64,000 nt of DNA from Ariolimax columbianus (lineage: Eukaryota; Mollusca; Gastropoda; Stylommatophora; Arionidae), in contig JAVGWX010000005.1 of NCBI GenBank assembly GCA_036924085.1, positions 96,710,730 to 96,774,729 of the forward strand. The letters are read 5' to 3'. Shown here one piece after another: positions 1 through 64,000 of this stretch; the first letter of the stretch is position 1, and each line of letters begins with the position of its first letter. A program made the position numbers and the translations under genes. Below the pieces are notes generated by a model. That model was not told the DNA's origin. It saw only the letters and a list, made by a program, of their open reading frames with translations, and ran no database searches.

Positions 1-598
1 CGAAGCCTCAACCCGGTTTCCCTATGCGAAGCCCCGATGAATCCAGTTATATGACGGCATTACTATCCTGCATGTTGGCGCTGATCAGCTGGTTTATATA
101 GAAATTTACTTTCGAATTGCACCACTCTCTGCATTCCCTGCCTACGGTAATGACTGTGGGGATCTGTCGTTCTATCACCATTTATACGGACCCAATTATT
201 GTGCACTTCCAACTGTAATCGCTTGTCCAATCGTTCTAGTGTGCCATCTACATCTCTGATTCTTCTTCCCTGTGTGTCTGAGCTGCTATTGTACAGCAGA
301 TGAATACACGGTAACTCGTATTTGGTGTTAGACAGGATGGTCCGGCTGTAGGGTAGAAAACTCTTACACATTACATTACACATGTGCCTAATTAAAATAG
401 TACTAGCAATACCCGTGCAGATGTGCACATTGATCGAGCCTAACAAGATGAAAGAAGCAGCAGAAATTAAATATGTAAATTCTCTCTCATCGTCTGCCTG
501 ATCCCGCCCATTTCGCATCTCCTCCTCCCACTCAACCCAAGCATTCCTTTCTCAGCCAGCACCTTTCTTCATCCTTCCAACGGCCCATCACCTTATCC
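1..598. other. unique sequence, no recognised gene
   Basis: No repeat, motif or transposon signature was recognised here. A minus-strand frame stays open for about 150 codons (63-518), but its product has no domain, signal peptide or family resemblance that I know. It could be a chance frame or part of an old element. Confidence 0.3.
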
Positions 599-599
599 C

Positions 600-1032
600 C
601 TCTTTCGCTCTTTATTCTTTCTTCCGCTCTTTATTCTTTCTTCCGCTCTTTATTCTTTCTTCCGCTCTTTATTCTTTCTTCTTCCGCTCTTTATTCTTTC
701 TTCTTCCGCTCTTTATTTTTTCCTCCGCTCTTTATTTTTTCCTCCGCTCTTTATTTTTTCCTTCGCTCTTTATTTTTTCCTCCGCTCTTTATTCTTTCCT
801 CCGCTCTTTATTCTTTCCTACGCTCTTTAATTTTTTTCTTCGATCTTTGTTTTTTCCTCCGCTCTTTATTTTTTCCTCCGCTCTTTATTTTTTTCTCTGC
901 TCTTTATTTTTTTCTCCGCTCTTTATCTTTCTTCCGCTCTTTGTTTTCCTCCGCTCTTTATATTTTCCTGCGATCTTTATTTTTTCCTGCGCTCTTTTTG
1001 TCTTCGGCTCTTTATTTTGTCTTCCGGCTTTA
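600..1032. repeat. pyrimidine-rich ~20-bp minisatellite
   Basis: About 20 imperfect copies of a unit with core CCGCTCTTTATTCTTTCTT; unit length drifts between about 18 and 23 bp. The plus strand is almost pure pyrimidine with regular G at the CCGCTC step, so it is strongly strand-asymmetric. Confidence 0.85.
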
Positions 1033-1261
1033 TTTTTTCTTGTCGCCGTTTCTTTCCAGTTTCCTTGCATTTGTCGTTCCTCTCAGCAGTTTTAACCACT
1101 TGCGTAGTACAACAATCTGAGCAGTGTCGAAAACAGTTCATACTAATTTATAGACCAATTATAAACGAAAGACATCAAAGTAAACCGAAAGCGTGACCCT
1201 TCGGATGTATACCAGAAACCAAACTAACCAAATCCCGCAATGTTCTCTAGACGTATTTGGT

Positions 1262-1450
1262 GGTATTCCAATTTGGTGGTGTTCCAATGTTTCAGTTTGC
1301 TGTTCCAATGTTTCAGTTTGCTGTTCCAATGTTTCAGTTTGCTGTTCCAATGTTTCAGTTTGCTGTGCCAGTGTCCCAATGTGGTGGTGGTCCAATGTTT
1401 CAGTTTGCTGTTCCAGTGTCCCAATGTGGTGGTGGTCCAATGTGAGAGTT
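1262..1450. repeat. 21-bp minisatellite
   Basis: Units with core CCAATGTTTCAGTTTGCTGT are repeated head to tail, with an inserted variant CCCAATGTGGTGGTGG that itself recurs. The 21-bp period keeps several frames open; these are not genes. Confidence 0.85.
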
Positions 1451-1615
1451 GTCCAATTTGCTGGGGCTCTAAATGTTTTTTTCCAACACGCCAACAAACC
1501 TGTGGAATTATATAATGTAATGTATCTAATAAATGTATATTTCTGTTCACCATCCATGCGTCTATTTTAAAGTCATCCAAACAATCCATTCGTCTATAAA
1601 GCTAAAATCGTATTC

Positions 1616-1960
1616 ATGATTATCCATCTGTGCAACTGTCCCATCTTTTCAGACATCCATTTTGATTCATTTAGCTTCCATTCACTCGTGTATCTATCCG
1701 TATATTCACCAACCGAATCATATATCCATCCATTTCATAATCCCCCACGAACAATCATATCCATCGGTCGATCAATCGATCCATCAACCGCCAATCACTC
1801 GCATATCTTTATATTCACCACCTAACCATCCGCCCCAGCCACATGCATCATCCACCTCTATTTGTCATCCCATCATTCAATCATAAATTCATCCAGCAAT
1901 CCATCCCACAACTACTAATTCCCTCAATCAAAAATGTATCCAAGCATCTATCGAGCCATC
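1616..1960. repeat. degenerate ATCCATC-rich tract
   Basis: Low-complexity region dominated by imperfect ATCCATC / CCATCAA words without a stable long period. It looks like a decayed simple repeat. Confidence 0.5.
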
Positions 1961-2187
1961 AATCTAAATATAATTTGCACACATCGGAAATCTGAGTAGA
2001 TTGTAGATTACCAAATGTGAGTAGACAAGTTAGGAAATGAGGGAGCATCAAGAGAACAAGAGGCAATTGCCTTCAAGAAAAGAGGAACCTTCTCAAAGCC
2101 ATTAGGAAAGTCGACCAAACGAAACTGCCCATACCTCGATCGACCGGAGCAAGTGATCCTTTTCCGTTTGAGAACGGGACAGATTGG

Positions 2188-2455
2188 CTCAATCGCACAG
2201 CAGCTACAATTAGCTCCATCGCACACCAGCTAAAATTAGCTCCATCGCACACCAGCTACAATTGGCTCCATCGCACACCAGCTACAAGTGGCTCCATCGC
2301 ACACCAGCTACAATCGGCTCCATCGCACACCAGCTACAATCGGCTCCATCGCACACCAGCTACAATTGGCTCCATCGCACACCAGCTACAATCGGCTCCA
2401 TCGCACACCAGTTACAATTGGCTCCATCGCACGCCAGCTACAATTGGCTCCATCT
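2188..2455. repeat. 26-bp minisatellite
   Basis: About ten copies of a 26-bp unit (core CTCCATCGCACACCAGCTAC) that differ mainly at AATTGG/AATCGG/AAGTGG positions. Confidence 0.9.
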
Positions 2456-3497
2456 CCCATGTTTGTGCAGGAAAGCAGCGTAGACAGTCGAACATATCCT
2501 GCAAGACTTGTATACTTAGTCAATTGTGTTCTTTGCAATGGCTTACGGAGAAGCACCTCATTGCAAAACTGTAAGCCTTGAAGCCTGCACCACAGGAACC
2601 TTCATTCAGCTAATTGGACGCGTAAAAACGTGCTAGAAGAAAGGTAAGCCGTATTTTAGAAGAATAAAAGAGTGGATATAAATCGTTTTCTTGAGTTTGA
2701 GTATGAAGCAGAAAATGGGTCGATCCTTGTTTGCCTTTTTCCGTATTTGAAATCTCTGCTTTAAATGTCACGTCCTACGCAAGTAGGCATACGTCCCTTT
2801 GATCATCTGGCCCTGTTTTTGTAAACAATCATTTCTTATGACCATCATCTCTCTAGCACCACCCGCGTCATCTCTCTAGCACCATCATCTCTCCAGCACC
2901 AACCACCATATTCTGATTATATGTAGTTTGTTCATGTATATACAAGCTTTGATGTCTACACTTCAAAGAACATTTAATCGCATAAGTGCACTCCCCTTCT
3001 TTCATTACTTATGTGATTCCATCATTTCAACTAGATTTTGTTTACGTCGATTATACTGTAGAAATGTTCCCTTGTTTAAACCCCGACTCGCTGGCAGCAC
3101 TAGATTCATCTTGTTTTAATTTGTTTCCTTCAGTCTGCCCTTTCGCTGTTAGAAATATATAGATTTTTGTTTCCCATCACAAAGTTGGCAGAAAGGTTAA
3201 AGATTGTCGTCCATCGTGGGTTCTTAGCTTTTACTGTGCCATGCACCTCTTTTGACAGATTGCTAAGTCAAGTCTATAAACTTCTTAGACAATCTGGCAA
3301 GTATATGAACCACTTAGATAATTTGGCAAATCTATGACATTTCAGATAGCCTGACGTTTGAGCTTATTATACATTTTGTTGTCTATGGACCCGTTAAGAG
3401 TGATGTATTTAGACAGTTTGAAGTCTGTGAACCCTTTAGACAGTTCAAGTTTATAGTCCCCGTATACAGCTTTGTGACTAACGTAGAATTTACCTCT
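2456..3497. other. unique sequence, nothing recognised
   Basis: AT-rich unique DNA. A short dispersed motif CATCTCTCTAGCACCA repeats three times at 2843-2900. No coding or RNA feature was recognised. Confidence 0.4.
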
Positions 3498-3778
3498 GAT
3501 TGTCTGCTCCTTGATAGTCTGCTCCTTGATAGTCTGCTCTTCGATAGTCTGCTCCTCGATAGTCTGCTCCTTGATTGACTGCTCCTTGATAGTCTGCTCC
3601 TTGATAGTCTGCTCCTTGATAGTCTGCTCCTTGATAGTCTGCTCCTTGATAGTCTGCTCTGTGTCTGCTCTTTGTCTGCTCCTTGATAATCTGCTCCGTG
3701 CCTGCTCCTTGTCTGCTCATTGATAGCTTGCTCTTTGATAGTTTGCCCTTTGATAGTTTGCCCTTTGATAGTCTGCTT
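3498..3778. repeat. 15-bp minisatellite
   Basis: About 18 copies of a 15-bp unit CTCCTTGATAGTCTG, degenerating at the right end into CTTTGATAGTTTGCC variants. The minus frame reads a repeating GADYQ pentapeptide, which is a by-product of the triplet-phased unit. Confidence 0.9.
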
Positions 3779-4700
3779 ATGAAGGTATGTACTTTGTTAA
3801 TTAGATGGTCTTTGGACCACTTTGGTAGTCTGAAGTATATGAACCCGTCTGAAAGACTGAGGTTTATGAACCCCTCTGATCGTCTACTGACGTCTATGAA
3901 CCCCGTTAATAGTCTGAAGTAAATGGATCTTTAACGGCCCATTAATTTCTTAAGTAGTCTGGTGATTAAAGACCACTATGATATGTCTTATAAGGCCTAA
4001 GTTTTGCAGATAAAGCGCCTGGACCCATAAAATGAGCCGATGTCTACAGTAACGTTGTTAGTCGAAAGTAGATGACCACAGTTGAAACTGATTATCGTAA
4101 AACGCTTACTGAATCACTCGAGTACTCGCTGATAAATACATGAAATAAGATACTTATTTCTTAAGTTGTATTAACCGAATATTTTATTCAATATCATTGC
4201 CCGTACATTTTGTTTCCTTCTTTCACTTGGATTTTCTGCTGGAATGGTATACCTTTTGTGTAAACTACAGTATGAGTAGAAGAGGAAAGGACAAGCATTT
4301 CAGAATAGGTTGGATGCGCATAGCTTTTAGAACAAGAAAATGTAAATGACACAGGTGGTATGGACTCTGCAGATTCTTCTAAACAAGTATGAAGTCTAAA
4401 CAAGTATGAAGACGTTAAGTTAACATTATCTTTCTATTCTTAGATATAAATGTTATATTTTGTTTCAAGGCTACGGTGTGAGGGTTAAAACGCTAGTTTC
4501 CCGTCTTTGTTGCTGTCAATTCAATGGTAACATTAAACTGATGTGATTTGTTGATTACTTTTGTAAACGTTTTCTACATGTAGGTGTAAGTAGCACTTGA
4601 ATTATATTCACAGGAAACCGTGTGTTTTGTCCGTGTGGTAGGCCCTTTGACCAGACCACTTTTGGGGTCTCGCGATTTGAAACTTTTCGTGGGTTCTTTT
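3779..4700. other. unique sequence, nothing recognised
   Basis: Unique AT-rich DNA. A loosely repeated phrase 'TCTGAAGT.TATGAACCC' at about 3830-3920 and 3410-3450 suggests an older, decayed tandem repeat around the 15-bp array. No gene seen. Confidence 0.35.
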
Positions 4701-4799
4701 TGGTAACCTTCATTTGATGTCTTTTTGCAGGTTTGGTAACCTTAATTTGATGTATTTTTGCAGGTTTGGTAACCTTAATTTGATGTCTTTTTGCAGGTT
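4701..4799. repeat. 33-bp tandem triplication
   Basis: Three copies of a 33-bp unit (core GGTAACCTTAATTTGATGT followed by CTTTTTGCAGGT) sit immediately left of the large G-rich array. Confidence 0.85.
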
Positions 4800-4844
4800 T
4801 CTTGAGGTAGATACCTGAGGTGACTGTTGCCGCCCCTTGGTGGC

Positions 4845-6360
4845 AACCTCTTGTGGTGGGGTATAACCTCTTGTGGTGGGGTGTAACCTCTTGTGCTGGG
4901 GTGTAACCTCTTGTGGTGGGGTGTAACCTTTTGTGGTGGGGTGTAACCTTTTGTGGTGGGGTGTAACCTCTTGTGGTGGTGGGGTGTAACCTTTTGTGGT
5001 GGTGGGGTGTAACCTCTTGTGGTGGTGGTGGGGTGTAACCTCTTGTGGTGGTGGTGGGGTGTAACCTCTTGTGGTGGTGGTGGGGTGTAACCTCTTGTGG
5101 GGGTGGTGGGGTGTAACCTCTTGTGGTGGTGGTGGTGGGGTGTAACCTCTTGTGGTGGTGGGGTGTAACCTCTTGTGGTGGTGGGGTGTAACCTCTTGTG
5201 GTGGTGGTGGTGGTGGGGTGTAACCTCTTGTGGTGGTGGTGGGGTGTAACCTCTTGTGGTGGTGGTGGTGGTGGGGTGTAACCTCTTGTGGTGGTGGTGG
5301 TGGTGGGGTGTAACCTCTTGTGGTGGTGGTGGGGTGTAACCTCTTGTGGTGGTGGTGGGGTGTAACCTCTTGTGGTGGTGGTGGGGTGTAACCTCTTGTG
5401 GTGGTGGTGGTGGTGGGGTGTAACCTCTTGTGGTGGTGGTGGGGTGTAACCTCTTGTGGTGGTGGTGGTGGTGGTGGGGTGTAACCTCTTGTGGTGGTGG
5501 TGGTGGGGTGTAACCTCTTGTGGTGGTGGTGGTGGGGTGTAACCTCTTGTGGTGGTGGTGGTGGTGGTGGTGGTGGGGTGTAACCTCTTGTGGTGGTGGT
5601 GGTGGTGGTGGTGGGGTGTAACCTCTTGTGGTGGTGGTGGTGGTGGGGTGTAACCTCTTGTGGTGGTGGTGGTGGTGGTGGGGTGTAACCTCTTGGGGTG
5701 GTGGTGGTGGGGTGTAACCTCTTGGGGTGGTGGTGGTGGGGTGTAACCTCTTGGGGTGGTGGTGGTGGGGTGTAACCTCTTGTGGTGGTGGTGGTGGTGG
5801 TGGTGGTGGGGTGTAACCTCTTGTGGTGGTGGTGGTGGTGGTGGTGGGGTGTAACCTCTTGTGGTGGTGGTGGGGTGTAACCTCTTGTGGTGGTGGTGGT
5901 GGTGGGGTGTAACCTCTTGTGGTGGTGGTGGTGTGGTGGGGTGTAACCTCTTGTGGTGGTGGTGGTGTGGTGGGGTGTAACCTCTTGTGGTGGTGGTGGT
6001 GTGGTGGGGTGTAACCTCTTGTGGTGGTGGTGGTGGTGTGGTGGGGTGTAACCTCTTGTGGTGGTGGTGGTGGTGTGGTGGGGTGTAACCTCTTGTGGTG
6101 GTGGTGGTGTGTAACCTGTAGGGGTGGTGGTGGTGGTGTGTAACCTGTAGGGGTGGTGGTGGTGGTGTGTAACCTGTGGGGGTGGTGGGGTGTAACCTCT
6201 TGTGGTGGTGGTGGAGGATGTAACTTATTGTGGTGGTGGTGGTGGTGGGGTGTAACCTCTTGTGGTGGTGGTGGTGGTGGGGTGTAACCTCTTGTGGTGG
6301 GGTGTAACCTCTTGTGGTGGTGGTGGGGTGTAACCTCTTGTGGTGGTGGTGGTGGGGTGT
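4845..6360. repeat. G-rich (GGT)n-type minisatellite, subfamily 1
   Basis: Repeats of GTAACCTCTTGTGG followed by a variable run of GGT triplets and GGGGT. Unit length changes only by triplet gain or loss, which is why one minus frame stays open for 740 codons as Pro/Thr/His-rich sequence. No initiation context, domain or flanking exon supports a protein. The plus strand is rich in GGTGGTGGTGGGG and could form G-quadruplex-like structures. Confidence 0.9.
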
Positions 6361-6905
6361 ATCCTCTTGTGGTGGTGTGTAGGCTGTTGTGGTGCTGGTG
6401 GGGTGTAGGCTCTTGTGGTGCTGGTGGTGTGTAGGCTCTTGTGGTGCTGGTGGTGTGTAGGCTCTTGTGGTGCTGGTGGTGTGTAGGCTCTTGTGGTGCT
6501 GGTGGTGTGTAGGCTGTTGTGGTGCTGGTGGGGTGTAGGCTCTTGTGGTGCTGGTGGTGTGTAGGCTCTTGTGGTGCTGGTGGTGTGTAGGCTCTTGTGG
6601 TGCTGGTGGTGTGTAGGCTCTTGTGGTGCTGGTGGTGTGTAGGCTCTTGTGGTGGTGGTGGGGTGTAGGCTCTTGTGGGGGTGGTGGTGGGGTGTAGGTT
6701 CTTGTGGTGGTGCTGGTGGGGTGTATGCTCTTGTGGTGGTGCTGGTGGGGTGTAGGCTCTTGTGGTGGTGCTGGTGGGGTGTAGGCTCTTGTGGTGGTGC
6801 TGGTGGGGTGTAGGCTCTTGTGGTGGTGCTGGTGGGGTGTAGGCTCTTGTGGTGCTGGTGGTCTGTACGCTCTTGTGGTGCTGGTGGTGGAGGGTGGGGG
6901 GTGGT
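6361..6905. repeat. G-rich minisatellite, subfamily 2
   Basis: Direct continuation of the preceding array with a changed unit: GTAGGCTCTTGTGGTGCTGG replaces GTAACCTCTTGTGGTGG. The boundary near 6361-6390 is sharp, and each side is internally homogeneous. Confidence 0.85.
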
Positions 6906-7956
6906 GGTGGTGGCTTGTGGGTGGAAACGAGCCTTTTTAGTGGTTCTTTATAGGTCTCTCGAAGACCACTTTGTGGTAGCCCGCTGTAGTGGACCATACT
7001 ACGAGTCCTTGTGATTGCCTCGTATGGTAACTCATCGAACTGACCCCTTATGGTTTCGTGATTTGGGGCTCACATGTTTCAAATTGTAAGACCCGTATTG
7101 GCAAGAGGACCGTTTACATTTCGTGTGGCTTCCGATTCCGAGACCAGGCTTCCTGTCAGAAAAGTAAAAGAACATTGGAAGGAAAGGCGAAGATTAGACA
7201 CGATTCTAGTGAAAGCTTCGCTGAGATAAACATACATGCCTGGATTAACATTATCGATTTTGTTTGAGCTGCTTGGAGAGATCTTCACGTCCAGATCTGG
7301 GAAATTATGGTTGTATGCTGAATCTGAAGACTTGCCAAACTAAATGTTATACTAGAAACGTGAATACGGTTGATAAAGCAGTTAGCAATTGGAGATATGA
7401 GTATAGAACCACTGCTACACTTGAAGCACAAACTGAGGAGCGACTAAAAGTGCATTCTAACCTATTGGTTTAGACTTCAATTCTTTTAAATACACAACTT
7501 GCCATTAACATGTACGGTAAAAAACCTCCCCAGGTGTGAAGTAGCATTATGGGATTTGAAGTTGATAGGTCTCAGTCTGATTATTGTCTCTTGCTCCTTT
7601 CATAAGAGCTGTCAGATTTTCTAAAAATACTTAGTCTACAAGCTAGGTTCTCAAGGTTCTTAGGGGCCTCATTTTGAGAACTTAATTTGTTTAAAAGGTT
7701 TACAAAAAGCGCCCGATTTTTTACTTCGTCTAGAGTTGTACGAAGGATAAACTCGGCACAAGTTTGTCTGAAGATGCCATAACTCGCGAACAGAAAAGTA
7801 TCGTGCTGAATATTTTCACTGACCATTCTTTGGCGCGTGTGTAGATCAGTTAACTTATTTCACGTCCATATGTCATTCTTTAGAGCTGTCATCAAATGCT
7901 TATGTTCACCGGCAGAACAGAATGTAGAGACGGGATCCCACCTGATTTGACCAAAT
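6906..7956. other. unique sequence, nothing recognised
   Basis: Several 60-80 codon frames occur on both strands, but none resembles a known family and splice-like borders are absent. Confidence 0.35.
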
Positions 7957-8127
7957 GCCGCAAGGGGGCCCAGTGAAACCACTGCAAGGGGGCCCAGTGA
8001 AACCACTGCAAGGGGGCCCAGTGAAACCACTGAAATGGGGCCCAGTGAAACCACTGAAATGGGGCCCAGTGAAACCATTGAAAGGGGGCCCGGTGAAACC
8101 ACTGAAAGGGTGCCCGGTGAAACCACT
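7957..8127. repeat. 24-bp minisatellite
   Basis: Seven copies of a 24-bp unit (core GGGGGCCCAGTGAAACCACT), with a GGGCCC palindrome in each. Frames on both strands remain open because 24 is a multiple of three. Confidence 0.9.
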
Positions 8128-8649
8128 GCACATATGTGTTGAAAGATGCCATTTTATTACATTTTCAAGATAGGAAAGCTGCACAGATTGTAATATCACA
8201 TAATATAATATATAACTATCGAGATGTTGCACTGCTCGTGTTGTATGAAGTTTTCTACAGAGTAATTCTATTGTGGCTATAAATGACTGAGCATGTATAT
8301 CTGGAGTAGCAATGTAGATTCAGGTCTGGACATCGATCATGAATTCTTTGTTTCCTCTTCATTAGAAAAAGTCACGCGAGCAGAATCAGCCCGTTATGTC
8401 CTTTTTTGACCTGACAAACCATTAGATTTATTTAGTAGTGATTGACATAGTTTAATGTGATGGTGACATATCACAATCATTTGGCATTTGCAGTGGTGTT
8501 AAGCTATGTCCTCGTCCCGACACTGTTTAGAATTGTTACCGTGCTACTAAAGCATAGATTTGGAAGCGATGAAGGAATCTTGTCATTTCACTAGGTCGGA
8601 TGCTGGGCTGTAACCTTGCAAGGCCCAAACCCATAAAAGATCAGAAGTA

Positions 8650-9340
8650 GGACAGCATAAGAGACCTGATTTTCACTGATGATGCCGTAATTTTCGCTCT
8701 CAGCCAGCAGGAATTTCAGAGGTTGATAGATCGCTTCTCCCAGACATTGAGACGTTGGTCTCACAGCGTCTCAACACATGTGTTGGGACAGGAAGTAGAT
8801 GCCACGCCAACATTTAGCATCAACAATTTTGAATTGGCAACTGGGTACCAATTCCCATAGCAGGGTTCTCAACGACAAGCTCTCTAGACCCAGACATAGA
8901 CTGTCACATATGTATAGCTACTGCTATATTTCCACGTCTATCCGCACGTGTGTGTAAAAACCAGAAACTTTAACTTCCAGCCGAGGCCATAATTTACCAT
9001 GCATATGTTAACATGCACCTAAATGGTAGTGAAACTCGGGACATCTGGGATACTTGGGAAATTCTGTCAAACAAGAGTCCAATTACATGGAGGTATAGAG
9101 TGACAAATGTATAGGTACGTTTTTCAAGGCTGTATACACTTAGGCAGCGAACATAACGGACTACAATGGCTTGGTCATGTTCGTCGCATGAAAGATGGTC
9201 GCATACCCTAAGATATCCTCTATAGACAGTTGGCGAATGGCAAAAGAACAGTCGGCCGACCACAGCTGAGGTTCAAATATATGTAAGCGTGACATGAAGG
9301 CATTCGACATGGGTCTGACATTGGGAGGAAGTTTCAAACC
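8650..9340 (+). mobile_element. decayed non-LTR retrotransposon RT fragment
   Basis: Translation near 8662-8830 gives LIFTDDAVIFALS, then QRLIDRFSQTLRRW, the pattern around the RT catalytic F(A)DD box and following helix in LINE ORF2 proteins. From about 9160 to 9290 the frame reads LQWLGHVRRMKDGRIP, a stop, DILYRQLANGKRTVGRPQ, the usual tail of these proteins. Stops and frameshifts interrupt it and the region between the two blocks is poorly conserved, so it is a dead copy. It ends at the large 30-bp array starting near 9434. Confidence 0.75.
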
Positions 9341-9433
9341 GCATCAAGTAGAGATGTAACCTACCATGAAGAGTCGACCCATGCTGGACGAAAAGCACTT
9401 GCAACGCTCACAAATTCTACAGCGCTTAAAAAA

Positions 9434-10545
9434 AAGTCAGGATTCCGTGGTCATATCTACCAATAGTCAGGAGTACGTGGTCTCATCTACCCATAGTCAG
9501 GAGTCCGTGGTCACATCTACCCATAGTCAAGAGTCCGTGGTCACATCTACCCATAGTCAAGAGTCCGTGGTCACATCTACCCATAGTCAGGAGTCCGTGG
9601 TCACATCTACCCATAGTCAGGAGTCCGTGGTCACATCTACCCATAGTCAGGAGTCCGTGGTCACATCTACCCATAGTCAGGAGTCCGTGGTCACATCTAC
9701 CCATAGTCAGGAGTCCGTGGTCACATCTACCCATAGTCAGGAGTCCGTGGTCACATCTACCCATAGTCTGGAGTCCGTGGTCACATCTACCCATAGTCAG
9801 GAGTCCGTGGTCACATCTACCCATAGTCAGGAGTCCGTGGTCACATCTACCCATAGTCAGGAGTCCGTGGTCACATCTACCCATAGTCAGGAGTCCGTGG
9901 TCACATATACCCATAGTCAGGAGTCCGTGGTCACATATACCCATAGTCAGGAGTCCGTGGTCACATCTACCCATAGTCAGAAGTCCGTGGTCACATCTAC
10001 CCATAGTAGGAGTCCGTGGTCACATCTACCCATAGTAGGAGTCCGTGGTCACATCTACCCATAGTAGGAGTGCACGGTCCCATCTACCCATAGCCAGGAG
10101 TGCATGGTCCCATCTACCCATAGTCAGAAGTCAGTGGTCACACCTAATCATAGTCAGAAGTCCGTGGTCACACCTAATCATAGTCAAAAGTCCGTGGTCA
10201 CACCTAATCATAGTCAAAAGTCCGTGGTCACACCTAATCATAGCCAGAAGTCCGTGGTCACATCTACCCATAGTCAGGAGTCCGTGGTCACATCTACCCA
10301 TAGTCAGGAGTCCGTGGTCACATCTACCCATAGTCAGGAGTCCGTGGTCACATCTACCCATAGTCAGGAGTCCGTGGTCACATCTACCCATAGTCAGGAG
10401 TCCGTGGTCACATCTACCCATAGTCAGGAGTCCGTGGTCACATCTACCCATAGTCAGGAGTCCGTGGTCACATCTACCCATAGTCAGGAGTCCGTGGTCA
10501 CATCTACCCATAGTCAGGAGTCCGTGGTCACATCTACCCATAGTC
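9434..10545. repeat. 30-bp satellite-like array
   Basis: About 37 near-identical 30-bp units (core CATAGTCAGGAGTCCGTGG, then TCACATCTACC). The region 9998-10130 contains shortened units, and 10139-10260 is a local sub-block with CACCTAATCATAG. The plus frame reads SQESVVTSTH repeated, a by-product of the triplet period. Confidence 0.95.
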
Positions 10546-12095
10546 AGGGGACTCATTGGTCACATCTACCCATAGTCAGGGGAGTCGTTGGTCACATCTA
10601 CCCATAGTCAGGGGACTCGTTGGTCACATCTACCCATAGTCAGGGGACTCGTTGGTCACATCTACCCATAGTCAGGGGACTCGTTGGTCACATCTACCCA
10701 TAGTCAAGGGACTCGTTGATCACATCTACCCATAGTCAGGGGACTCGTTGGTCACATCTACCCATAGTCAGGGGACTCGTTGGTCACATCTACCCATAGT
10801 CAGGGGACTCGTTGGTCACATCTACCCATAGTCAGGGGACTCGTTGGTCGCATCTACCCATAGTCAGGGGACTCGTTGGTCGCATCTACCCATAGTCAGG
10901 GGACGCGTTGGTCACATCTACCCATAGTCAGGGGACGCGTTGGTCACATCTACCCATAGTCAGGGGACTCGTTGGTCACATCTACCCATAGTCAGGGGAC
11001 TCGTTGGTCACATCTACCCATAGTCAGGGGACTCGTTGGTCACATCTACCCATAGTCAGGGGACTCGTTGGTCACATCTACCCATAGTCAGGGGACTCGT
11101 TGGTCACATCTACCCATAGTCAGGGGACTCGTTGGTCACATCTACCCATAGTCAGGGGACTCGTTGGTCACACCTACCCATAGTCAGGGGACTCGTTGGT
11201 CACATCTACCCATAGTCAGGGAACTCGTTGGTCAAATCTACCCATAGTCAGGGAACTCGTTGGTCACATCTACCCATAGTCAGGGGACGCGTTGGTCACA
11301 TCTACCCATAGTCAGGGGACGCGTTGGTCACATCTACCCATAGTCAGGGAACGCGTTGGTCACATCTACCCATAGTCAGGGGATTCGTTGGTCACATCTA
11401 CCCATAGTCAGGGGACTCGTTGGTCACATCTACCCATAGTCAGGGGACACGTTGGTCACATCTACCCATAATCAGGGGACTCGTTGGTCACATCTACCCA
11501 TAGTCAGGGGACTCGTTGGTCACATCTACCCATAGTCAGGGGACTCGTTGGTCACATCTACCCGTAGTCAGGGGACTCGTTGGTCACATCTACCCGTAGT
11601 CAGGCGACTCGTTGGTCACATCTACCAGTAGTCAGGCGACTCGTTGGCCACATCTACCCGTAGTCAGGCGACTCGTTGGTCACATCTACCCGTAGTCAGG
11701 CGACTCGTTGGTCACATCTACTCATAGTCAGGCGACTCGTTGGTCACATCTACCCATAGTCAGGGGACTCGTTGGTCACACCTACCCATAATCAGGGGAC
11801 TCGTTGGTCACATCTACCCATAGTCAGGGGACTCGTTGGTCACATCTACCCATAGTCAGGGGACTCGTTGGTCAGACCTACCCATAGTCAGGGGACTCGT
11901 TGGTCAGACCTACCTATATAGTCAGGGGACTCGTTTGTCAGACCTACCTATATAGTCAGGGGACTCGTTGGTCAGACCTACCTATATAGTTAGGGGACTC
12001 GTTGGTCAGATCTACCTATATAGTCAGGGGACTCGTTGGTCACACCTACCTAGTTGGTCACACCTACCTAGTTGGTCACACCTACCTATAGTCAA
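10546..12095. repeat. 32-bp satellite-like array (derived from the 30-bp array)
   Basis: About 48 units in which AGGAGTCCGTGG of the left array is replaced by AGGGGACTCGTTGG, adding two bases. The 32-bp period destroys the open frames. Variants (GACGCG, CAGGCGACTC, CCTATATAG) occur in runs of neighbouring units, as expected from local duplication. Confidence 0.95.
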
Positions 12096-12790
12096 GTCAT
12101 GAAGGTTTCCCAACTACTTCCAAATTAAGAATTTGTCTCTTCTATGGCTTTGTTCTGTCCAGTAACTGCAGACAAATGCATGTCAATTTATAACATCTGC
12201 CATATTGTATGCGTATAACAATTCCCCAGAAAGCGAGTCAATGCTTTTTTCTGTTTCTGCTTTAAGTAATAAAATATTTAATCTCAATCGGATTGCAGTT
12301 TCCTTTTTTTTTCAAATTAATGCAAAACGAAATGTATTTGCCCTCGGCGAAAGTTCTTGACAAATATTTTTCATGTAATTTTAAATTTGACTTTTCCCAG
12401 ACTGCAGCAAAAAGTATCCTTGCTTCTCCCCACGGGGCACACTATCAGTTTCTGTCTGCTTCAACTGTCTTCAGTGCTGCGTCAGAAATACTTGATCCAA
12501 TTACTTTTATGGCTACAAGCCTAGGAGATCATGTCAAGTTTCCGAATGTATTAGTCCTGGAGTGGATCTGATTCCAGGTTCCTAAACCACTCTGTTCAAC
12601 ATTCACAATCGATGAACTGTCAATCCAGACTAGAGAATTTATAAATCGATAGTGGATCTAACAAGGAACTGCAAACGTCTGTAAACCGGAGGACAGAGCA
12701 GGAGTATGTACAGCCAGTGACTACTACTGCCATTAGCATCCACACTCTTCATCAGTCCATTCGCGTCAATTTTGGCAGTACAGATCGCAG
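12096..12790. other. unique sequence, nothing recognised
   Basis: Contains a 92-codon plus frame (12293-12571) without a recognisable domain. No repeats. Confidence 0.35.
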
Positions 12791-12792
12791 CT

Positions 12793-12930
12793 TAGCGGGG
12801 TGGGGTGGGGCGGAACTCTAGCGGGGTGGGGCGGTGCTCTAGCGGGGAGGGGCGGGGCTCTAGTGGGGTGGGGCGGGGCGCTAGCGGGGTGGGGCGGGGG
12901 CTCTAGCGGGGTGGGGTGGGGCGCCCGGGT
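12793..12930. repeat. GC-rich ~23-bp minisatellite
   Basis: Six imperfect units with core CTCTAGCGGGGTGGGGCGG. Dense runs of four Gs on the plus strand. Confidence 0.85.
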
Positions 12931-13924
12931 CCTATTTTTCACCTTGTTTCTAGTGTTGCTCCACACAAAGCATAAAGAACCCACTGTAATTGACAGTTAG
13001 TCGGTACCACTGCACGGTGTGTGATCTTGCAATATAGGTCTCGGTACGAACCTAGTAAGCCACTTATAGGACAAAATGGGAATAACCCCCTGGACCAATA
13101 ATCACGCTTGCTAACAGCCATCAAGATGAAACGAAGTGATCGTCTTCAATGTGAATACCAAGATCGGCTTTGTTGTGCACCTGTCCTTTGGCGCCATTGC
13201 ACTTGTGCACCTGTCACTTGGTGCCATTGCACTTGAACATCTGCGGTTGCCCTATCCAGCATGCATCGATGATAGAAGAAACGCATAGTAGTAGTCTGCT
13301 TCCTTGAAGAAACTGTACGCAGATGTGCGTAACTTCGAGCTGACTACTGCCTTTATTAGAACTTTAAATGTCTGAGGTCTGAATTTGATCGGAGAAGGAA
13401 AAGTACCAATATGGTATACACTGTAATACTAGTAGTTCAATGCAACCCAATTTAGTCGTCTTTTATGCAGTGATGCGGCGTTATAGTGGGTCTACTGGTT
13501 GTCCCCCATTGATCACAGAAATGTCTTTTCACCATCGTTCACAGTGCTCTAACCTTCGTGGTCACGAAACATTACGAGAATATATAGTTCCATTCACATG
13601 TTACCCTCATTGCTGAACTAATGATCAGCCTAGGTTCTCGCCTGAGTGGTATACCTAGGAATACGGCCACTGTAACGTTCCAATAATGCCAAGGCGACTA
13701 AACGAGGATTTGCAGACGGGACTAGCAACCTCGTATACAGTAACACAGTTGTTGAAACTCACTGCCAAAGCTCGGATACAGAGACTTCCTCTAAATGCAA
13801 CTGTTGTTATGAAGACTTTATGGTTTACTTGGAACGTGAAAGATCATATGTAGGGGTGGTTAGGGGGGTGGGGGCTTGATCTATAACTACTATCGCTCCA
13901 CTACTACTGCTACTACTATCGCTC
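12931..13924. other. unique sequence with a short 31-bp duplication
   Basis: At 13160-13235 a ~31-bp phrase (core TTGTGCACCTGTC.CTTGG) is duplicated. The stretch at 13328-13375 (TTCGAGCTGACTACTGCCTT) resembles 34570-34595, so an old dispersed repeat may be present. No gene seen. Confidence 0.35.
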
Positions 13925-14338
13925 CTCTACAACTATCAATATCGCTCTACAACTATCAATATCGCTCTACAACTATCAATATCGCTCTACAAACAATATC
14001 GCTCTACAACTATCAATATCGCTCTACAAACAATATCGCTCTACAACTATCAATATCGCTCTACAAACAGTCAATATCGCTCTACAAACAGTCAATATCG
14101 CTCTACAAACAGTCAATATCGCTCTACAAACAGTTAATATCGCTCTACAAACAGTCAAAATCGCTCTACAAACTGTCAATATCGCTCTACAAACAGTCAA
14201 TATCGCTCTACAAACAGTCAATATCGCTCTACAAACAGTCAATATCGCTCTACAAACAGTCAATATCGCTCTACAAACAGTCAATATCGCTCTACAAACA
14301 GTCAATATCGCTCTACAAACAGTCAATATCGCTATATT
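13925..14338. repeat. 21-bp minisatellite
   Basis: About 19 units with core ATCGCTCTACAAACAGTCAA. The left end has shorter variants (ATCGCTCTACAACTATCAAT). Confidence 0.95.
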
Positions 14339-14428
14339 TAGATGTTCCAATATTATAATGGCTGAAATATAAAGGTTAGCTTTACCTTGGAAAAATAGCA
14401 CGTTCTATTAATCAAACATTCTACACTA

Positions 14429-14702
14429 GCCTGCTTCAGGGGCTAGATACAATGCCTGCTTTATCAAGGGGTGGACACAAGGCTTGCTTTATCAAGGGGT
14501 GGACACAAGGCCTGCTTCAGGGGCTAGACACAAGGCCTGCTTTATCAAGGGGTGGACACCAGGCCTGCTTTATCAAGGGGTGGACACAAGGCCTGCTTTA
14601 TCAAGAGGTGGACACACGGCCTGCTTTATCAAGGGGTGGACACAAGGCCTGCTTTATCAAGGGGTGGACACAAGGCCTGCTTTATCAAGGGGTGGACACA
14701 AG
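14429..14702. repeat. 28-bp minisatellite
   Basis: About ten units with core GCCTGCTTTATCAAGGGGTG then GACACAAG. One or two variants read CTTCAGGGGCTAGACACAAG. Confidence 0.95.
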
Positions 14703-14825
14703 AATACAATATATTTTTACTGTTCTTCTTGTGAGTGGAATCTTTAATCGCTATTTGTAATACCATGCCTCGAATTTTAGAGACCAGACACATGCTTTGA
14801 AATATCTAGTGATAAAAATCAAGCA

Positions 14826-14827
<2 letters not shown>

Positions 14828-14866
<39 letters not shown>
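14828..14866. repeat. (TA)n microsatellite
   Basis: Uninterrupted alternating TA, about 19 repeats. Confidence 0.95.
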
Positions 14867-14867
<1 letters not shown>

Positions 14868-15544
14868 CACTGCAAGCTATTTGCAAACTTCATTCTCACA
14901 AGGAAGTCTTAATAGATAAATTGAAACTAGATGTCTAATGATCCTCCGAGACTATCATGTCATCACTAATGGAACATCTCTTGAACATAAAATTAGGAAT
15001 CCAACAACTTATAGTATTTTTTATTTTTTTATTTTTATTTTTTTAAATTGTGTGATAGGATTGAGATGCATTCCTTTTCCAAGGCATAGGAAATAAAAAT
15101 TAAGCAAACACGTTCTAAATCATATCATTTGTTCGTTTACATTGCCCCTCTATTTACACAATTCCCGAACATATTAAACAGTGCTCATTTCTGACCCGAT
15201 AACCGGAATTTCGTGTAAACGGGACATTATTCCTCTTATTTCGGATCACGTCAAATAAACGAACTCTCATTAAGCCGACACATTGACGTAGGGGGGGGGG
15301 GGGGGGGGGGGGGGTGTATGTGTGTCGGGAGTGGGAGTGGTTTAAAGCACAGGAAACAGGCGCACTGAAGGTCGGTGCACAGGGGCAATAATTCCTTCAC
15401 CTAATAAACCTCGCCCCTTCACTTCCTGTCAAGTATACATAATCTCACGTACCCTCATTTGCATAGTTGTTGCTCGCTTTGCTCTCGGGTTTTATGTTTA
15501 TGTATATGGTTAGTTAAACAAGAGGATTTCTGTATTTTTGTTCA
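14867..15544. other. unique AT-rich sequence with a 24-base G run
   Basis: Mostly unremarkable DNA. Positions 15291-15314 are 24 consecutive G residues, followed by TGTATGTGTGTCGGGAGTGGGAGTGG. Confidence 0.5.
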
Positions 15545-15655
15545 ATACTTGCAGCTACTGATTGTGCGGCTCATGCTTGTAGTTAGATATTGTGTGGCTT
15601 AAACTTGTTACTGATGTGGCTCATACGTAAAGTTACTGATATTGTGCTGTGTATA
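15545..15655. repeat. ~29-bp repeat, left part
   Basis: Degenerate units with core ACTTGTAGTTACTGA and GTGTGGCTCA, matching the array at 17940-18155 on the other side of the LINE at 15.9-17.6 kb. Confidence 0.6.
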
Positions 15656-15665
15656 GTTGTAGCCC

Positions 15666-15893
15666 TTGGGTCATGACTGACTATAGGATGATATGACTTG
15701 GGTCATGACTGACTATAGGATGATATGACTTGGGTCATGACTGACTATAGGATGATTTGACTTGGGTCATGACTGACTATAGGATGATTTGACTTGGGTC
15801 ATGACTGACTATAGGATGATTTGACTTGGGTCATGACTGACTATAGGATTATATGACTTGGGTCATGACTGACTATAGGATGATTTGACTTGG
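15666..15893. repeat. 32-bp minisatellite
   Basis: Seven copies of a unit with core TGGGTCATGACTGACTATAG then GATGATATGACT. GTCATGAC is an inner palindrome. Confidence 0.95.
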
Positions 15894-15959
15894 AGTGGGG
15901 GAAAAAACGATAACAACAAAATGTGTACTTAGGTTTTGTTGTCTTTCTCTTGCGGCGTT

Positions 15960-17590
15960 GTCCTTTCACTTATGTGTTGCAAGAGTGAGCTGGCCATTCA
16001 GAGTACAGTTCCACCTGGATCGGTCTGCAGCTTCGTCTTCCCAGGACGTCCGATTCATGTCCAGGACCTTCAACTCACGCTTGCAAATTTTTAAACAACT
16101 GTGGTTGGACGATTGTTCTGGTGCCATTCGCCAACTGTCCATAGAGGATATATTTGGGAATGCGACCATCTTCCATGCGACCATCTTCCATGCGACCAAC
16201 ACGACCAAGCCACTGTAGTCTTCGCTGCATAAGAACTGTACATGCTTGGAAGATCAGTGCGAAAGTGCACTCCTGCATTAGTGACTGTTCCTCCGTGTAA
16301 TCCCAAGCTGTGATCAATACTCATTTGCACACCGATGAGCTGTTTGTTGCACCTTGCTTCTGGCGAACTTAGAAGTACAGAGTACCTGCATTTGGAAGAT
16401 GCTTGTATTTAATCAGAGCAGCGCATTTGGCCTCAGTGACGGGTGTCATATCCTCCCCTTTCGCTTCAAACCAATCATCTGACATGTTAAAGTGCAGTGT
16501 TGTGTACGACATTTCTAAGATGCTGCCAGGTCTCTGTAACAACTGTGTCATGATGTTGGATATTGAGTTTCATGAAAATCATTGTAAAATCAGCTCAAGG
16601 TCCGACATTCTACTTGCGTCCTTGCGTGGCGTGCCTTTGCATCTGGTGTAATAGAATTTCTTCTGCTGCAATTTTATTTTACAGCGAACCAAAGAATGAT
16701 CAGTATCACAGTCTGCACTATGGTAAGTGCCCGTGCACTATGGTAAGTGCCCGTGCACTATGGTAAGTGCCCGTCAGAAACACATACTTAAGGAGAGATC
16801 GTCTGACAAGAATTAGATATAGATCCGGCTCACGCCAATGCTTTGATCGTGGGTGCATCCACGATACCTTATGTTGGGGTTTGGTCTGAAAATAAGAATT
16901 GGTCACACAAAGTTCATGGTAGGCACAGGGCTCCAGGAGCCGCAGGCCATTGTTATCAATTTGTCCAACTCCAAACTTGCCAAGAACATGAAGACCACAA
17001 GTTGCGATCAGCGCCCACTCTACCATTGAAATCACATAGAACAAGCTGTTCTTCGCTATGGATGCTTTTAATGATCGCTGGTAAATCATCATATAACTCA
17101 TCTTTGACTTCAGGTGTGGAGCACAAGGTAGGTGCATATACACTGACAAGGGTGTCGGAACCTACTGTTATATGGAGACGAAGCGTAAGCAAGCGTTCTG
17201 AATCATTCTCACCTGGTTCGACGATCTGTAGACATCTACAAAGCCTACATCGTGCTCTTTTCGTTGGGTTTTTTTCCTTGCCAGTGGAATGTCTTTCTCA
17301 CCCATTATCTCTGAGCCCGCTAACCGACGTTTCTTAGACTGCTACAGTGTCCACATTCAGTCTTTTCAGTTCGTCATTGATTACGCGTCTCCCTCTGGCA
17401 TCGTTTATACCATGCAGGTTATCAGATAGTCCAGTCTGCATGGTACGGACATTCCAACATCCGAGTTCAACTGTTGATGCACTTGTGTCGACACCACAGG
17501 GTGAAACTGGAAGGCCTCTCCAGGTCATAAGCTTTGGCATTCTTCTATGGAGAACAAGCTGTTGCCCGTGCAGTAGCACCCCCCCCCCCT
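15960..17590 (-). mobile_element. internally deleted non-LTR retrotransposon (EN and C-terminus)
   Basis: Read on the minus strand. At 17,580-17,340 it gives CWNVRTMQTGLSDN and ELKRLNVDTVAV, the start of an APE-type endonuclease. At 17,190-16,960: SVYAPTLCSTPEVKDE and LVLCDFNGRVGAD, the (G)DFNARVG catalytic block with its G lost. At 17,000-16,800: CVTNSYFQTKPQHKVSW. At 16,550-16,430: DDWFEAKGEDMTPVTEAK, from the endonuclease-RT linker. At 16,310-15,970: LQWLGRVGRMEDGR, KRELKVLDMNRTSWEDEAAD and RSRWNCTLNGQLTL, the C-terminal tail. The whole RT core is missing between linker and tail, and frames shift repeatedly. Small internal duplications occur: a 15-bp MEDGR codon repeat near 16165-16200, and a 20-bp unit in three copies at 16716-16770. 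The flanking ~29-bp repeat suggests insertion into an array. Confidence 0.85.
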
Positions 17591-17939
17591 TTTCCGTGTA
17601 ACTAATATATCCAGCGGACCAGCATTAACCGATACAGCCTGGAATCAGCTAAGTCGCAGGATTTTCCAGAATAGCGATGGAACCACCACTAGACTGCCTT
17701 AAGACACCGGCTCCGGATTACTCTCGGTCTACTCCCGAAGCCTTCCCCGTAAACAGGTATCCCACAAGGCAGTGGGTGAACAGTTAAGTTATTTTAGGCC
17801 TGTTCAGCTTTCATGTCAAAACAGTCAATTTACAGGTCGTGTTTCATGACACTATAAGAACTGACAAAAAACTGACACAAAAAACTGTTTTTAATCCAAG
17901 TCGAAAGACCGCAGGTAAACACATCCACTATCTTGGAAT
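17591..17939. other. probable 5' untranslated part of the minus-strand LINE
   Basis: Lies directly upstream (in minus orientation) of the endonuclease start and starts with a C10 run (17580-17589). No coding motif was recognised; assignment is by position only. Confidence 0.3.
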
Positions 17940-18155
17940 TGTGCGACTGAGACTTGTAGTTACTGAAATTGTGTGGCCAAAACTTATAGTTACTGAAATT
18001 GTGTGCCCAAACTTGTAGTTACTGAAATTGTGTGCCCAAACTTGTAGTTACTGAAATTATGTGGCCCAAACTTGTACTGAAATTATGTGGCCTAAACTTG
18101 TAGTTAATGATTGTATGTGGCCCAAACTTGTAGTTAGTAGTATGGCTCATACTTG
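17940..18155. repeat. ~29-bp repeat, right part
   Basis: Seven units with core ACTTGTAGTTACTGAAATTG then TGTGGCCCAA, decaying rightwards. Same family as 15545-15655. Confidence 0.85.
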
Positions 18156-18871
18156 ATGTGGGGATCTGCTGTCATGGTTATGATGGGGTTAGTAACAATA
18201 GAAAAGTTGCATCAATCTATCAAGTCCTGCTGGATGATTAAAGTGAAATAAATGAACTGAAATCTACAGACTATAGGAGTTTGTCATGAAACATGGATCG
18301 AGTAGAGATCAACTCCTCGGGTCGGGCAGGAGTATGCACGTGCGGGCTACAGTAACCATTTTTGGTTTAAATATCTAATTCTCATGTGATGAGAAATGTT
18401 GAATACCTTGTGGGTCTGCCCAAGGCAACAGTTATGTTACTGAGAATCTACATAACTTATTTTATGGCTTTCTTCTTGGTTCCCGTTCTCGCCTGTAATT
18501 ATCTTTCAAAAATTATTTTTCCTGAAGCTTCGTTTTTCTGCTTTAGCTTGGTCATTCTGGTCATATCAATTTGTTTTATTTTTTAAGCCTGTTATTGTAT
18601 CTTGCCTTGTATTTCTGTTATTGTATCTTGTCTTGTATTTCTTTTTTCTTGTTACAAATTGTCCTCTGAAGTGATTTATTCCCTCAGTGACAAGGAGTCA
18701 CCTTGGCCAAAATAAATGAATCTTCCGGACAAAATAAACAAACACATAAATTATATAGTCATCTGCAGCGACCAGGGTTCCTTCGTTAATCTACACTATA
18801 TCAAGCAATGCTTTACGAGTGCAGGAATACTTATCTTAGCGTTCATTGTAGATACTAGCCTTCGTTGGCTG
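18156..18871. other. unique sequence; possible retroposon 3' end at 18590-18720
   Basis: The stretch around 18665-18715 (GTGATTTATTCCCTCAGTGA... AAAATAAATGAA) resembles the 3' end of a CR1/jockey-type retroposon in style. This is a weak impression only. Confidence 0.3.
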
Positions 18872-19466
18872 TTAACGTGGTGTAATGTATTATAACTGGT
18901 TAACGTGGTGTAATGTATAACTGGTTAACGTGGTGTAATGTATTATAACTGGTTAACGTGGTGTAATGTATAACTGGTTAACGTGATGTAATGTATAACT
19001 GGTTAACGTGATGTAATGTATAACTGGTTAACGTGAAGTAATGCATAACTGGTTAACGTGATGTAATGTATAACTGGTTAACGTGGTGTAATGTATTATT
19101 ACTGGTTAACGTGGTGTAGTGTATAACTGGTTAACGTGATGCAATGTATTATTACTGGTTAAAGTGGTGTAATGTATTATTACTTGTTAACGTGGTGTAA
19201 TGTATTATTACTGGTTAACGTGGTGTAATGTATAACTGGTTAACGTGATGTAATGTATAACTGGTTAACGTGGTGTAATGTATAACTGGTTAACGTGATG
19301 TAATGTATAACTGGTTAACGTGGTGTAATGTATTATTACTGGTTAACGTGGTTTAGTGTATAACTGGTTAACGTGATGCAATGTATTATTACTGGTTAAA
19401 GTGGTGTAATGTATTATTACTTGTTAACGTGGTGTAATGTATTATTACTGGTTAACGTGGTGTAAG
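18872..19466. repeat. 25/28-bp minisatellite with higher-order repeat
   Basis: Units alternate between TAACGTGGTGTAATGTATAA-CTGGT (25 bp) and a 28-bp form with TATTATTACTGGT. A block of mixed units is repeated with an offset of about 237 bp; the rare GATGCAATG variant occurs at 19138 and 19375. Confidence 0.95.
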
Positions 19467-20567
19467 GTACTACATCTGTCAAGTTTTTAATCAGAAAAAG
19501 GAGTAACTACCATTCATAAACTAGGACGAGGGAGGGAACTCCCAGACTGATGTATGCAAGGAAAAACTTGGTGTATGCAAGGAAAAACTCTCCTCCCATC
19601 TTGTGTTTATTATGTAAGTATACGACAAGCGAGCAATGTATAGACTCGCTTTTACCAAGTATTAGGTTCAAGATTCTGCCTCAGTTAATGCCATAGACAA
19701 GGGTGGAATGAGCTTCAAACGAGCTCAGTTTAATTATAGTTTTGAGTTAGTCGATCGTTCAGTACCGCGTCAAAAGTGGCGCAGGTGAAGTCACCGAGTG
19801 GTTTGCATGTCTTATCTTATGACTGAAGTGGCACGGGTTCAAACCCTAAGTCATCTTTTCTGTCGTTTGGGAGAGTACAATAGCAGCCTAATGTCATGTC
19901 TTTTCAATTTTTTTGTTCGATGAAAGGTAAGTCTTATGTCTTTTGTATCGTGGGGTACAGTTCAAAATAGCTTATATCCACTGCGTGTCGACTGCAAGGG
20001 CAAGCGACTTTTATTCTCCGCTCTAGATTTTCTGCTCTATAAATTTTCCCAGCTGACCTCAGCAATAAGAATAACCATCATAATGGCAGGTTCTTTAGCC
20101 GATCGGTTTCTATACAGTATTTAGTATGTCACCGTGTTCGTCTCAGTATACCAGTCCTTTTGAGTATGAGGCTAGATGGGAGAAATACTGCAGTAAAACT
20201 GGAGACCAAATGTGATTTATGTCAGTGCTTTTATTTACAAATCAATGTAGTCTTAAATAACATTAGCTGGCCATGTTTGTGTCCCTTTGTTTGACTCAGC
20301 TTACTCTAAAATTATCATGATTCGCTACTGTCACATTGAAAGTCACACTGAAAATTTTGGAACCAATGGTATAGAATAAACCAGTTAATTCAGCAAAATA
20401 AACCCGGTCTTGCCGAATTCGGTCCCTTGAAACAGGTGGGTCGCACATCTGAAGTAATCTCATTTTAAAATGCGTGTTAAGTCGGATGTACTGAGCGATT
20501 AGACGCAACACAGTGCAAAGTACGGTCTTAGAAACAAATTTCGAACACAAAATTTGAACAATTAATA
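19467..20567. other. unique sequence with a tRNA-like SINE head
   Basis: No protein-coding signal recognised. The tRNA-like head at 19780-19860 is listed separately. Confidence 0.35.
19780..19862 (+). repeat. tRNA-derived SINE head
   Basis: A box-like CACCGAGTGGTTTGCATG (19791-19808) is followed about 30 bases later by a perfect B box GGGTTCAAACCC (19835-19846). No complete cloverleaf or CCA context is seen, so a SINE or tRNA pseudogene is more likely than a working tRNA. Confidence 0.55.
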
Positions 20568-20872
20568 AAGGCTAGATCGTGTACATTGACTCTTGATTGG
20601 TTATTGATAAAGCTGAGAAAGTGTACATTGACTCTTGATGGGTTTTTGATAAAGCCGAGATAGTGTACATTGTTGTCTCTTGATGGTGTTTTTGATAAAG
20701 CCGGAGATCGTGTACATTGACTCTTGATGGGTTTTTGATAAAGCCTAGATAGTGTACATTGACTCTTGATGGTGTTTTTTATAAAGCCGAAATAGTGTAC
20801 ATTGACTCTTGATAGGTTTTTTTTTATAAAGTCGAGATCGTGTACATTCTATTTTGATTGGTTATCGATAAA
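20568..20872. repeat. 42-bp minisatellite
   Basis: Seven copies of a ~42-bp unit with core GTGTACATTGACTCTTGATG, then GTTTTTGATAAAGCCGAGAT. Small indels in the T run. Confidence 0.9.
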
Positions 20873-21424
20873 GACGTGTGGTCGTAATGTTGGTCCATAT
20901 ATGTTACGCTGCTAATGAATCTGCCGTTAATGTTATTCCGCCACTAACGGGCTATATTAGGGCGTAGTTATCCTTGCTATGCAATTGACATATTGGGCTT
21001 GAAATGTACCACACGTTTTAGTGCAAATAGGTCGAGGTTGGTGTTTGGGACAGCACAAGCACTTTGCACTTCTGCTGGGCAAATTTATATGTTGTTCACA
21101 TACAGAAACGATATCACTGCACTTCGGTAAGTCTAACGGTTCACTGGTCATCTCAAACATTAAAGTGCGAAAAGTTTTGATAACTGGTAAAAGGCAAGGT
21201 AAAATTAGTTCCAAAGCACACACTGCTGTCGGGGATGGAGTACTAGAGACTTCTGTACATGAGACTACAGATTGTTTGAGGTGGGGTGGTATGCTCTTTT
21301 CCTCGCTGCCTTCCGTTCAATAACAGTAATGTATGCACTCATTTTCAGCTGGGTCGACTTTAGCGTTTCAATAACGGCAGTTAGATCTCGTACTTGTTCC
21401 ATGAAAAACGAGTCTCTACCATTA
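20873..21424. other. unique sequence, nothing certain
   Basis: Overlapping frames of about 88-100 codons run on opposite strands at 20957-21323. The minus product is Cys-rich (CLCCPKHQPRPICTKTC), which recalls a zinc-binding segment of a mobile element, but I cannot assign it. Confidence 0.3.
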
Positions 21425-22450
21425 TGCTAACCAGACACTTTGATATTCTGCTAGCCAGACACTTTGATATTTGCTAACCAGACACTTTTATATTTCTGCT
21501 AACCAGACACTTTGATATTTCTGCTAACCAGACAACTTTGCTATTTCTGCTAACCAGACACTTTGATATTTCTGCTAACCAGACACTTTGATATTTCTGC
21601 TAACCAGACACTTTTATATTTCTGCTAACCAGACACTTTGATACTCTGCTAACCAGACACTTTGATACTCTGCTAACCAGACACTTTGATACTCTGCTAA
21701 CCAGACACTTTGATACTTTGCTAACCAGACACTTTAATAGTCTGCTAACCAGACACTTTGATAGTCTGCTAACCAGACACTTTGATAGTCTGCTAACCAG
21801 GCACTTTGATATTCTGCTAACCAGGCACTTTGATATTCTGCTAACCAGACAACTTTGATATTCTGCTAACCAGACAACTTTGATATTCTGCTAACCAGAC
21901 AACTTTGATATTCTGCTAACCAGACAACTTTGATAGTCTGCTAACCAGGCACTTTGATAGTCTGCTAACCAGGCACTTTGATATTCTGCTAACCAGGCAC
22001 TTTGATATTCTGCTAACCAGGCACTTTGATATTCTGCTAACCAGGCACTTTGATATTCTGCTAACCAGGCACTTGATATTCTGCTAACCAGGCACTTTTG
22101 ATATTATGCTAATCAGGCACTTTATTATGCTAACCAGGCACTTTATTATGCTAACCAGGCACTTCATTATGCTAACCAGGCACTTTATTATGCTAACCAG
22201 ACACTTTATTATGCTAACCAGACACTTTATTATGCTAACCAGACACTTTATTATGCTTACCAGACACTTTATTATGCTAACTAGACACTTTATTATGCTA
22301 ACTAGACACTTTATTATGCTAACTAGACACTTTATTATGCTAACCAGACACTTTGATATTATTCTAACCATATTATGCTAACCATGATATTATGCTAACC
22401 ACGATATTATGCTAACCATGATATTATGCTAACCACAGACACTTTGATAT
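21425..22450. repeat. 25-bp to 21-bp minisatellite
   Basis: From 21425 to about 22100 the unit is ~25 bp (core CTGCTAACCAGACACTTTGA). From about 22110 to 22345 it is 21 bp (core ATGCTAACCAGACACTTTAT), having lost GAT and one other base. A short tail of ATGCTAACCATGATATT units follows. Confidence 0.95.
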
Positions 22451-22751
22451 TATGCTACTCTCTTTGTCAGCCATTCTCTACTCTATCTATTTTATCAAAA
22501 TCCTGCAATTTATTGATAAACAAATCTTGATTTGTATTCTAACGGTCACTATCGGTCGTATAGTCAAACCAAACCGGTGGAGGAGCAGCCCCACGTACAA
22601 CTCTCCTTCTCTCGTTATGACTAAGAACCAGCTATAGCGAGGAGATAGCACAATATATCCATATAATCTACTGAGAGCTTGAGACCTATGTACGGTGGCC
22701 ATCCCTTATGTACCTTCCAAAGCAAGTATTAAGACACGAACACTCGCTTGG
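22451..22751. other. unique spacer
   Basis: Roughly 300 bp between two arrays with no recognised feature. Confidence 0.4.
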
Positions 22752-23222
22752 TTAATGTGGTATCAGACACAAAAACTGGCCTGATTAATGGGGTACCAAA
22801 CATGAAAACTGGCCTGATTAATGTGGTATCAGACACGAAAACTGGCCTGATTAATGTGGTATCAGACACGAAAACTGGCCTGATTAATGTAGTATCAGAC
22901 ACGAAAACTGGCCTGATTAATGTGGTATCAGACACGAAAACTGGCCTGATTAATGTGGTATCAGACACGAAAACTGGCCTGATTAATGTGGTATCAGACA
23001 CGAAAACTGGCCTGATTAATGTGGTATCAGACACGAAAACTGGCCTGATTAATGTGGTATCAGACACGAAAACTGGCCTGATTAATGTGGTATCAGACAC
23101 GAAAACTGGCCTGATTAATGTGGTATCAGACACGAAAACTGGCCTGATTAATGTGGTATCAGACACGAAAACTGGCCTGATTAATGTGGTATCAGACACG
23201 AAAACTGGCCTGATTAATGTGT
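22752..23222. repeat. 33-bp minisatellite
   Basis: Fourteen highly uniform units with core GTGGTATCAGACACGAAAAC, then TGGCCTGATTAAT. Open on both strands because of the 33-bp period. Confidence 0.95.
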
Positions 23223-23384
23223 CAGATATGCATGTTTTGCATCCCTTGATCAATGAGATCAGTTTTTGACAGATTTGCTGGTACCTGATAAATGTCAAGT
23301 CTCCAAGTCAATGTTATTTCTGTGCTGGACTCGCCGTTTTTAACGTTTTCCGGTTATTAAGGTAACCGTATTTCCACTTTGTCC

Positions 23385-24245
23385 ATCTGCTCATAACACC
23401 ACTTTGTACTCCTGCTTATAACACCACTTTGTCCTCCTGCTCATAACATCACTTTGTCCTCCTGCTCATAACATCACTTTGTCCTCCTGCTCATAACATC
23501 ACTTTGTCCTCCTGCTCATAACACCACTTTGTCCTCCTGCTTATAACACCACTTTGTCCTCCTGCTCATAACACCACTTTGTACTCCTGCTCATAACACC
23601 ACTTTGTACTCCTGCTCATAACACCACTTTGTACTCCTGCTCAAAAAACCACTTTATCCTCCTGCTCATAACATCACTTTGTCCTCCTGCTCATAACACC
23701 ATTTTGTCCTCCTGCTCCTAACACCATTTTGTCCTCCTGCTCATAACACCACTTTGTCCTCCTGCTCATAACACCACTTTGTCCTCCTGCTCATAACACC
23801 ACTTTGTCCTCCTGCTCATAACACCACTTTGTCCTCCTGCTCATAACACCACTTTGTCCTCCTGCTCATAACACCACTTTGTCCTCCTGCTCATAACACC
23901 ACTTTGTCCTCCTGCTCATAACACCACTTTGTCCTCCTGCTCATAACACCACTTTGTCCTCCTGCTCCTAACACCACTTTGTCCTCCTGCTCCTAACACC
24001 ACTTTGTCCTCCTGCTCCTAACACCACTTTGTCCTCCTGCTCCTAACACCACTTTGTCCTCCTGCTCCTAACACCACTTTGTCCTCCTGCTCCTAACACC
24101 ACTTTGTCCTCTAGCTCATAACACCACTTTGTCCTCCTGCTTATAACACCACTTTGTCCTCCTGCTTATAACACCACTTTGTTCTCCTGCTTATAACACC
24201 ACTTTGTCATCCTGCTTATAACACCACTTTGTCCTGCTGCTGAGA
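23385..24245. repeat. 25-bp minisatellite
   Basis: About 34 units with core CACTTTGTCCTCCTGCTCAT, then AACAC. Blocks of CTCCTAACAC and CTTATAACAC variants are clustered. Confidence 0.95.
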
Positions 24246-24602
24246 ACACATTGTCCTGCTGCTGAGAACACATTGTCCTGCTGCTCGGAGCGCCGTGTCC
24301 CCCTGCTCGGAGCGCCGTGTCCCCCTGCTCGGAGCGCCGTGTCCCCCTGCTCGGAGCGCCGTGTCCCCCTGCTCGGAGCGCCGTGTCCCCCTGCTCAGAA
24401 CACCTTGTCCCCCTGCTCAGAACACCTTGTCCCCCTGCTCAGAACACCTTGTCCCCCTGCTAGGAACGCCATGTCCTCCTGCTCAGAACACCTTGTCCTC
24501 CTGCTCAGAACACCTTGTCCTCCTGCTCAGAACACCTTGTCCCCCTGCTCAGAACGCCATGTCCTCCTGCTCAGAACGCCGTGTCCCCCTGCTCAGAATA
24601 CC
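24246..24602. repeat. 22-bp minisatellite derived from the 25-bp array
   Basis: About 16 units with core GTGTCCCCCTGCTCGGAGCG or TTGTCCCCCTGCTCAGAACA. The shared TGTCCYCCTGCTC core and seamless junction show descent from the array on its left. Three units make 66 bp, so frames stay open with a 22-residue repeat. Confidence 0.95.
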
Positions 24603-25379
24603 ACTTTGCTATCTCATCTAACAAAATTTTTTATGGAGGTATAATTATCCATTCTTTAGGAACTGCTGATTGGGGTCTTTTTTCAGACAAGCTTTCAAAC
24701 CACGGTACATTATATTTTTTTTTTCTCGATCGGAGATGGGGTGGGCTACCATTAGTGTAAGTGTGTAGAAATTGAATGGGTAAACGGCCTTTATTCCTCA
24801 AGCGCCAACTATTTTATAAATTATTTGGTTAAGGCTATTGCCCCCGTAAGCACTATTTGCGACGTCAGCATATTTTTCATGAAGAGCCTATCTTCACTCC
24901 ATTTATTTTTACAAACGTGGGCTATTTTCTGCTATCGTTGATATATTATGAAATCTCGCTGAGTTCTTGTGGTTTAGCCCTGGATGGACATTAAGGTAAA
25001 CTCCAGGTTTGTTGGTTGGCTTGACGTGGCTGATAATGTATCAGTGACATAAGCTGACCGAATTCTGGCTGTAGTTTCTACATGTAGAAGTGTGAAACGA
25101 TAACAAAGGAGGGCTGCTTTATCTAACCTAGTGTTTCAGAACAGGATTATGTGGAACTGTAGAATGGGCGTCTTCAAATGTTTCGTTTGAGAATATCAAC
25201 TTTCAGCTCCCACTCGAGCATAAAACCACTGTTGGCAAAGTGTTTTTTTTTTGTTTACTGGTGGATTTTCTGTGGCTTGTCTTTTAAGATCAAGCTACCA
25301 GCTTCATCCACTACCCTCTTTAGTTCCCTTTTTAACGGAATACGTAGCCCTGGTCAGCGGACCTTTACCGATATTGGTA
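24603..25379. other. unique sequence, nothing recognised
   Basis: No supported gene; short frames only. Confidence 0.35.
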
Positions 25380-25610
25380 TAAAGTGTGGGGGTTCCCTGA
25401 TGGTAAGTGTGGGGGGCCCTGATGGTAAAGTGTGAGGGTGCCCTGATGGTAAAGTGTGGGGGTGCTCTGATGGTAAAGTGTGGGGGTGCCCTGATGGTAA
25501 AGTCTGGGAGGGGGGGGGCCTGATGGTAAAGTGTGGGGGGGGGGCCTGATGGTAAAGTGTGGGGGGGGCCCTGATGGTAAAGTGTGGGGGGGGGGGGCCC
25601 TGATGGTACA
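25380..25610. repeat. ~24-bp G-rich minisatellite
   Basis: Nine units with core CCTGATGGTAAAGTGTGGGG and G runs of variable length. Confidence 0.9.
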
Positions 25611-26236
25611 GTGTGGGGGGCAGCCCCCAGTTTGTAGAAGTGTGGGGGGCGGGCGGCTCCTAGTTTGTAGAAGTGTGGGGGGCGGGCGGCTCCTAGTTTA
25701 TAGAAGTGTGGGGGGGCGCGCGGCCCCCAGTTTGTAGAAGTGTGGGGGGCGGGCGGCCCCCAGTTTGTAGAAGTGTGGGGGGCGGGCGGCCCCCAGTTTG
25801 TAGAAGTGTGGGGGGCGGGCGGCCCCCAGTTTGTAGAAGTGTGGGGGGCGGGCGGCCCCCAGTTTGTAGAAGTGTGGGGGGCGGGCGGCCCCCAGTTTGT
25901 AGAAGTGTGGGGGGCGGGCGGCCCCCAGTTTGTAGAAGTGTGGGGGGCGGGCGGCCCCCAGTTTGTAGAAGTGTGGGGGGCGGGCGGCCCCCAGTTTGTA
26001 GAAGTGTGGGGGGCGGGCGGCCCCCAGTTTGTAGAAGTGTGGGGGCGGGCGGCCCCCAGTTTGTAGAAGTGTGGGGGCGGGCGGCCCCCAGTTGGTTGAA
26101 GTGTGGGGGGCGCGCGGCCTCCAGTTGGTTGAAGTGTGGGGGGCGCGCGGCCCCCAGTTGGTTGAAGTGTGGGGGGCGGGCGGCCCCCAGTTGGTTGAAG
26201 TGTGGGGGGTGGGGGGCCCCCAGTTGGTTGAAGTGT
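25611..26236. repeat. 33-bp GC-rich minisatellite
   Basis: About 19 units with core AGTGTGGGGGGCGGGCGGCC then CCCAGTTTGTAGA; the right third has GTTGGTTGA in place of GTTTGTAGA. Units combine G6, GGGC and C5 runs that can pair with each other or form G-quadruplexes. The long frames on both strands are by-products. Confidence 0.95.
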
Positions 26237-28115
26237 TGGGGGGTGCCCTAATTATCTCGTCGTTTACAGAGAAGAAAACAGTACAAGTGGGCTGAACTTC
26301 GAGCCATTGGTAATTACATTTGTTCTCATGTGGACCTCGGTCTTGCTCATGTTTGAGACAGCATAAAAGACTAAACCTACCTTTTGACACCAGAAGCCAG
26401 AGCTCTGTGCTATGATTAAAGCTGGAGGGAAGGAGGCCAGTAATGAAGCTACACGAGGGGTCCGTGATATGGATCAACAGACTCTGTCCTTGTCCTATAA
26501 TTGTGCTGTACACCAGCAAATGTTAACCTATGGTCGGTGGGCCATTGGGTCCGCAAGGTCTTATCAGGGAGTCCATGAGATCTTGAAATGTTAGGAACTT
26601 CATTTAAAATCAAAAGTAGAAAATATAGGATGACATGAACAAGGTCAAATAAAACATAATTTAATTTAGACAAAGATCACACAGCTACATACATGGCGAT
26701 TAAACAGGTTCCAGTGGGAATTTGAGCTGCTAAGGCATTTGACAGAACACCACTGATGCATGATCTGACTTCTGAACCCCCCCGCCCCCCCCCCCCCCCC
26801 GAGCCAAATATCAGGATGCGGGCCAGACATCCAAAAACCCTGCGAGAAGATGTTTCCTGTGGTCGGTAAAATTTGAGGCAGCGGTTTGATTGGTCGTGTC
26901 ATGGATCGCTAGAAGCGCTAAACCTCAGTGAGACAATTGACTTAGTCGATCTTCGGAAAAATAAGATATTACTGCTTTGAATTTCGTAAAATACATGTTA
27001 GCTTTCCTTAGAATGTTTCGCTAGCTAAATTTGAAACGCACTCTACGAGATCTCGCCCCCATAGAAAATATGATGCAAAACGGCGATTGTGTGGCTATAG
27101 CGGTTAGCGGAGCGGCATAGATGCGCACAACAGGCTGAGGGTCTACCTTGCTCTAATTTATGCTTCCTCCACCACCAGTCCCAAAAATAGGCGATCGTAC
27201 ATTTCAGGGGCTAACAGGTGCTGGGATTGGTCTGACAAGTCAGCAGCGGATATTCGCTTGCTATAACCAAAGAAATTCACACCTCCCTTACGAAGTCTAA
27301 CAACATAAGTAGACTGAAGATTGATAGATAGACGTGACGTGTTGATAATGATAGGGCATATTATTCAATGCAAAATTAAGTTTCTTCCGGTCATCTTATA
27401 AAGCTCGGCTATCAAAGCAAGGAATATTTTCCCATTGGTGTCACTTGTACAGGCCCAGTAGATAGTTAACTACCTCAGTGTGTAATGTTATGACATTGTC
27501 CAGGCCATGAAACCGTCAATTGGGCATATATCTAGATAGTAAACATTAAAGAACATGGCTCAAAGAGAATCAATTTTTTTCAAATGTAAGTAGCGGGAAC
27601 TTTGGGACAAAGTTTTTAAAATACAACTGGTTGTAACAATGCAGACGCAGCGATGGCCTCATTTGAAGTTGTTCTAGTAGCAAGATCCGACAAACGGCGC
27701 ACACTAGCTGAGCTTACATTAACCGGTTGTAAAAATCGTGTCTGCTTTGGTCGAGAAAACTGGCAATGACCTTTTCTTAACACTTGTCAAATGAATTTAA
27801 GAAGCAAATCGACGATTTGTCAAATACCTTTGTCAAATGCCATCTAAGAAGAGAATTGACGATTTGTTTGTTCACGTCAAGGAACAGTTAATAGAAAGCG
27901 TTCGCATATTTTGCTCTGCAACTGGAAGACAGCTCGGACATAAAGCGACCTTATTGTGCTACGTTAGATATGAACACCAGAAAAATAATTGCGAGGACTC
28001 AGACGCTTGTGTTCACCAAGGAGAAGATGAAGTTTACACAGCTTAAACGAGTTTATCACACATCAAAACACGGAATGGTTGAAACGTGCTGGAATTAGCA
28101 CAGACGTGCAATGTC
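26237..28115. other. unique sequence, no supported gene
   Basis: Positions 26777-26800 are nearly pure C. A weak tRNA-like segment (GGCTATAGCGGTTAGCGGAG ... GGGTCTACC) lies at 27092-27152. A 69-codon frame at 27837-28046 and a 44-codon frame from 27653 have no recognisable family. Confidence 0.35.
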
Positions 28116-28606
28116 TGAAGCTTGCTAGACTTGTAGCACACGTAAAGCTTGCTAGACTTGTAGCACACGTAAAGCTTGCTAGACTTGTAACACACGTAAA
28201 GCTTGCTAGACTTGTAGCACACGTAAAGCTTGCTAGACTTGTAGCACACGTAAAGCTTATTAGACTTGTAGCAGACGTAAAGCTTGCTAGAGTTGTAGCA
28301 CACGTAAAGCTTACTAGACTTGTAGCAGACGTAAAGCTTGCTAGAGTTGTAGCACACGTAAAGCTTGCTAGACTTGTAGCACACGAAAAGCTTGCTAGAC
28401 TTGTAGCACACGTAAAGCTTGCTAGACTTGTAGCACACGTAAAGCTTGCTAGACTTGTAGCACACGTAAAGCTTGCTAGACTTGTAGCACACGTAAAGCT
28501 TGCTAGACTTGTAGCACACGTAAAGCTTGCTAGACTTGTAGCACACGTAAAGCTTGCTAGACTTGTAGCACACGTAAAGCTTGCTAGACTTGTAGCACAA
28601 GTAAAG
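28116..28606. repeat. 27-bp minisatellite
   Basis: Eighteen units with core GTAAAGCTTGCTAGACTTGT then AGCACAC; each carries AAGCTT. Three frames are open simultaneously, none with gene-like features. Confidence 0.95.
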
Positions 28607-31432
28607 GGAATCATACCGTCAGTGACTTGCAACTATTGATGCAGACATAGGGAAGCATAACTTGCTAAGAAGATACCAGAAAAACACCAGAAAAACACAA
28701 GAAAAACACCAGAAAAACTAACAGACCGTGAATGGTCCAGTCAAAATTGACAGAATTGATCAAAAAGCAAATCACTTAATTCCAGACTTTGAACACAACT
28801 TTTACTTCATTGTTCATCGGCTATGACGGGGACAAGGTTTGTCTCATCTTGACACGAGGTAAGAATTTGATGTTGTTGAATGCCCACTGAGTAAGATTAC
28901 TCGTGAGTGCCATGGTAAGGGCGTTAGGTGGCGTGCTGCACTACCTTGCTTCAAATACCGAGTGTGTTTGTGGTCGACTGTGGTCCTCCTGATGTTTGTG
29001 CTATGATTGGCTTCCATCTTCGTGTCGGCCATACTACAGGGATTGTTTCCAGGGAGAAGTCTAAGTGGGAGTCTTGGAGGATGTCTTGATTAGTATGTTT
29101 TACCTAACCAGACGCGAATTTCCTCCACTTTCTGGTTAGCAATTAGCACATTAGTCATATCATTTAATATGCTCAACTTGAATCAAAAAAGTAAGTTTTT
29201 CAAGTTGAAGACTTAGATCGAAAGGATTTAAAAGTTGGATTTATGGTATCGTCAATGAGTAGCAAATGAATTTCCAAACCTCCAAAGTATTGTAGGTTCC
29301 AGTAATGAAACGTCTGGGAAAGACAGAACTTATCGCACGATGGGAAGGACACATAACTTATCGCACGACGTTTGAAAGATTTGCAACATTTCTATTAACA
29401 TGTTGGGTTGCAGACATTTTCTTAAACATTTTCATATTTGGAATATTTTGCGTGTTCGCAGCAACAAGGGTTACGAAAAGGATAAGAACCGATGTTCTAT
29501 AATCTCATTATGCATTTGTTCCCATTGCTGGGTCCAAAAGGAATCATAGCTGAGGAATAAACGTACTATACAGACTTAGGTTTTTGTTATATCTAAGATC
29601 GGAAAAAACTACTTTCGCGGGTATTTGAACGCACGTCTTCTTGGTCAGAAGACAGAAATTCAAACCACTCTGCCAGCCGGTCCACTGATATCCATGATAT
29701 GCATCATAAATACACATTCTGACATTTTCAATTCAATTTTGACAATGACCTAAAAACGTAATGCCGTTAGCACTTTTGATAAAACCCTTCTAATGCCAGC
29801 CCGTTGTGGGGCCTGGTGGAGTTGATCCCCTCGGAGCTTTCTAAGCCAAAGCTGTGTGTGACGTAGTCGCTGTACATCTTCCATGGGATGTAGAGATGGG
29901 GGTAGTCGGTCACATGACCAGTCCTGTTGGTCTGACTGTTCCTAGACGCATGATTTGACAGTTCTCGTGGATTAGTATCTACCAGGTGGGATAGTCCTCT
30001 TAACCTCTAAGTCGATCTTACAGCATACCGGGCAGGTTACAGTGCTACTATTCTTTGATCACATTCTGTGCTTGGTAACACTTACCAAAATAGCAAAACC
30101 GATTGTACATTTTTGTTCACATTAAGTGGAGGAAGGGTGTGGTGGTGGTTCGTGGTTCAATGATCTCCCATGGATCATCTGTAGGGATGTTATACTTAAT
30201 CCGTGCCTGTTTCTTTGACACTGTCATGGATTTCTTAGTCTTCGTCTTGCTCCGAGTGTTCATCATTTTGTGAGATAAAAAGGATCTGGGATATATTCTA
30301 ACTGGATCAAGTAACGTTTCAACCCTGTCCGTCTTCCATTTCTTGTTGCCATTCGCTTAAATGTTCAAATAATCTAAAGAAATCCGTTGTCAGCCTGAGG
30401 TTCGTAGATCAACAAACAGTTTTATCATCACCCTTATCAGCCTGAGGTTATTAGAATCTCCATAGAGAAAATCCTTCCAACGTTTTAGTTCTTTCAGTGG
30501 TCAACATCAGAGAAAATTAGCCAAATGAATCTCCGCTGGGCTTGGCTTGTTGAAAAGCGGAGCTTGGGATGTCCACATTTTTTCTCTAATTCTGATCACT
30601 TTTAAATACCGCCAAACTTTGGCAGACATATAATCGTACGTTGTTCCTAAAATCTGTAGTTTTGATTAGTAAATTGATCTGGGAACTCTGAAGACTACTG
30701 ATCTTCTCGTGCTGAGTGCATCGCTCCTGGTAATGTTTCTCTGGTAGTGGGATTGACTATTTTTATATCCCACGATGTATTCAAGAATGTGGTTTGTACT
30801 CCCTCCTCGGTGAAGTAAAAAGCATTGCTTCTCAGTAGGCTCACAAATACGAATTGTAGTGGTTGATCGCCTGCTTCATTGTCCAGGATGCTGCAACACA
30901 GCCTATAGCGAATGCACTGAATGTGCGTAAGGTGAGGTCTTTGGTCTAAATTTCTTGTGCATTCTGTAACGGATGTTTTCCAACGTTGTATCGTTTACAT
31001 TGAAGCTTCGCTATTTGTGCCTCATCTCCGCACATCCGGTTTCAGCACTGAACATCTTTAGGACAAGGTTAATACTTTTTCCTCCATCTTTATATTATAC
31101 GAGACCCACACAATCCAGTTAGGCTATCCTGGACACTGTTACCAGTGGTTACTGTGACATATAGGCAAACGTCCTTGATATTTTAATTCCCCTCGCATGA
31201 TAAGCCACAAAGCAAACACGAAAACTTCTTGTTCCACGCAAAAATACAGGGTTACTCATTTATTTATATAGCTGGGTATGGTTACATAGCTGGATAGTTA
31301 CATCAATTTCATTCCGTCTCAGAGTTTTGGCACTTTAGCTAGATGGTTGTTTCTCTGATTATAAATCCGACTCGATTATGTACTTACTTAGTCTAGTCCG
31401 TTTTCGCCTTAACAATATCAATTATCTAAAAG
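28607..31432. other. unique sequence, largest repeat-poor stretch
   Basis: Holds a short AGAAAAACACC repeat (28676-28722), a tRNA-like SINE head (29612-29692, minus) and a 48-codon minus frame at 30117-30263 rich in Lys/Thr (ARIKYNIPTDDPWEIIEP). No family could be assigned to any frame. I cannot exclude an unrecognised degenerate element in 29.8-31.2 kb. Confidence 0.35.
29612..29692 (-). repeat. tRNA-derived SINE head
   Basis: On the minus strand GGCAGAGTGGTTTGAATTTC is followed by GCGTTCAAATACCCGCG, in A-box and B-box order and spacing. It shares GAGTGGTTTG with the element at 19.8 kb. Confidence 0.5.
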
Positions 31433-31985
31433 TCTCTTGGTCTTCTGGTACTCGTCTGTTGGTCTTCTGATACTCGTCTGTTGGTCTTCTGGTACTCGTA
31501 TGTTGGTCTTCTGGTACTCGTCTGTTGGTCTTCTGGTACTCGTCTGTTGGTCTTCTGGTACTCGTCTGTTGGTCTTGTGGTACTCGTTTGTTGGTCTTCT
31601 GGTACTCGTCTGTTGGTCTTCTGGTACTCGTCTGTTGGTCTTCTGATACTCGTCTGTTGGTCTTCTGATACTCGTCTGTTGGTCTTGTGGTACTCGTCTG
31701 TTGGTCTTGTGGTACTCGTCTGTTGGTCTTCTGGTACTCGTCTGTTGGTCTTGTGGTACTCGTTTGTTGGTCTTCTGGTACTCGTCTGTTGGTCTTCTGG
31801 TACTCGTCTGTTGGTCTTCTGATACTCGTCTGTTGGTCTTGTGGTACTCGTCTGTTGGTCTTGTGGTACTCGTCTGTTGGTCTTCTGGTACTCGTCTGTT
31901 GGTCTTGTGGTACTCGTCTGTTGGTCTTGTGGTACTCGTCTGTTGGTCTTCTGGTACTCGTCTGTTGGTCTTGTGGTACCCGTCT
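31433..31985. repeat. 22-bp minisatellite
   Basis: About 25 units with core TTGGTCTTCTGGTACTCGTC. CTTCTGG, CTTGTGG and CTTCTGATAC variants are arranged in repeated order, suggesting a higher-order duplication. Confidence 0.95.
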
Positions 31986-32539
31986 TTTACATCGTGCCTG
32001 GCCTCTTGACTGTCTGGCAGCTTCAGTCTGCCTAGTCTTCGCTGTGGAACATCCCTGCGATTAGATGTGACCCTGGTGCCAACATCTTTTGTCTATATTG
32101 TCCCAAAATATATTTTTAATCAAATCTCAAGTCTACAAGTCGTGTCCTGCGCTTTAAAAAGATTGACATTAATATTTGCGTTATCGACCACATGTTTCTC
32201 CTTGTTTTATGGGCAATATATGTTAATTAGATGCACTGGAGATAGCTCGGAATGCAGTATTCTCCATATGGTTTGCTCTCGGACTCGCTAACCTGGGTAG
32301 ATATGCTATGCAAGGATTTCCATTACTTGTATAATTTAATATTTTACTCGTTTGCTCATCGATTTGCTACTGATATATGCAGCTTCAATATTGGAACTTG
32401 GAAGTTTTATTATTCATGTCCAAGAGGACTAGACACTAAGGTCTCACTTCCCTTGAGACAAGAAAACGCTTGAAACGTGGCGGATTTAAACACAGCAACA
32501 TTTCGTGCGAATCGTACATTCGTTCTTCTGACTAAGGCC
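31986..32539. other. unique sequence, nothing recognised
   Basis: Frames of about 70 codons on the plus strand without recognisable domains. Confidence 0.35.
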
Positions 32540-33008
32540 TCACCTAATATCCACTCTTTTACCCTCAACTAATATCCACTCTTTTACCCTCAACTAATAT
32601 CCACTCTTTTACCCTCAACTAATATCCACTCATTTACCCTCTACTAATATCCACTCTTTTACCCTCTACTAATATCCACTCTTTTACCCTCTACTAATAT
32701 CCACTCTTTTACCCTCTACTAATATCCACTCTTTTACCCTCAACTAATATCCACTCTTTTACCCTCAACTAATATCCACTCTTTTACCCTCAACTAATAT
32801 CCACTCTTTTACCCTCAACTAATATCCACTCTTTTACCCTCTACTAATATCCACTCTTTTACCCTCTACTAATATCCACTCTTTTACCCTCTACTAATAT
32901 CCAATCTTTTACCCTCACCTAATATCCACTCTTTTAGCCTCTACTAATATCCACTCTTTTACCCTCACCTAATATCCACTCTTTTACCCTCTACTAATAT
33001 CCACTCTT
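32540..33008. repeat. 25-bp minisatellite
   Basis: About 19 units with core CTACTAATATCCACTCTTTT then ACCCT; CTACT and CAACT variants are in blocks. Confidence 0.95.
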
Positions 33009-33227
33009 TATTGAACATGACATACTCCCGCCTCCCTTTTACGCCAGCGATCTTCACTTTGTTGAATAGGATAAATCTCATTTCTTATGGCCTGTATGGG
33101 GTCTCAATGTTACCTCTAGTCTAATTATATTGCGATAGCGGACTAAGTATGATGATATGGTATCATTATTTACCACTCTTGATATCCTGAGGGCGTGAAG
33201 GTGACGCCTAGTCCGACATAAATACTA

Positions 33228-34282
33228 GTTTGTTATGTTTACATGTGGCACTGGGTCTATGACAACTGTATTAACATGTGGCACTGGTTCTATAACAAGT
33301 GTGTTTACATGTGGCACTGGGTCTATGACAAGTGTGTTTATATGTGGCACTGGGTCTAGGACAAGTGTATTTACATGTGGCACTGGTTCTATGACAAGTG
33401 TGTTTACATGTGGCACTGGGTCTATGACAAGTGTCTTTACATGTGGCACTGGGTCTCACAAGTGTGTTTACATGTGGCACTGGGTCTATGACAAGTGTGT
33501 TTACATGTGGCACTGGGTCTATGACAAGTGTGTTTATATGTGGCACTGGGTCTATGACAAGTGTGTTTACATATGGCACTGGGTCTATGACAAGTGTGTT
33601 TACATGTGGCACTGGGTCTATGACAAGTGTGTTTACATGTGGCACTGGGTCTATGACAAGTGTTTACATGTGGCACTGGTTCTATGACAAGTGTGTTTAC
33701 ATGTGGCACTGGTTCTATGACAAGTGTGTTTACATGTGGCACTGGGTCTATGACAAGTGTGTTTACATGTGGCACTGGGTCTATGACAAGTGTTTACATG
33801 TGGCACTGGGTCTATGACAAGTGTTTACATGTGGCACTGGGTCTATGACAAGTGTGTTTACATGTGGCACTGGGTCTATGACAAGTGTGTTTACATGTGG
33901 CACTGGGTCTATGACAAGTGTGTTTACATGTGGCACTGGGTCTGACAAGTGTGTTTACATGTGGCACTGGGTCTATGACAAGTGTGTTTTCATGTGACAC
34001 TGGGTCTATGACAAGTGTGTTTACATGTGGCACTGGGTCTATGACAAGTGTGTTTTCATGTGGCACTGGGTCTATGACAAGTGTGTTTTCATGTGGCACT
34101 GGGTCTATGACAAGTGTGTTTTCATGTGGCACTGGGTATATGACAAGTGTGTTTGCATGTGGCACTGGGTATATGACAAGTGTGTTTGCATGTGGCACTG
34201 GGTCAATGACAAGTGTGTTTACATGTGGCACTGGGTCTATGACAAGTGTGTTTACATGTGGCACTGGTTCTATGACAAGTGA
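33228..34282. repeat. 33-bp minisatellite
   Basis: About 32 units with core ACATGTGGCACTGGGTCTAT then GACAAGTGTGTTT. Occasional units lack GTG or TAT, which shifts frames; the apparent 150-codon products therefore swap reading frame along the array. Confidence 0.95.
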
Positions 34283-34624
34283 ACACTTGTTACAAACGTA
34301 CCCAGATAGTAACCAAGACCATCGTTATGGCTTGTTGACGTATGTTGTTCGAGAACTCTCCTCACGACTAAGTCGTGGTTTGTGAAAATAGTCTGTCACA
34401 GGAAACGACACAAATTCTCACAGTAATGAGCTTACTGTTGAGCCACGAAAAGATCATCAAGAGTTGGAATTGTTTTCCAAAGCAACAAGCTGCATAGAAT
34501 AAGCGGTGAAAAAATGTGACACTTGGCGAATGACTTACTTCGACAAGAACATTTTACAGATATTCAGAATCTCGAGCTGACTATTTCCTTTAGAATCATA
34601 AATGGGCAAGTGTAAAGGCGAACG
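34283..34624. other. unique sequence
   Basis: No recognised feature except a phrase at 34570-34595 resembling 13340-13375. Confidence 0.35.
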
Positions 34625-35010
34625 TAAAAATTGCGTTTAATTTTCCAACAATGTATTCTTCGTTCATCCTCAGATCAAGTTTCCAGTTTTTCCTTTCAAA
34701 GGACACCGTTGTTTGGAAGGCGGTTTCATCTCCATACAGATTCTGTCTTTCTGTCTCACGAGGCCAGTATTGTTCTCTTTTCCTGCGTAAGCATGCAGCT
34801 TTGTAGGATGTGTTCCACGGTCATGATATGCTACCCACATGAACACCTGTCATCTGTCCCAATCCTCATTTAGTTGTAAAGATGACTCTTGAGTCTGTTA
34901 TGCCCAGTTTTCTTAAGATGATTTGCTCTTCTCTCTTTTCGGAAGTCGGGGTGTTGATCAGCCCATTTTACCCTGAAGTTGGCTTTAATTATGGTCTTGG
35001 CCTCATTATA
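34625..35010 (-). mobile_element. decayed jockey-like retrotransposon C-terminus
   Basis: Minus-strand translation gives AKTIIKANFRVKWADQHPDF, then TGHNRL, TDDRCSCG, VEHILQSCMLTQEKRTIL and, after a frameshift, WPRETERQNLYGDE and TTVSFER. This is the conserved C-terminal block after RNase H in jockey-like elements (Cys-rich 'CxCG...TxEHxLQxC', then 'LxG...LxxTxxF'). An in-frame stop follows CSCG. No upstream RT was recognised. Confidence 0.75.
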
Positions 35011-36039
35011 TGTGATTTGAAAACATTCTCAAACCAGATCATCCCGAACGTGTGTCTGTATGTACATTGTCAAGAAATGACCAGGATTCCCCTAAGACTG
35101 ATTCTACTAGTATCTGTTCTGGGGGGCAATCCTCGCGTGCGTCATTGGTCTTCGTCCAAGATGGCAAATGTTTCCCCAATGTTTACTTAGCACGAGATAA
35201 CCTCAAACCGTCTGAGGTTGGACAGGATGGAGATTAGCTTTGATAACTAAACTTCCTGGTGCAGTCTGAAATCAGCTGGTACACGATGGTAGGATTCGTT
35301 GAATGAAATGGTGTATTAGACAGATCAAGAAAACAGAAAACGAACAGATGATGGTACAGCACGAACTATTATGTATGTTTCTATGTCATATTTGTAATGC
35401 CATACAAGCCAAGTTAGAAAACTTTAAAAGAACCCATTACTAGCACGCTCTAGTCTATCAAGTTGTACACGTTACATTTGTAAATGGATACCTGACCTAC
35501 AGTTGGGAATGGAAAGGCTGCGGGGAAGGGAACTGACAACCCCACCTCAAAGCTGTGACCTTGTAAAATGAAATCGAACGTTATCCCTGACTAGTTTCTG
35601 CTATGGAAATATATTTAGTTAACACGTGTACCAACGTTTAAACTGAAAAGTCTTTATCAAGAAAAGGCCAAACCGAAATTACATAAAGACCAGAACTAAA
35701 TGAAACGAATATTAACTCAAATGTAATCTGGGTGTATATGCTGTTTAGTTTTGTTGCTTTATTTACATACGTGTCGTGTTTTTCTCCGTGTATGTGCTTC
35801 TATTTGTCTTGTCGTTGTATGTGTTGTATCCATTTGTTAATCAAAGCCCGTCGCTCCTCTCCGGTGCAAAGGCCATTGAAATTCCGTTAGCATACCGTCC
35901 TGGGCTGCTGCATACCGTCCTGGGCTGCTGTTTCTGTTTCTCTCCAGGTGTAATAATTAAATCATGGTTTGTTGTTGTTGCATGTTTTTTTGCATTCTTT
36001 TCATGTATTTTTTGGTCTACCACTTTCTCTTGATGAATC
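35011..36039. other. unique sequence
   Basis: Contains a 20-bp tandem duplication (GCATACCGTCCTGGGCTGCT, 35890-35932). No gene recognised. Confidence 0.35.
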
Positions 36040-37209
36040 ATGTAAGAGCCTGTCTAGCTATATTGAAACGTGCTTTCCTAGCCTCATTTTCTTAGCTTAA
36101 TTTGTTCTAGTGGCTGTTGTTGGTTCCTTTCCCATAGACCTTCATTTCTCACCATTTCCTGCCACTTTGTGCTCTTTATCCTTCGTAGGCACATGTTAAC
36201 AAGCACTGTAGTCTGTTGTATAGCCGTGGTCGTTCTCCGTGTTTCGACTACATGAAGCAGGACCGACTCACTGACGTTGGATATTCTTACTTTGGTGGAA
36301 ATTGATTTGCCTGGTTTTCCCTGTTTAGTGTCAGGAATGCCATTCTTGTCTTTGCAAGTCTGTTTCTTCTATCTGCATCTCTACCTCCTAATGTGCCATT
36401 TGTGCTGCCCAAATATGTAATAGTATTCACTTCTTCCTTTCAACTGCTCTCCACCCACCCATGATTAGTTTCTTTAATAGTGTTGAGTTTGATGAGCTTG
36501 ATTTTCTTCATTTTGATATTCAATCCTAATTTGACTGTTCTTTTGATCTATTGCATTTCTCTTGCTGTGGGACAAAAGTAGCAAATGATGTGTGTAGTCC
36601 AAGTTCTCCAATTGTGATATTTATCTTCATTATCTAATCATGTAAATCCAACAACAGCAGAGAGGGAGAAAAGACATGCTTGCCTGACAACGGTTTACAT
36701 CAAAAAGCTGTCAGTGCTCCTTTATGTACCACTTTACTATCCTCGTACGTATTGTATATTAGGGTTATGTACTTCTGTTATCCCATAGTCTCAACAGTTG
36801 CCATAGAGTACTTGATCTGCGCTATTAAACGCCTTGTTTCCATTCTCTAGTTTGATCTGTACATGATCTCCCCTGACAGAATCCTTCCTGTTCCTCTCAG
36901 AGCTTTTTCGTCTACTGCCGCTTGTAATCTAAGATTATAACGTTGAAAATCTTGCCTGCCACTGTCTGCAATCTAATCTCCCTTTAATTTCAGTCTGCTA
37001 GGTCTCCCTTGGGCCGCTGAATACGATTTCCTTTTTTGTCCATTATGTGGGCATTCTTTACTCTTTCCTATATTTTCTTTAACAGTCCTTGATACATTGC
37101 TATGATTATTCAAGAAGCAACATGTGGCCATGTTTATATCTGCCATTATAGCTTCTGATGCAATTCTCTCTGGTCCTGTTGCTTTTATTTTCTTGCTCAA
37201 TTGGTAAGT

Positions 37210-37388
37210 TACAGTTCTGAGTTGCGGTCCCAGTTCTGAGTTGCGGTCCCAGTTCTGAGTTGCGGTCCCAGTTCTGAGTTGCGGTCCTAGTTCTGAGTTG
37301 CGGTCCTAGTTCTGAGTTGCGGTCCCAGTTCTGAGTTGCGGTCCCAGTTCTGAGTTGCGGTCCCAGTTCTGGGCTGTGGTCCCAGTCT
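37210..37388. repeat. 19-bp minisatellite inside LINE
   Basis: Nine to ten copies of GTTGCGGTCCCAGTTCTGA. It lies between LINE codons reading ETIDWDHSPEL and LSKKIKATGPER, positions only a few residues apart in related LINEs. The last diverged unit (GGGCTGTGGTCCCAGTC) merges with the LINE codons. Confidence 0.9.
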
Positions 37389-37624
37389 ATGGTTTCTCCT
37401 GCTGGCAGGGTGTTTAGTGTTTCTTGTTGGGAAGGTCTGTTGAAACTTGTAATATGTTGAAACCATCGTTTCTGTTCCACCAATGATATATTTTATCTTC
37501 AATCTTTGAATGGTTTATCTGTCTGCATCTATTCGCCATTTTCTTTGTTAATGAATAGATTTCTATTTCCTCTCTGTCTTTTGTGTCAACTTGTCAATAT
37601 ATTCCCTTTTTTTTTTCTTTATAC

Positions 37625-37862
37625 ATTTTTTTTAATTTCTCGAATCCCCAAGGCGGTGTGCGTTGCACTTGTTTTTATTTTACGCCTGTCGGCCCATTGC
37701 ATCCGACTTCAGCATGCATTTTATGTAAGGGTCTGCTTCCTCCTGCATTTCCTAAGGGTTTGCTTCCCCGTGGTAACGGCGGGTGCTGTGATGGGGATCG
37801 AACCCAGCACCTTCCGGTTGTGAGCCGTGTCCATTAACCACAAGCCCACGCCGTCCCCATGT
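37625..37862 (-). repeat. tRNA-derived SINE inserted in LINE
   Basis: On the minus strand a tRNA-like head (GGCTTGTGGTTAATGGACAC ... GGGTTCGATCCCC, B box at 37793-37806) is followed by a body with GAAGTCGGATGCAATGGGCC and an A-rich end near 37610-37640. LINE coding sequence lies on both sides. Confidence 0.65.
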
Positions 37863-38021
37863 CTTTTAACCTTTGTTTCTTTATACGCGTCTTTTAACCG
37901 CTTTGTAACAGTAACCATCTCTGTACATCTGGTTTGGTGATTCCGGTTCGCCAAATGTGTATAACATTTTTACATTTCCTCGATTTAATGTAATCTCTGT
38001 CTGGATTCATTCTTTGTGTTG

Positions 38022-38077
38022 GTTCTCTTGAATCCTAGTTTCTTCGGGTTCTCTTGAATCCTAGTTTCTTTGGGTTC
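38022..38077. repeat. 26-bp minisatellite, left part
   Basis: Two copies of the unit TCTTGAATCCTAGTTTCTTT-GGGTTC; the array is split from its right part by the solo LTR. Confidence 0.9.
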
Positions 38078-39015
38078 TGTAGCAGACCCTCTGCTGCCGT
38101 GATCGAACTTAGAACATTCTCACACTCATCCACATCATCATGACCATACTCAGTAAATGACATATCACACAGCAGGTGGCATATTTATTATATCATACTC
38201 ATATCATAGAATGAGTAGAGAAATTACAAACACAATATAATACATATCTTAACTAAACATTCTACTAAAACGGGAATTGTAAGCATTAGCTATTGATGGA
38301 ATTCCCAACTATCTAAAAACCCAGTTCTATTGCCTTGCAATTACATCACACACACACATCGCCTTAACTGCGTCTTCAACACACCTTATCAAATACTCTT
38401 CCTCACTGAAATCCCCTCAGGTGGGCGATCTGGACATACTCGTTCACAGTGTGTCCTTGCTTACAAACACACGTTCAGATTATCTATAAATGCAAAACTT
38501 ACACACCTATTTGAGCGATCCTGTTCTATTACTAAACATTCGTCCAGCAGTCTACCAATCGCTCCTCTATCTAAGTCGGTGAGTTAAACATACGATCCAC
38601 GTTCAGTCTCTCTCTCACTCCTCCATACAGCATCACTCTCTCCCTCACTCTCCATCTCTCCTCCAGCCTCCCGAGCTAAACTTTGTCTCGAGTTATATAT
38701 CCTCAAGCAAGGCCAGAGCTTGACCAATCGATCTCAGGTGATGGTCATCTTCAATCCAATTGGACCGAAACACTTTGCACACCTGTCACTCCATTTATCT
38801 CGCAGCAAGCCCCGCTGCCAATTTCGTCTGTCAATCAATCTCCCCCTACCAAAATCGGAAGGCCAGTGGTCAGTTTCTATCTGTCCACATTCCTTAACCC
38901 AACTCTGTTCTCCTTTGCTGAGACAGTGAGTGACCTTGACATGCATTCAGGTAGCTTTAGGCTTTAACATGCTCATGCATCCTAAACTCCCCTTGCTCCG
39001 GCAGGAACTGTTACA
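38078..39015 (+). mobile_element. solo LTR of an LTR retrotransposon
   Basis: A 938-bp insertion starting TGTAGCAG and ending CTGTTACA (TG...CA with 8-bp imperfect terminal inverted repeats), flanked by a 4-bp direct repeat GTTC (38074-38077 and 39016-39019). Removing it and one GTTC rejoins the 26-bp array in register. No gag or pol frames lie inside, so it is a solo LTR by unequal recombination. Orientation is unknown; plus is arbitrary. GTTATATATCC near 38690 could be a promoter remnant. Confidence 0.8.
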
Positions 39016-39247
39016 GTTCTCTTGAATCCTAGTTTCTTTGGGTTCTCTTTAATCCTAGTTTCTTCGGGTTCTCTTGAATCCTACTTTCTTCGGGTTCTCT
39101 TGAATCCTACTTTCTTTGGGTTCTCTTGAATCCTAGTTTCTTCGGGTTCTCTTGAATCCTAGTTTCTTCGGGTTCTCTTGAATCCTAGTTTCTTTGGGTT
39201 CTCTTAAATCCTAGTTTCTTTGGGTTCTCTTGAATCCTAGTTTCTTT
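39016..39247. repeat. 26-bp minisatellite inside LINE, right part
   Basis: Nine units of the 26-bp repeat. The minus translation reads KLGFKRTQRN, matching the conserved 'VLGFKKxxHKEW' segment expected at this place in the LINE linker. Confidence 0.9.
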
Positions 39248-39639
39248 TCTTCTCGTCCTCCTACAGCTCGTGCAGCACTTTGTAAATGTTCTTGCTTTTC
39301 TCATCTTATAAAAGATCTACATTATATCTCGTTCTCCTTGCTACCCGTACTGTGATCCCCAGCAACACGTGATGGTCTTAGACTCCATCTGCCTCTCGAT
39401 TTTAGTACGTCTGAACTATTTACCGCCACAAATGTGGTCAATCTGGTTTTCCGTTATGTGATCTCCGCGTGACCTTATGTACCTTCTTGGGTTCAAACAT
39501 GCTTCATCATATTGCTTATCGGACATAGCTCTGCAAACATTTCTCCATTTTCATCAATGCTTTTACCATATGTTCGTAACTCTGGTTGTCTTCAACTGTA
39601 GCTTTGGTTCCCTATTGTTTTCGAGCAAATGTCACGTCA

Positions 39640-39890
39640 AGGATGTCGTACAGCATGCCATCAACTTTAAGCACCCTCGAGTTGGCCAGGTAGTCGGAAG
39701 GAAAGATGAACGCTGGAGCAGAGCAGCCACTCTGTGGTACTCATGTGGCAAATAGAGATCTGGAGGACTCCCACAACCACTACCAAGGTGGCAAGATTCC
39801 TTTCAGCTGCATAACATTCTACGCCTAAAACAGTAAACTAGCCTTGCACTGGACAACCCGTGCCCGAGACAGTACCGACTGGAACCTCAG
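39640..39890 (+). mobile_element. LINE C-terminal fragment
   Basis: Plus translation gives VVGRKDERWSRAATLWY, RSGGLPQPLPRWQDSF and TTRARDSTDWN, the tail 'RxDxRWxxxxxxWxPR..RxxGRPxxRWxDD...ARDRxxW' of a non-LTR ORF2. Two frameshifts and a stop. It abuts the oppositely oriented LINE endonuclease on its left and the 16-bp array on its right. Confidence 0.7.
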
Positions 39891-39914
39891 CGTATACCAG
39901 CACAAAACACGATA

Positions 39915-40228
39915 CTGCTCAATCATAGCCCTGCTCAACCATAGCCCTGCTCAATCATAGCCCTACTCAACCATAGCCCTGCTCAATCATAGCCCTGATC
40001 AATCATAACCCTGATCAATCATAGTCCTGCTCAATCATAGCCCTGCTCAATCATAGCCCTGATCAACCATAGCCCTGCCCTATCCCAGCCCTGCCCTATC
40101 CCAGCCCTGCCCTATCCCAGCCCTGCCCTATCCCAGCCCTGCTCTATCCCAGCCCTGCTCTATCCCAGCCCTGCCCTATCCCAGCCCTGCTCTATTCCAG
40201 CCCTGCTCTATCCCAGCCCTGCCCAATC
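39915..40228. repeat. 16-bp minisatellite with two subfamilies
   Basis: Left half: TCAATCATAGCCCTGC units. Right half from about 40078: CCTATCCCAGCCCTGC units. Shared CAGCCCTGC/TAGCCCTGC core and abrupt switch. Confidence 0.9.
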
Positions 40229-41029
40229 GCAGCCCTATAAGCAGAGAATGCACCTACTGGCTATCACCAACTCGAACCTGAGCTTGGACCGGCACAAGGG
40301 GAACCACCCTTGTTGATGTACAGTTTCTCGAAGACTAAGTATCGATGTGTACTGTTTCCATTTCTGGCCGCTTCATCACGCCGGGCTGGTTTCATCACGC
40401 CGGGCCGGCTTTCATTTGCATTGTATTACATCCGCCTGTCAACTCTTGTACAAATAACGCTATCCATTTTCTTCTGCAATTTTTCTGTTGTAGTTAATTT
40501 CTCAGTGCCTAAAATGAGTTCGTTATTTATCTTTCGGTTTCCTCTTCTTCCATCGTATTCCAATCTTATATACCAAAGGCATCTTTCCATTTCTTGTCAC
40601 TAAATACCCTTTCCTTTCTGTCCAGACACCCGAGCCTCTCGCTGGAAGGGTTAATCTTGCATGTATATACAGGCAATGCAAACACAACTGGTTATCGCAT
40701 TGACAAGAGTTAGTGACCCCTGCATACGCCCGACCGGATATGCATAGTTTACTTCCGCCTCTTGATGAGCACAGTAACCACAATGCAACAGACGTTCTTT
40801 CAGGAAGCCTGCATCAAAGCACCACTGTATACTCGTTCAGGCTAGGACAGCAGACATTGCTGCGGTTAGTGCAGATGCGTGTGGGCTTAAAACTCACCAC
40901 GTGATGAAGAGCATGCTTGCTAATGGTACATGCATCTCGCTGGTTGTAGAGTTTACACTCACTCCGGACACCGCCTCCCCACGATTCAGAGTTGCAGTCG
41001 CCACACCACATGATAATGTTGTGTGTGTT
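40229..41029. other. unique sequence
   Basis: No recognised gene. A CATCACGCCGGGC duplication is seen at 40374-40402. Confidence 0.35.
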
Positions 41030-41760
41030 TCCTCCAATAAATCCGATCGGATTGCGAGTGTCCCCTTCCTCTAATCAACCTGATGGTTTGTGTGCGAGTA
41101 TCATCTCCGACTAATAAACCTAATTTGTTTGTGAGTGTCCTCTCTAATAAACCTGATTTGATTGTGTCTCCTCTAATAAACTGATTTGTTTGTGAGTGTC
41201 CCCTCTAATAAACCTGATTTGATTGTGTCTCCTCTAATAAACTGATTTGTTTGTGAGTGTCCCCTCTAATAAACCTGATTTGATTGTGTGTCTCCTCTAA
41301 TAAACCTGATTTGATTGTGTGTCTCCTCTAATAAACCTGATTTGATTGTGTGTCTCCTCTAATAAACCTGATTTGATTGTGTGTCTCCTCTAATAAACCT
41401 GATTTGATTGTGTGTCTTCTCTAATAAACCTGATTTGATTGTGTGTCTCCTCTAATAAACCTGATTTGATTGTGTGTCTCCTCTAATAAACCTGATTTGA
41501 TTGTGTGTCTCCTCTAATAAACCTGATTTGATTATGAGTGTCCCCTCTAATAAACCTGATTTGTTTGTGAGTGTCCCCTCTAATAAACCTGATTTGATTG
41601 TGTGTCTCCTCTAAAAAAACCTGATTTGTTTGTGAGTGTCCCCTCTAATAAACCTGATTTGACTGTGTGTCCTCTCTAATAAACCGGATTTGATTGTGAG
41701 TGTCCCCTCTAATAAACCACATTTGATTGTATGTCCCCTCTAATAAGCCTGATTTGTTTG
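41030..41760. repeat. ~31-bp minisatellite
   Basis: About 24 units with core CTCTAATAAACCTGATTTGA then TTGTGTGTCTC; variants with GTTTGTGAGTGTCCC are interspersed in an alternating pattern at the left end. Confidence 0.95.
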
Positions 41761-41963
41761 TCTTCTCCCTCTTACCAACCTGATATTGTGTGTATAAGCA
41801 CTGAACAAATCCCACGATTAACGTGTACTGTGTGTAAACGTCGCCACGCCTCCGTCCCCAACTTAACATGTTTTGTTGCGTAGCCACCAGTTTTGTGGTG
41901 TAGCCACCAAACTTCTCAACTCCACGAAATGTGTTCCGGAAATGTTTTCTTTCGTCTCTCTCT

Positions 41964-42095
41964 GGAGATTTTTGTCCGTTAACGTCTTTCTCTATAGAGA
42001 TTTTTGCCTGTAACCGTCTTCTTTCTGTAGAGATTTTTGCCTGTAACCGTCTTCTTTCTGTAGAGATTTTTGACCGGAAATGTCTGGTCTTTCTC
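41964..42095. repeat. 33-bp tandem repeat, four copies
   Basis: Core GAGATTTTTGCCTGTAACCG then TCTTCTTTCTGTA. Runs directly into the CT-rich tract. Confidence 0.85.
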
Positions 42096-42173
42096 TCTCT
42101 CTTTCTCTCTCTCTCTTTCTCTCTCTCTCTTTCTCTCTCTCTCTTTCTCTCTCTCTCTTTCTCTCTCTCTCTT

Positions 42174-42218
<45 letters not shown>

Positions 42219-42355
42219 GATATCTGTCTGTCTGAGCTCTATCTCTCTATCTGTCTCTCTCTTTGTTTCTCTGTCTCTCTCTGTCTCTGTCTCTCTCTGT
42301 CCTTCTCTGTCCCTCTGTCTGTCTCTGTCCCTCTCTGTCTCTGTACCTTTGTCGC
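42096..42355. repeat. polypyrimidine (CT)n tract
   Basis: TCTCTTTCTCTCTC words for about 130 bp, then a less regular CTGTCTCTCTGTC part. Confidence 0.95.
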
Positions 42356-42540
42356 TCTGCCTCTCTGTTCCTTACGAAAGTCTTACTTACGTTTCTTTTT
42401 TCAGTTTGTGCAATCTAGCATCGTGTCTTTTTTATTGGTCCACGTGTTGCGTTTATTGTTGCAAGCCCGTGTTGTAGTACTTATGTATCAAGACCACCGT
42501 CATATGGATGGACACATGCTGGTTGATTGGTCCACGTGTC

Positions 42541-42692
42541 TTGCAACCTCATAAAGTTAGTAAAATGATCCGATGCAACCTTATAAAGTTAGTAAAATGA
42601 TCCGATGCAACCTTATAAAGTTAGTAAAATGATCCGATGCAACCTTATAAAGTTAGTGAAATGATCCGATGCAACCGTATAAAGTTAGTAAA
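42541..42692. repeat. 32-bp tandem repeat
   Basis: Five copies with core ATGCAACCTTATAAAGTTAG then TAAAATGATCCG. Confidence 0.95.
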
Positions 42693-44521
42693 AGACCCAA
42701 AATTCTACACACATTTCGCAAGAATGGAAACTGCATCTCCCTACCTCTCTCTGCAACAAAAGATTGCGAGAACCAAATGTACTAGTTGAATGAATGCTAC
42801 TGATAAGAGCATTTAGTTCAATCTTTATTCTCCCGTGTCTGTAGTTTCGGGGAATTTTATTGGTTCATAAATTAACGTAAAGTGTATTTCTGATATCAAA
42901 ACAATGTGACGGTGATTCACGAATAGACGTGTTCGTCTTTGGGCCTTCAACAGCTGTAGAGATCATTGCTGGGTTATTTTGGGCTATATTTAGTTGAGTT
43001 AATCGTGAAAAACCGTTATGCATTGTTTATTTTGGGAAGTCTTTTATTGCTGTTTTTGTTGACTGATCGTCTTAATTACGTGTGTGCGCTTTGTCCATTT
43101 ATCTATTTTTTGTTTTTAAAAAGCACTTTAACTCTGTCTAAGACTTCTATCGTCACTTTGTTTATCCCTTAAACATCTTTTTCCATCGTAAACTTGACAT
43201 TGTATCACTTATTTCCCTCATAAATCATATAATCTATTTCCCTTATAAATCTTATACTTTTTCCCTCAAATATATTTCTCCGTGAGTCAAAAGGGCTGAA
43301 TTTGCAGTAAGTTTTGTGTAGATAGAGGCATTCTGACTCACCAAGAAATCCCTTTGAAACGTCACATTACACGGCTGACTAAATAACGAAAAATGAATGT
43401 GTCAACTATCAATGGAGCTATAATAGCGTTTTGGGGAAACAAAGATGGATATGCAGTTGGTTTCAGTGTAGGATTATGTAAAAGAATCGACACTCAACAG
43501 TAATTTGTGTTTTGTAACGAATTGTTTATTTTTCTGTGTTGAGCATGGATTAAGCCTTAGCCCAATGATTTTCGTTTAGTTCGCTGTTGAGTGTGACGCT
43601 TCAATGGATTTTCCCCGTGAGTCGGAATATCTAAAGTAGACTATGTCGAAAACTATTGCTCCAGAAAATCAGAAACAATCTAACTAATAGATCACTGGCA
43701 ACGAAAGTGAGATCTGGAGTGTCCTTTTAAACTGGTTTAGAAGACGGAGTATATAGAAGATATTGAATTGATCAAAGGTCATGGGGTTGTTGAAATAATT
43801 GATCAACTCCACAAGGAATGACCGCATAAGGACCTCTCAGAAATTGTACGGTAATAAAAAAAAAAAAAATGACTTGGCTTCGTTCGTTCTCAATCTCCCG
43901 CTACCAAATCCTAAAAGGGCTAAGTAGCAGAATGTAGTCCAGAGAACGGAATGCGTTGTGTCGTAGTTTACAGCTTGACTGCGATATTTGCACCTTTCGG
44001 TCCAACGCATCCGACTTCAAGCAATTTGTTAGTACCTGGTTAGCATTCCCTCTTCGATCCCTTCTTCTTAGCCAGTCTGCCCTGCTGCAGGACAACCACG
44101 TGGAGGTGTAGAAGGGTCTTGGCAGCTGTTTCGCTGGCCCTGACGTTAGCTGTCAGGTATGGGTCGCTGACCACTGCAGCTCATGCAAACCATTTTTTTA
44201 GACAATATTTATAAGTACAAATCTTGCGACTTTTAAGATGGGAGTGTCGATCTAGCAACACATTAAACGCATCTAGAGCCAACTGGTTTCCGTGGCTATA
44301 CATGCTCAACACACAAATTAGTCTGTACTTCTTCATAAAGTCGCAGTTGATACTGATTCTCTTCTAGCGTATCAATGACACTCAATTCTGTATAGTGGAT
44401 TATAACATCAAGTGTCATGCCACATTGTATTGACGATCAATTCTTTTGCCCAATTCACTGCTTCAGATCAGTGCCAATTTACGGTTGTGTATGCCCGTGG
44501 GCTACATTTACTGTAGTCTTT
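42693..44521. other. unique AT-rich sequence with a SINE-like segment
   Basis: No gene recognised; the SINE-like piece at 43856-44105 is listed separately. Confidence 0.35.
43856..44105 (-). repeat. SINE-like fragment related to the 37.6-kb SINE
   Basis: The minus strand contains GAAGTCGGATGCGTTGGACC followed by GAAAGGTGCAAA, matching the SINE at 37.7 kb over about 33 bp. A poly-A run (43858-43869 on plus) adjoins it. No clear tRNA head. Confidence 0.45.
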
Positions 44522-44752
44522 AGTACTATCATCGTTAATTTGATACTATCATCGTTAATGTGGTACTATCATCGTTAATTTAATACTATCATCGTTAATT
44601 TGGTACTATCATCGTTAATTTGGTACTATCATTGTTAATTTGTATCATCGTTAATTTGGTACTATCATCGTTAATTTGGTACTATCATTGTTAATTTGTA
44701 TCATCATTGTTAATTTGTATCATCGTTAATTTGGAACTATCATCGTTAATTT
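44522..44752. repeat. 20-bp minisatellite
   Basis: About 12 units with core TACTATCATCGTTAATTTGG; shortened units lack ACTA. Confidence 0.95.
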
Positions 44753-44948
44753 GAACTGCAGAAAATGTATTAACCTTTGGGCTGCAGCCACAATAGATTG
44801 TCGCTTAATTCAACACTGCACCAGATAAGTTTTTTCATCCAATGTGTTATGCCATTGCATCAATTTTATCGGTCTATCTTAGCCACTGCAGCTCTTGCTT
44901 TTCCTGCCACTAAGTTCTCTAGTTTCTCCATTCTCTTTGTTCTTAACT

Positions 44949-44949
44949 T

Positions 44950-45013
<64 letters not shown>

Positions 45014-45045
45014 CTTCTCTCTCTTTCTCTCTCTCTCTCTTTCCG
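44949..45045. repeat. (CT)n microsatellite
   Basis: Nearly perfect CT dinucleotides for about 60 bp, then CTTTCTCTC-type interruptions. Confidence 0.95.
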
Positions 45046-45482
45046 TCCGTCCGTTCGGCTTGCCTTATAGGTCCAACTCTCCGTCCGTCCGTTCGGCTTG
45101 CCCAATGGGTCCAACTCTCCGTCCGTCCGTTCGGCTTGCCCCATGGGTCCAACTCTCCGTCCGTCCGTTCGGCTTGCCCTATAGGTCCAACTATCCGTTC
45201 GGCTCGGCTTGCCCCCATAGATCCAACTCTCCGTCCGTCCGTTCGGCTTGCCCCCATAGATCCAACTCTCCGTCCGTCCGTTCGACTTGCCCCATAAATC
45301 CAACTCTCCGTCCGTCCGTTCGGCTTGCCCCCATAGATCCAACTCTCCGTCCATCCGTTCGGCTTGCCCCATAGGTCCAACTCTCCGTCCATCCGTCCGT
45401 TCGGCTTGCCTTATAGGTCCAACTCTCCGTCCGTCTGTTCGGCTTGCCTCTTGGGTCCAACTCTCCGTCCGTCCGTTTCGAC
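45046..45482. repeat. ~38-bp minisatellite
   Basis: About 11 units with core CCGTCCGTCCGTTCGGCTTG then CCCCATAGATCCAACTCT. Length varies by CCGT steps and by one base, so frames jump. Confidence 0.95.
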
Positions 45483-45737
45483 TTGCCCTACGCATCTTTA
45501 AGGAAAGCCTGTTTCCGATAATTTCCACCGCGGTATCACATAAATAGTTTCTACGTGATGTTGTCAGCCTCAAATAGAACCTACCTCTTTTCTCTTAGGA
45601 CAAGCATGGAAGGAAGCAGAGGCCCTATTCTGTTCGTCTTGGGAACCAAACCATGTCTAACGAATCGTCTGTCTTAGGTTAATTTTAGTTCACATCTTCA
45701 TTTTCTCGCAGATCCTCCACTTATGAATTTCATTACT

Positions 45738-46108
45738 ATGTGACATGACAATATTATTACTATGTGACATAACAGTATTATTACTATGTGACATGACAGT
45801 ATTATTACTATGTGACATGACAGTATTATTACTATGTGACATGACAGTATTACTATTGACATGCCAGTATTATTACTATGTGACATGCCAGTATTATTAC
45901 TATGTGACATGCCAGTATTATTACTATGTGACATGCCAGTATTATTACTATGTGACATGCCAGTATTATTACTATGTGACATGCCAGTATTATTACTATG
46001 TGACATGCCAGTATTATTACTATGTGACATGCCAGTATTATTACTATGTGACATGCCAGTATTATTACTATGTGACATGCCATTATTATTACTATGTGAC
46101 ATGATATG
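45738..46108. repeat. 24-bp minisatellite
   Basis: About 15 units with core ATTATTACTATGTGACATGC then CAGT. Confidence 0.95.
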
Positions 46109-46639
46109 ACTATTGTAAGATATGATACTATTAGTTGGATGTTGCCCATCGCAGGAGCGACATCGGACTAGTGTTGCGAGATGTGAACTTCATGACTGAA
46201 GTCAAATTCTGCTACGGCAGACTCTGCTGTACATGGGACATACATGTGATGAGTCGGCTGTGTGGCTGTCATGCGTTCTGTTCTTTCAGGTGCCTCGCTT
46301 TCTCTAAGCATCGTCGATAAATCTGCTCTGCGATCTGAGCACCTTATGTGATTCTAGCACGGCGGGTTCGACAGTTAAACATCTTCAAGGAGGTGACAAT
46401 GTTAAGCCAGTCATATATATTTTAACGAGCCTTTGCAGATTTTCTTTTCTCACACCCCTTCCCCCCCCCCCCTTTTTTTTGTTGTTTAATGATGGGCGTT
46501 TTGCAGTTCTGAGCTTACCGCGTAGCAGCTGCTTAGGAAGACGACGTCGAATATGTACTGACGTCTGATATGTCCTGACGTCTGATCTGGACGTTGTGCA
46601 GGAACCAATGTGTCGACTTAAGAATTTCAGAGTTTTGAT
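46109..46639. other. unique sequence
   Basis: C- and T-runs at 46463-46489. No gene recognised. Confidence 0.35.
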
Positions 46640-46807
46640 ATCTGATCCTGGGAAACCTCAAGACGAGCTCCTGTGGAAAGAATTTAACTGTCTGACACGT
46701 CTTACATACACTGCCCTTATTTCGCAGATATGCAATAGGGTGGCTAACAGTATAGCACGATACATATTTACCTTGATGGCAAGTGATGCCTTGCTGGTTC
46801 CAGACGT

Positions 46808-47172
46808 CCTTTGTAGCCTCCCACGCAGAGTTTGTAGCCTCCCACGCAGATCTTGTAGCCTCCCACGCAGATCTTGTAGCCTCCCACGCAGATCTCGTAG
46901 CCTCCCACGCATATCTCGTAGCCTCCCACGCAGATCTCGTAGCCTCCCACGCAGAGCTCGTAGCCTCCCACGCAGAGCTTGTAGCCTCCCACGCAGAGCT
47001 TGTAGCCTCCCACGCAGAGCTTGTAGCCTCCCACGCAGAGCTTGTAGCCTCCCACGCAGAGCTTGTAGCCTCCCACGCAGAGCTTGTAGCCTCCCACGCA
47101 GAGCTTGTAGCCTCCCACGCAGAGCTTGTAGCCTCCCACGCAGAGCTTGTAGCCTCCCACGCAGAGCTTGTC
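46808..47172. repeat. 21-bp minisatellite inside LINE RT
   Basis: About 17 units of GTAGCCTCCCACGCAGAGCT-T. On the minus strand each unit is seven codons, T-S-S-A-W-E-A. LINE codons FTNRIAKTSSAWEA run into the array, and TKDVWNQQGIT runs out, as expected for '..RIAKASSAFGRL.KDVWN..' of the parent frame. Confidence 0.95.
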
Positions 47173-47221
47173 TTTGCAATCCTGTTAGTGAAGCTCTCCG
47201 CTGCCGTGAGGCATTTGTTTT

Positions 47222-47389
47222 GTATCGTGACTTCAGGTTCGATGTATTGTGACTTTAGGTTCGATGTATTGTGACTTTAGGTTCGATGTATTGTGACTTT
47301 AGGTTCGATGTATTGTGACTTTAGGTTCGATGTATTGTGACTTTAGGTTCGATGTATTGTGACTTTTGGTTCGATGTATCGTGACTATG
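47222..47389. repeat. 22-bp minisatellite, left part
   Basis: Seven to eight units with core TTCGATGTATTGTGACTTTA. The minus frame reads YIEPKVT, equal in position to 'YVEPNIT' of the LINE. Confidence 0.95.
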
Positions 47390-48305
47390 TACCAAGGTCA
47401 TGTACCAACCAGCACCAGGCATGCCGTACACAAAACCAGAGACTACAGTCAGCGGGCAGACGTTGAATGCCGTAGACAAATTCACATATCTGGGCAGCAC
47501 GCTGTCGAGATCTGTCAGCCTAGACGATGAGGTGGCAAGCAGAATAGCAAAGGCCAGCACAGCCTTTGGTAGAATGCGCTCGATGGTCTGGGCACGTCGT
47601 GGCATCAGCGTCAAGACCAAATTGAAAGTCTACCGTGCAACCATCATTCCAACCCTACTATACGCTTGCGAAAGCTGGACTGTATACTCTGGACATGCAA
47701 GGAGGTTAAACCACTTCCACACAGGTTGTCTGAGGCGAATATTCCACATCCGATGGCAAGATCGTGTCACTGACATCGATGTTCTCTCGAGGCCTAACAT
47801 GCCCAGCATACATGCACTGCTAGAAAAAGCACGACTAGGATGGGCCGGACACCTCGTCCGTATGTCAGACAAGCGGCTCCCAAAGAGCTTCTCTTCGGCG
47901 AGCTGAGAGACGGATGGCGCGAGAGAGGGCGCCCAAAGAAACGTTTTAAAGACGGTCTGAAGGACTCACTAAAAAGTTTCCAGATAGACTTCGACACCTG
48001 GGAATGTCTTGCGAAAAACAGATCTGACTGGAGAAGTGCAGTCAAATCGGGTGTAGCTGCCGGTGAAGATGACCGTGTTGTGAAAGCCCAGAACAGACGC
48101 GAGACGCGGAAATCTCGAGCAGCGGGAACACCATCCCCTTCTACAAACCTCGTGTGCCCGATATGTAGCAGATGTTTTCGTGCTCGCATTGGCCTGTTCA
48201 GCCACATGCGCACCCACACCCAACAGGGAAATCTGTGACAAGGATGATGTCGGCGGTCCTCATCGACAACGATGGACAGCTATTATTATTATTATTATTA
48301 TTATA
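47390..48305 (+). mobile_element. 5'-truncated LINE with C-terminal C2H2 finger, nested in 22-bp array
   Basis: Codes for the C-terminal RT part and tail: YQPAPGMPYTKPETTV, DKFTYLGSTLSRSVSLDDEV, RIAKASTAFGRMRSMVWARR, YRATIIPTLLYACESWTVYS, RLGWAGHLVRMSDKRLPK. After one frameshift near 47,860-47,890 come KELLFGELRDGWRERGRPKK, FDTWECLAKNRSDWR and a C2H2 finger CPICSRCFRARIGLFSHMRT-H (48,153-48,220) before the stop at 48,237. It ends in a (TTA)n tail (48,280-48,304). Direct repeats GTGACTATG at 47,381-47,389 and 48,306-48,314 look like a 9-bp target-site duplication. Only one frameshift over 280 codons, so it is much younger than its host LINE. Confidence 0.9.
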
Positions 48306-48395
48306 GTGACTATGGGCTCCATGTATCGTGACTATGGATTCGATGTTTCGTGACTTTGGATTCGATGTTTCGTGACTTTGGATTCGATGTATCGC
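48306..48395. repeat. 22-bp minisatellite, right part
   Basis: Four units (core ATTCGATGTTTCGTGACTTT), the other half of the array at 47222-47389, leading back into the host LINE codons RKRYIES. Confidence 0.9.
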
Positions 48396-48734
48396 TTCCT
48401 GGATGCAGGTTGAAAGTGTCTGTTCGTGTTGTGTGATTAAAATTACTTCACGCGCCCAAAAACTTCGCCACGGTTGGCTGCACATCGTGTTCTCGGGAGG
48501 AGTGAAGGACGCGTTCGTCAACGAACATAATATCCGAGATGGTGCATTCTTTCACTTTGGTGTATTGTTTCAGGCATATCTGATCATAGATAGCCTACCT
48601 TTCGCCCTTTACCTGATATGCTTGCTAATAGCAACCTCATTTTAACATAATCCAGCATCAGAGCATTGCTGCAAAGAAAATGCTGGTGCCAGCACATCCC
48701 TATTTAACACCGTTGGTGACTGATGCCCACACGC
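48396..48734 (-). pseudogene. RT catalytic-region remnant of the host LINE
   Basis: Part of the 46.6-50.2 kb LINE. SDIMFVDERVLHSSREHDVQ corresponds to the RT palm motif with FADD changed to FVDE, followed by a stop. The remainder to 48,735 is the VLAPAFSLQQC segment and poorly conserved DNA. Confidence 0.75.
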
Positions 48735-49590
48735 CTCTCTCCTCCCTGCAGTACCCGAGCTATCATGGAATTGGCGAACCTCTCGCCTCCCTGCAGTACA
48801 CGAGCTATCATGGAATTGGCGAACCTCTCTCCTCCCTGCAGTACACGAGCTATCATGGAATTGGCGAACCTCTCTCCTCCCTGCAGTACACGAGCTATCA
48901 TGGAATCTGCGAACCTCTCTCCTCCCTGCAGTACACGAGCTATCATGGAATTGGCGAATCTCTCTCATCCCTGCAGTACACGAGCTATCATGGAATTGGC
49001 GAACCTCTCTCCTCCCTGCAGTACACGAGCTATCATGGACTTGACGAACCTCTCTCATCCCTGCAGTACACGAGCTATCATGGAATTGGCGAATCTCTCT
49101 CATCCCTGCAGTACACGAGCTATCATGGAATTGGCGAACCTCTCTCCTCCCTGCAGTACACGAGCTATCATGGAATTGACGAACCTCTCTCATCCCTGCA
49201 GTACACGAGCTATCATGGAATTGGCGAACCTCTCTCCTCCCTGCAGTACACGAGCTATCATGGAATTGGCGAACCTCTCTCCTCCCTGCAGTACACGAGC
49301 TATCATGGAATTGGCGAACCTCTCTCCTCCCTGCAGTACACGAGCTATCATGGAATCTGCGAACCTCTCTCCTCCCTGCAGTACACGAGCTATCATGGAA
49401 TTGGCGAATCTCTCTCATCCCTGCAGTACACGAGCTATCATGGAATTGGCGAACCTCTCTCCTCCCTGCAGTACACGAGCTATCATGGAATTGACGAACC
49501 TCTCTCCTCCCTGCAGTACACGAGCTATCATGGAATTGGCGAACCTCTCTCATCCCTGCAGTACACGAGCTATCATGGAATTGGCGATCA
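48735..49590. repeat. 45-bp minisatellite inside LINE RT
   Basis: About 19 units with core ACGAGCTATCATGGAATTGG, then CGAACCTCTCTCCTCCCTGC, then AGTAC; every unit carries CTGCAG. On the minus strand it reads RQFHDSSCTAGRREV or, one frame on, SMIARVLQGGERFAN, matching 'VRQFHDGM.ARV.D.GE' of LINE RTs. The LINE resumes directly on both sides. Variants recur with a ten-unit (450-bp) offset. Confidence 0.95.
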
Positions 49591-49821
49591 ACGGTAATGA
49601 ATCTTCCAGGGCAACCAATTCTTGCCATGAATTGCAAGAGCCCTTACCAGTTGACGGTGTCAACGATCTTGCTCATGTCCACCAAAACTCTGTACAGGTT
49701 GCAATGTTCTTAAAACGTTACCTTTAGTTGACCTACTTATCGTGCCGACCTTTCCACGACCGGCTCGAAAACCATCCTGACTCTGGGAGTAGACCCTGCC
49801 CAAGATAACTAGTTAGGCTGT

Positions 49822-49905
49822 TGACCCGGACAAGGGAGCAATTGAGCCGGACCCGGGAGCACTTGAGCGAGACACGGGAGCACTTGAGCCGGACATGGAG
49901 CACAA
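49822..49905. repeat. 24-bp repeat inside LINE RT
   Basis: Three to four degenerate units with core GAGCCGGACCCGGGAGCACT. The minus frame reads KIVLHVRLKCSRVSLKC..., repeating the segment that corresponds to 'KILARVLLNRL' of the RT, then continues into TSYLGQGLLPES without a frame change. Confidence 0.75.
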
Positions 49906-50477
49906 TCTTGCCCGCGATTTACAGAAGATGCTCTAGCGTAGGAATGACAGTTTCTCTTTAGTTTGTTCAAGTGAACAATAGCATCTTTCAGATCATGAGG
50001 TATCTGCCGGTTATCTCACATTGAACGGGATAGCTACGTCAGCTGTTCAATAGAATAGGACCTCCTGCATTATGAACTCCAGCAGTAAGAGCATCTGACC
50101 CGGAGGAGTTTCCTATATAAATTTCAAAAATTCCTTTCATGACCTGATCAAAGCTTGTAGGAATGCCGAGTTAACCCTTTGTCGCGACTTGTGGCGTTCG
50201 TGTTATGGATTATTCGCTGATTTCCGAGTATTGCTTGATTTCTTTCTCAGAAAGGTCCATTTCTCCTTCACTGTAATCTAACAATGCTATTCATCTTTTA
50301 GCGGAATGTCCAGAACATGTGAAAAAGTGTGAGACTGTTCCGTTCTGCAGTTTCATATATTAATTCTCTTCACTAGCCTCCGATGTCATGGGCTCTATGC
50401 TGAAGTTAAATGTTGACAGAATAAACCTGATCAGCTCTTGTCACCCGCCCATCACATAAGTCACTCTTTCTAGTGAT

Positions 50478-50743
50478 AACATAGTCAATAAGTTGTCAAG
50501 TGATAACAGTCAATAAGTTGTCAAGTGATAACATAAGTTGTCACGTGATAACATAAGTTAGCACGTGATAACATAGTCAATAAGTTGTCACGTGATAACA
50601 TAGTCAATAAGTTGTCACGTGATAACAGTCAATAAGTTGTCACGTGATAACATAGTCAATAAGTTGTCAAGCGATAACATAGTCAATAAGTTGTCAAGCG
50701 ATAACATAGTCAATAAGTTGTCAAGCGATAACATAGTCAATAA
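50478..50743. repeat. 27-bp minisatellite
   Basis: About ten units with core AAGTTGTCACGTGATAACAT then AGTCAAT; some lack AGTCAAT or ATAGTC. Its distance to the LINE (under 250 bp) leaves open that it too lies in LINE sequence, but no codon match was seen. Confidence 0.9.
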
Positions 50744-51099
50744 GGTTTGTCGTTTGACGGTAAGCGAGTGAAACATTGCTTGTGATATAGTGACATCGAG
50801 CAGATCCAAGTCTTTTGCTGTTCCATTCCTCGATATGATGTTTGCCAATTGCCACTTCCAATTCCGATGGTCGTTTTACATTCTAGCATTGAAGTCAAGG
50901 ATGTGGTTCTTGTTCCTTCGAACTGATAAAATAGAACTGATCAAATAGAACTGATCAGATAGAACTGATTAAATAGAACTGATAAAATACCAGTTTAGTA
51001 ATGCTAATAAGAGTAGCAGTACTGTTTCCCAGTAAAATCTGCCGTCTTGATTTTTGACACGCCCGCTCATGCATGCCCATATACACGTGCGTACTCTTT
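50744..51099. other. unique sequence with a short 15-bp repeat
   Basis: Five copies of AAATAGAACTGATCA-like units lie at 50927-50988. Nothing else recognised. Confidence 0.5.
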
Positions 51100-51495
51100 C
51101 TATACATATAACTTATTTCACCATCCCAGTCTATACATAGAACTTATTTCCCCCTCTATATATAGAACTTATTTCACCCTCGCCGTCTATACATAGAACT
51201 TATTTCACCATCCCCATCTATACATAGAACTTATTTCACCCTCGCCGTCTATACATAGAACTTATTTCACCATCTCCGTTTATACATAGAACTTATTTCA
51301 CCCTCCCCGTCTATACATAGAACTTATTTCCCCCTCCCCGTCTATACATAGTACATATTTCACCCTCCCCGTCTATACATAGAACTTATTTCCCCCTCCC
51401 CGTCTATACATAGTACTTATTTCCCCCTCCCCGTCTACACATAGAACTTTTTTCACCATCCCCGTCTATACAAAGAACTTATTTCACCATCCCCA
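51100..51495. repeat. ~32-bp minisatellite
   Basis: About 12 units with core CGTCTATACATAGAACTTAT then TTCACCCTCCC. Confidence 0.95.
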
Positions 51496-51994
51496 CCGAA
51501 CATAAATTAAATCAGATGGCTATCAGTGCATCATATTTCGAGCAGCCTGTACAAATCTAGCCATATGGTAAAGATACGACCATGGCTCATAAACATTATT
51601 CTGTTTGTACAAATTCAGTAAAGTGTTTTGGAGAAACCAAATGTTAGTTTCGAGAAAGATCTTAAGAAACTATTCGCTTGTAAAAATAAAACTACAGTAC
51701 TTCTCATGATAATGAAACCATATCTAAACAGCATGGGAAATATCAAATTGTTATATTTTTGAAAAGTGAGATGAATATTAAAAGCACGCGTTACAACTAA
51801 ATGATGGTATTGACGTACTGTGAGCAATATATAACCGTTTATACAGAAGTTCTAAGAACTTGTTCTCCAGCGTAGAAAAAGTTGAAAGGGCACACTAATA
51901 CGCACGTGAGTGTGCAACTTGGTAGATAAAAGCATTGAATTGCATAGTTTAGTTCAGTTCAATTGTTTATCCACTTGTACCTGTGAGAGCCGTA
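51496..51994. other. unique sequence
   Basis: No recognised feature. Confidence 0.35.
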
Positions 51995-53815
51995 AGCTGT
52001 ATCTACTTGTGTCGGTGAGTCGTACAAAGCTGTATCCAGTTGTGTCAGTGAGTCGTACAAAGCTGTATCCAGTTGTGTCGGTGAGTCGTACAAAGTTGTA
52101 TTTACTTGTGTCGGTGAGTCGTACTAAGCTGTATCCACTTGTGTCGGTAAGTCATACAAAGCTGTATCCACTTTTGTCGGTGAGTCGTACAAAGTTGTAT
52201 TTAGTTGTGTCGGTGAGTCGTACAAAGTTTTATTTACTTGTGTCGGTGAGTCGTACAAAGTTGTATTTACTTGTGTCGGTGAGTCGTACAAAGTTGTATT
52301 TACTTGTGTCGGTGAGTCGTACAAAGTTGTATTCACTTGTGTCGGTGAGTCGTACAAAGTTGTATTCACTTGTGTCGGTGAGTCGTACAAAGTTGTATTT
52401 AGTTGTGTCGGTGAGTCGTACAAAGTTGTATTTACTTGTGTCGGTGACTCGTACAAAGTTGTATTTACTTGTGTCGGTGAGTCGTACAAAGTTGTATTTA
52501 CTTGTGTTGGTGAGTCGTACAAAGTTGTATTCACTTGTGTCGGTGAGTCGTACAAAGTTGTATTTACTTGTGTCAGTGAGTCGTACAAAGTTGTATTTAC
52601 TTGTGTCGGTGAGTCGTACACAGTTGTATTTACTTGTGTTGGTGAGTCGTACAAAGTTGTATTCACTTGTGTCGGTGAGTCGTACAAAGTTGTATTTACT
52701 TGTGTCGGTGAGTCGTACAAAGTTGTATTTACTTGTGTCGGTGAGTCGTACAAAGTTGTATTCACTTGTGTCGGTGAGTCGTACAAAGTTGTATTCACTT
52801 GTGTCGGTGAGTCGTACAAAGTTGTATTTACTTGTGTCGGTGAGTCGTACAAAGTTGTATTCACTTGTGTCGGTGAGTCGTACAAAGTTGTATTTACTTG
52901 TGTCGGTGAGTCGTACAAAGTTGTATTTACTTGTGTCGGTGAGTCGTACAAAGTTGTATTTACTTGTGTTGGTGAGTTGTACAAAGTTGTATTCACTTGT
53001 GTCGGTGACTCGTACAAAGTTGTATTCACTTGTGTCGGTGAGTCGTACAAAGTTGTATTTACTTGTGTCGGTGAGTCGTACAAAGTTGTATTTACTTGTG
53101 TCGGTGAGTCGTACAAAGTTGTATTTACTTGTGTTGGTGAGTTGTACAAAGTTGTATTCACTTGTGTCGGTGAGTCGTACAAAGTTGTATTTACTTGTGT
53201 TGGTGAGTCGTACAAAGTTGTATTTACTTGTGTCGGTGACTCGTACAAAGTTGTATTCACTTGTGTCGGTGAGTCGTACAAAGTTGTATTTACTTGTGTC
53301 GGTGAGTCGTACAAAGTTGTATTTACTTGTGTCGGTGAGTCGTACAAAGTTGTATTTACTTGTGTTGGTGAGTTGTACAAAGTTGTATTCACTTGTGTCG
53401 GTGACTCGTACAAAGTTGTATTCACTTGTGTCGGTGAGTCGTACAAAGTTGTATTTACTTGTGTTGGTGAGTTGTACAAAGTTGTATTCACTTGTGTCGG
53501 TGACTCGTACAAAGTTGTATTCACTTGTGTCGGTGAGTCGTACAAAGTTGTATTTACTTGTGTTGGTGAGTCGTACAAAGTTGTATTTACTTGTGTTGGT
53601 GAGTCGTACAAAGTTGTATTTACTTGTGTTGGTGAGTCGTACAAAGTTGCATTCACTTGTGTCGGTGAGTCGTACAAAGTTGTATTCACTTGTGTCGGTG
53701 AGTCGTACAAAGTTGTATTCACTTGTGTCGGTGAGTCGTACAAAGTTGTATTTACTTGTGTCGGTGAGTCGTACAAAGTTGTATTTACTTGTGTCGGTGA
53801 GTCGTACAAAGCTGA
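51995..53815. repeat. 33-bp satellite-like array
   Basis: About 55 units with core ACTTGTGTCGGTGAGTCGTA then CAAAGTTGTATTT. Very constant length keeps three or more frames open for 280-645 codons on both strands. Rare variants (GAGTTGTAC followed by GACTCGTAC) recur at offsets of 12 and 3 units. No gene. Confidence 0.95.
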
Positions 53816-54602
53816 GTAGCTGTGCTTGGTATGGACAAGTGTGTTGACCGGTCCTAATCCCGTGTCGTCTACTGATTGTCATGTCATTTAACTTCCGTGC
53901 GGTCTTCTAAGAACCATGTAACCGGTACCTCTTTTGTTGAGCGTACAGTGGGCGATTTTTGAATTGAAATTAAACCAAAAGCTGTAATTCCCACCATATT
54001 GTCCAATTCTTGTTCTATCTCTCCCCGGTGACAACCGATTACCTTTATACATTTCATTTCTTGCAATGGAATTCATTTCACGCGATGGTGTTTTCCTCAT
54101 TTCAAGCGATGGTGTTTTCCTATTTCAAACGATGGTACTTTCATATTTTGGTGCTTGGGTAAGGATCAAGTCTGACACTGATAGCACAGAGTTGGTATAA
54201 ATATGCGAGAGTAGCACTGAATTTCTGGACTATTTGGCTGTCGGACAAGCGTCATAGTCAACACAAGAATTTATCAACATCACTTCAGGTTGGAAGTCTT
54301 GATTTAGTCGACCTGCACTTCTACAAGAGCATATGCCCATGTGTAGGTCCCAGCTGTGGTATGAGCTGGAGATAGCTGGAATGAGTTATTTCTGCTTAGC
54401 AGGCTAGGCTCAAGCAGCTTATTACTCCACTGCGTTGGAACATTTGCCGTGAATGGCGGTTAAATGATGTGCGAGTCAATTTCAATGGACTTCGAAAACA
54501 GTAAGGCATAGTAGACCCGCAGCCTGTTTGATGCCATCAATACTGCTCTTAATCACCTAACCATGACCGTTTTGTCATGTCACAACAGTCGCATCTTGTC
54601 CT
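53816..54602. other. unique sequence with three ~24-bp repeats
   Basis: CATTTCAAGCGATGGTGTTTTCCT-type units at 54065-54135. Coding frames of 60-70 codons (minus) are unassigned. Confidence 0.4.
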
Positions 54603-54832
54603 TGCCTGTCATACACAAAGAACCCAGCGGACCTATCTGGGAAGGTCATACACAAAGAACCCGGCGGACCTATCTGGGAATGTCATACACAAAGAACCCG
54701 GCGGACCTTTCTGGGAAGGTCATACACAAAGAACCCGGCGGACCTATCTGGGAAGGTCATACACAAAGAACCCGGTGGACCTATCTGGGAAGGTCATACA
54801 CAAAGAACCCGGCGGACATATCTGGGAAAGTT
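54603..54832. repeat. 37-bp minisatellite
   Basis: Six units with core GGTCATACACAAAGAACCCG then GCGGACCTATCTGGGAA. Confidence 0.95.
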
Positions 54833-56299
54833 CTACATTTAGTCGCACAGTTTGAATTTCTTTGTAAAAGTTTTACCTTGTGTTTATGGGGTTTATGTTA
54901 TGTTCAGTCATGTGTGACATATAAGGGCGTATGAGCCTACCGAAAAGTCTACATCCTGGCATCATTTTTTGTCAGTGCTAAAAAGCACTTGGCACTGAAA
55001 ATTAGTACTCTCCCGAAGTACATTAAGAAAAAGTATATGAATGTAAATATTCTTAATGTCCGGTTCATCCAAAAGTCTTAGAACCGTGTATTATGTATCT
55101 GTACTTTCAACAAGGTCACGTATTATACACCAGGAATTGTCAAGTCAATGATGGGATAATGGCGCCGTACAATGAGTAACTTAGGGGTGTCTAAACAACC
55201 GACAGGTCAGGCGTCAAGCTCTTTCCCTCTTGGGTGTGTGAATTACAGGCCATCACTCTACAACGTTCCAGACCATTATCAGAAAAATAGATTTCGCCAC
55301 AATATCATGCATGCCAATATTTGCAGAATGAGATTTTCAATACTGCACTTCGGGTTACCTTATCCAGCTATAGGGAATCGAGGATGCGTTTCTAGTTTGA
55401 TTTTCTTAGCTGTTTTTAAGCAAATGGGGTTGCTAGCCCGGAGCAACCTTTGTTGGTCGCCTGTCTGGACCTGTCGGGAAAGGAACCACTGGGCCATCGA
55501 AGCGAGGCAGTTGAGAGCCGATCGCTAGTTTCCAGGAACAACTGAAATGATAATTGTGGAAAGTGCCAATAAATCTTTAGTCCCTGCTGCATCTCAACAT
55601 TTCTACTGAAGCAGGTGATACTGTTAACTTCCACTCGCACAAACTGAGAAGAGAGAATACAGTGCCAAGTGTCTCATTGAATGTGCAATGTAGTCGGACT
55701 GTTCAACCAAATGTAACAAAGGATGAACTCAGATATTAGCTTATGGAATATAATGTATTTATTACTTTGCTAAAATGTTAAAATTTTCTTGATTTCGATT
55801 AAAAACTTGGAGAAAGCCGGTCAGACCTGTGACCAGCTGAGGGTGTTGATGAAAGACATAAATGGATGTCGTGTGTTCAGGTCATATGCTCCACCGGGGG
55901 TAAAAAAAAATGATTTGATTAATTGCTGTAAGTAATTTTAAAAAATAAATATTCTTACGCCTGCGATTATAGTTTTGGTTTTTTGTTTTGTCAAATTGTA
56001 ACGCCGCTCGCGATATTTAAATGTTGGATATCCATGGAGTGTCAATTCCTTCTCTCCATCGGTGTTTTCTTCTTCTGATAAGTGAGCAGTCTACCTCCCA
56101 TTACTCACCAGCTTTGTGTTGTATATACTGTATTATAACTTCTAAACACCGTATATACTGTATTATAACTTCTAAACACCAATAAGTTACTCGGCGTCGG
56201 GTTGTGTGTAGGACATAGTGCATATCATTATTAAATTGAGGAGTTATGGAGTATGAGTCTGAGAATATAGATAATTTAAGCGATGGACCGTCCATAACG
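54833..56299. other. unique sequence with a 30-bp duplication
   Basis: A 30-bp direct duplication (core ACTGTATTATAACTTCTAAA) is at 56119-56180. The 118-codon frame at 55172-55528 has no recognised domain. Confidence 0.35.
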
Positions 56300-57120
56300 C
56301 TAAGAACTGTGGCTTAAATAACTGGTTAGTCCGTAAGTTCGAGAACCGCAGCACTTGCAATAGCTGGTCCGTAGCTAAAGCTGAGAACCGCAGCACATGA
56401 TAGCTTGTCCGTCGGTGAGGCTGAGAACCGCAGCACATGATAGCTTGTCCGTCGGTGAGGCTGAGAACCGCAGCACATGATAGCTGGTCCGTCGGTGAGG
56501 CTGAGAACCGTAGCACGTGATAGCTGGTCCGTCGGTGACGCTGAGAACCGTAGCACATAATAGCTGGTCCGTCGGCGAGGCTGAGAACCGTAGCACATGA
56601 TAGCTGGTCCGTCTGTGAGGCTGAGAACCGTAGCACATAATAGCTGGTCCGTCGGTGAGGCTGAGAACCGTAGCACATGATAGCTGGTCCGTCGGTGAGG
56701 CTGAGAACCGTAGCACATGATAGCTGGTCCGTCGGTGAGGCTGATAACCGTAGCACATGATAGCTGGTCCGTCGGTGAGGCTGAGAACCGTAGCACATGA
56801 TAGCTGGTCTGTCGGTGAGACTGAGAACCGTAGCAAATGATAGCTGGGCCGTCGGTGAGGCTGAGAATCATAGCACATGATAGCTGGTCCGTCGGTGAGG
56901 CTGAGAACTATTGCATATAACAGCTAATCCATCGGTGAGGCTGCGAAGTGTATTGTATAACGGTTATTCTGTTAGCAAGTCTGAACACGGTAGCTTGTGT
57001 AACAGCTGCTTTGTCGGCACGACTGGGAACTTTAACTTGCTGTTTTACCTCTGTCAGTACAGATGAAAGCCATAACATGTATAACAATTTGTCCGTAATT
57101 TAGGCTGAGAACCGTATTTC
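56300..57120. repeat. 40-bp minisatellite, decaying at the right edge
   Basis: About 15 good units (core GAGAACCGTAGCACATGATA then GCTGGTCCGTCGGTGAGGCT) up to about 56930, followed by four increasingly diverged units to 57120. The gradient of decay at one edge suggests ongoing homogenisation in the centre only. Confidence 0.95.
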
Positions 57121-57871
57121 ATTTAATAATGCCTGCAGTTTCTTCAAGGTCACACAAAAAGATTGTCGAAGAAATAAACACGATAATGACCTGATCTTCA
57201 GGTGCATGTCAATAACTGTCTTTATGACAATCATATTTTTTTATACATCTACATGACGCCATTCCATCTAAATATAGAAATGTATTCATTCAATAAACTA
57301 GAAAAAAAACTTTCAAGTGCGGATTTAATTTTGTTTCAGCTAATGCCAATTTTTCTCGCTTGACTGGTTGAGTGGTTACATGTGTCGCCTTCACAGTAAA
57401 TGGATGAGGTTCTAATCGGTCGTGTCACGCTCTTAATAAATATATGTATATAATGGGGCGTGACTTAAATTAAAGAAGGCAGGCAGGCGGGAGAAAACGG
57501 GTCTCACCACCTCCCAACAAAAAATAGTGATAAATAGGGAGCTTATTCATACCATGTAGAAACTTCATTCCCGACAGCAGTGTTTTATGTGAGGGCGTAA
57601 TCATTGTTCCATATTTAAACATCATGCATATAATCACTAACATCACCACGTGACTACTCCCATATGACATGGATGACATAAAGTGGTTAGGAACATGGCT
57701 CACAAATCCACTTGCATGTGTTCGAATCCATGAAACGACAAAAGCTGTAACCTTATGGAAATTTTACGAATTAAAAATGATTACGTAAGCTGCACAAAAA
57801 AGTATAATGCACTTCGCCTCAGTATAAAGAACAAACAGAACGACGATCAAAATAAAAGTAAACATCCAAAT
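57121..57871. other. unique sequence upstream of the split gene
   Basis: Contains two tRNA-like segments: 57358-57425 (GGTTGAGTGGTTACATG ... GGTTCTAATC) and 57672-57730 (AAGTGGTTAGGAACATGG ... TGTTCGAATCCA). A promoter or 5' untranslated region of the gene starting at 57872 is possible, but no motif proves it. Confidence 0.35.
57672..57732 (+). repeat. tRNA-like SINE head or tRNA relic
   Basis: A-box-like AAGTGGTTAGGAACATGG and B-box-like GTGTTCGAATCCA in correct order, about 30 bases apart. No full cloverleaf. Confidence 0.4.
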
Positions 57872-57932
57872 ATGGATACAGATTGCCCCATGACAACTGC
57901 CGGCAAAGATGAAGTGTACAGAATTGTTCTAG
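57872..57932 (+). CDS. putative first coding exon of an unrecognised split gene
   Basis: ATG at 57872 opens 20 codons (MDTDCPMTTAGKDEVYR...) ending one base into a codon at 57932, before a GTCAGT donor. That single G joined to AA at the start of the next exon gives Glu, so the phases agree and the product continues as ...VYRIVLETFRSAAEAG. The frame is also open upstream to an ATG at 57755, but that stretch is Lys/Asn-rich and looks like leader sequence, so I prefer 57872. This exon is inferred from phase and continuity only; a different upstream exon remains possible. Confidence 0.45.
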
Positions 57933-58392
57933 GTCAGTTTTTGTTCATTTGCAAGGGACCGTGACCAGTTATTCATCTTCCCTTACATTATGTAGGGTAC
58001 TCATTTAATTTGAGTATACTGGACAGTGTCGAAATGGATTGTATCCGGTCCGCTTGCCATTAGAAGCATGCTCTCTGACAACTTTGCTACTAAAACGTTC
58101 GGAGAATTTAGGTTTAACAACCACAACACACAATACGGTTGAGTGTACGAGGTGGACTCAAACGTGCAACAGTTTTACACAGGTAGGCCTACACAAAAGG
58201 AAAATGTTTGGCAAACAGTTTAGGCCTAGATTTCCCTAGTTAATTCATTACCTACTCCAAGGCCAAATGAAACGAGTACAATTAGCAAGGTTAGGGAAAA
58301 CAGTTGACGGTACCAGAAGTCTACGTTCGCGTTCACCTAATATCTTCAAGGACAGGCAAAGGAACTTATTACGAGGAGTCAAAAAAATTGCT

Positions 58393-58672
58393 CTTTGTCC
58401 CAAAGTTGTTTGTTTGTCCCAAAGTTGTTTGTTTGTCCCAAAGTTGTTGTTTGTCCCAAAGTTGTTGTTTGTCCCAAAGTTGTTGTTTGTCCCAAAGTTG
58501 TTGTTTGTCCCAAAGTTGTATGTCCCAAAGTTGTTTGTTCCAAAGTTGTTTGTTTGTCCCAAAGTTGTTTGTTTGTCCCAAAGTTTTGTCCCAAAGTTGT
58601 TTGTCTCAAAGTTGATGATGTGTGTCCCAAAGTTGATGTTTGTCCCAACGTTGTTTGTCCCAAAGTTCTTGT
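58393..58672. repeat. ~18-bp minisatellite in intron 1
   Basis: About 15 units with core GTTTGTCCCAAAGTTGTT; GTT gains and losses vary the length. Lies in the proposed first intron. Confidence 0.95.
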
Positions 58673-58676
58673 CATA

Positions 58677-58783
58677 TAGTTTGTTTCCATATTCAATATC
58701 AACCTCTGTTTCCATATTCTATGTCAACCTCTGTTTCCATATTCTATGTCAACCTCTGTTTCCATATTCTATGTCAACCTCTT
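58677..58783. repeat. 25-bp tandem repeat in intron 1
   Basis: Four units with core TGTTTCCATATTCTATGTCA then ACCTC. Confidence 0.95.
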
Positions 58784-58975
58784 TATAACTGATTTTACAT
58801 TTCTTTTATATTCTGATAATATTCTTTGCACATGTTTTCCCTTAAAATTGCTGAATGTACCAATGGTTTTCTCTTCATAATAGTTTGTTTTATCCTTTTT
58901 ATAATTGTTCTTTAAAACTAAATTATGTCCTCTTCGTAATTGTTCTAAATTTGTCCCCATATCCTGTTTCCACAG

Positions 58976-59122
58976 AAACGTTCCGCTCAGCAGCTGAAGC
59001 TGGCCCGTCAGATATTCTCAAGCTGTACAACACCAGACAAAACTTGGTCAACATATCAGCCAAGTTGGCGGAGAACACTCCCAGCTCTCGGTACAGCCTC
59101 GAGGTTGTCGCCGCTGATTGCA
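58976..59122 (+). CDS. internal coding exon of the unrecognised split gene
   Basis: 147 bp with strong borders: a pyrimidine-rich acceptor ending TTTCCACAG and a consensus donor GTAAGT. It begins with the last two bases of a codon, ends with the first base of the next, and is open throughout: TFRSAAEAGPSDILKLYNTR, NLVNISAKLAENTPSS, SLEVVAADC. The mix is helix-like with regularly spaced Leu/Ile/Val. With the exons at 60576 and 61147 it gives one uninterrupted frame of at least 103 codons (124 with the putative first exon). I do not recognise the family; no catalytic motif, signal peptide or membrane segment is visible. A small coiled-coil or scaffold-type intracellular protein is an inference from composition. 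Confidence 0.75.
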
Positions 59123-60575
59123 GTAAGTTATATGGTTGGTCCCAAATGTTGCCATGACGGGATTGATATTTAGCATGAGCTCAATGAAAATGAAAAGCCT
59201 CAATGGAAGGCGCAATACACGGCGTATTTGAGTAGAATACTACCCCCTGTCCTCGCGACTTGACTGTTCTAATAGTAGGGGAAAGATGCGAATCTTTATG
59301 CCAGAATTCTCTGATTAGATTAAGCTAATAAACCATATATGGTATTTCATCTTGAAGAAAATTTGACTTTAAAAATCTGCTGCCTTACAAGTAAGGTCTG
59401 GTAATGTTGAAAAGCTATAACGAATTAGTTCAGATCAAAAGTCCTGATGAAAGCAAAATGTGCCAGTCCAGGTGTTAGTGCGACACCTTTTCTTAAATGT
59501 AAGACGGTAGAAGCATGTTATGCGTGTCTGGTAAATCACGCATAAAGTACTTATGTCACTCACAAGCACTATTAGGAGTAAGGAAATGAGTGGGCGATAC
59601 AGAGAGGGAGGGGGCGGGGTGGAACGGCCCTGCAATCTTACGTACAGCCAATAGTACTTCATGGATACGAGTCTTGGTCAACAAAGAAAAATCACTGACA
59701 GACAGAAGCAAAAATGTAGTCCGTGAGATTGTTTACCTCAGACAGCCCAGAAATGTAGTCCGTGAGATTGTTTACCTCAGACAGCCCAGAAATGTAGTCC
59801 ATGAGATTGTTTACCTCAGACAGCTCAGAAATGTAGTCCGTGAGATTGTTTACCCCAGACAGCTCAGAAATCACTGACAGGAACAGAAATATGATCCATG
59901 AGAAGAACGTTATTACCTCAGACAGCTCAGAAATCACTGACAGGAACAAATATATAATCCTTGAGGTTATCTCAGATAGCTCAGAAATAGCTGACAGGAA
60001 CAGAAATATAATCCATGATAAAGTTATTGATGACCAGGACATCGCATCTGGATCAGGCACAATATACTGACCGACCTATCTCTTCCATGTAGCTTTCCCT
60101 GAAAACAAGGCAGTCTGGCTGACAATACGTGCATTTACGTGATCTCCGTAGTAGTGAACATCATGCAGATGCAAACAAGCATAGCACAACTGCCTGAATA
60201 ACCACTGTCCACCTTCAGCACGCTCGAAATGTGAGAAAAGCTACAACCCGCCACTCGGAGAACTAAGGAATTAATGTTACCAGATAAAATCAACATAACA
60301 CTTAGCTAAAATTACAGGACAGACAACGTTCATTTGACATAACTGAGAAATGAGGGTCTGACTGGTCTTAACAAGAACAGATCGAAGGCAGGAAAATAGA
60401 TGGAGAGAAAGAGAGAGAGAGAGAGAGAGATGAGTTGAGTTGGCATGAGAAACTTGAACGTCACAAAGAATAAGTGAAAAAATGTTCAAAGAACGGATTG
60501 TTATAGAAAGAAGCGAGGGTTCAACAAAGTTACTTGACAGTAACACAATCATGATTTTGTTGTATCTGTTTTTAG
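59123..60575. other. intron of the split gene
   Basis: Starts GTAAGTTA and ends ATCTGTTTTTAG. Contains the compound repeat at 59700-60020 and a (GA)n run at 60409-60430. Confidence 0.65.
59700..60020. repeat. ~39-bp compound repeat in intron
   Basis: Left: four units with core GAAATGTAGTCCGTGAGATT then GTTTACCTCAGACAGC. Right: three longer units that share CAGACAGCTCAGAAATCACT and GACAGGAACAGAAATAT. The two unit types share the CAGACAGCTCAGAAAT junction. Confidence 0.85.
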
Positions 60576-60636
60576 ATAAGAATGGACTGTTAGAGCAGCC
60601 TATTGGTGGAGCTGATATCGTTACAATAGATAAAAG
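60576..60636 (+). CDS. internal coding exon of the unrecognised split gene
   Basis: 61 bp between a TCTGTTTTTAG acceptor and a GTAAGT donor. The first two bases complete the codon begun at 59122 (Asn); 19 codons follow (KNGLLEQPIGGADIVTIDK) and the last two bases AG are completed to Arg by the next exon. The Gly-rich middle probably forms a loop between helices. Phase continuity on both sides is the main support. Confidence 0.75.
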
Positions 60637-60911
60637 GTAAGTTGTTGATTATATGTAAATGAGAGGCTTGGAGAGATGCACAAAGCTTAGGAGACTAGGA
60701 GACATTGTTTGAGAATGAATTTGTAAATTGTCGACTTATGGTTAGTGGATGTATGGATGTTGTGGGTGAGTGAACTGATGAATGAATCGAAGAGTCGGTG
60801 AATGAGCGAACGTTAACATGGGTAGGTGGTTTGAAGACGCCGAGTTTGCAAATGTGGATTTCATTGATTTGGCTTAATATGTAGAGGGTTGAGTATTCTT
60901 TGAGTAATTCT

Positions 60912-61040
60912 GTCTGCGTGTATCTCTGTGTCTGCGTGTATCTCTGTGTCTGCGTGTATCTCTGTGTCTGCGTGTATCTCTGTGTCTGCGTGTATCTCTG
61001 TGTCTGCGTGTATCTCTGTGTCTGCGTGTATCTCTGTATC
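60912..61040. repeat. 18-bp minisatellite in intron
   Basis: Seven units of TCTGCGTGTATCTCTGTG in the intron between the exons at 60576 and 61147. Confidence 0.95.
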
Positions 61041-61146
61041 TGAGTATATTAGCAATACAATGCATATCACTTATTGTAAGACTGACATAAATTCAGACAC
61101 TCGATTGAGCTGTTTGTTTTGTTGTTCCCCATTTCTCGACTGCCAG

Positions 61147-61249
61147 ATTATTGACCTTGGAACAGACGGTGCACACACAAAATGTTGAACTGCCAGAGAC
61201 CTTTCATGAACTCAAATCAAAAGTGGACAATTTTAAAGAGAAATTAGAG
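61147..61249 (+). CDS. internal coding exon of the unrecognised split gene
   Basis: 103 bp with acceptor TTTCTCGACTGCCAG and a perfect donor GAG|GTAAGT. One base completes Arg, followed by 34 codons: LLTLEQTVHTQNVELPETFH and ELKSKVDNFKEKLE. Leu/Val spacing and high Lys/Glu content fit a coiled-coil helix. The exon ends in phase 0, so the gene must continue; no downstream exon in 61.25-64 kb is convincing (61652-61690 has usable borders but only 13 codons). Confidence 0.75.
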
Positions 61250-61902
61250 GTAAGTGTATGAGGAGGTATTGTGTTCACAGAAACTGACCAAGAAACAATT
61301 TATAAATTAACAATTATAATCTATTGGATGTCCAGGCTTTCTTACCAAGGCTAGGGAGAAATGAACAGGATCACTGCACATTTGTATGCATGTTGTAAGT
61401 CAACGTGAGAGTTCTACAAGTGGTTGGGAACTTCATGTACAATTAGTACCACAGAAACCAAGTCGGTGCTTTTTAAGAAGTTTTCTGCAAGAAGTTCAAT
61501 TGTTGTTGTGCCACAGTTCTCTTGCTGGATTTGAAAGTGATCACTATTGGTAATGCAAATATCGACCACGTGGATTACTTTGAATACATTGGCTCTATTA
61601 CATGACAGAGACAGCGCAAAGGAAATGAGGCGATTGTTTATATCTATGCAGAAAATAAATATACTCAAAACGAAAAATATAACCTACAAGGTAATGATTA
61701 GTCCTTCAAAAACAAAGAAATTTGGGGAGAAGAAATGTGGCAGTGTAAGGCGTTTAGAAGTTGCGCAGTACTTATCTAAACAGTTACATATATCCACACC
61801 ACGATACAACACACAGGAAAACGCAGTAAACACTATCCTGAATGGGACACGTGTCGTTTAATATGCATATTAACAAAAAGAACAAAGTACATCAACTAAA
61901 TA

Positions 61903-61941
<39 letters not shown>

Positions 61942-62487
61942 TTCGATTACTTTACGTATTCACACGAATATGTTCATGAATATGTTCCTAGCCGGCAGTC
62001 TTTCATCTTTGCAGAGCATTGTATAGTCTCAAGCAAGCAACGTGACTGTTTAATGGGCTTCTGTTAGTTGTCTGACTTAGCCATCACTCTAATTTGGAAC
62101 TACCCCCTCTTCGGAACTACCCCCAACTGTTATTAGATATTTATCCACGAATCTGTCACTCTAAATGTCGCAGCTGGTCGTGGCCCCCACCTCAGCTCCG
62201 AACACCCCCCCCCCCCCCCCCCATCTGTATGTACCAGTCTTTCTTCCACCTAAATTCATCGTTTCCGTTGTTGACCTAGTGTCAGACGATGATTAACCTT
62301 GGCATCCATTCAGGCAATCTTTGTTCAGAGTCGCCAGTCAAATCTCCCCTGCCATAAACGCCCATGCTCCAGCTGGAACTGTCACAGAAACTTTATTCCG
62401 TAATTCAAAACTGAAACAATTGGAAATATATTTTCGTATCGTGTGATTGTCTCTGCAGTGTCTGGGAGTATGGGGGTCATTTTATTT
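61250..62487. other. probable intron sequence, no exon recognised
   Basis: Contains (TA)n at 61905-61941 and a C18-19 run at 62203-62221. CTGGAACTGTCACAG near 62379-62393 resembles the right end of the 38-kb LTR, a weak match. Confidence 0.35.
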
Positions 62488-63200
62488 TTAAATTGCAGCG
62501 CTTAGGACCACGTGTGTCCACCACGTGCGTTGATCACGGCTTGACATCTGCGCCTCATTGATCGAATTCAGCGACTCAGTAACTTTGTGGAATATTCTGC
62601 CGCTCTGCAGGATTTCTTGGCGAAGTCGACGTCTTAGCTCGTACCGATCATGCTCAATTAATGACAAATCAAGTAAAATTGCTGACCAGGGCAAGATTGC
62701 ATGTTCCTGGCTTGGAGTTCATCAAGCACAACTCCGATAACATACGGACGGCCATTGTCCTGCTCAAACCCGATGTCTGGTGCAAGATTCAACGCAAAAG
62801 ATGCGATGTGGTTCTTTACGATTACGGTATCACAAGCCCTTAACAGCAGTCTTAAGATAAAGAGGTCTGTCCGATGATTTGTGCACATGCCTCTCCAGAT
62901 CATAATCTCTCAAATTCCATGACGAGCGCGCTCTTGAAGGCAATTGCTGGGGTAGTGCTCTCTTGTGTGTGTCGACGATACTCTCTGGCCATCATCTATT
63001 GAAAGGTTGATCCTGCATTTGTCAGTAAATAGTGCTGTCAGTGTTCATAAAAGCGCAGATGTCTGGCTCAGGCTAGTCTCGTGGCATGATGCCATGGCTG
63101 CAGAGTTGAACGAATAGCATGGCGTCTTGCACATCGGTCTTTCTCGCACAAAAGGTTCCTGACAGTAGCTGAAGTTATTCTTCTTGGTTCGGGAAGGGGG
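62488..63200 (-). pseudogene. Tc1/mariner transposase relic
   Basis: Minus-strand translation follows an IS630/Tc1-type transposase from N to C. It reads PRRITSATVRNLLCE (63,190-63,140), LFTDKCRINLSIDDGQRV (around 63,030, first catalytic Asp in FTD), THTREHYPSNCLQERARHG, MIWRGMCTNHRTDL, FEQDNGRPYV (second Asp), then LDLSLIEHDRYELRRRL (Glu 34 residues later, DD34E type) and a degenerate tail QRTWWTHVV for 'ARGGHT'. A frameshift near 62,690-62,700, stops near 62,920 and 63,075 and a 23-24-base G run at 63,196-63,219 break the frame. Terminal inverted repeats were not found. It probably lies in an intron of, or beyond, the split gene. Confidence 0.85.
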
Positions 63201-63289
63201 GGGGGGGGGGGGGGGGGTACTAACAGTAACAGTTGCTGACTGAGATCTGTTATGGCGTTACACTTCAATAGCAGAAAACAGAAAACTAT

Positions 63290-63520
63290 CGTTAACCATT
63301 AAGACCTTATCATTTATTTGCACGAATAATTGTTCCTACTAACTAAATATCAAATACTAAACTAACGCAGAGGATTCAAGCACTAGCTATTGATGGTACT
63401 TCCGAACTATTTTCAGGTTCTAAGTCTATTTGAAATAACATAAATCCTTAACTTAGTCTTAATTCAATCGTATTACAAATCGGTATTCCATCTAACTCGT
63501 TGTACCCTGCTGACATCTGG
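63290..63520 (+). mobile_element. fragment related to the 38-kb solo LTR
   Basis: AAGCACTAGCTATTGATGG at 63379-63397 and its neighbourhood (ACTAAACTAACG..., CTTAACTTAGTCTTAATTCAA) match 38283-38301 (AAGCATTAGCTATTGATGG) and flanks in the same order. Similarity is patchy and ends are not defined. Confidence 0.5.
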
Positions 63521-63619
63521 GCCGTCTACGTTGGGAATCATCTGAAGTCCTCTGGCAGGGTTGACTGCTTTAGTCTGTTGAGCGTATAATCATGACTTAA
63601 CAAATGGACTCCTGAAGGA

Positions 63620-63805
63620 GAATAGAGAGTTCGGGATTGTAATCCCAGGATTCTGGAAGAAGTCCTTTTTTCCAGCAGATTCATGAACCCAGAGACTTCG
63701 GAATGTTATCCCAGGATTTAGAAAGAACCAGTTTTTGCCACGACCAGTTTCACAAACCAAGAGATTTTTGGATGTTATCTCAAGATTTAGAAAGAACCCC
63801 TTTAT
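63620..63805. repeat. ~68-bp tandem repeat, three diverged copies
   Basis: Recurring phrases GGAATGTTATCCCAGGATTT / AGAAAGAACC and CACAAACCAAGAGA at about 68-bp spacing. Confidence 0.75.
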
Positions 63806-63832
63806 TTTGCCACGAGCCAATAGACAGATTGT

Positions 63833-64000
63833 AGAAAGGTCACTAGAAAGGTCACTATTCTTCCAACTGACACCAATGCAATGGTCCTACAGAAGTCGGT
63901 CTGCCTTCTAGATCTAGATTTACTTCTTGCAATAGTTTTTTCTTCTTCTTGCAATAGTTCTTTTCCTTCTTCTTACAGTAGTTATATTACTTCTTACAGT
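63833..64000. repeat. short duplications at the right edge
   Basis: GAAAGGTCACTA duplicated at 63834-63857; CTTCTTGCAATAGTT-type units (about 26 bp) from 63925 to the end, continuing beyond the window. Confidence 0.6.

Follow-up and report, generated by a model that had tools for sequence, protein, structure and literature searches.

How minisatellites start is poorly settled, and the stretch of DNA analysed here (64 kb of a repeat-rich, presumably animal genome, referred to as the window) raises the question at a single locus, where one dead LINE is broken by several tandem arrays of unrelated periods. According to the original prediction, four such arrays were amplified from the element's own segments by a process for which no description was known. 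Here, we ask whether the repeat units match the LINE at the places where they lie, when they expanded, and whether the locus stands out from its surroundings.

The interrupted element and its arrays

The element in question (element A) was delimited by tblastn with 49 full-length relatives, together with reference coordinates; these relatives are LINEs from other sources that hold both an endonuclease and a reverse transcriptase, and they were compared as proteins only. Element A runs from the endonuclease (reference column 117) to the C-terminal zinc-finger region (column 1049) with its parts in order, the matches on one reference covering columns 117-199, 210-229, 441-509, 507-654, 672-791, 784-842, and 814-1049, and it is damaged by deletions, stops, and frameshifts. 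Its tblastn identity to the relatives is 28-36% in the long matches and 80% in one short match, and its own ends were not found. Arrays were called by TRF, and LINE pieces B, D, and E were delimited by the ends of their tblastn matches. The features are as follows:

About 46,172-50,962, minus strand: element A, a dead non-LTR retrotransposon (LINE)
50920-50989, minus strand: A6, 14 bp, 5 copies, at the end of element A that holds the endonuclease
50472-50744, minus strand: A5, 27 bp, 10.8 copies (TRF), from LIDYVIV of the endonuclease, columns 210-216, the unit reading LIDYVIT
49821-49903, minus strand: A1, 21 bp, ~4 copies, at LARVLLN (columns ~561-567), following GKI
48734-49587, minus strand: A2, 45 bp, ~19 copies (TRF 19.0), from VRQFHDGMMARVQDDGE, columns 649-665
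48306-48394 (TRF 48302-48394), minus strand: A3 part a (A3a), the other 22-bp half of A3, beyond insert C
47390-48305, plus strand: insert C, a younger 5'-truncated LINE copy of the same family with a (TAT)n tail, within A3
47221-47389 (TRF 47221-47386), minus strand: A3 part b (A3b), 22 bp, from YVEPNITV, columns 787-794
46811-47171, minus strand: A4, 21 bp, 17 units (TRF x17.2), from ASAA(F)GRL, columns 829-836
46543-46586, minus strand: A7, 17 bp, 2.6 copies, within the C-terminal region of element A
16714-16774, minus strand: B2, 20 bp, 3.05 identical copies, followed by the LINE codons DCDTDHRLV
16160-16198, minus strand: B1, 15 bp, 2.6 copies, codons GRMED
15999-17543, minus strand: element B, a dead LINE piece of a probably related family (tblastn)

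On either side of arrays A1-A5, LINE columns and codons resume in order, as seen with tblastn and with frameshift-aware alignment. The predicted picture of a dead minus-strand LINE with ordered segments, broken by arrays and continued by LINE codons on both sides of them, was thus confirmed by TRF and tblastn of the 49 relatives for the former part and by alignment for the latter. All four predicted arrays were recovered, with periods of 45, 22, and 21 bp as given, but the supposed 24-bp period is 21 bp (the array at 49821), the 22-bp array is split by insert C, element A reaches beyond the predicted interval to about 50,962, and the 27-bp array A5 had been missed.

Judged by the order of its endonuclease, reverse transcriptase, and C-terminal regions, element A is a LINE of the EN-RT-C2H2 type. 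The full-length relatives carry PF00078 with PF03372, PF14529 in most, and their C-terminal Cys/His positions are near-invariant. A Pfam scan of five raw pieces of the window returned no endonuclease or reverse transcriptase domain, only chance matches, many of them repeat-driven; the best C2H2 match among these pieces lay in insert C (E = 1.1e-4, 22.9 bits), below the cut-off of 25.2. Rfam gave no match at gathering score, and a search for LINE relatives in viral contigs with 14 proteins as query returned 31 pattern matches and no relative. A further minus-strand LINE match at 47660-47731 (E = 4.5) lies out of order within the opposite-strand copy and was treated as chance.

Origin of the repeat units

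None of the 49 full-length relatives has added residues at the five array sites (A1-A5). The A2 site is of equal length in 48 of them and shorter in one, and the A1 site spans 30 residues in 44 relatives and 31 in the other 5. Judged on these relatives from other sources, the arrays are not expected to be part of the family's normal sequence; that a family sequence might already contain them, a concern attached to the original prediction, was rejected on the same comparison.

As controls for chance resemblance to LINE residues, we used repeat units from 58 non-LINE arrays, trimmed or lengthened to match the tested unit and read on both strands (116 trials). Three tests were used: (i) the unit in one frame, (ii) the unit alone with frameshift-aware scoring, and (iii) the unit between its own flanks, an in-place test that was added after the first two and covered A1, A2, A4, A5, B1, and B2. 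With the unit alone and frameshifts allowed, no control (0/116) reached the observed score for A2, A3b, A5, or A4, the last only narrowly (24.3 vs 24.1), and 11/116 controls did so for A6. In one frame, the counts were 0/116 for A3b, 9/116 for A3a, 12/116 for A4, 48/116 for A7, and 74/116 for A1. This scoring understated A4 on account of the frameshift in its unit. In place, the observed score was reached by 0/116 controls for A2 and A4 and by 2/116 for A5, and by shuffled units in 0/300, 0/300, and 5/300 cases, respectively. The case for A4 rests on the in-place test, because its unit alone fitted best as GRL plus a repeated-unit tail (columns 834-842). For A1, controls reached the observed score in 34/116 trials with the unit alone and in 6/116 in place, and shuffled units in 25/300.

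A derivation of A2, A3, A4, and A5 from the LINE's own sequence is therefore well supported, and that of A1 from LINE codons is suggestive only. The claim that the units translate into the LINE's own residues held for the 45-bp, 22-bp, and 21-bp (46811) arrays and was weak for the array at 49821; for four of the five arrays, the unit aligns at its gap position, where a failure to align would have counted against the claim.

Element B has two arrays as well, at sites and with periods other than those of element A. For B1, 3/116 controls reached the observed score with the unit alone and 1/116 in place; for B2, the corresponding counts were 24/116 and 1/116, with 8/300 for shuffles. No arrays were found in LINE pieces C, D, and E.

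Order of events and array density

Two arrays carry disabling deletions in every unit. A frame-breaking 8-nt deletion is common to 18/18 complete A2 units, and a 2-nt deletion to 17/17 A4 units. Because every complete unit carries the same frame-breaking deletion, A2 and A4 expanded after it arose. The predicted local amplification of LINE segments, as opposed to foreign arrays, is supported, and for A2 and A4 it followed the loss of the frame. Within A2, identical unit variants come back in irregular order; A4 has one uniform and one variable end.

The history of A3 can be followed through insert C, which is ~0.9 kb long, lies on the strand opposite to element A, is ~60-63% identical to the relatives (tblastn), and starts near column 775. 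It shows the marks of a LINE insertion, i.e., a target-site duplication, 5' truncation, and a simple 3' tail. The duplication, 9 bp (GTGACTATG), is present on both sides, its left copy ending A3b and its right copy starting A3a. When insert C and one copy of the duplication are removed, A3 becomes an array of 11 + 7/22 copies with the 7 bp CGATACA at both ends. Both 22-bp stretches belong to a single array, which insert C interrupts, so that insert C came after the expansion of A3. The duplication may exceed 9 bp by whole 22-bp units, the target itself being an array.

The junctions of the starting duplications were compared across the 39 indel-free arrays, with both A3 halves and the arrays that hold indels left out of the statistic. 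The junction excess fell between -2 and 6 bp in 29 of these arrays, compared with 15.0 expected for random phase (0/20,000 draws reached 29), and outside this range in the other 10, with a median of 2 bp over all 39. Individual values were 7 bp for A3 (CGATACA), 5 bp for A4, 9 bp for B1, -1 bp for A2, and 1 bp for B2.

The window as a whole holds 70 arrays covering 24,470 bp (38.2% of 64 kb). The LINE pieces together have 10 arrays in 6,035 non-array bp (1.66/kb) and the rest 60 in 33,520 (1.79/kb; binomial p = 1.0). Enrichment of arrays in the LINE pieces taken together was rejected on this result, and the rarity implied by the original prediction did not hold up, since the LINE pieces are no richer than the rest. 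Between 46640 and 50230, there are 5 arrays (A3 halves counted separately), where sliding windows hold 3.47 on average (sd 1.52), and at least 5 arrays occur in 25.9% of sliding windows, or in 6.6% and 4.7% under two stricter array definitions; the density of this interval is not clearly above chance for the window. Element A alone has 8 arrays in 1,951 non-array LINE bp (4.1/kb vs 1.65/kb, p = 0.022), or 7 arrays in the strict set (p = 0.015), in a count that takes A3 twice and includes A6 (control 11/116) and, in the lenient set, A7 (48/116), for an element chosen for being array-rich. At least 8 arrays are present in 5.7% of 4.8-kb windows. For 64 of the 70 array units, no match was found elsewhere in the window; the other 6 are the two A3 halves, which match each other, a neighbouring pair sharing its unit, one low-complexity unit, and B1, whose match is a stretch inside LINE piece D.

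We consider it very probable that minisatellites arise at random in nearly any sequence of this region and that element A was amplified locally, at separate times. On this view, element A is an old dead LINE copy in a region where roughly one array survives per kb. At separate times, in at least two cases after loss of the reading frame, segments of 21 to 45 bp would have been duplicated in tandem with 0 to ~7 bp of junction identity; replication slippage or unequal exchange would then have added whole units. A younger LINE copy of the same family later entered one finished array. Several unrelated periods within one LINE are expected from a high background rate. We infer the molecular steps (slippage, end joining, and unequal exchange) as well as a rate that would be genome-wide rather than merely regional, with timing and rate estimated from one sequence.

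The arrays could instead have formed while element A was being retrotransposed, through slippage or template switching of the reverse transcriptase, and have come in with the insertion. The human survey (PMC3389668) reports that TE families which are younger and more active have relatively more tandem repeats, and it suggests that array initiation can be linked to retrotransposition; element A alone is also denser in arrays than the window, and a shared deletion and its expansion may both fall within a single cycle. Against this, non-LINE DNA has arrays at an equal rate, the younger same-family insert C has no minisatellite inside it, and the recurring A2 variants and the uniform and variable ends of A4 call for continued expansion in place, which makes this origin unlikely. 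We hold it very unlikely that LINE DNA, or element A in particular, is a preferred target of minisatellite birth, e.g., through its structure or repeated endonuclease nicking: the excess in element A noted above would fit, but the element was picked for its arrays, the LINE pieces together equal the background, and C, D, and E are free of arrays. As for an insertion of foreign satellites into the LINE, transposition could disperse arrays in general, and 6/70 units do match elsewhere in the window; however, these 6 are accounted for above by split, neighbouring, low-complexity, or B1 units, and at the columns expected for them A2, A3, A4, and A5 show residues of the LINE itself. Foreign insertion was rejected for these four arrays and is extremely improbable overall.

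Beyond random local birth in this region, we put forward tentatively, as a reading that may well prove too broad, that minisatellite birth is a major and ongoing type of mutation in this genome, occurring about once per kb in any sequence and mostly beginning with tandem duplications that are near-blunt (junction identity of 0-6 bp) rather than with long seeds. Dead LINEs would then serve as dated tapes of the births, each readable against its known pre-array sequence, and would reveal how minisatellites begin. A genome in which arrays recur at roughly 1-kb intervals and the ancestral protein sequence of dead LINEs is known would allow the starting duplication to be read directly, with nested insertions giving relative dates.

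Comparison with known systems

For TE-derived minisatellites, an origin by tandem duplication of a local segment and later growth unit by unit has already been described, and models have been published; TE-born minisatellites have been surveyed (PMC3389668), and the statement that no such process had been described is not supported. That survey counts 7,276 human arrays, of which 601 are assigned to L1 (L1PA being a separate count), most of its unexplained arrays have two units only, and established models explain ~6% of TE-derived arrays. In the review PMC9659126, the table row on the human Alu and LTR set states that arrays may occur in any element region. By their position within the element, the homology of their units (A2, A3b, A4, and A5), and their absence from the 49 relatives, arrays A2-A5 of element A are classed, on sequence grounds, as TE-derived minisatellites.

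In what these sources describe (Ahmed and Liang 2012, PMC3389668; reviews PMC6947457 and PMC9659126), the unit is, as here, a short segment of the host TE expanded in place, and L1 is among the human sources. Particular to the present locus are at least 4 element-derived arrays in one copy, up to 19 units, and a window that is 38% minisatellite. The seeding by short flanking direct repeats proposed by Haber and Louis (1998), as cited in PMC6947457 and PMC3389668 and taken here as repeats of 5 bp or more around the ancestral unit, may fit the 7-bp repeat of A3, the 5 bp of A4, and the 9 bp of B1, whereas A2 (-1 bp) and B2 (1 bp) are near-blunt, and long seeds are probably not general here. The amphioxus "mirage" minisatellites (PMC3087553) likewise amplify local host sequence, there at intron-exon boundaries and with length instability; those arrays lie in live genes, whereas the units here lie in a dead LINE frame and do not span an intron-exon boundary of a live gene. 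Set beside these systems, the locus is ordinary in kind and striking in density, a clear example at a single locus that involves no new process.

LINE pieces and array units of element A

Relatives were retrieved with 166 residues of a plus-strand LINE piece (about 47,397-47,894), giving 554 at E ≤0.001 among 882 candidates; among the best 120 of the 554, which were inspected, full-length relatives had reverse-transcriptase and endonuclease domains, and the named sources among the relatives listed were animals (e.g., Spirometra, Littorina, Branchiostoma, and Malaclemys). The family reference comprised 49 proteins of 1,030-1,110 residues from other sources. By tblastn of these 49 proteins against the window, element A, the dead LINE, spans 50,962 to 46,172 (minus strand) and was colinear with the reference, in agreement with the segment order originally predicted. 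Four further LINE pieces were found, of which B and D resemble, by eye, a related yet distinct LINE family:

47390-48305, plus strand: C, LINE copy inside element A
15,999-17,543, minus strand: LINE piece B
8,459-9,277, plus strand: LINE piece D
36,126-37,049, minus strand: LINE piece E

The four arrays that the original prediction placed in element A are real (TRF), with a period of 21 rather than 24 for the array at 49821 (A1). In four arrays of element A the units contain residues of the LINE itself, at the columns of the reference protein where these are expected:

48734-49587, minus strand: A2 (45 bp), RQFHD...ARV...GE, columns 649-665
47221-47389 and 48306-48394, minus strand: A3 (22 bp), YVEPNITV, columns 787-794
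46811-47171, minus strand: A4 (21 bp), SSA(F)GRL, columns 829-836
50472-50744, minus strand: A5 (27 bp), LIDYVI (LIDYVIT), columns 210-216 in the endonuclease part, beyond the interval first predicted

In a frameshift-aware control with the unit alone, the observed score was reached in 0/116 trials for A2, A3 (47221 half), A4, and A5, though only narrowly for A4 (24.3 versus 24.1). The A3 half at 48302 fails alone in single-frame scoring (9/116), but its unit is common to both halves; in the frameshift-aware control the score was reached in 11/116 trials for A6 (50920-50989, 14 bp), and A1 fails (34/116). With a single unit set in its native flanking sequence, units of other arrays reached the observed score in 0/116 trials for A2, 0/116 for A4, 2/116 for A5, and 6/116 for A1; the corresponding figures for shuffled units were 0/300, 0/300, 5/300, and 25/300. 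On these in-place figures, the derivation of A1 from LINE codons is only suggestive. Of the arrays first predicted, the claim that units carry LINE residues held for A2, A3, and A4. No tie to LINE codons was seen for the small 17-bp array of element A at 46543-46586 (48/116 in single-frame scoring). As anticipated, relatives lack the arrays: the span across the five array sites is fixed in the 49 proteins, except that one of them is shorter at the A2 site and that the A1 site measures either 30 or 31 residues, so the family does not normally carry the arrays.

Order of events in element A

All complete A2 units (18/18) share an identical 8-nt loss relative to the family, and all A4 units (17/17) an identical 2-nt loss, so both expansions began from an already broken frame. 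The stop in the A5 consensus unit is weaker evidence on timing because it lies near the unit junction. Insert C, a copy of element A's LINE family that is truncated at its 5' end and less decayed (tblastn identity to relatives 60-63%), carries a TAT tail and is flanked on both sides by GTGACTATG. Removing it together with one duplication copy restores A3 to 11 + 7/22 units, with 7 bp (CGATACA) at both ends, so A3 was already an array when C landed. No minisatellite was found inside C. This younger copy of the same family lies antisense within the 22-bp array, and its truncation near column 775 is some twelve codons from A3's own site (787-794), perhaps by coincidence.

Array density and array births in the window

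The window is eukaryotic-type, minisatellite-crowded DNA, without an Rfam match at gathering score. Merging 136 TRF rows (period at least 10, copies at least about 2, score at least 50) gave 70 minisatellite arrays, all from a single sequence and one allele, occupying 24,470 bp, or 38.2% of the 64-kb window; under two stricter settings the count fell to 53 and 47. No match elsewhere in the window was found for 64 of the 70 units. The clearest related pair of separate arrays (38021-38078 and 39016-39247) shares a 26-bp unit about 1 kb apart. A long GT-rich array with many indels (4973-6890) contains minus-strand open frames of several hundred codons, probably meaningless, and an array with roughly 83 copies of a 32-bp unit (9448-12050) starts less than 200 bp from the end of LINE piece D.

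Against this background, the interval originally singled out holds 5 arrays (A3 as two halves) versus a mean of 3.47 in 3.6-kb sliding windows of the same sequence, 25.9% of which match or exceed it (6.6% and 4.7% under stricter definitions). Pooled LINE pieces showed no enrichment, with 10 arrays in 6,035 non-array bp (1.66/kb) versus 60 in 33,520 bp (1.79/kb) in the non-LINE rest (p = 1.0). Taken by itself, element A has a higher density (8 arrays in 1,951 bp, p = 0.022; strict set 7, p = 0.015). This figure is post hoc, enters A3 as two arrays, and takes in some arrays of open origin, and the excess is unproven. Element B has its own arrays at sites differing from those of element A, which comes close to the search originally proposed for arrays in other copies of the family, though B is probably of a related family. 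B1 (16160-16198) has a period of 15 bp and control figures of 3/116 for the unit alone and 1/116 in place. B2 (16714-16774) has a period of 20 bp; its figures are 1/116 in place, 8/300 for shuffled units, and 24/116 for the unit alone. LINE pieces D and E hold no arrays.

In 29 of 39 arrays free of indels, the remainder after whole units was -2 to 6 bp; array ends falling at random in the unit would give 15.0 such arrays, and 0/20,000 random draws reached 29. The remaining ten ranged from -5 to 28. This clustering near whole copy numbers indicates growth by whole units. The median was 2 bp (simulated: 0 for blunt duplications, 3 for 3-bp junction identity), and the fraction with at least 4 bp was 0.36, above 0.11 in the blunt simulation; births therefore look like near-blunt duplications mixed with duplications having a few bp of identity. 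A3 (7 bp) and B1 (9 bp) are among the few arrays fitting a seeded model. The acting enzyme would be a matter of inference.

Comparison with known systems

The original prediction knew of no described process of this sort; however, TE-derived minisatellites have already been surveyed. Ahmed and Liang (PMC3389668) describe 7,276 such human arrays, 601 tied to L1 (L1PA apart), expanded via local duplication, with two established models accounting for about 6% of arrays; two reviews (PMC6947457 and PMC9659126) treat the same class. The element A locus belongs to this known kind. Its striking feature is how densely the window is filled with arrays; on that density, no paper on this genome was recognised in the literature searched. 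The amphioxus mirages (PMC3087553) are likewise arrays that amplify the host sequence around them.
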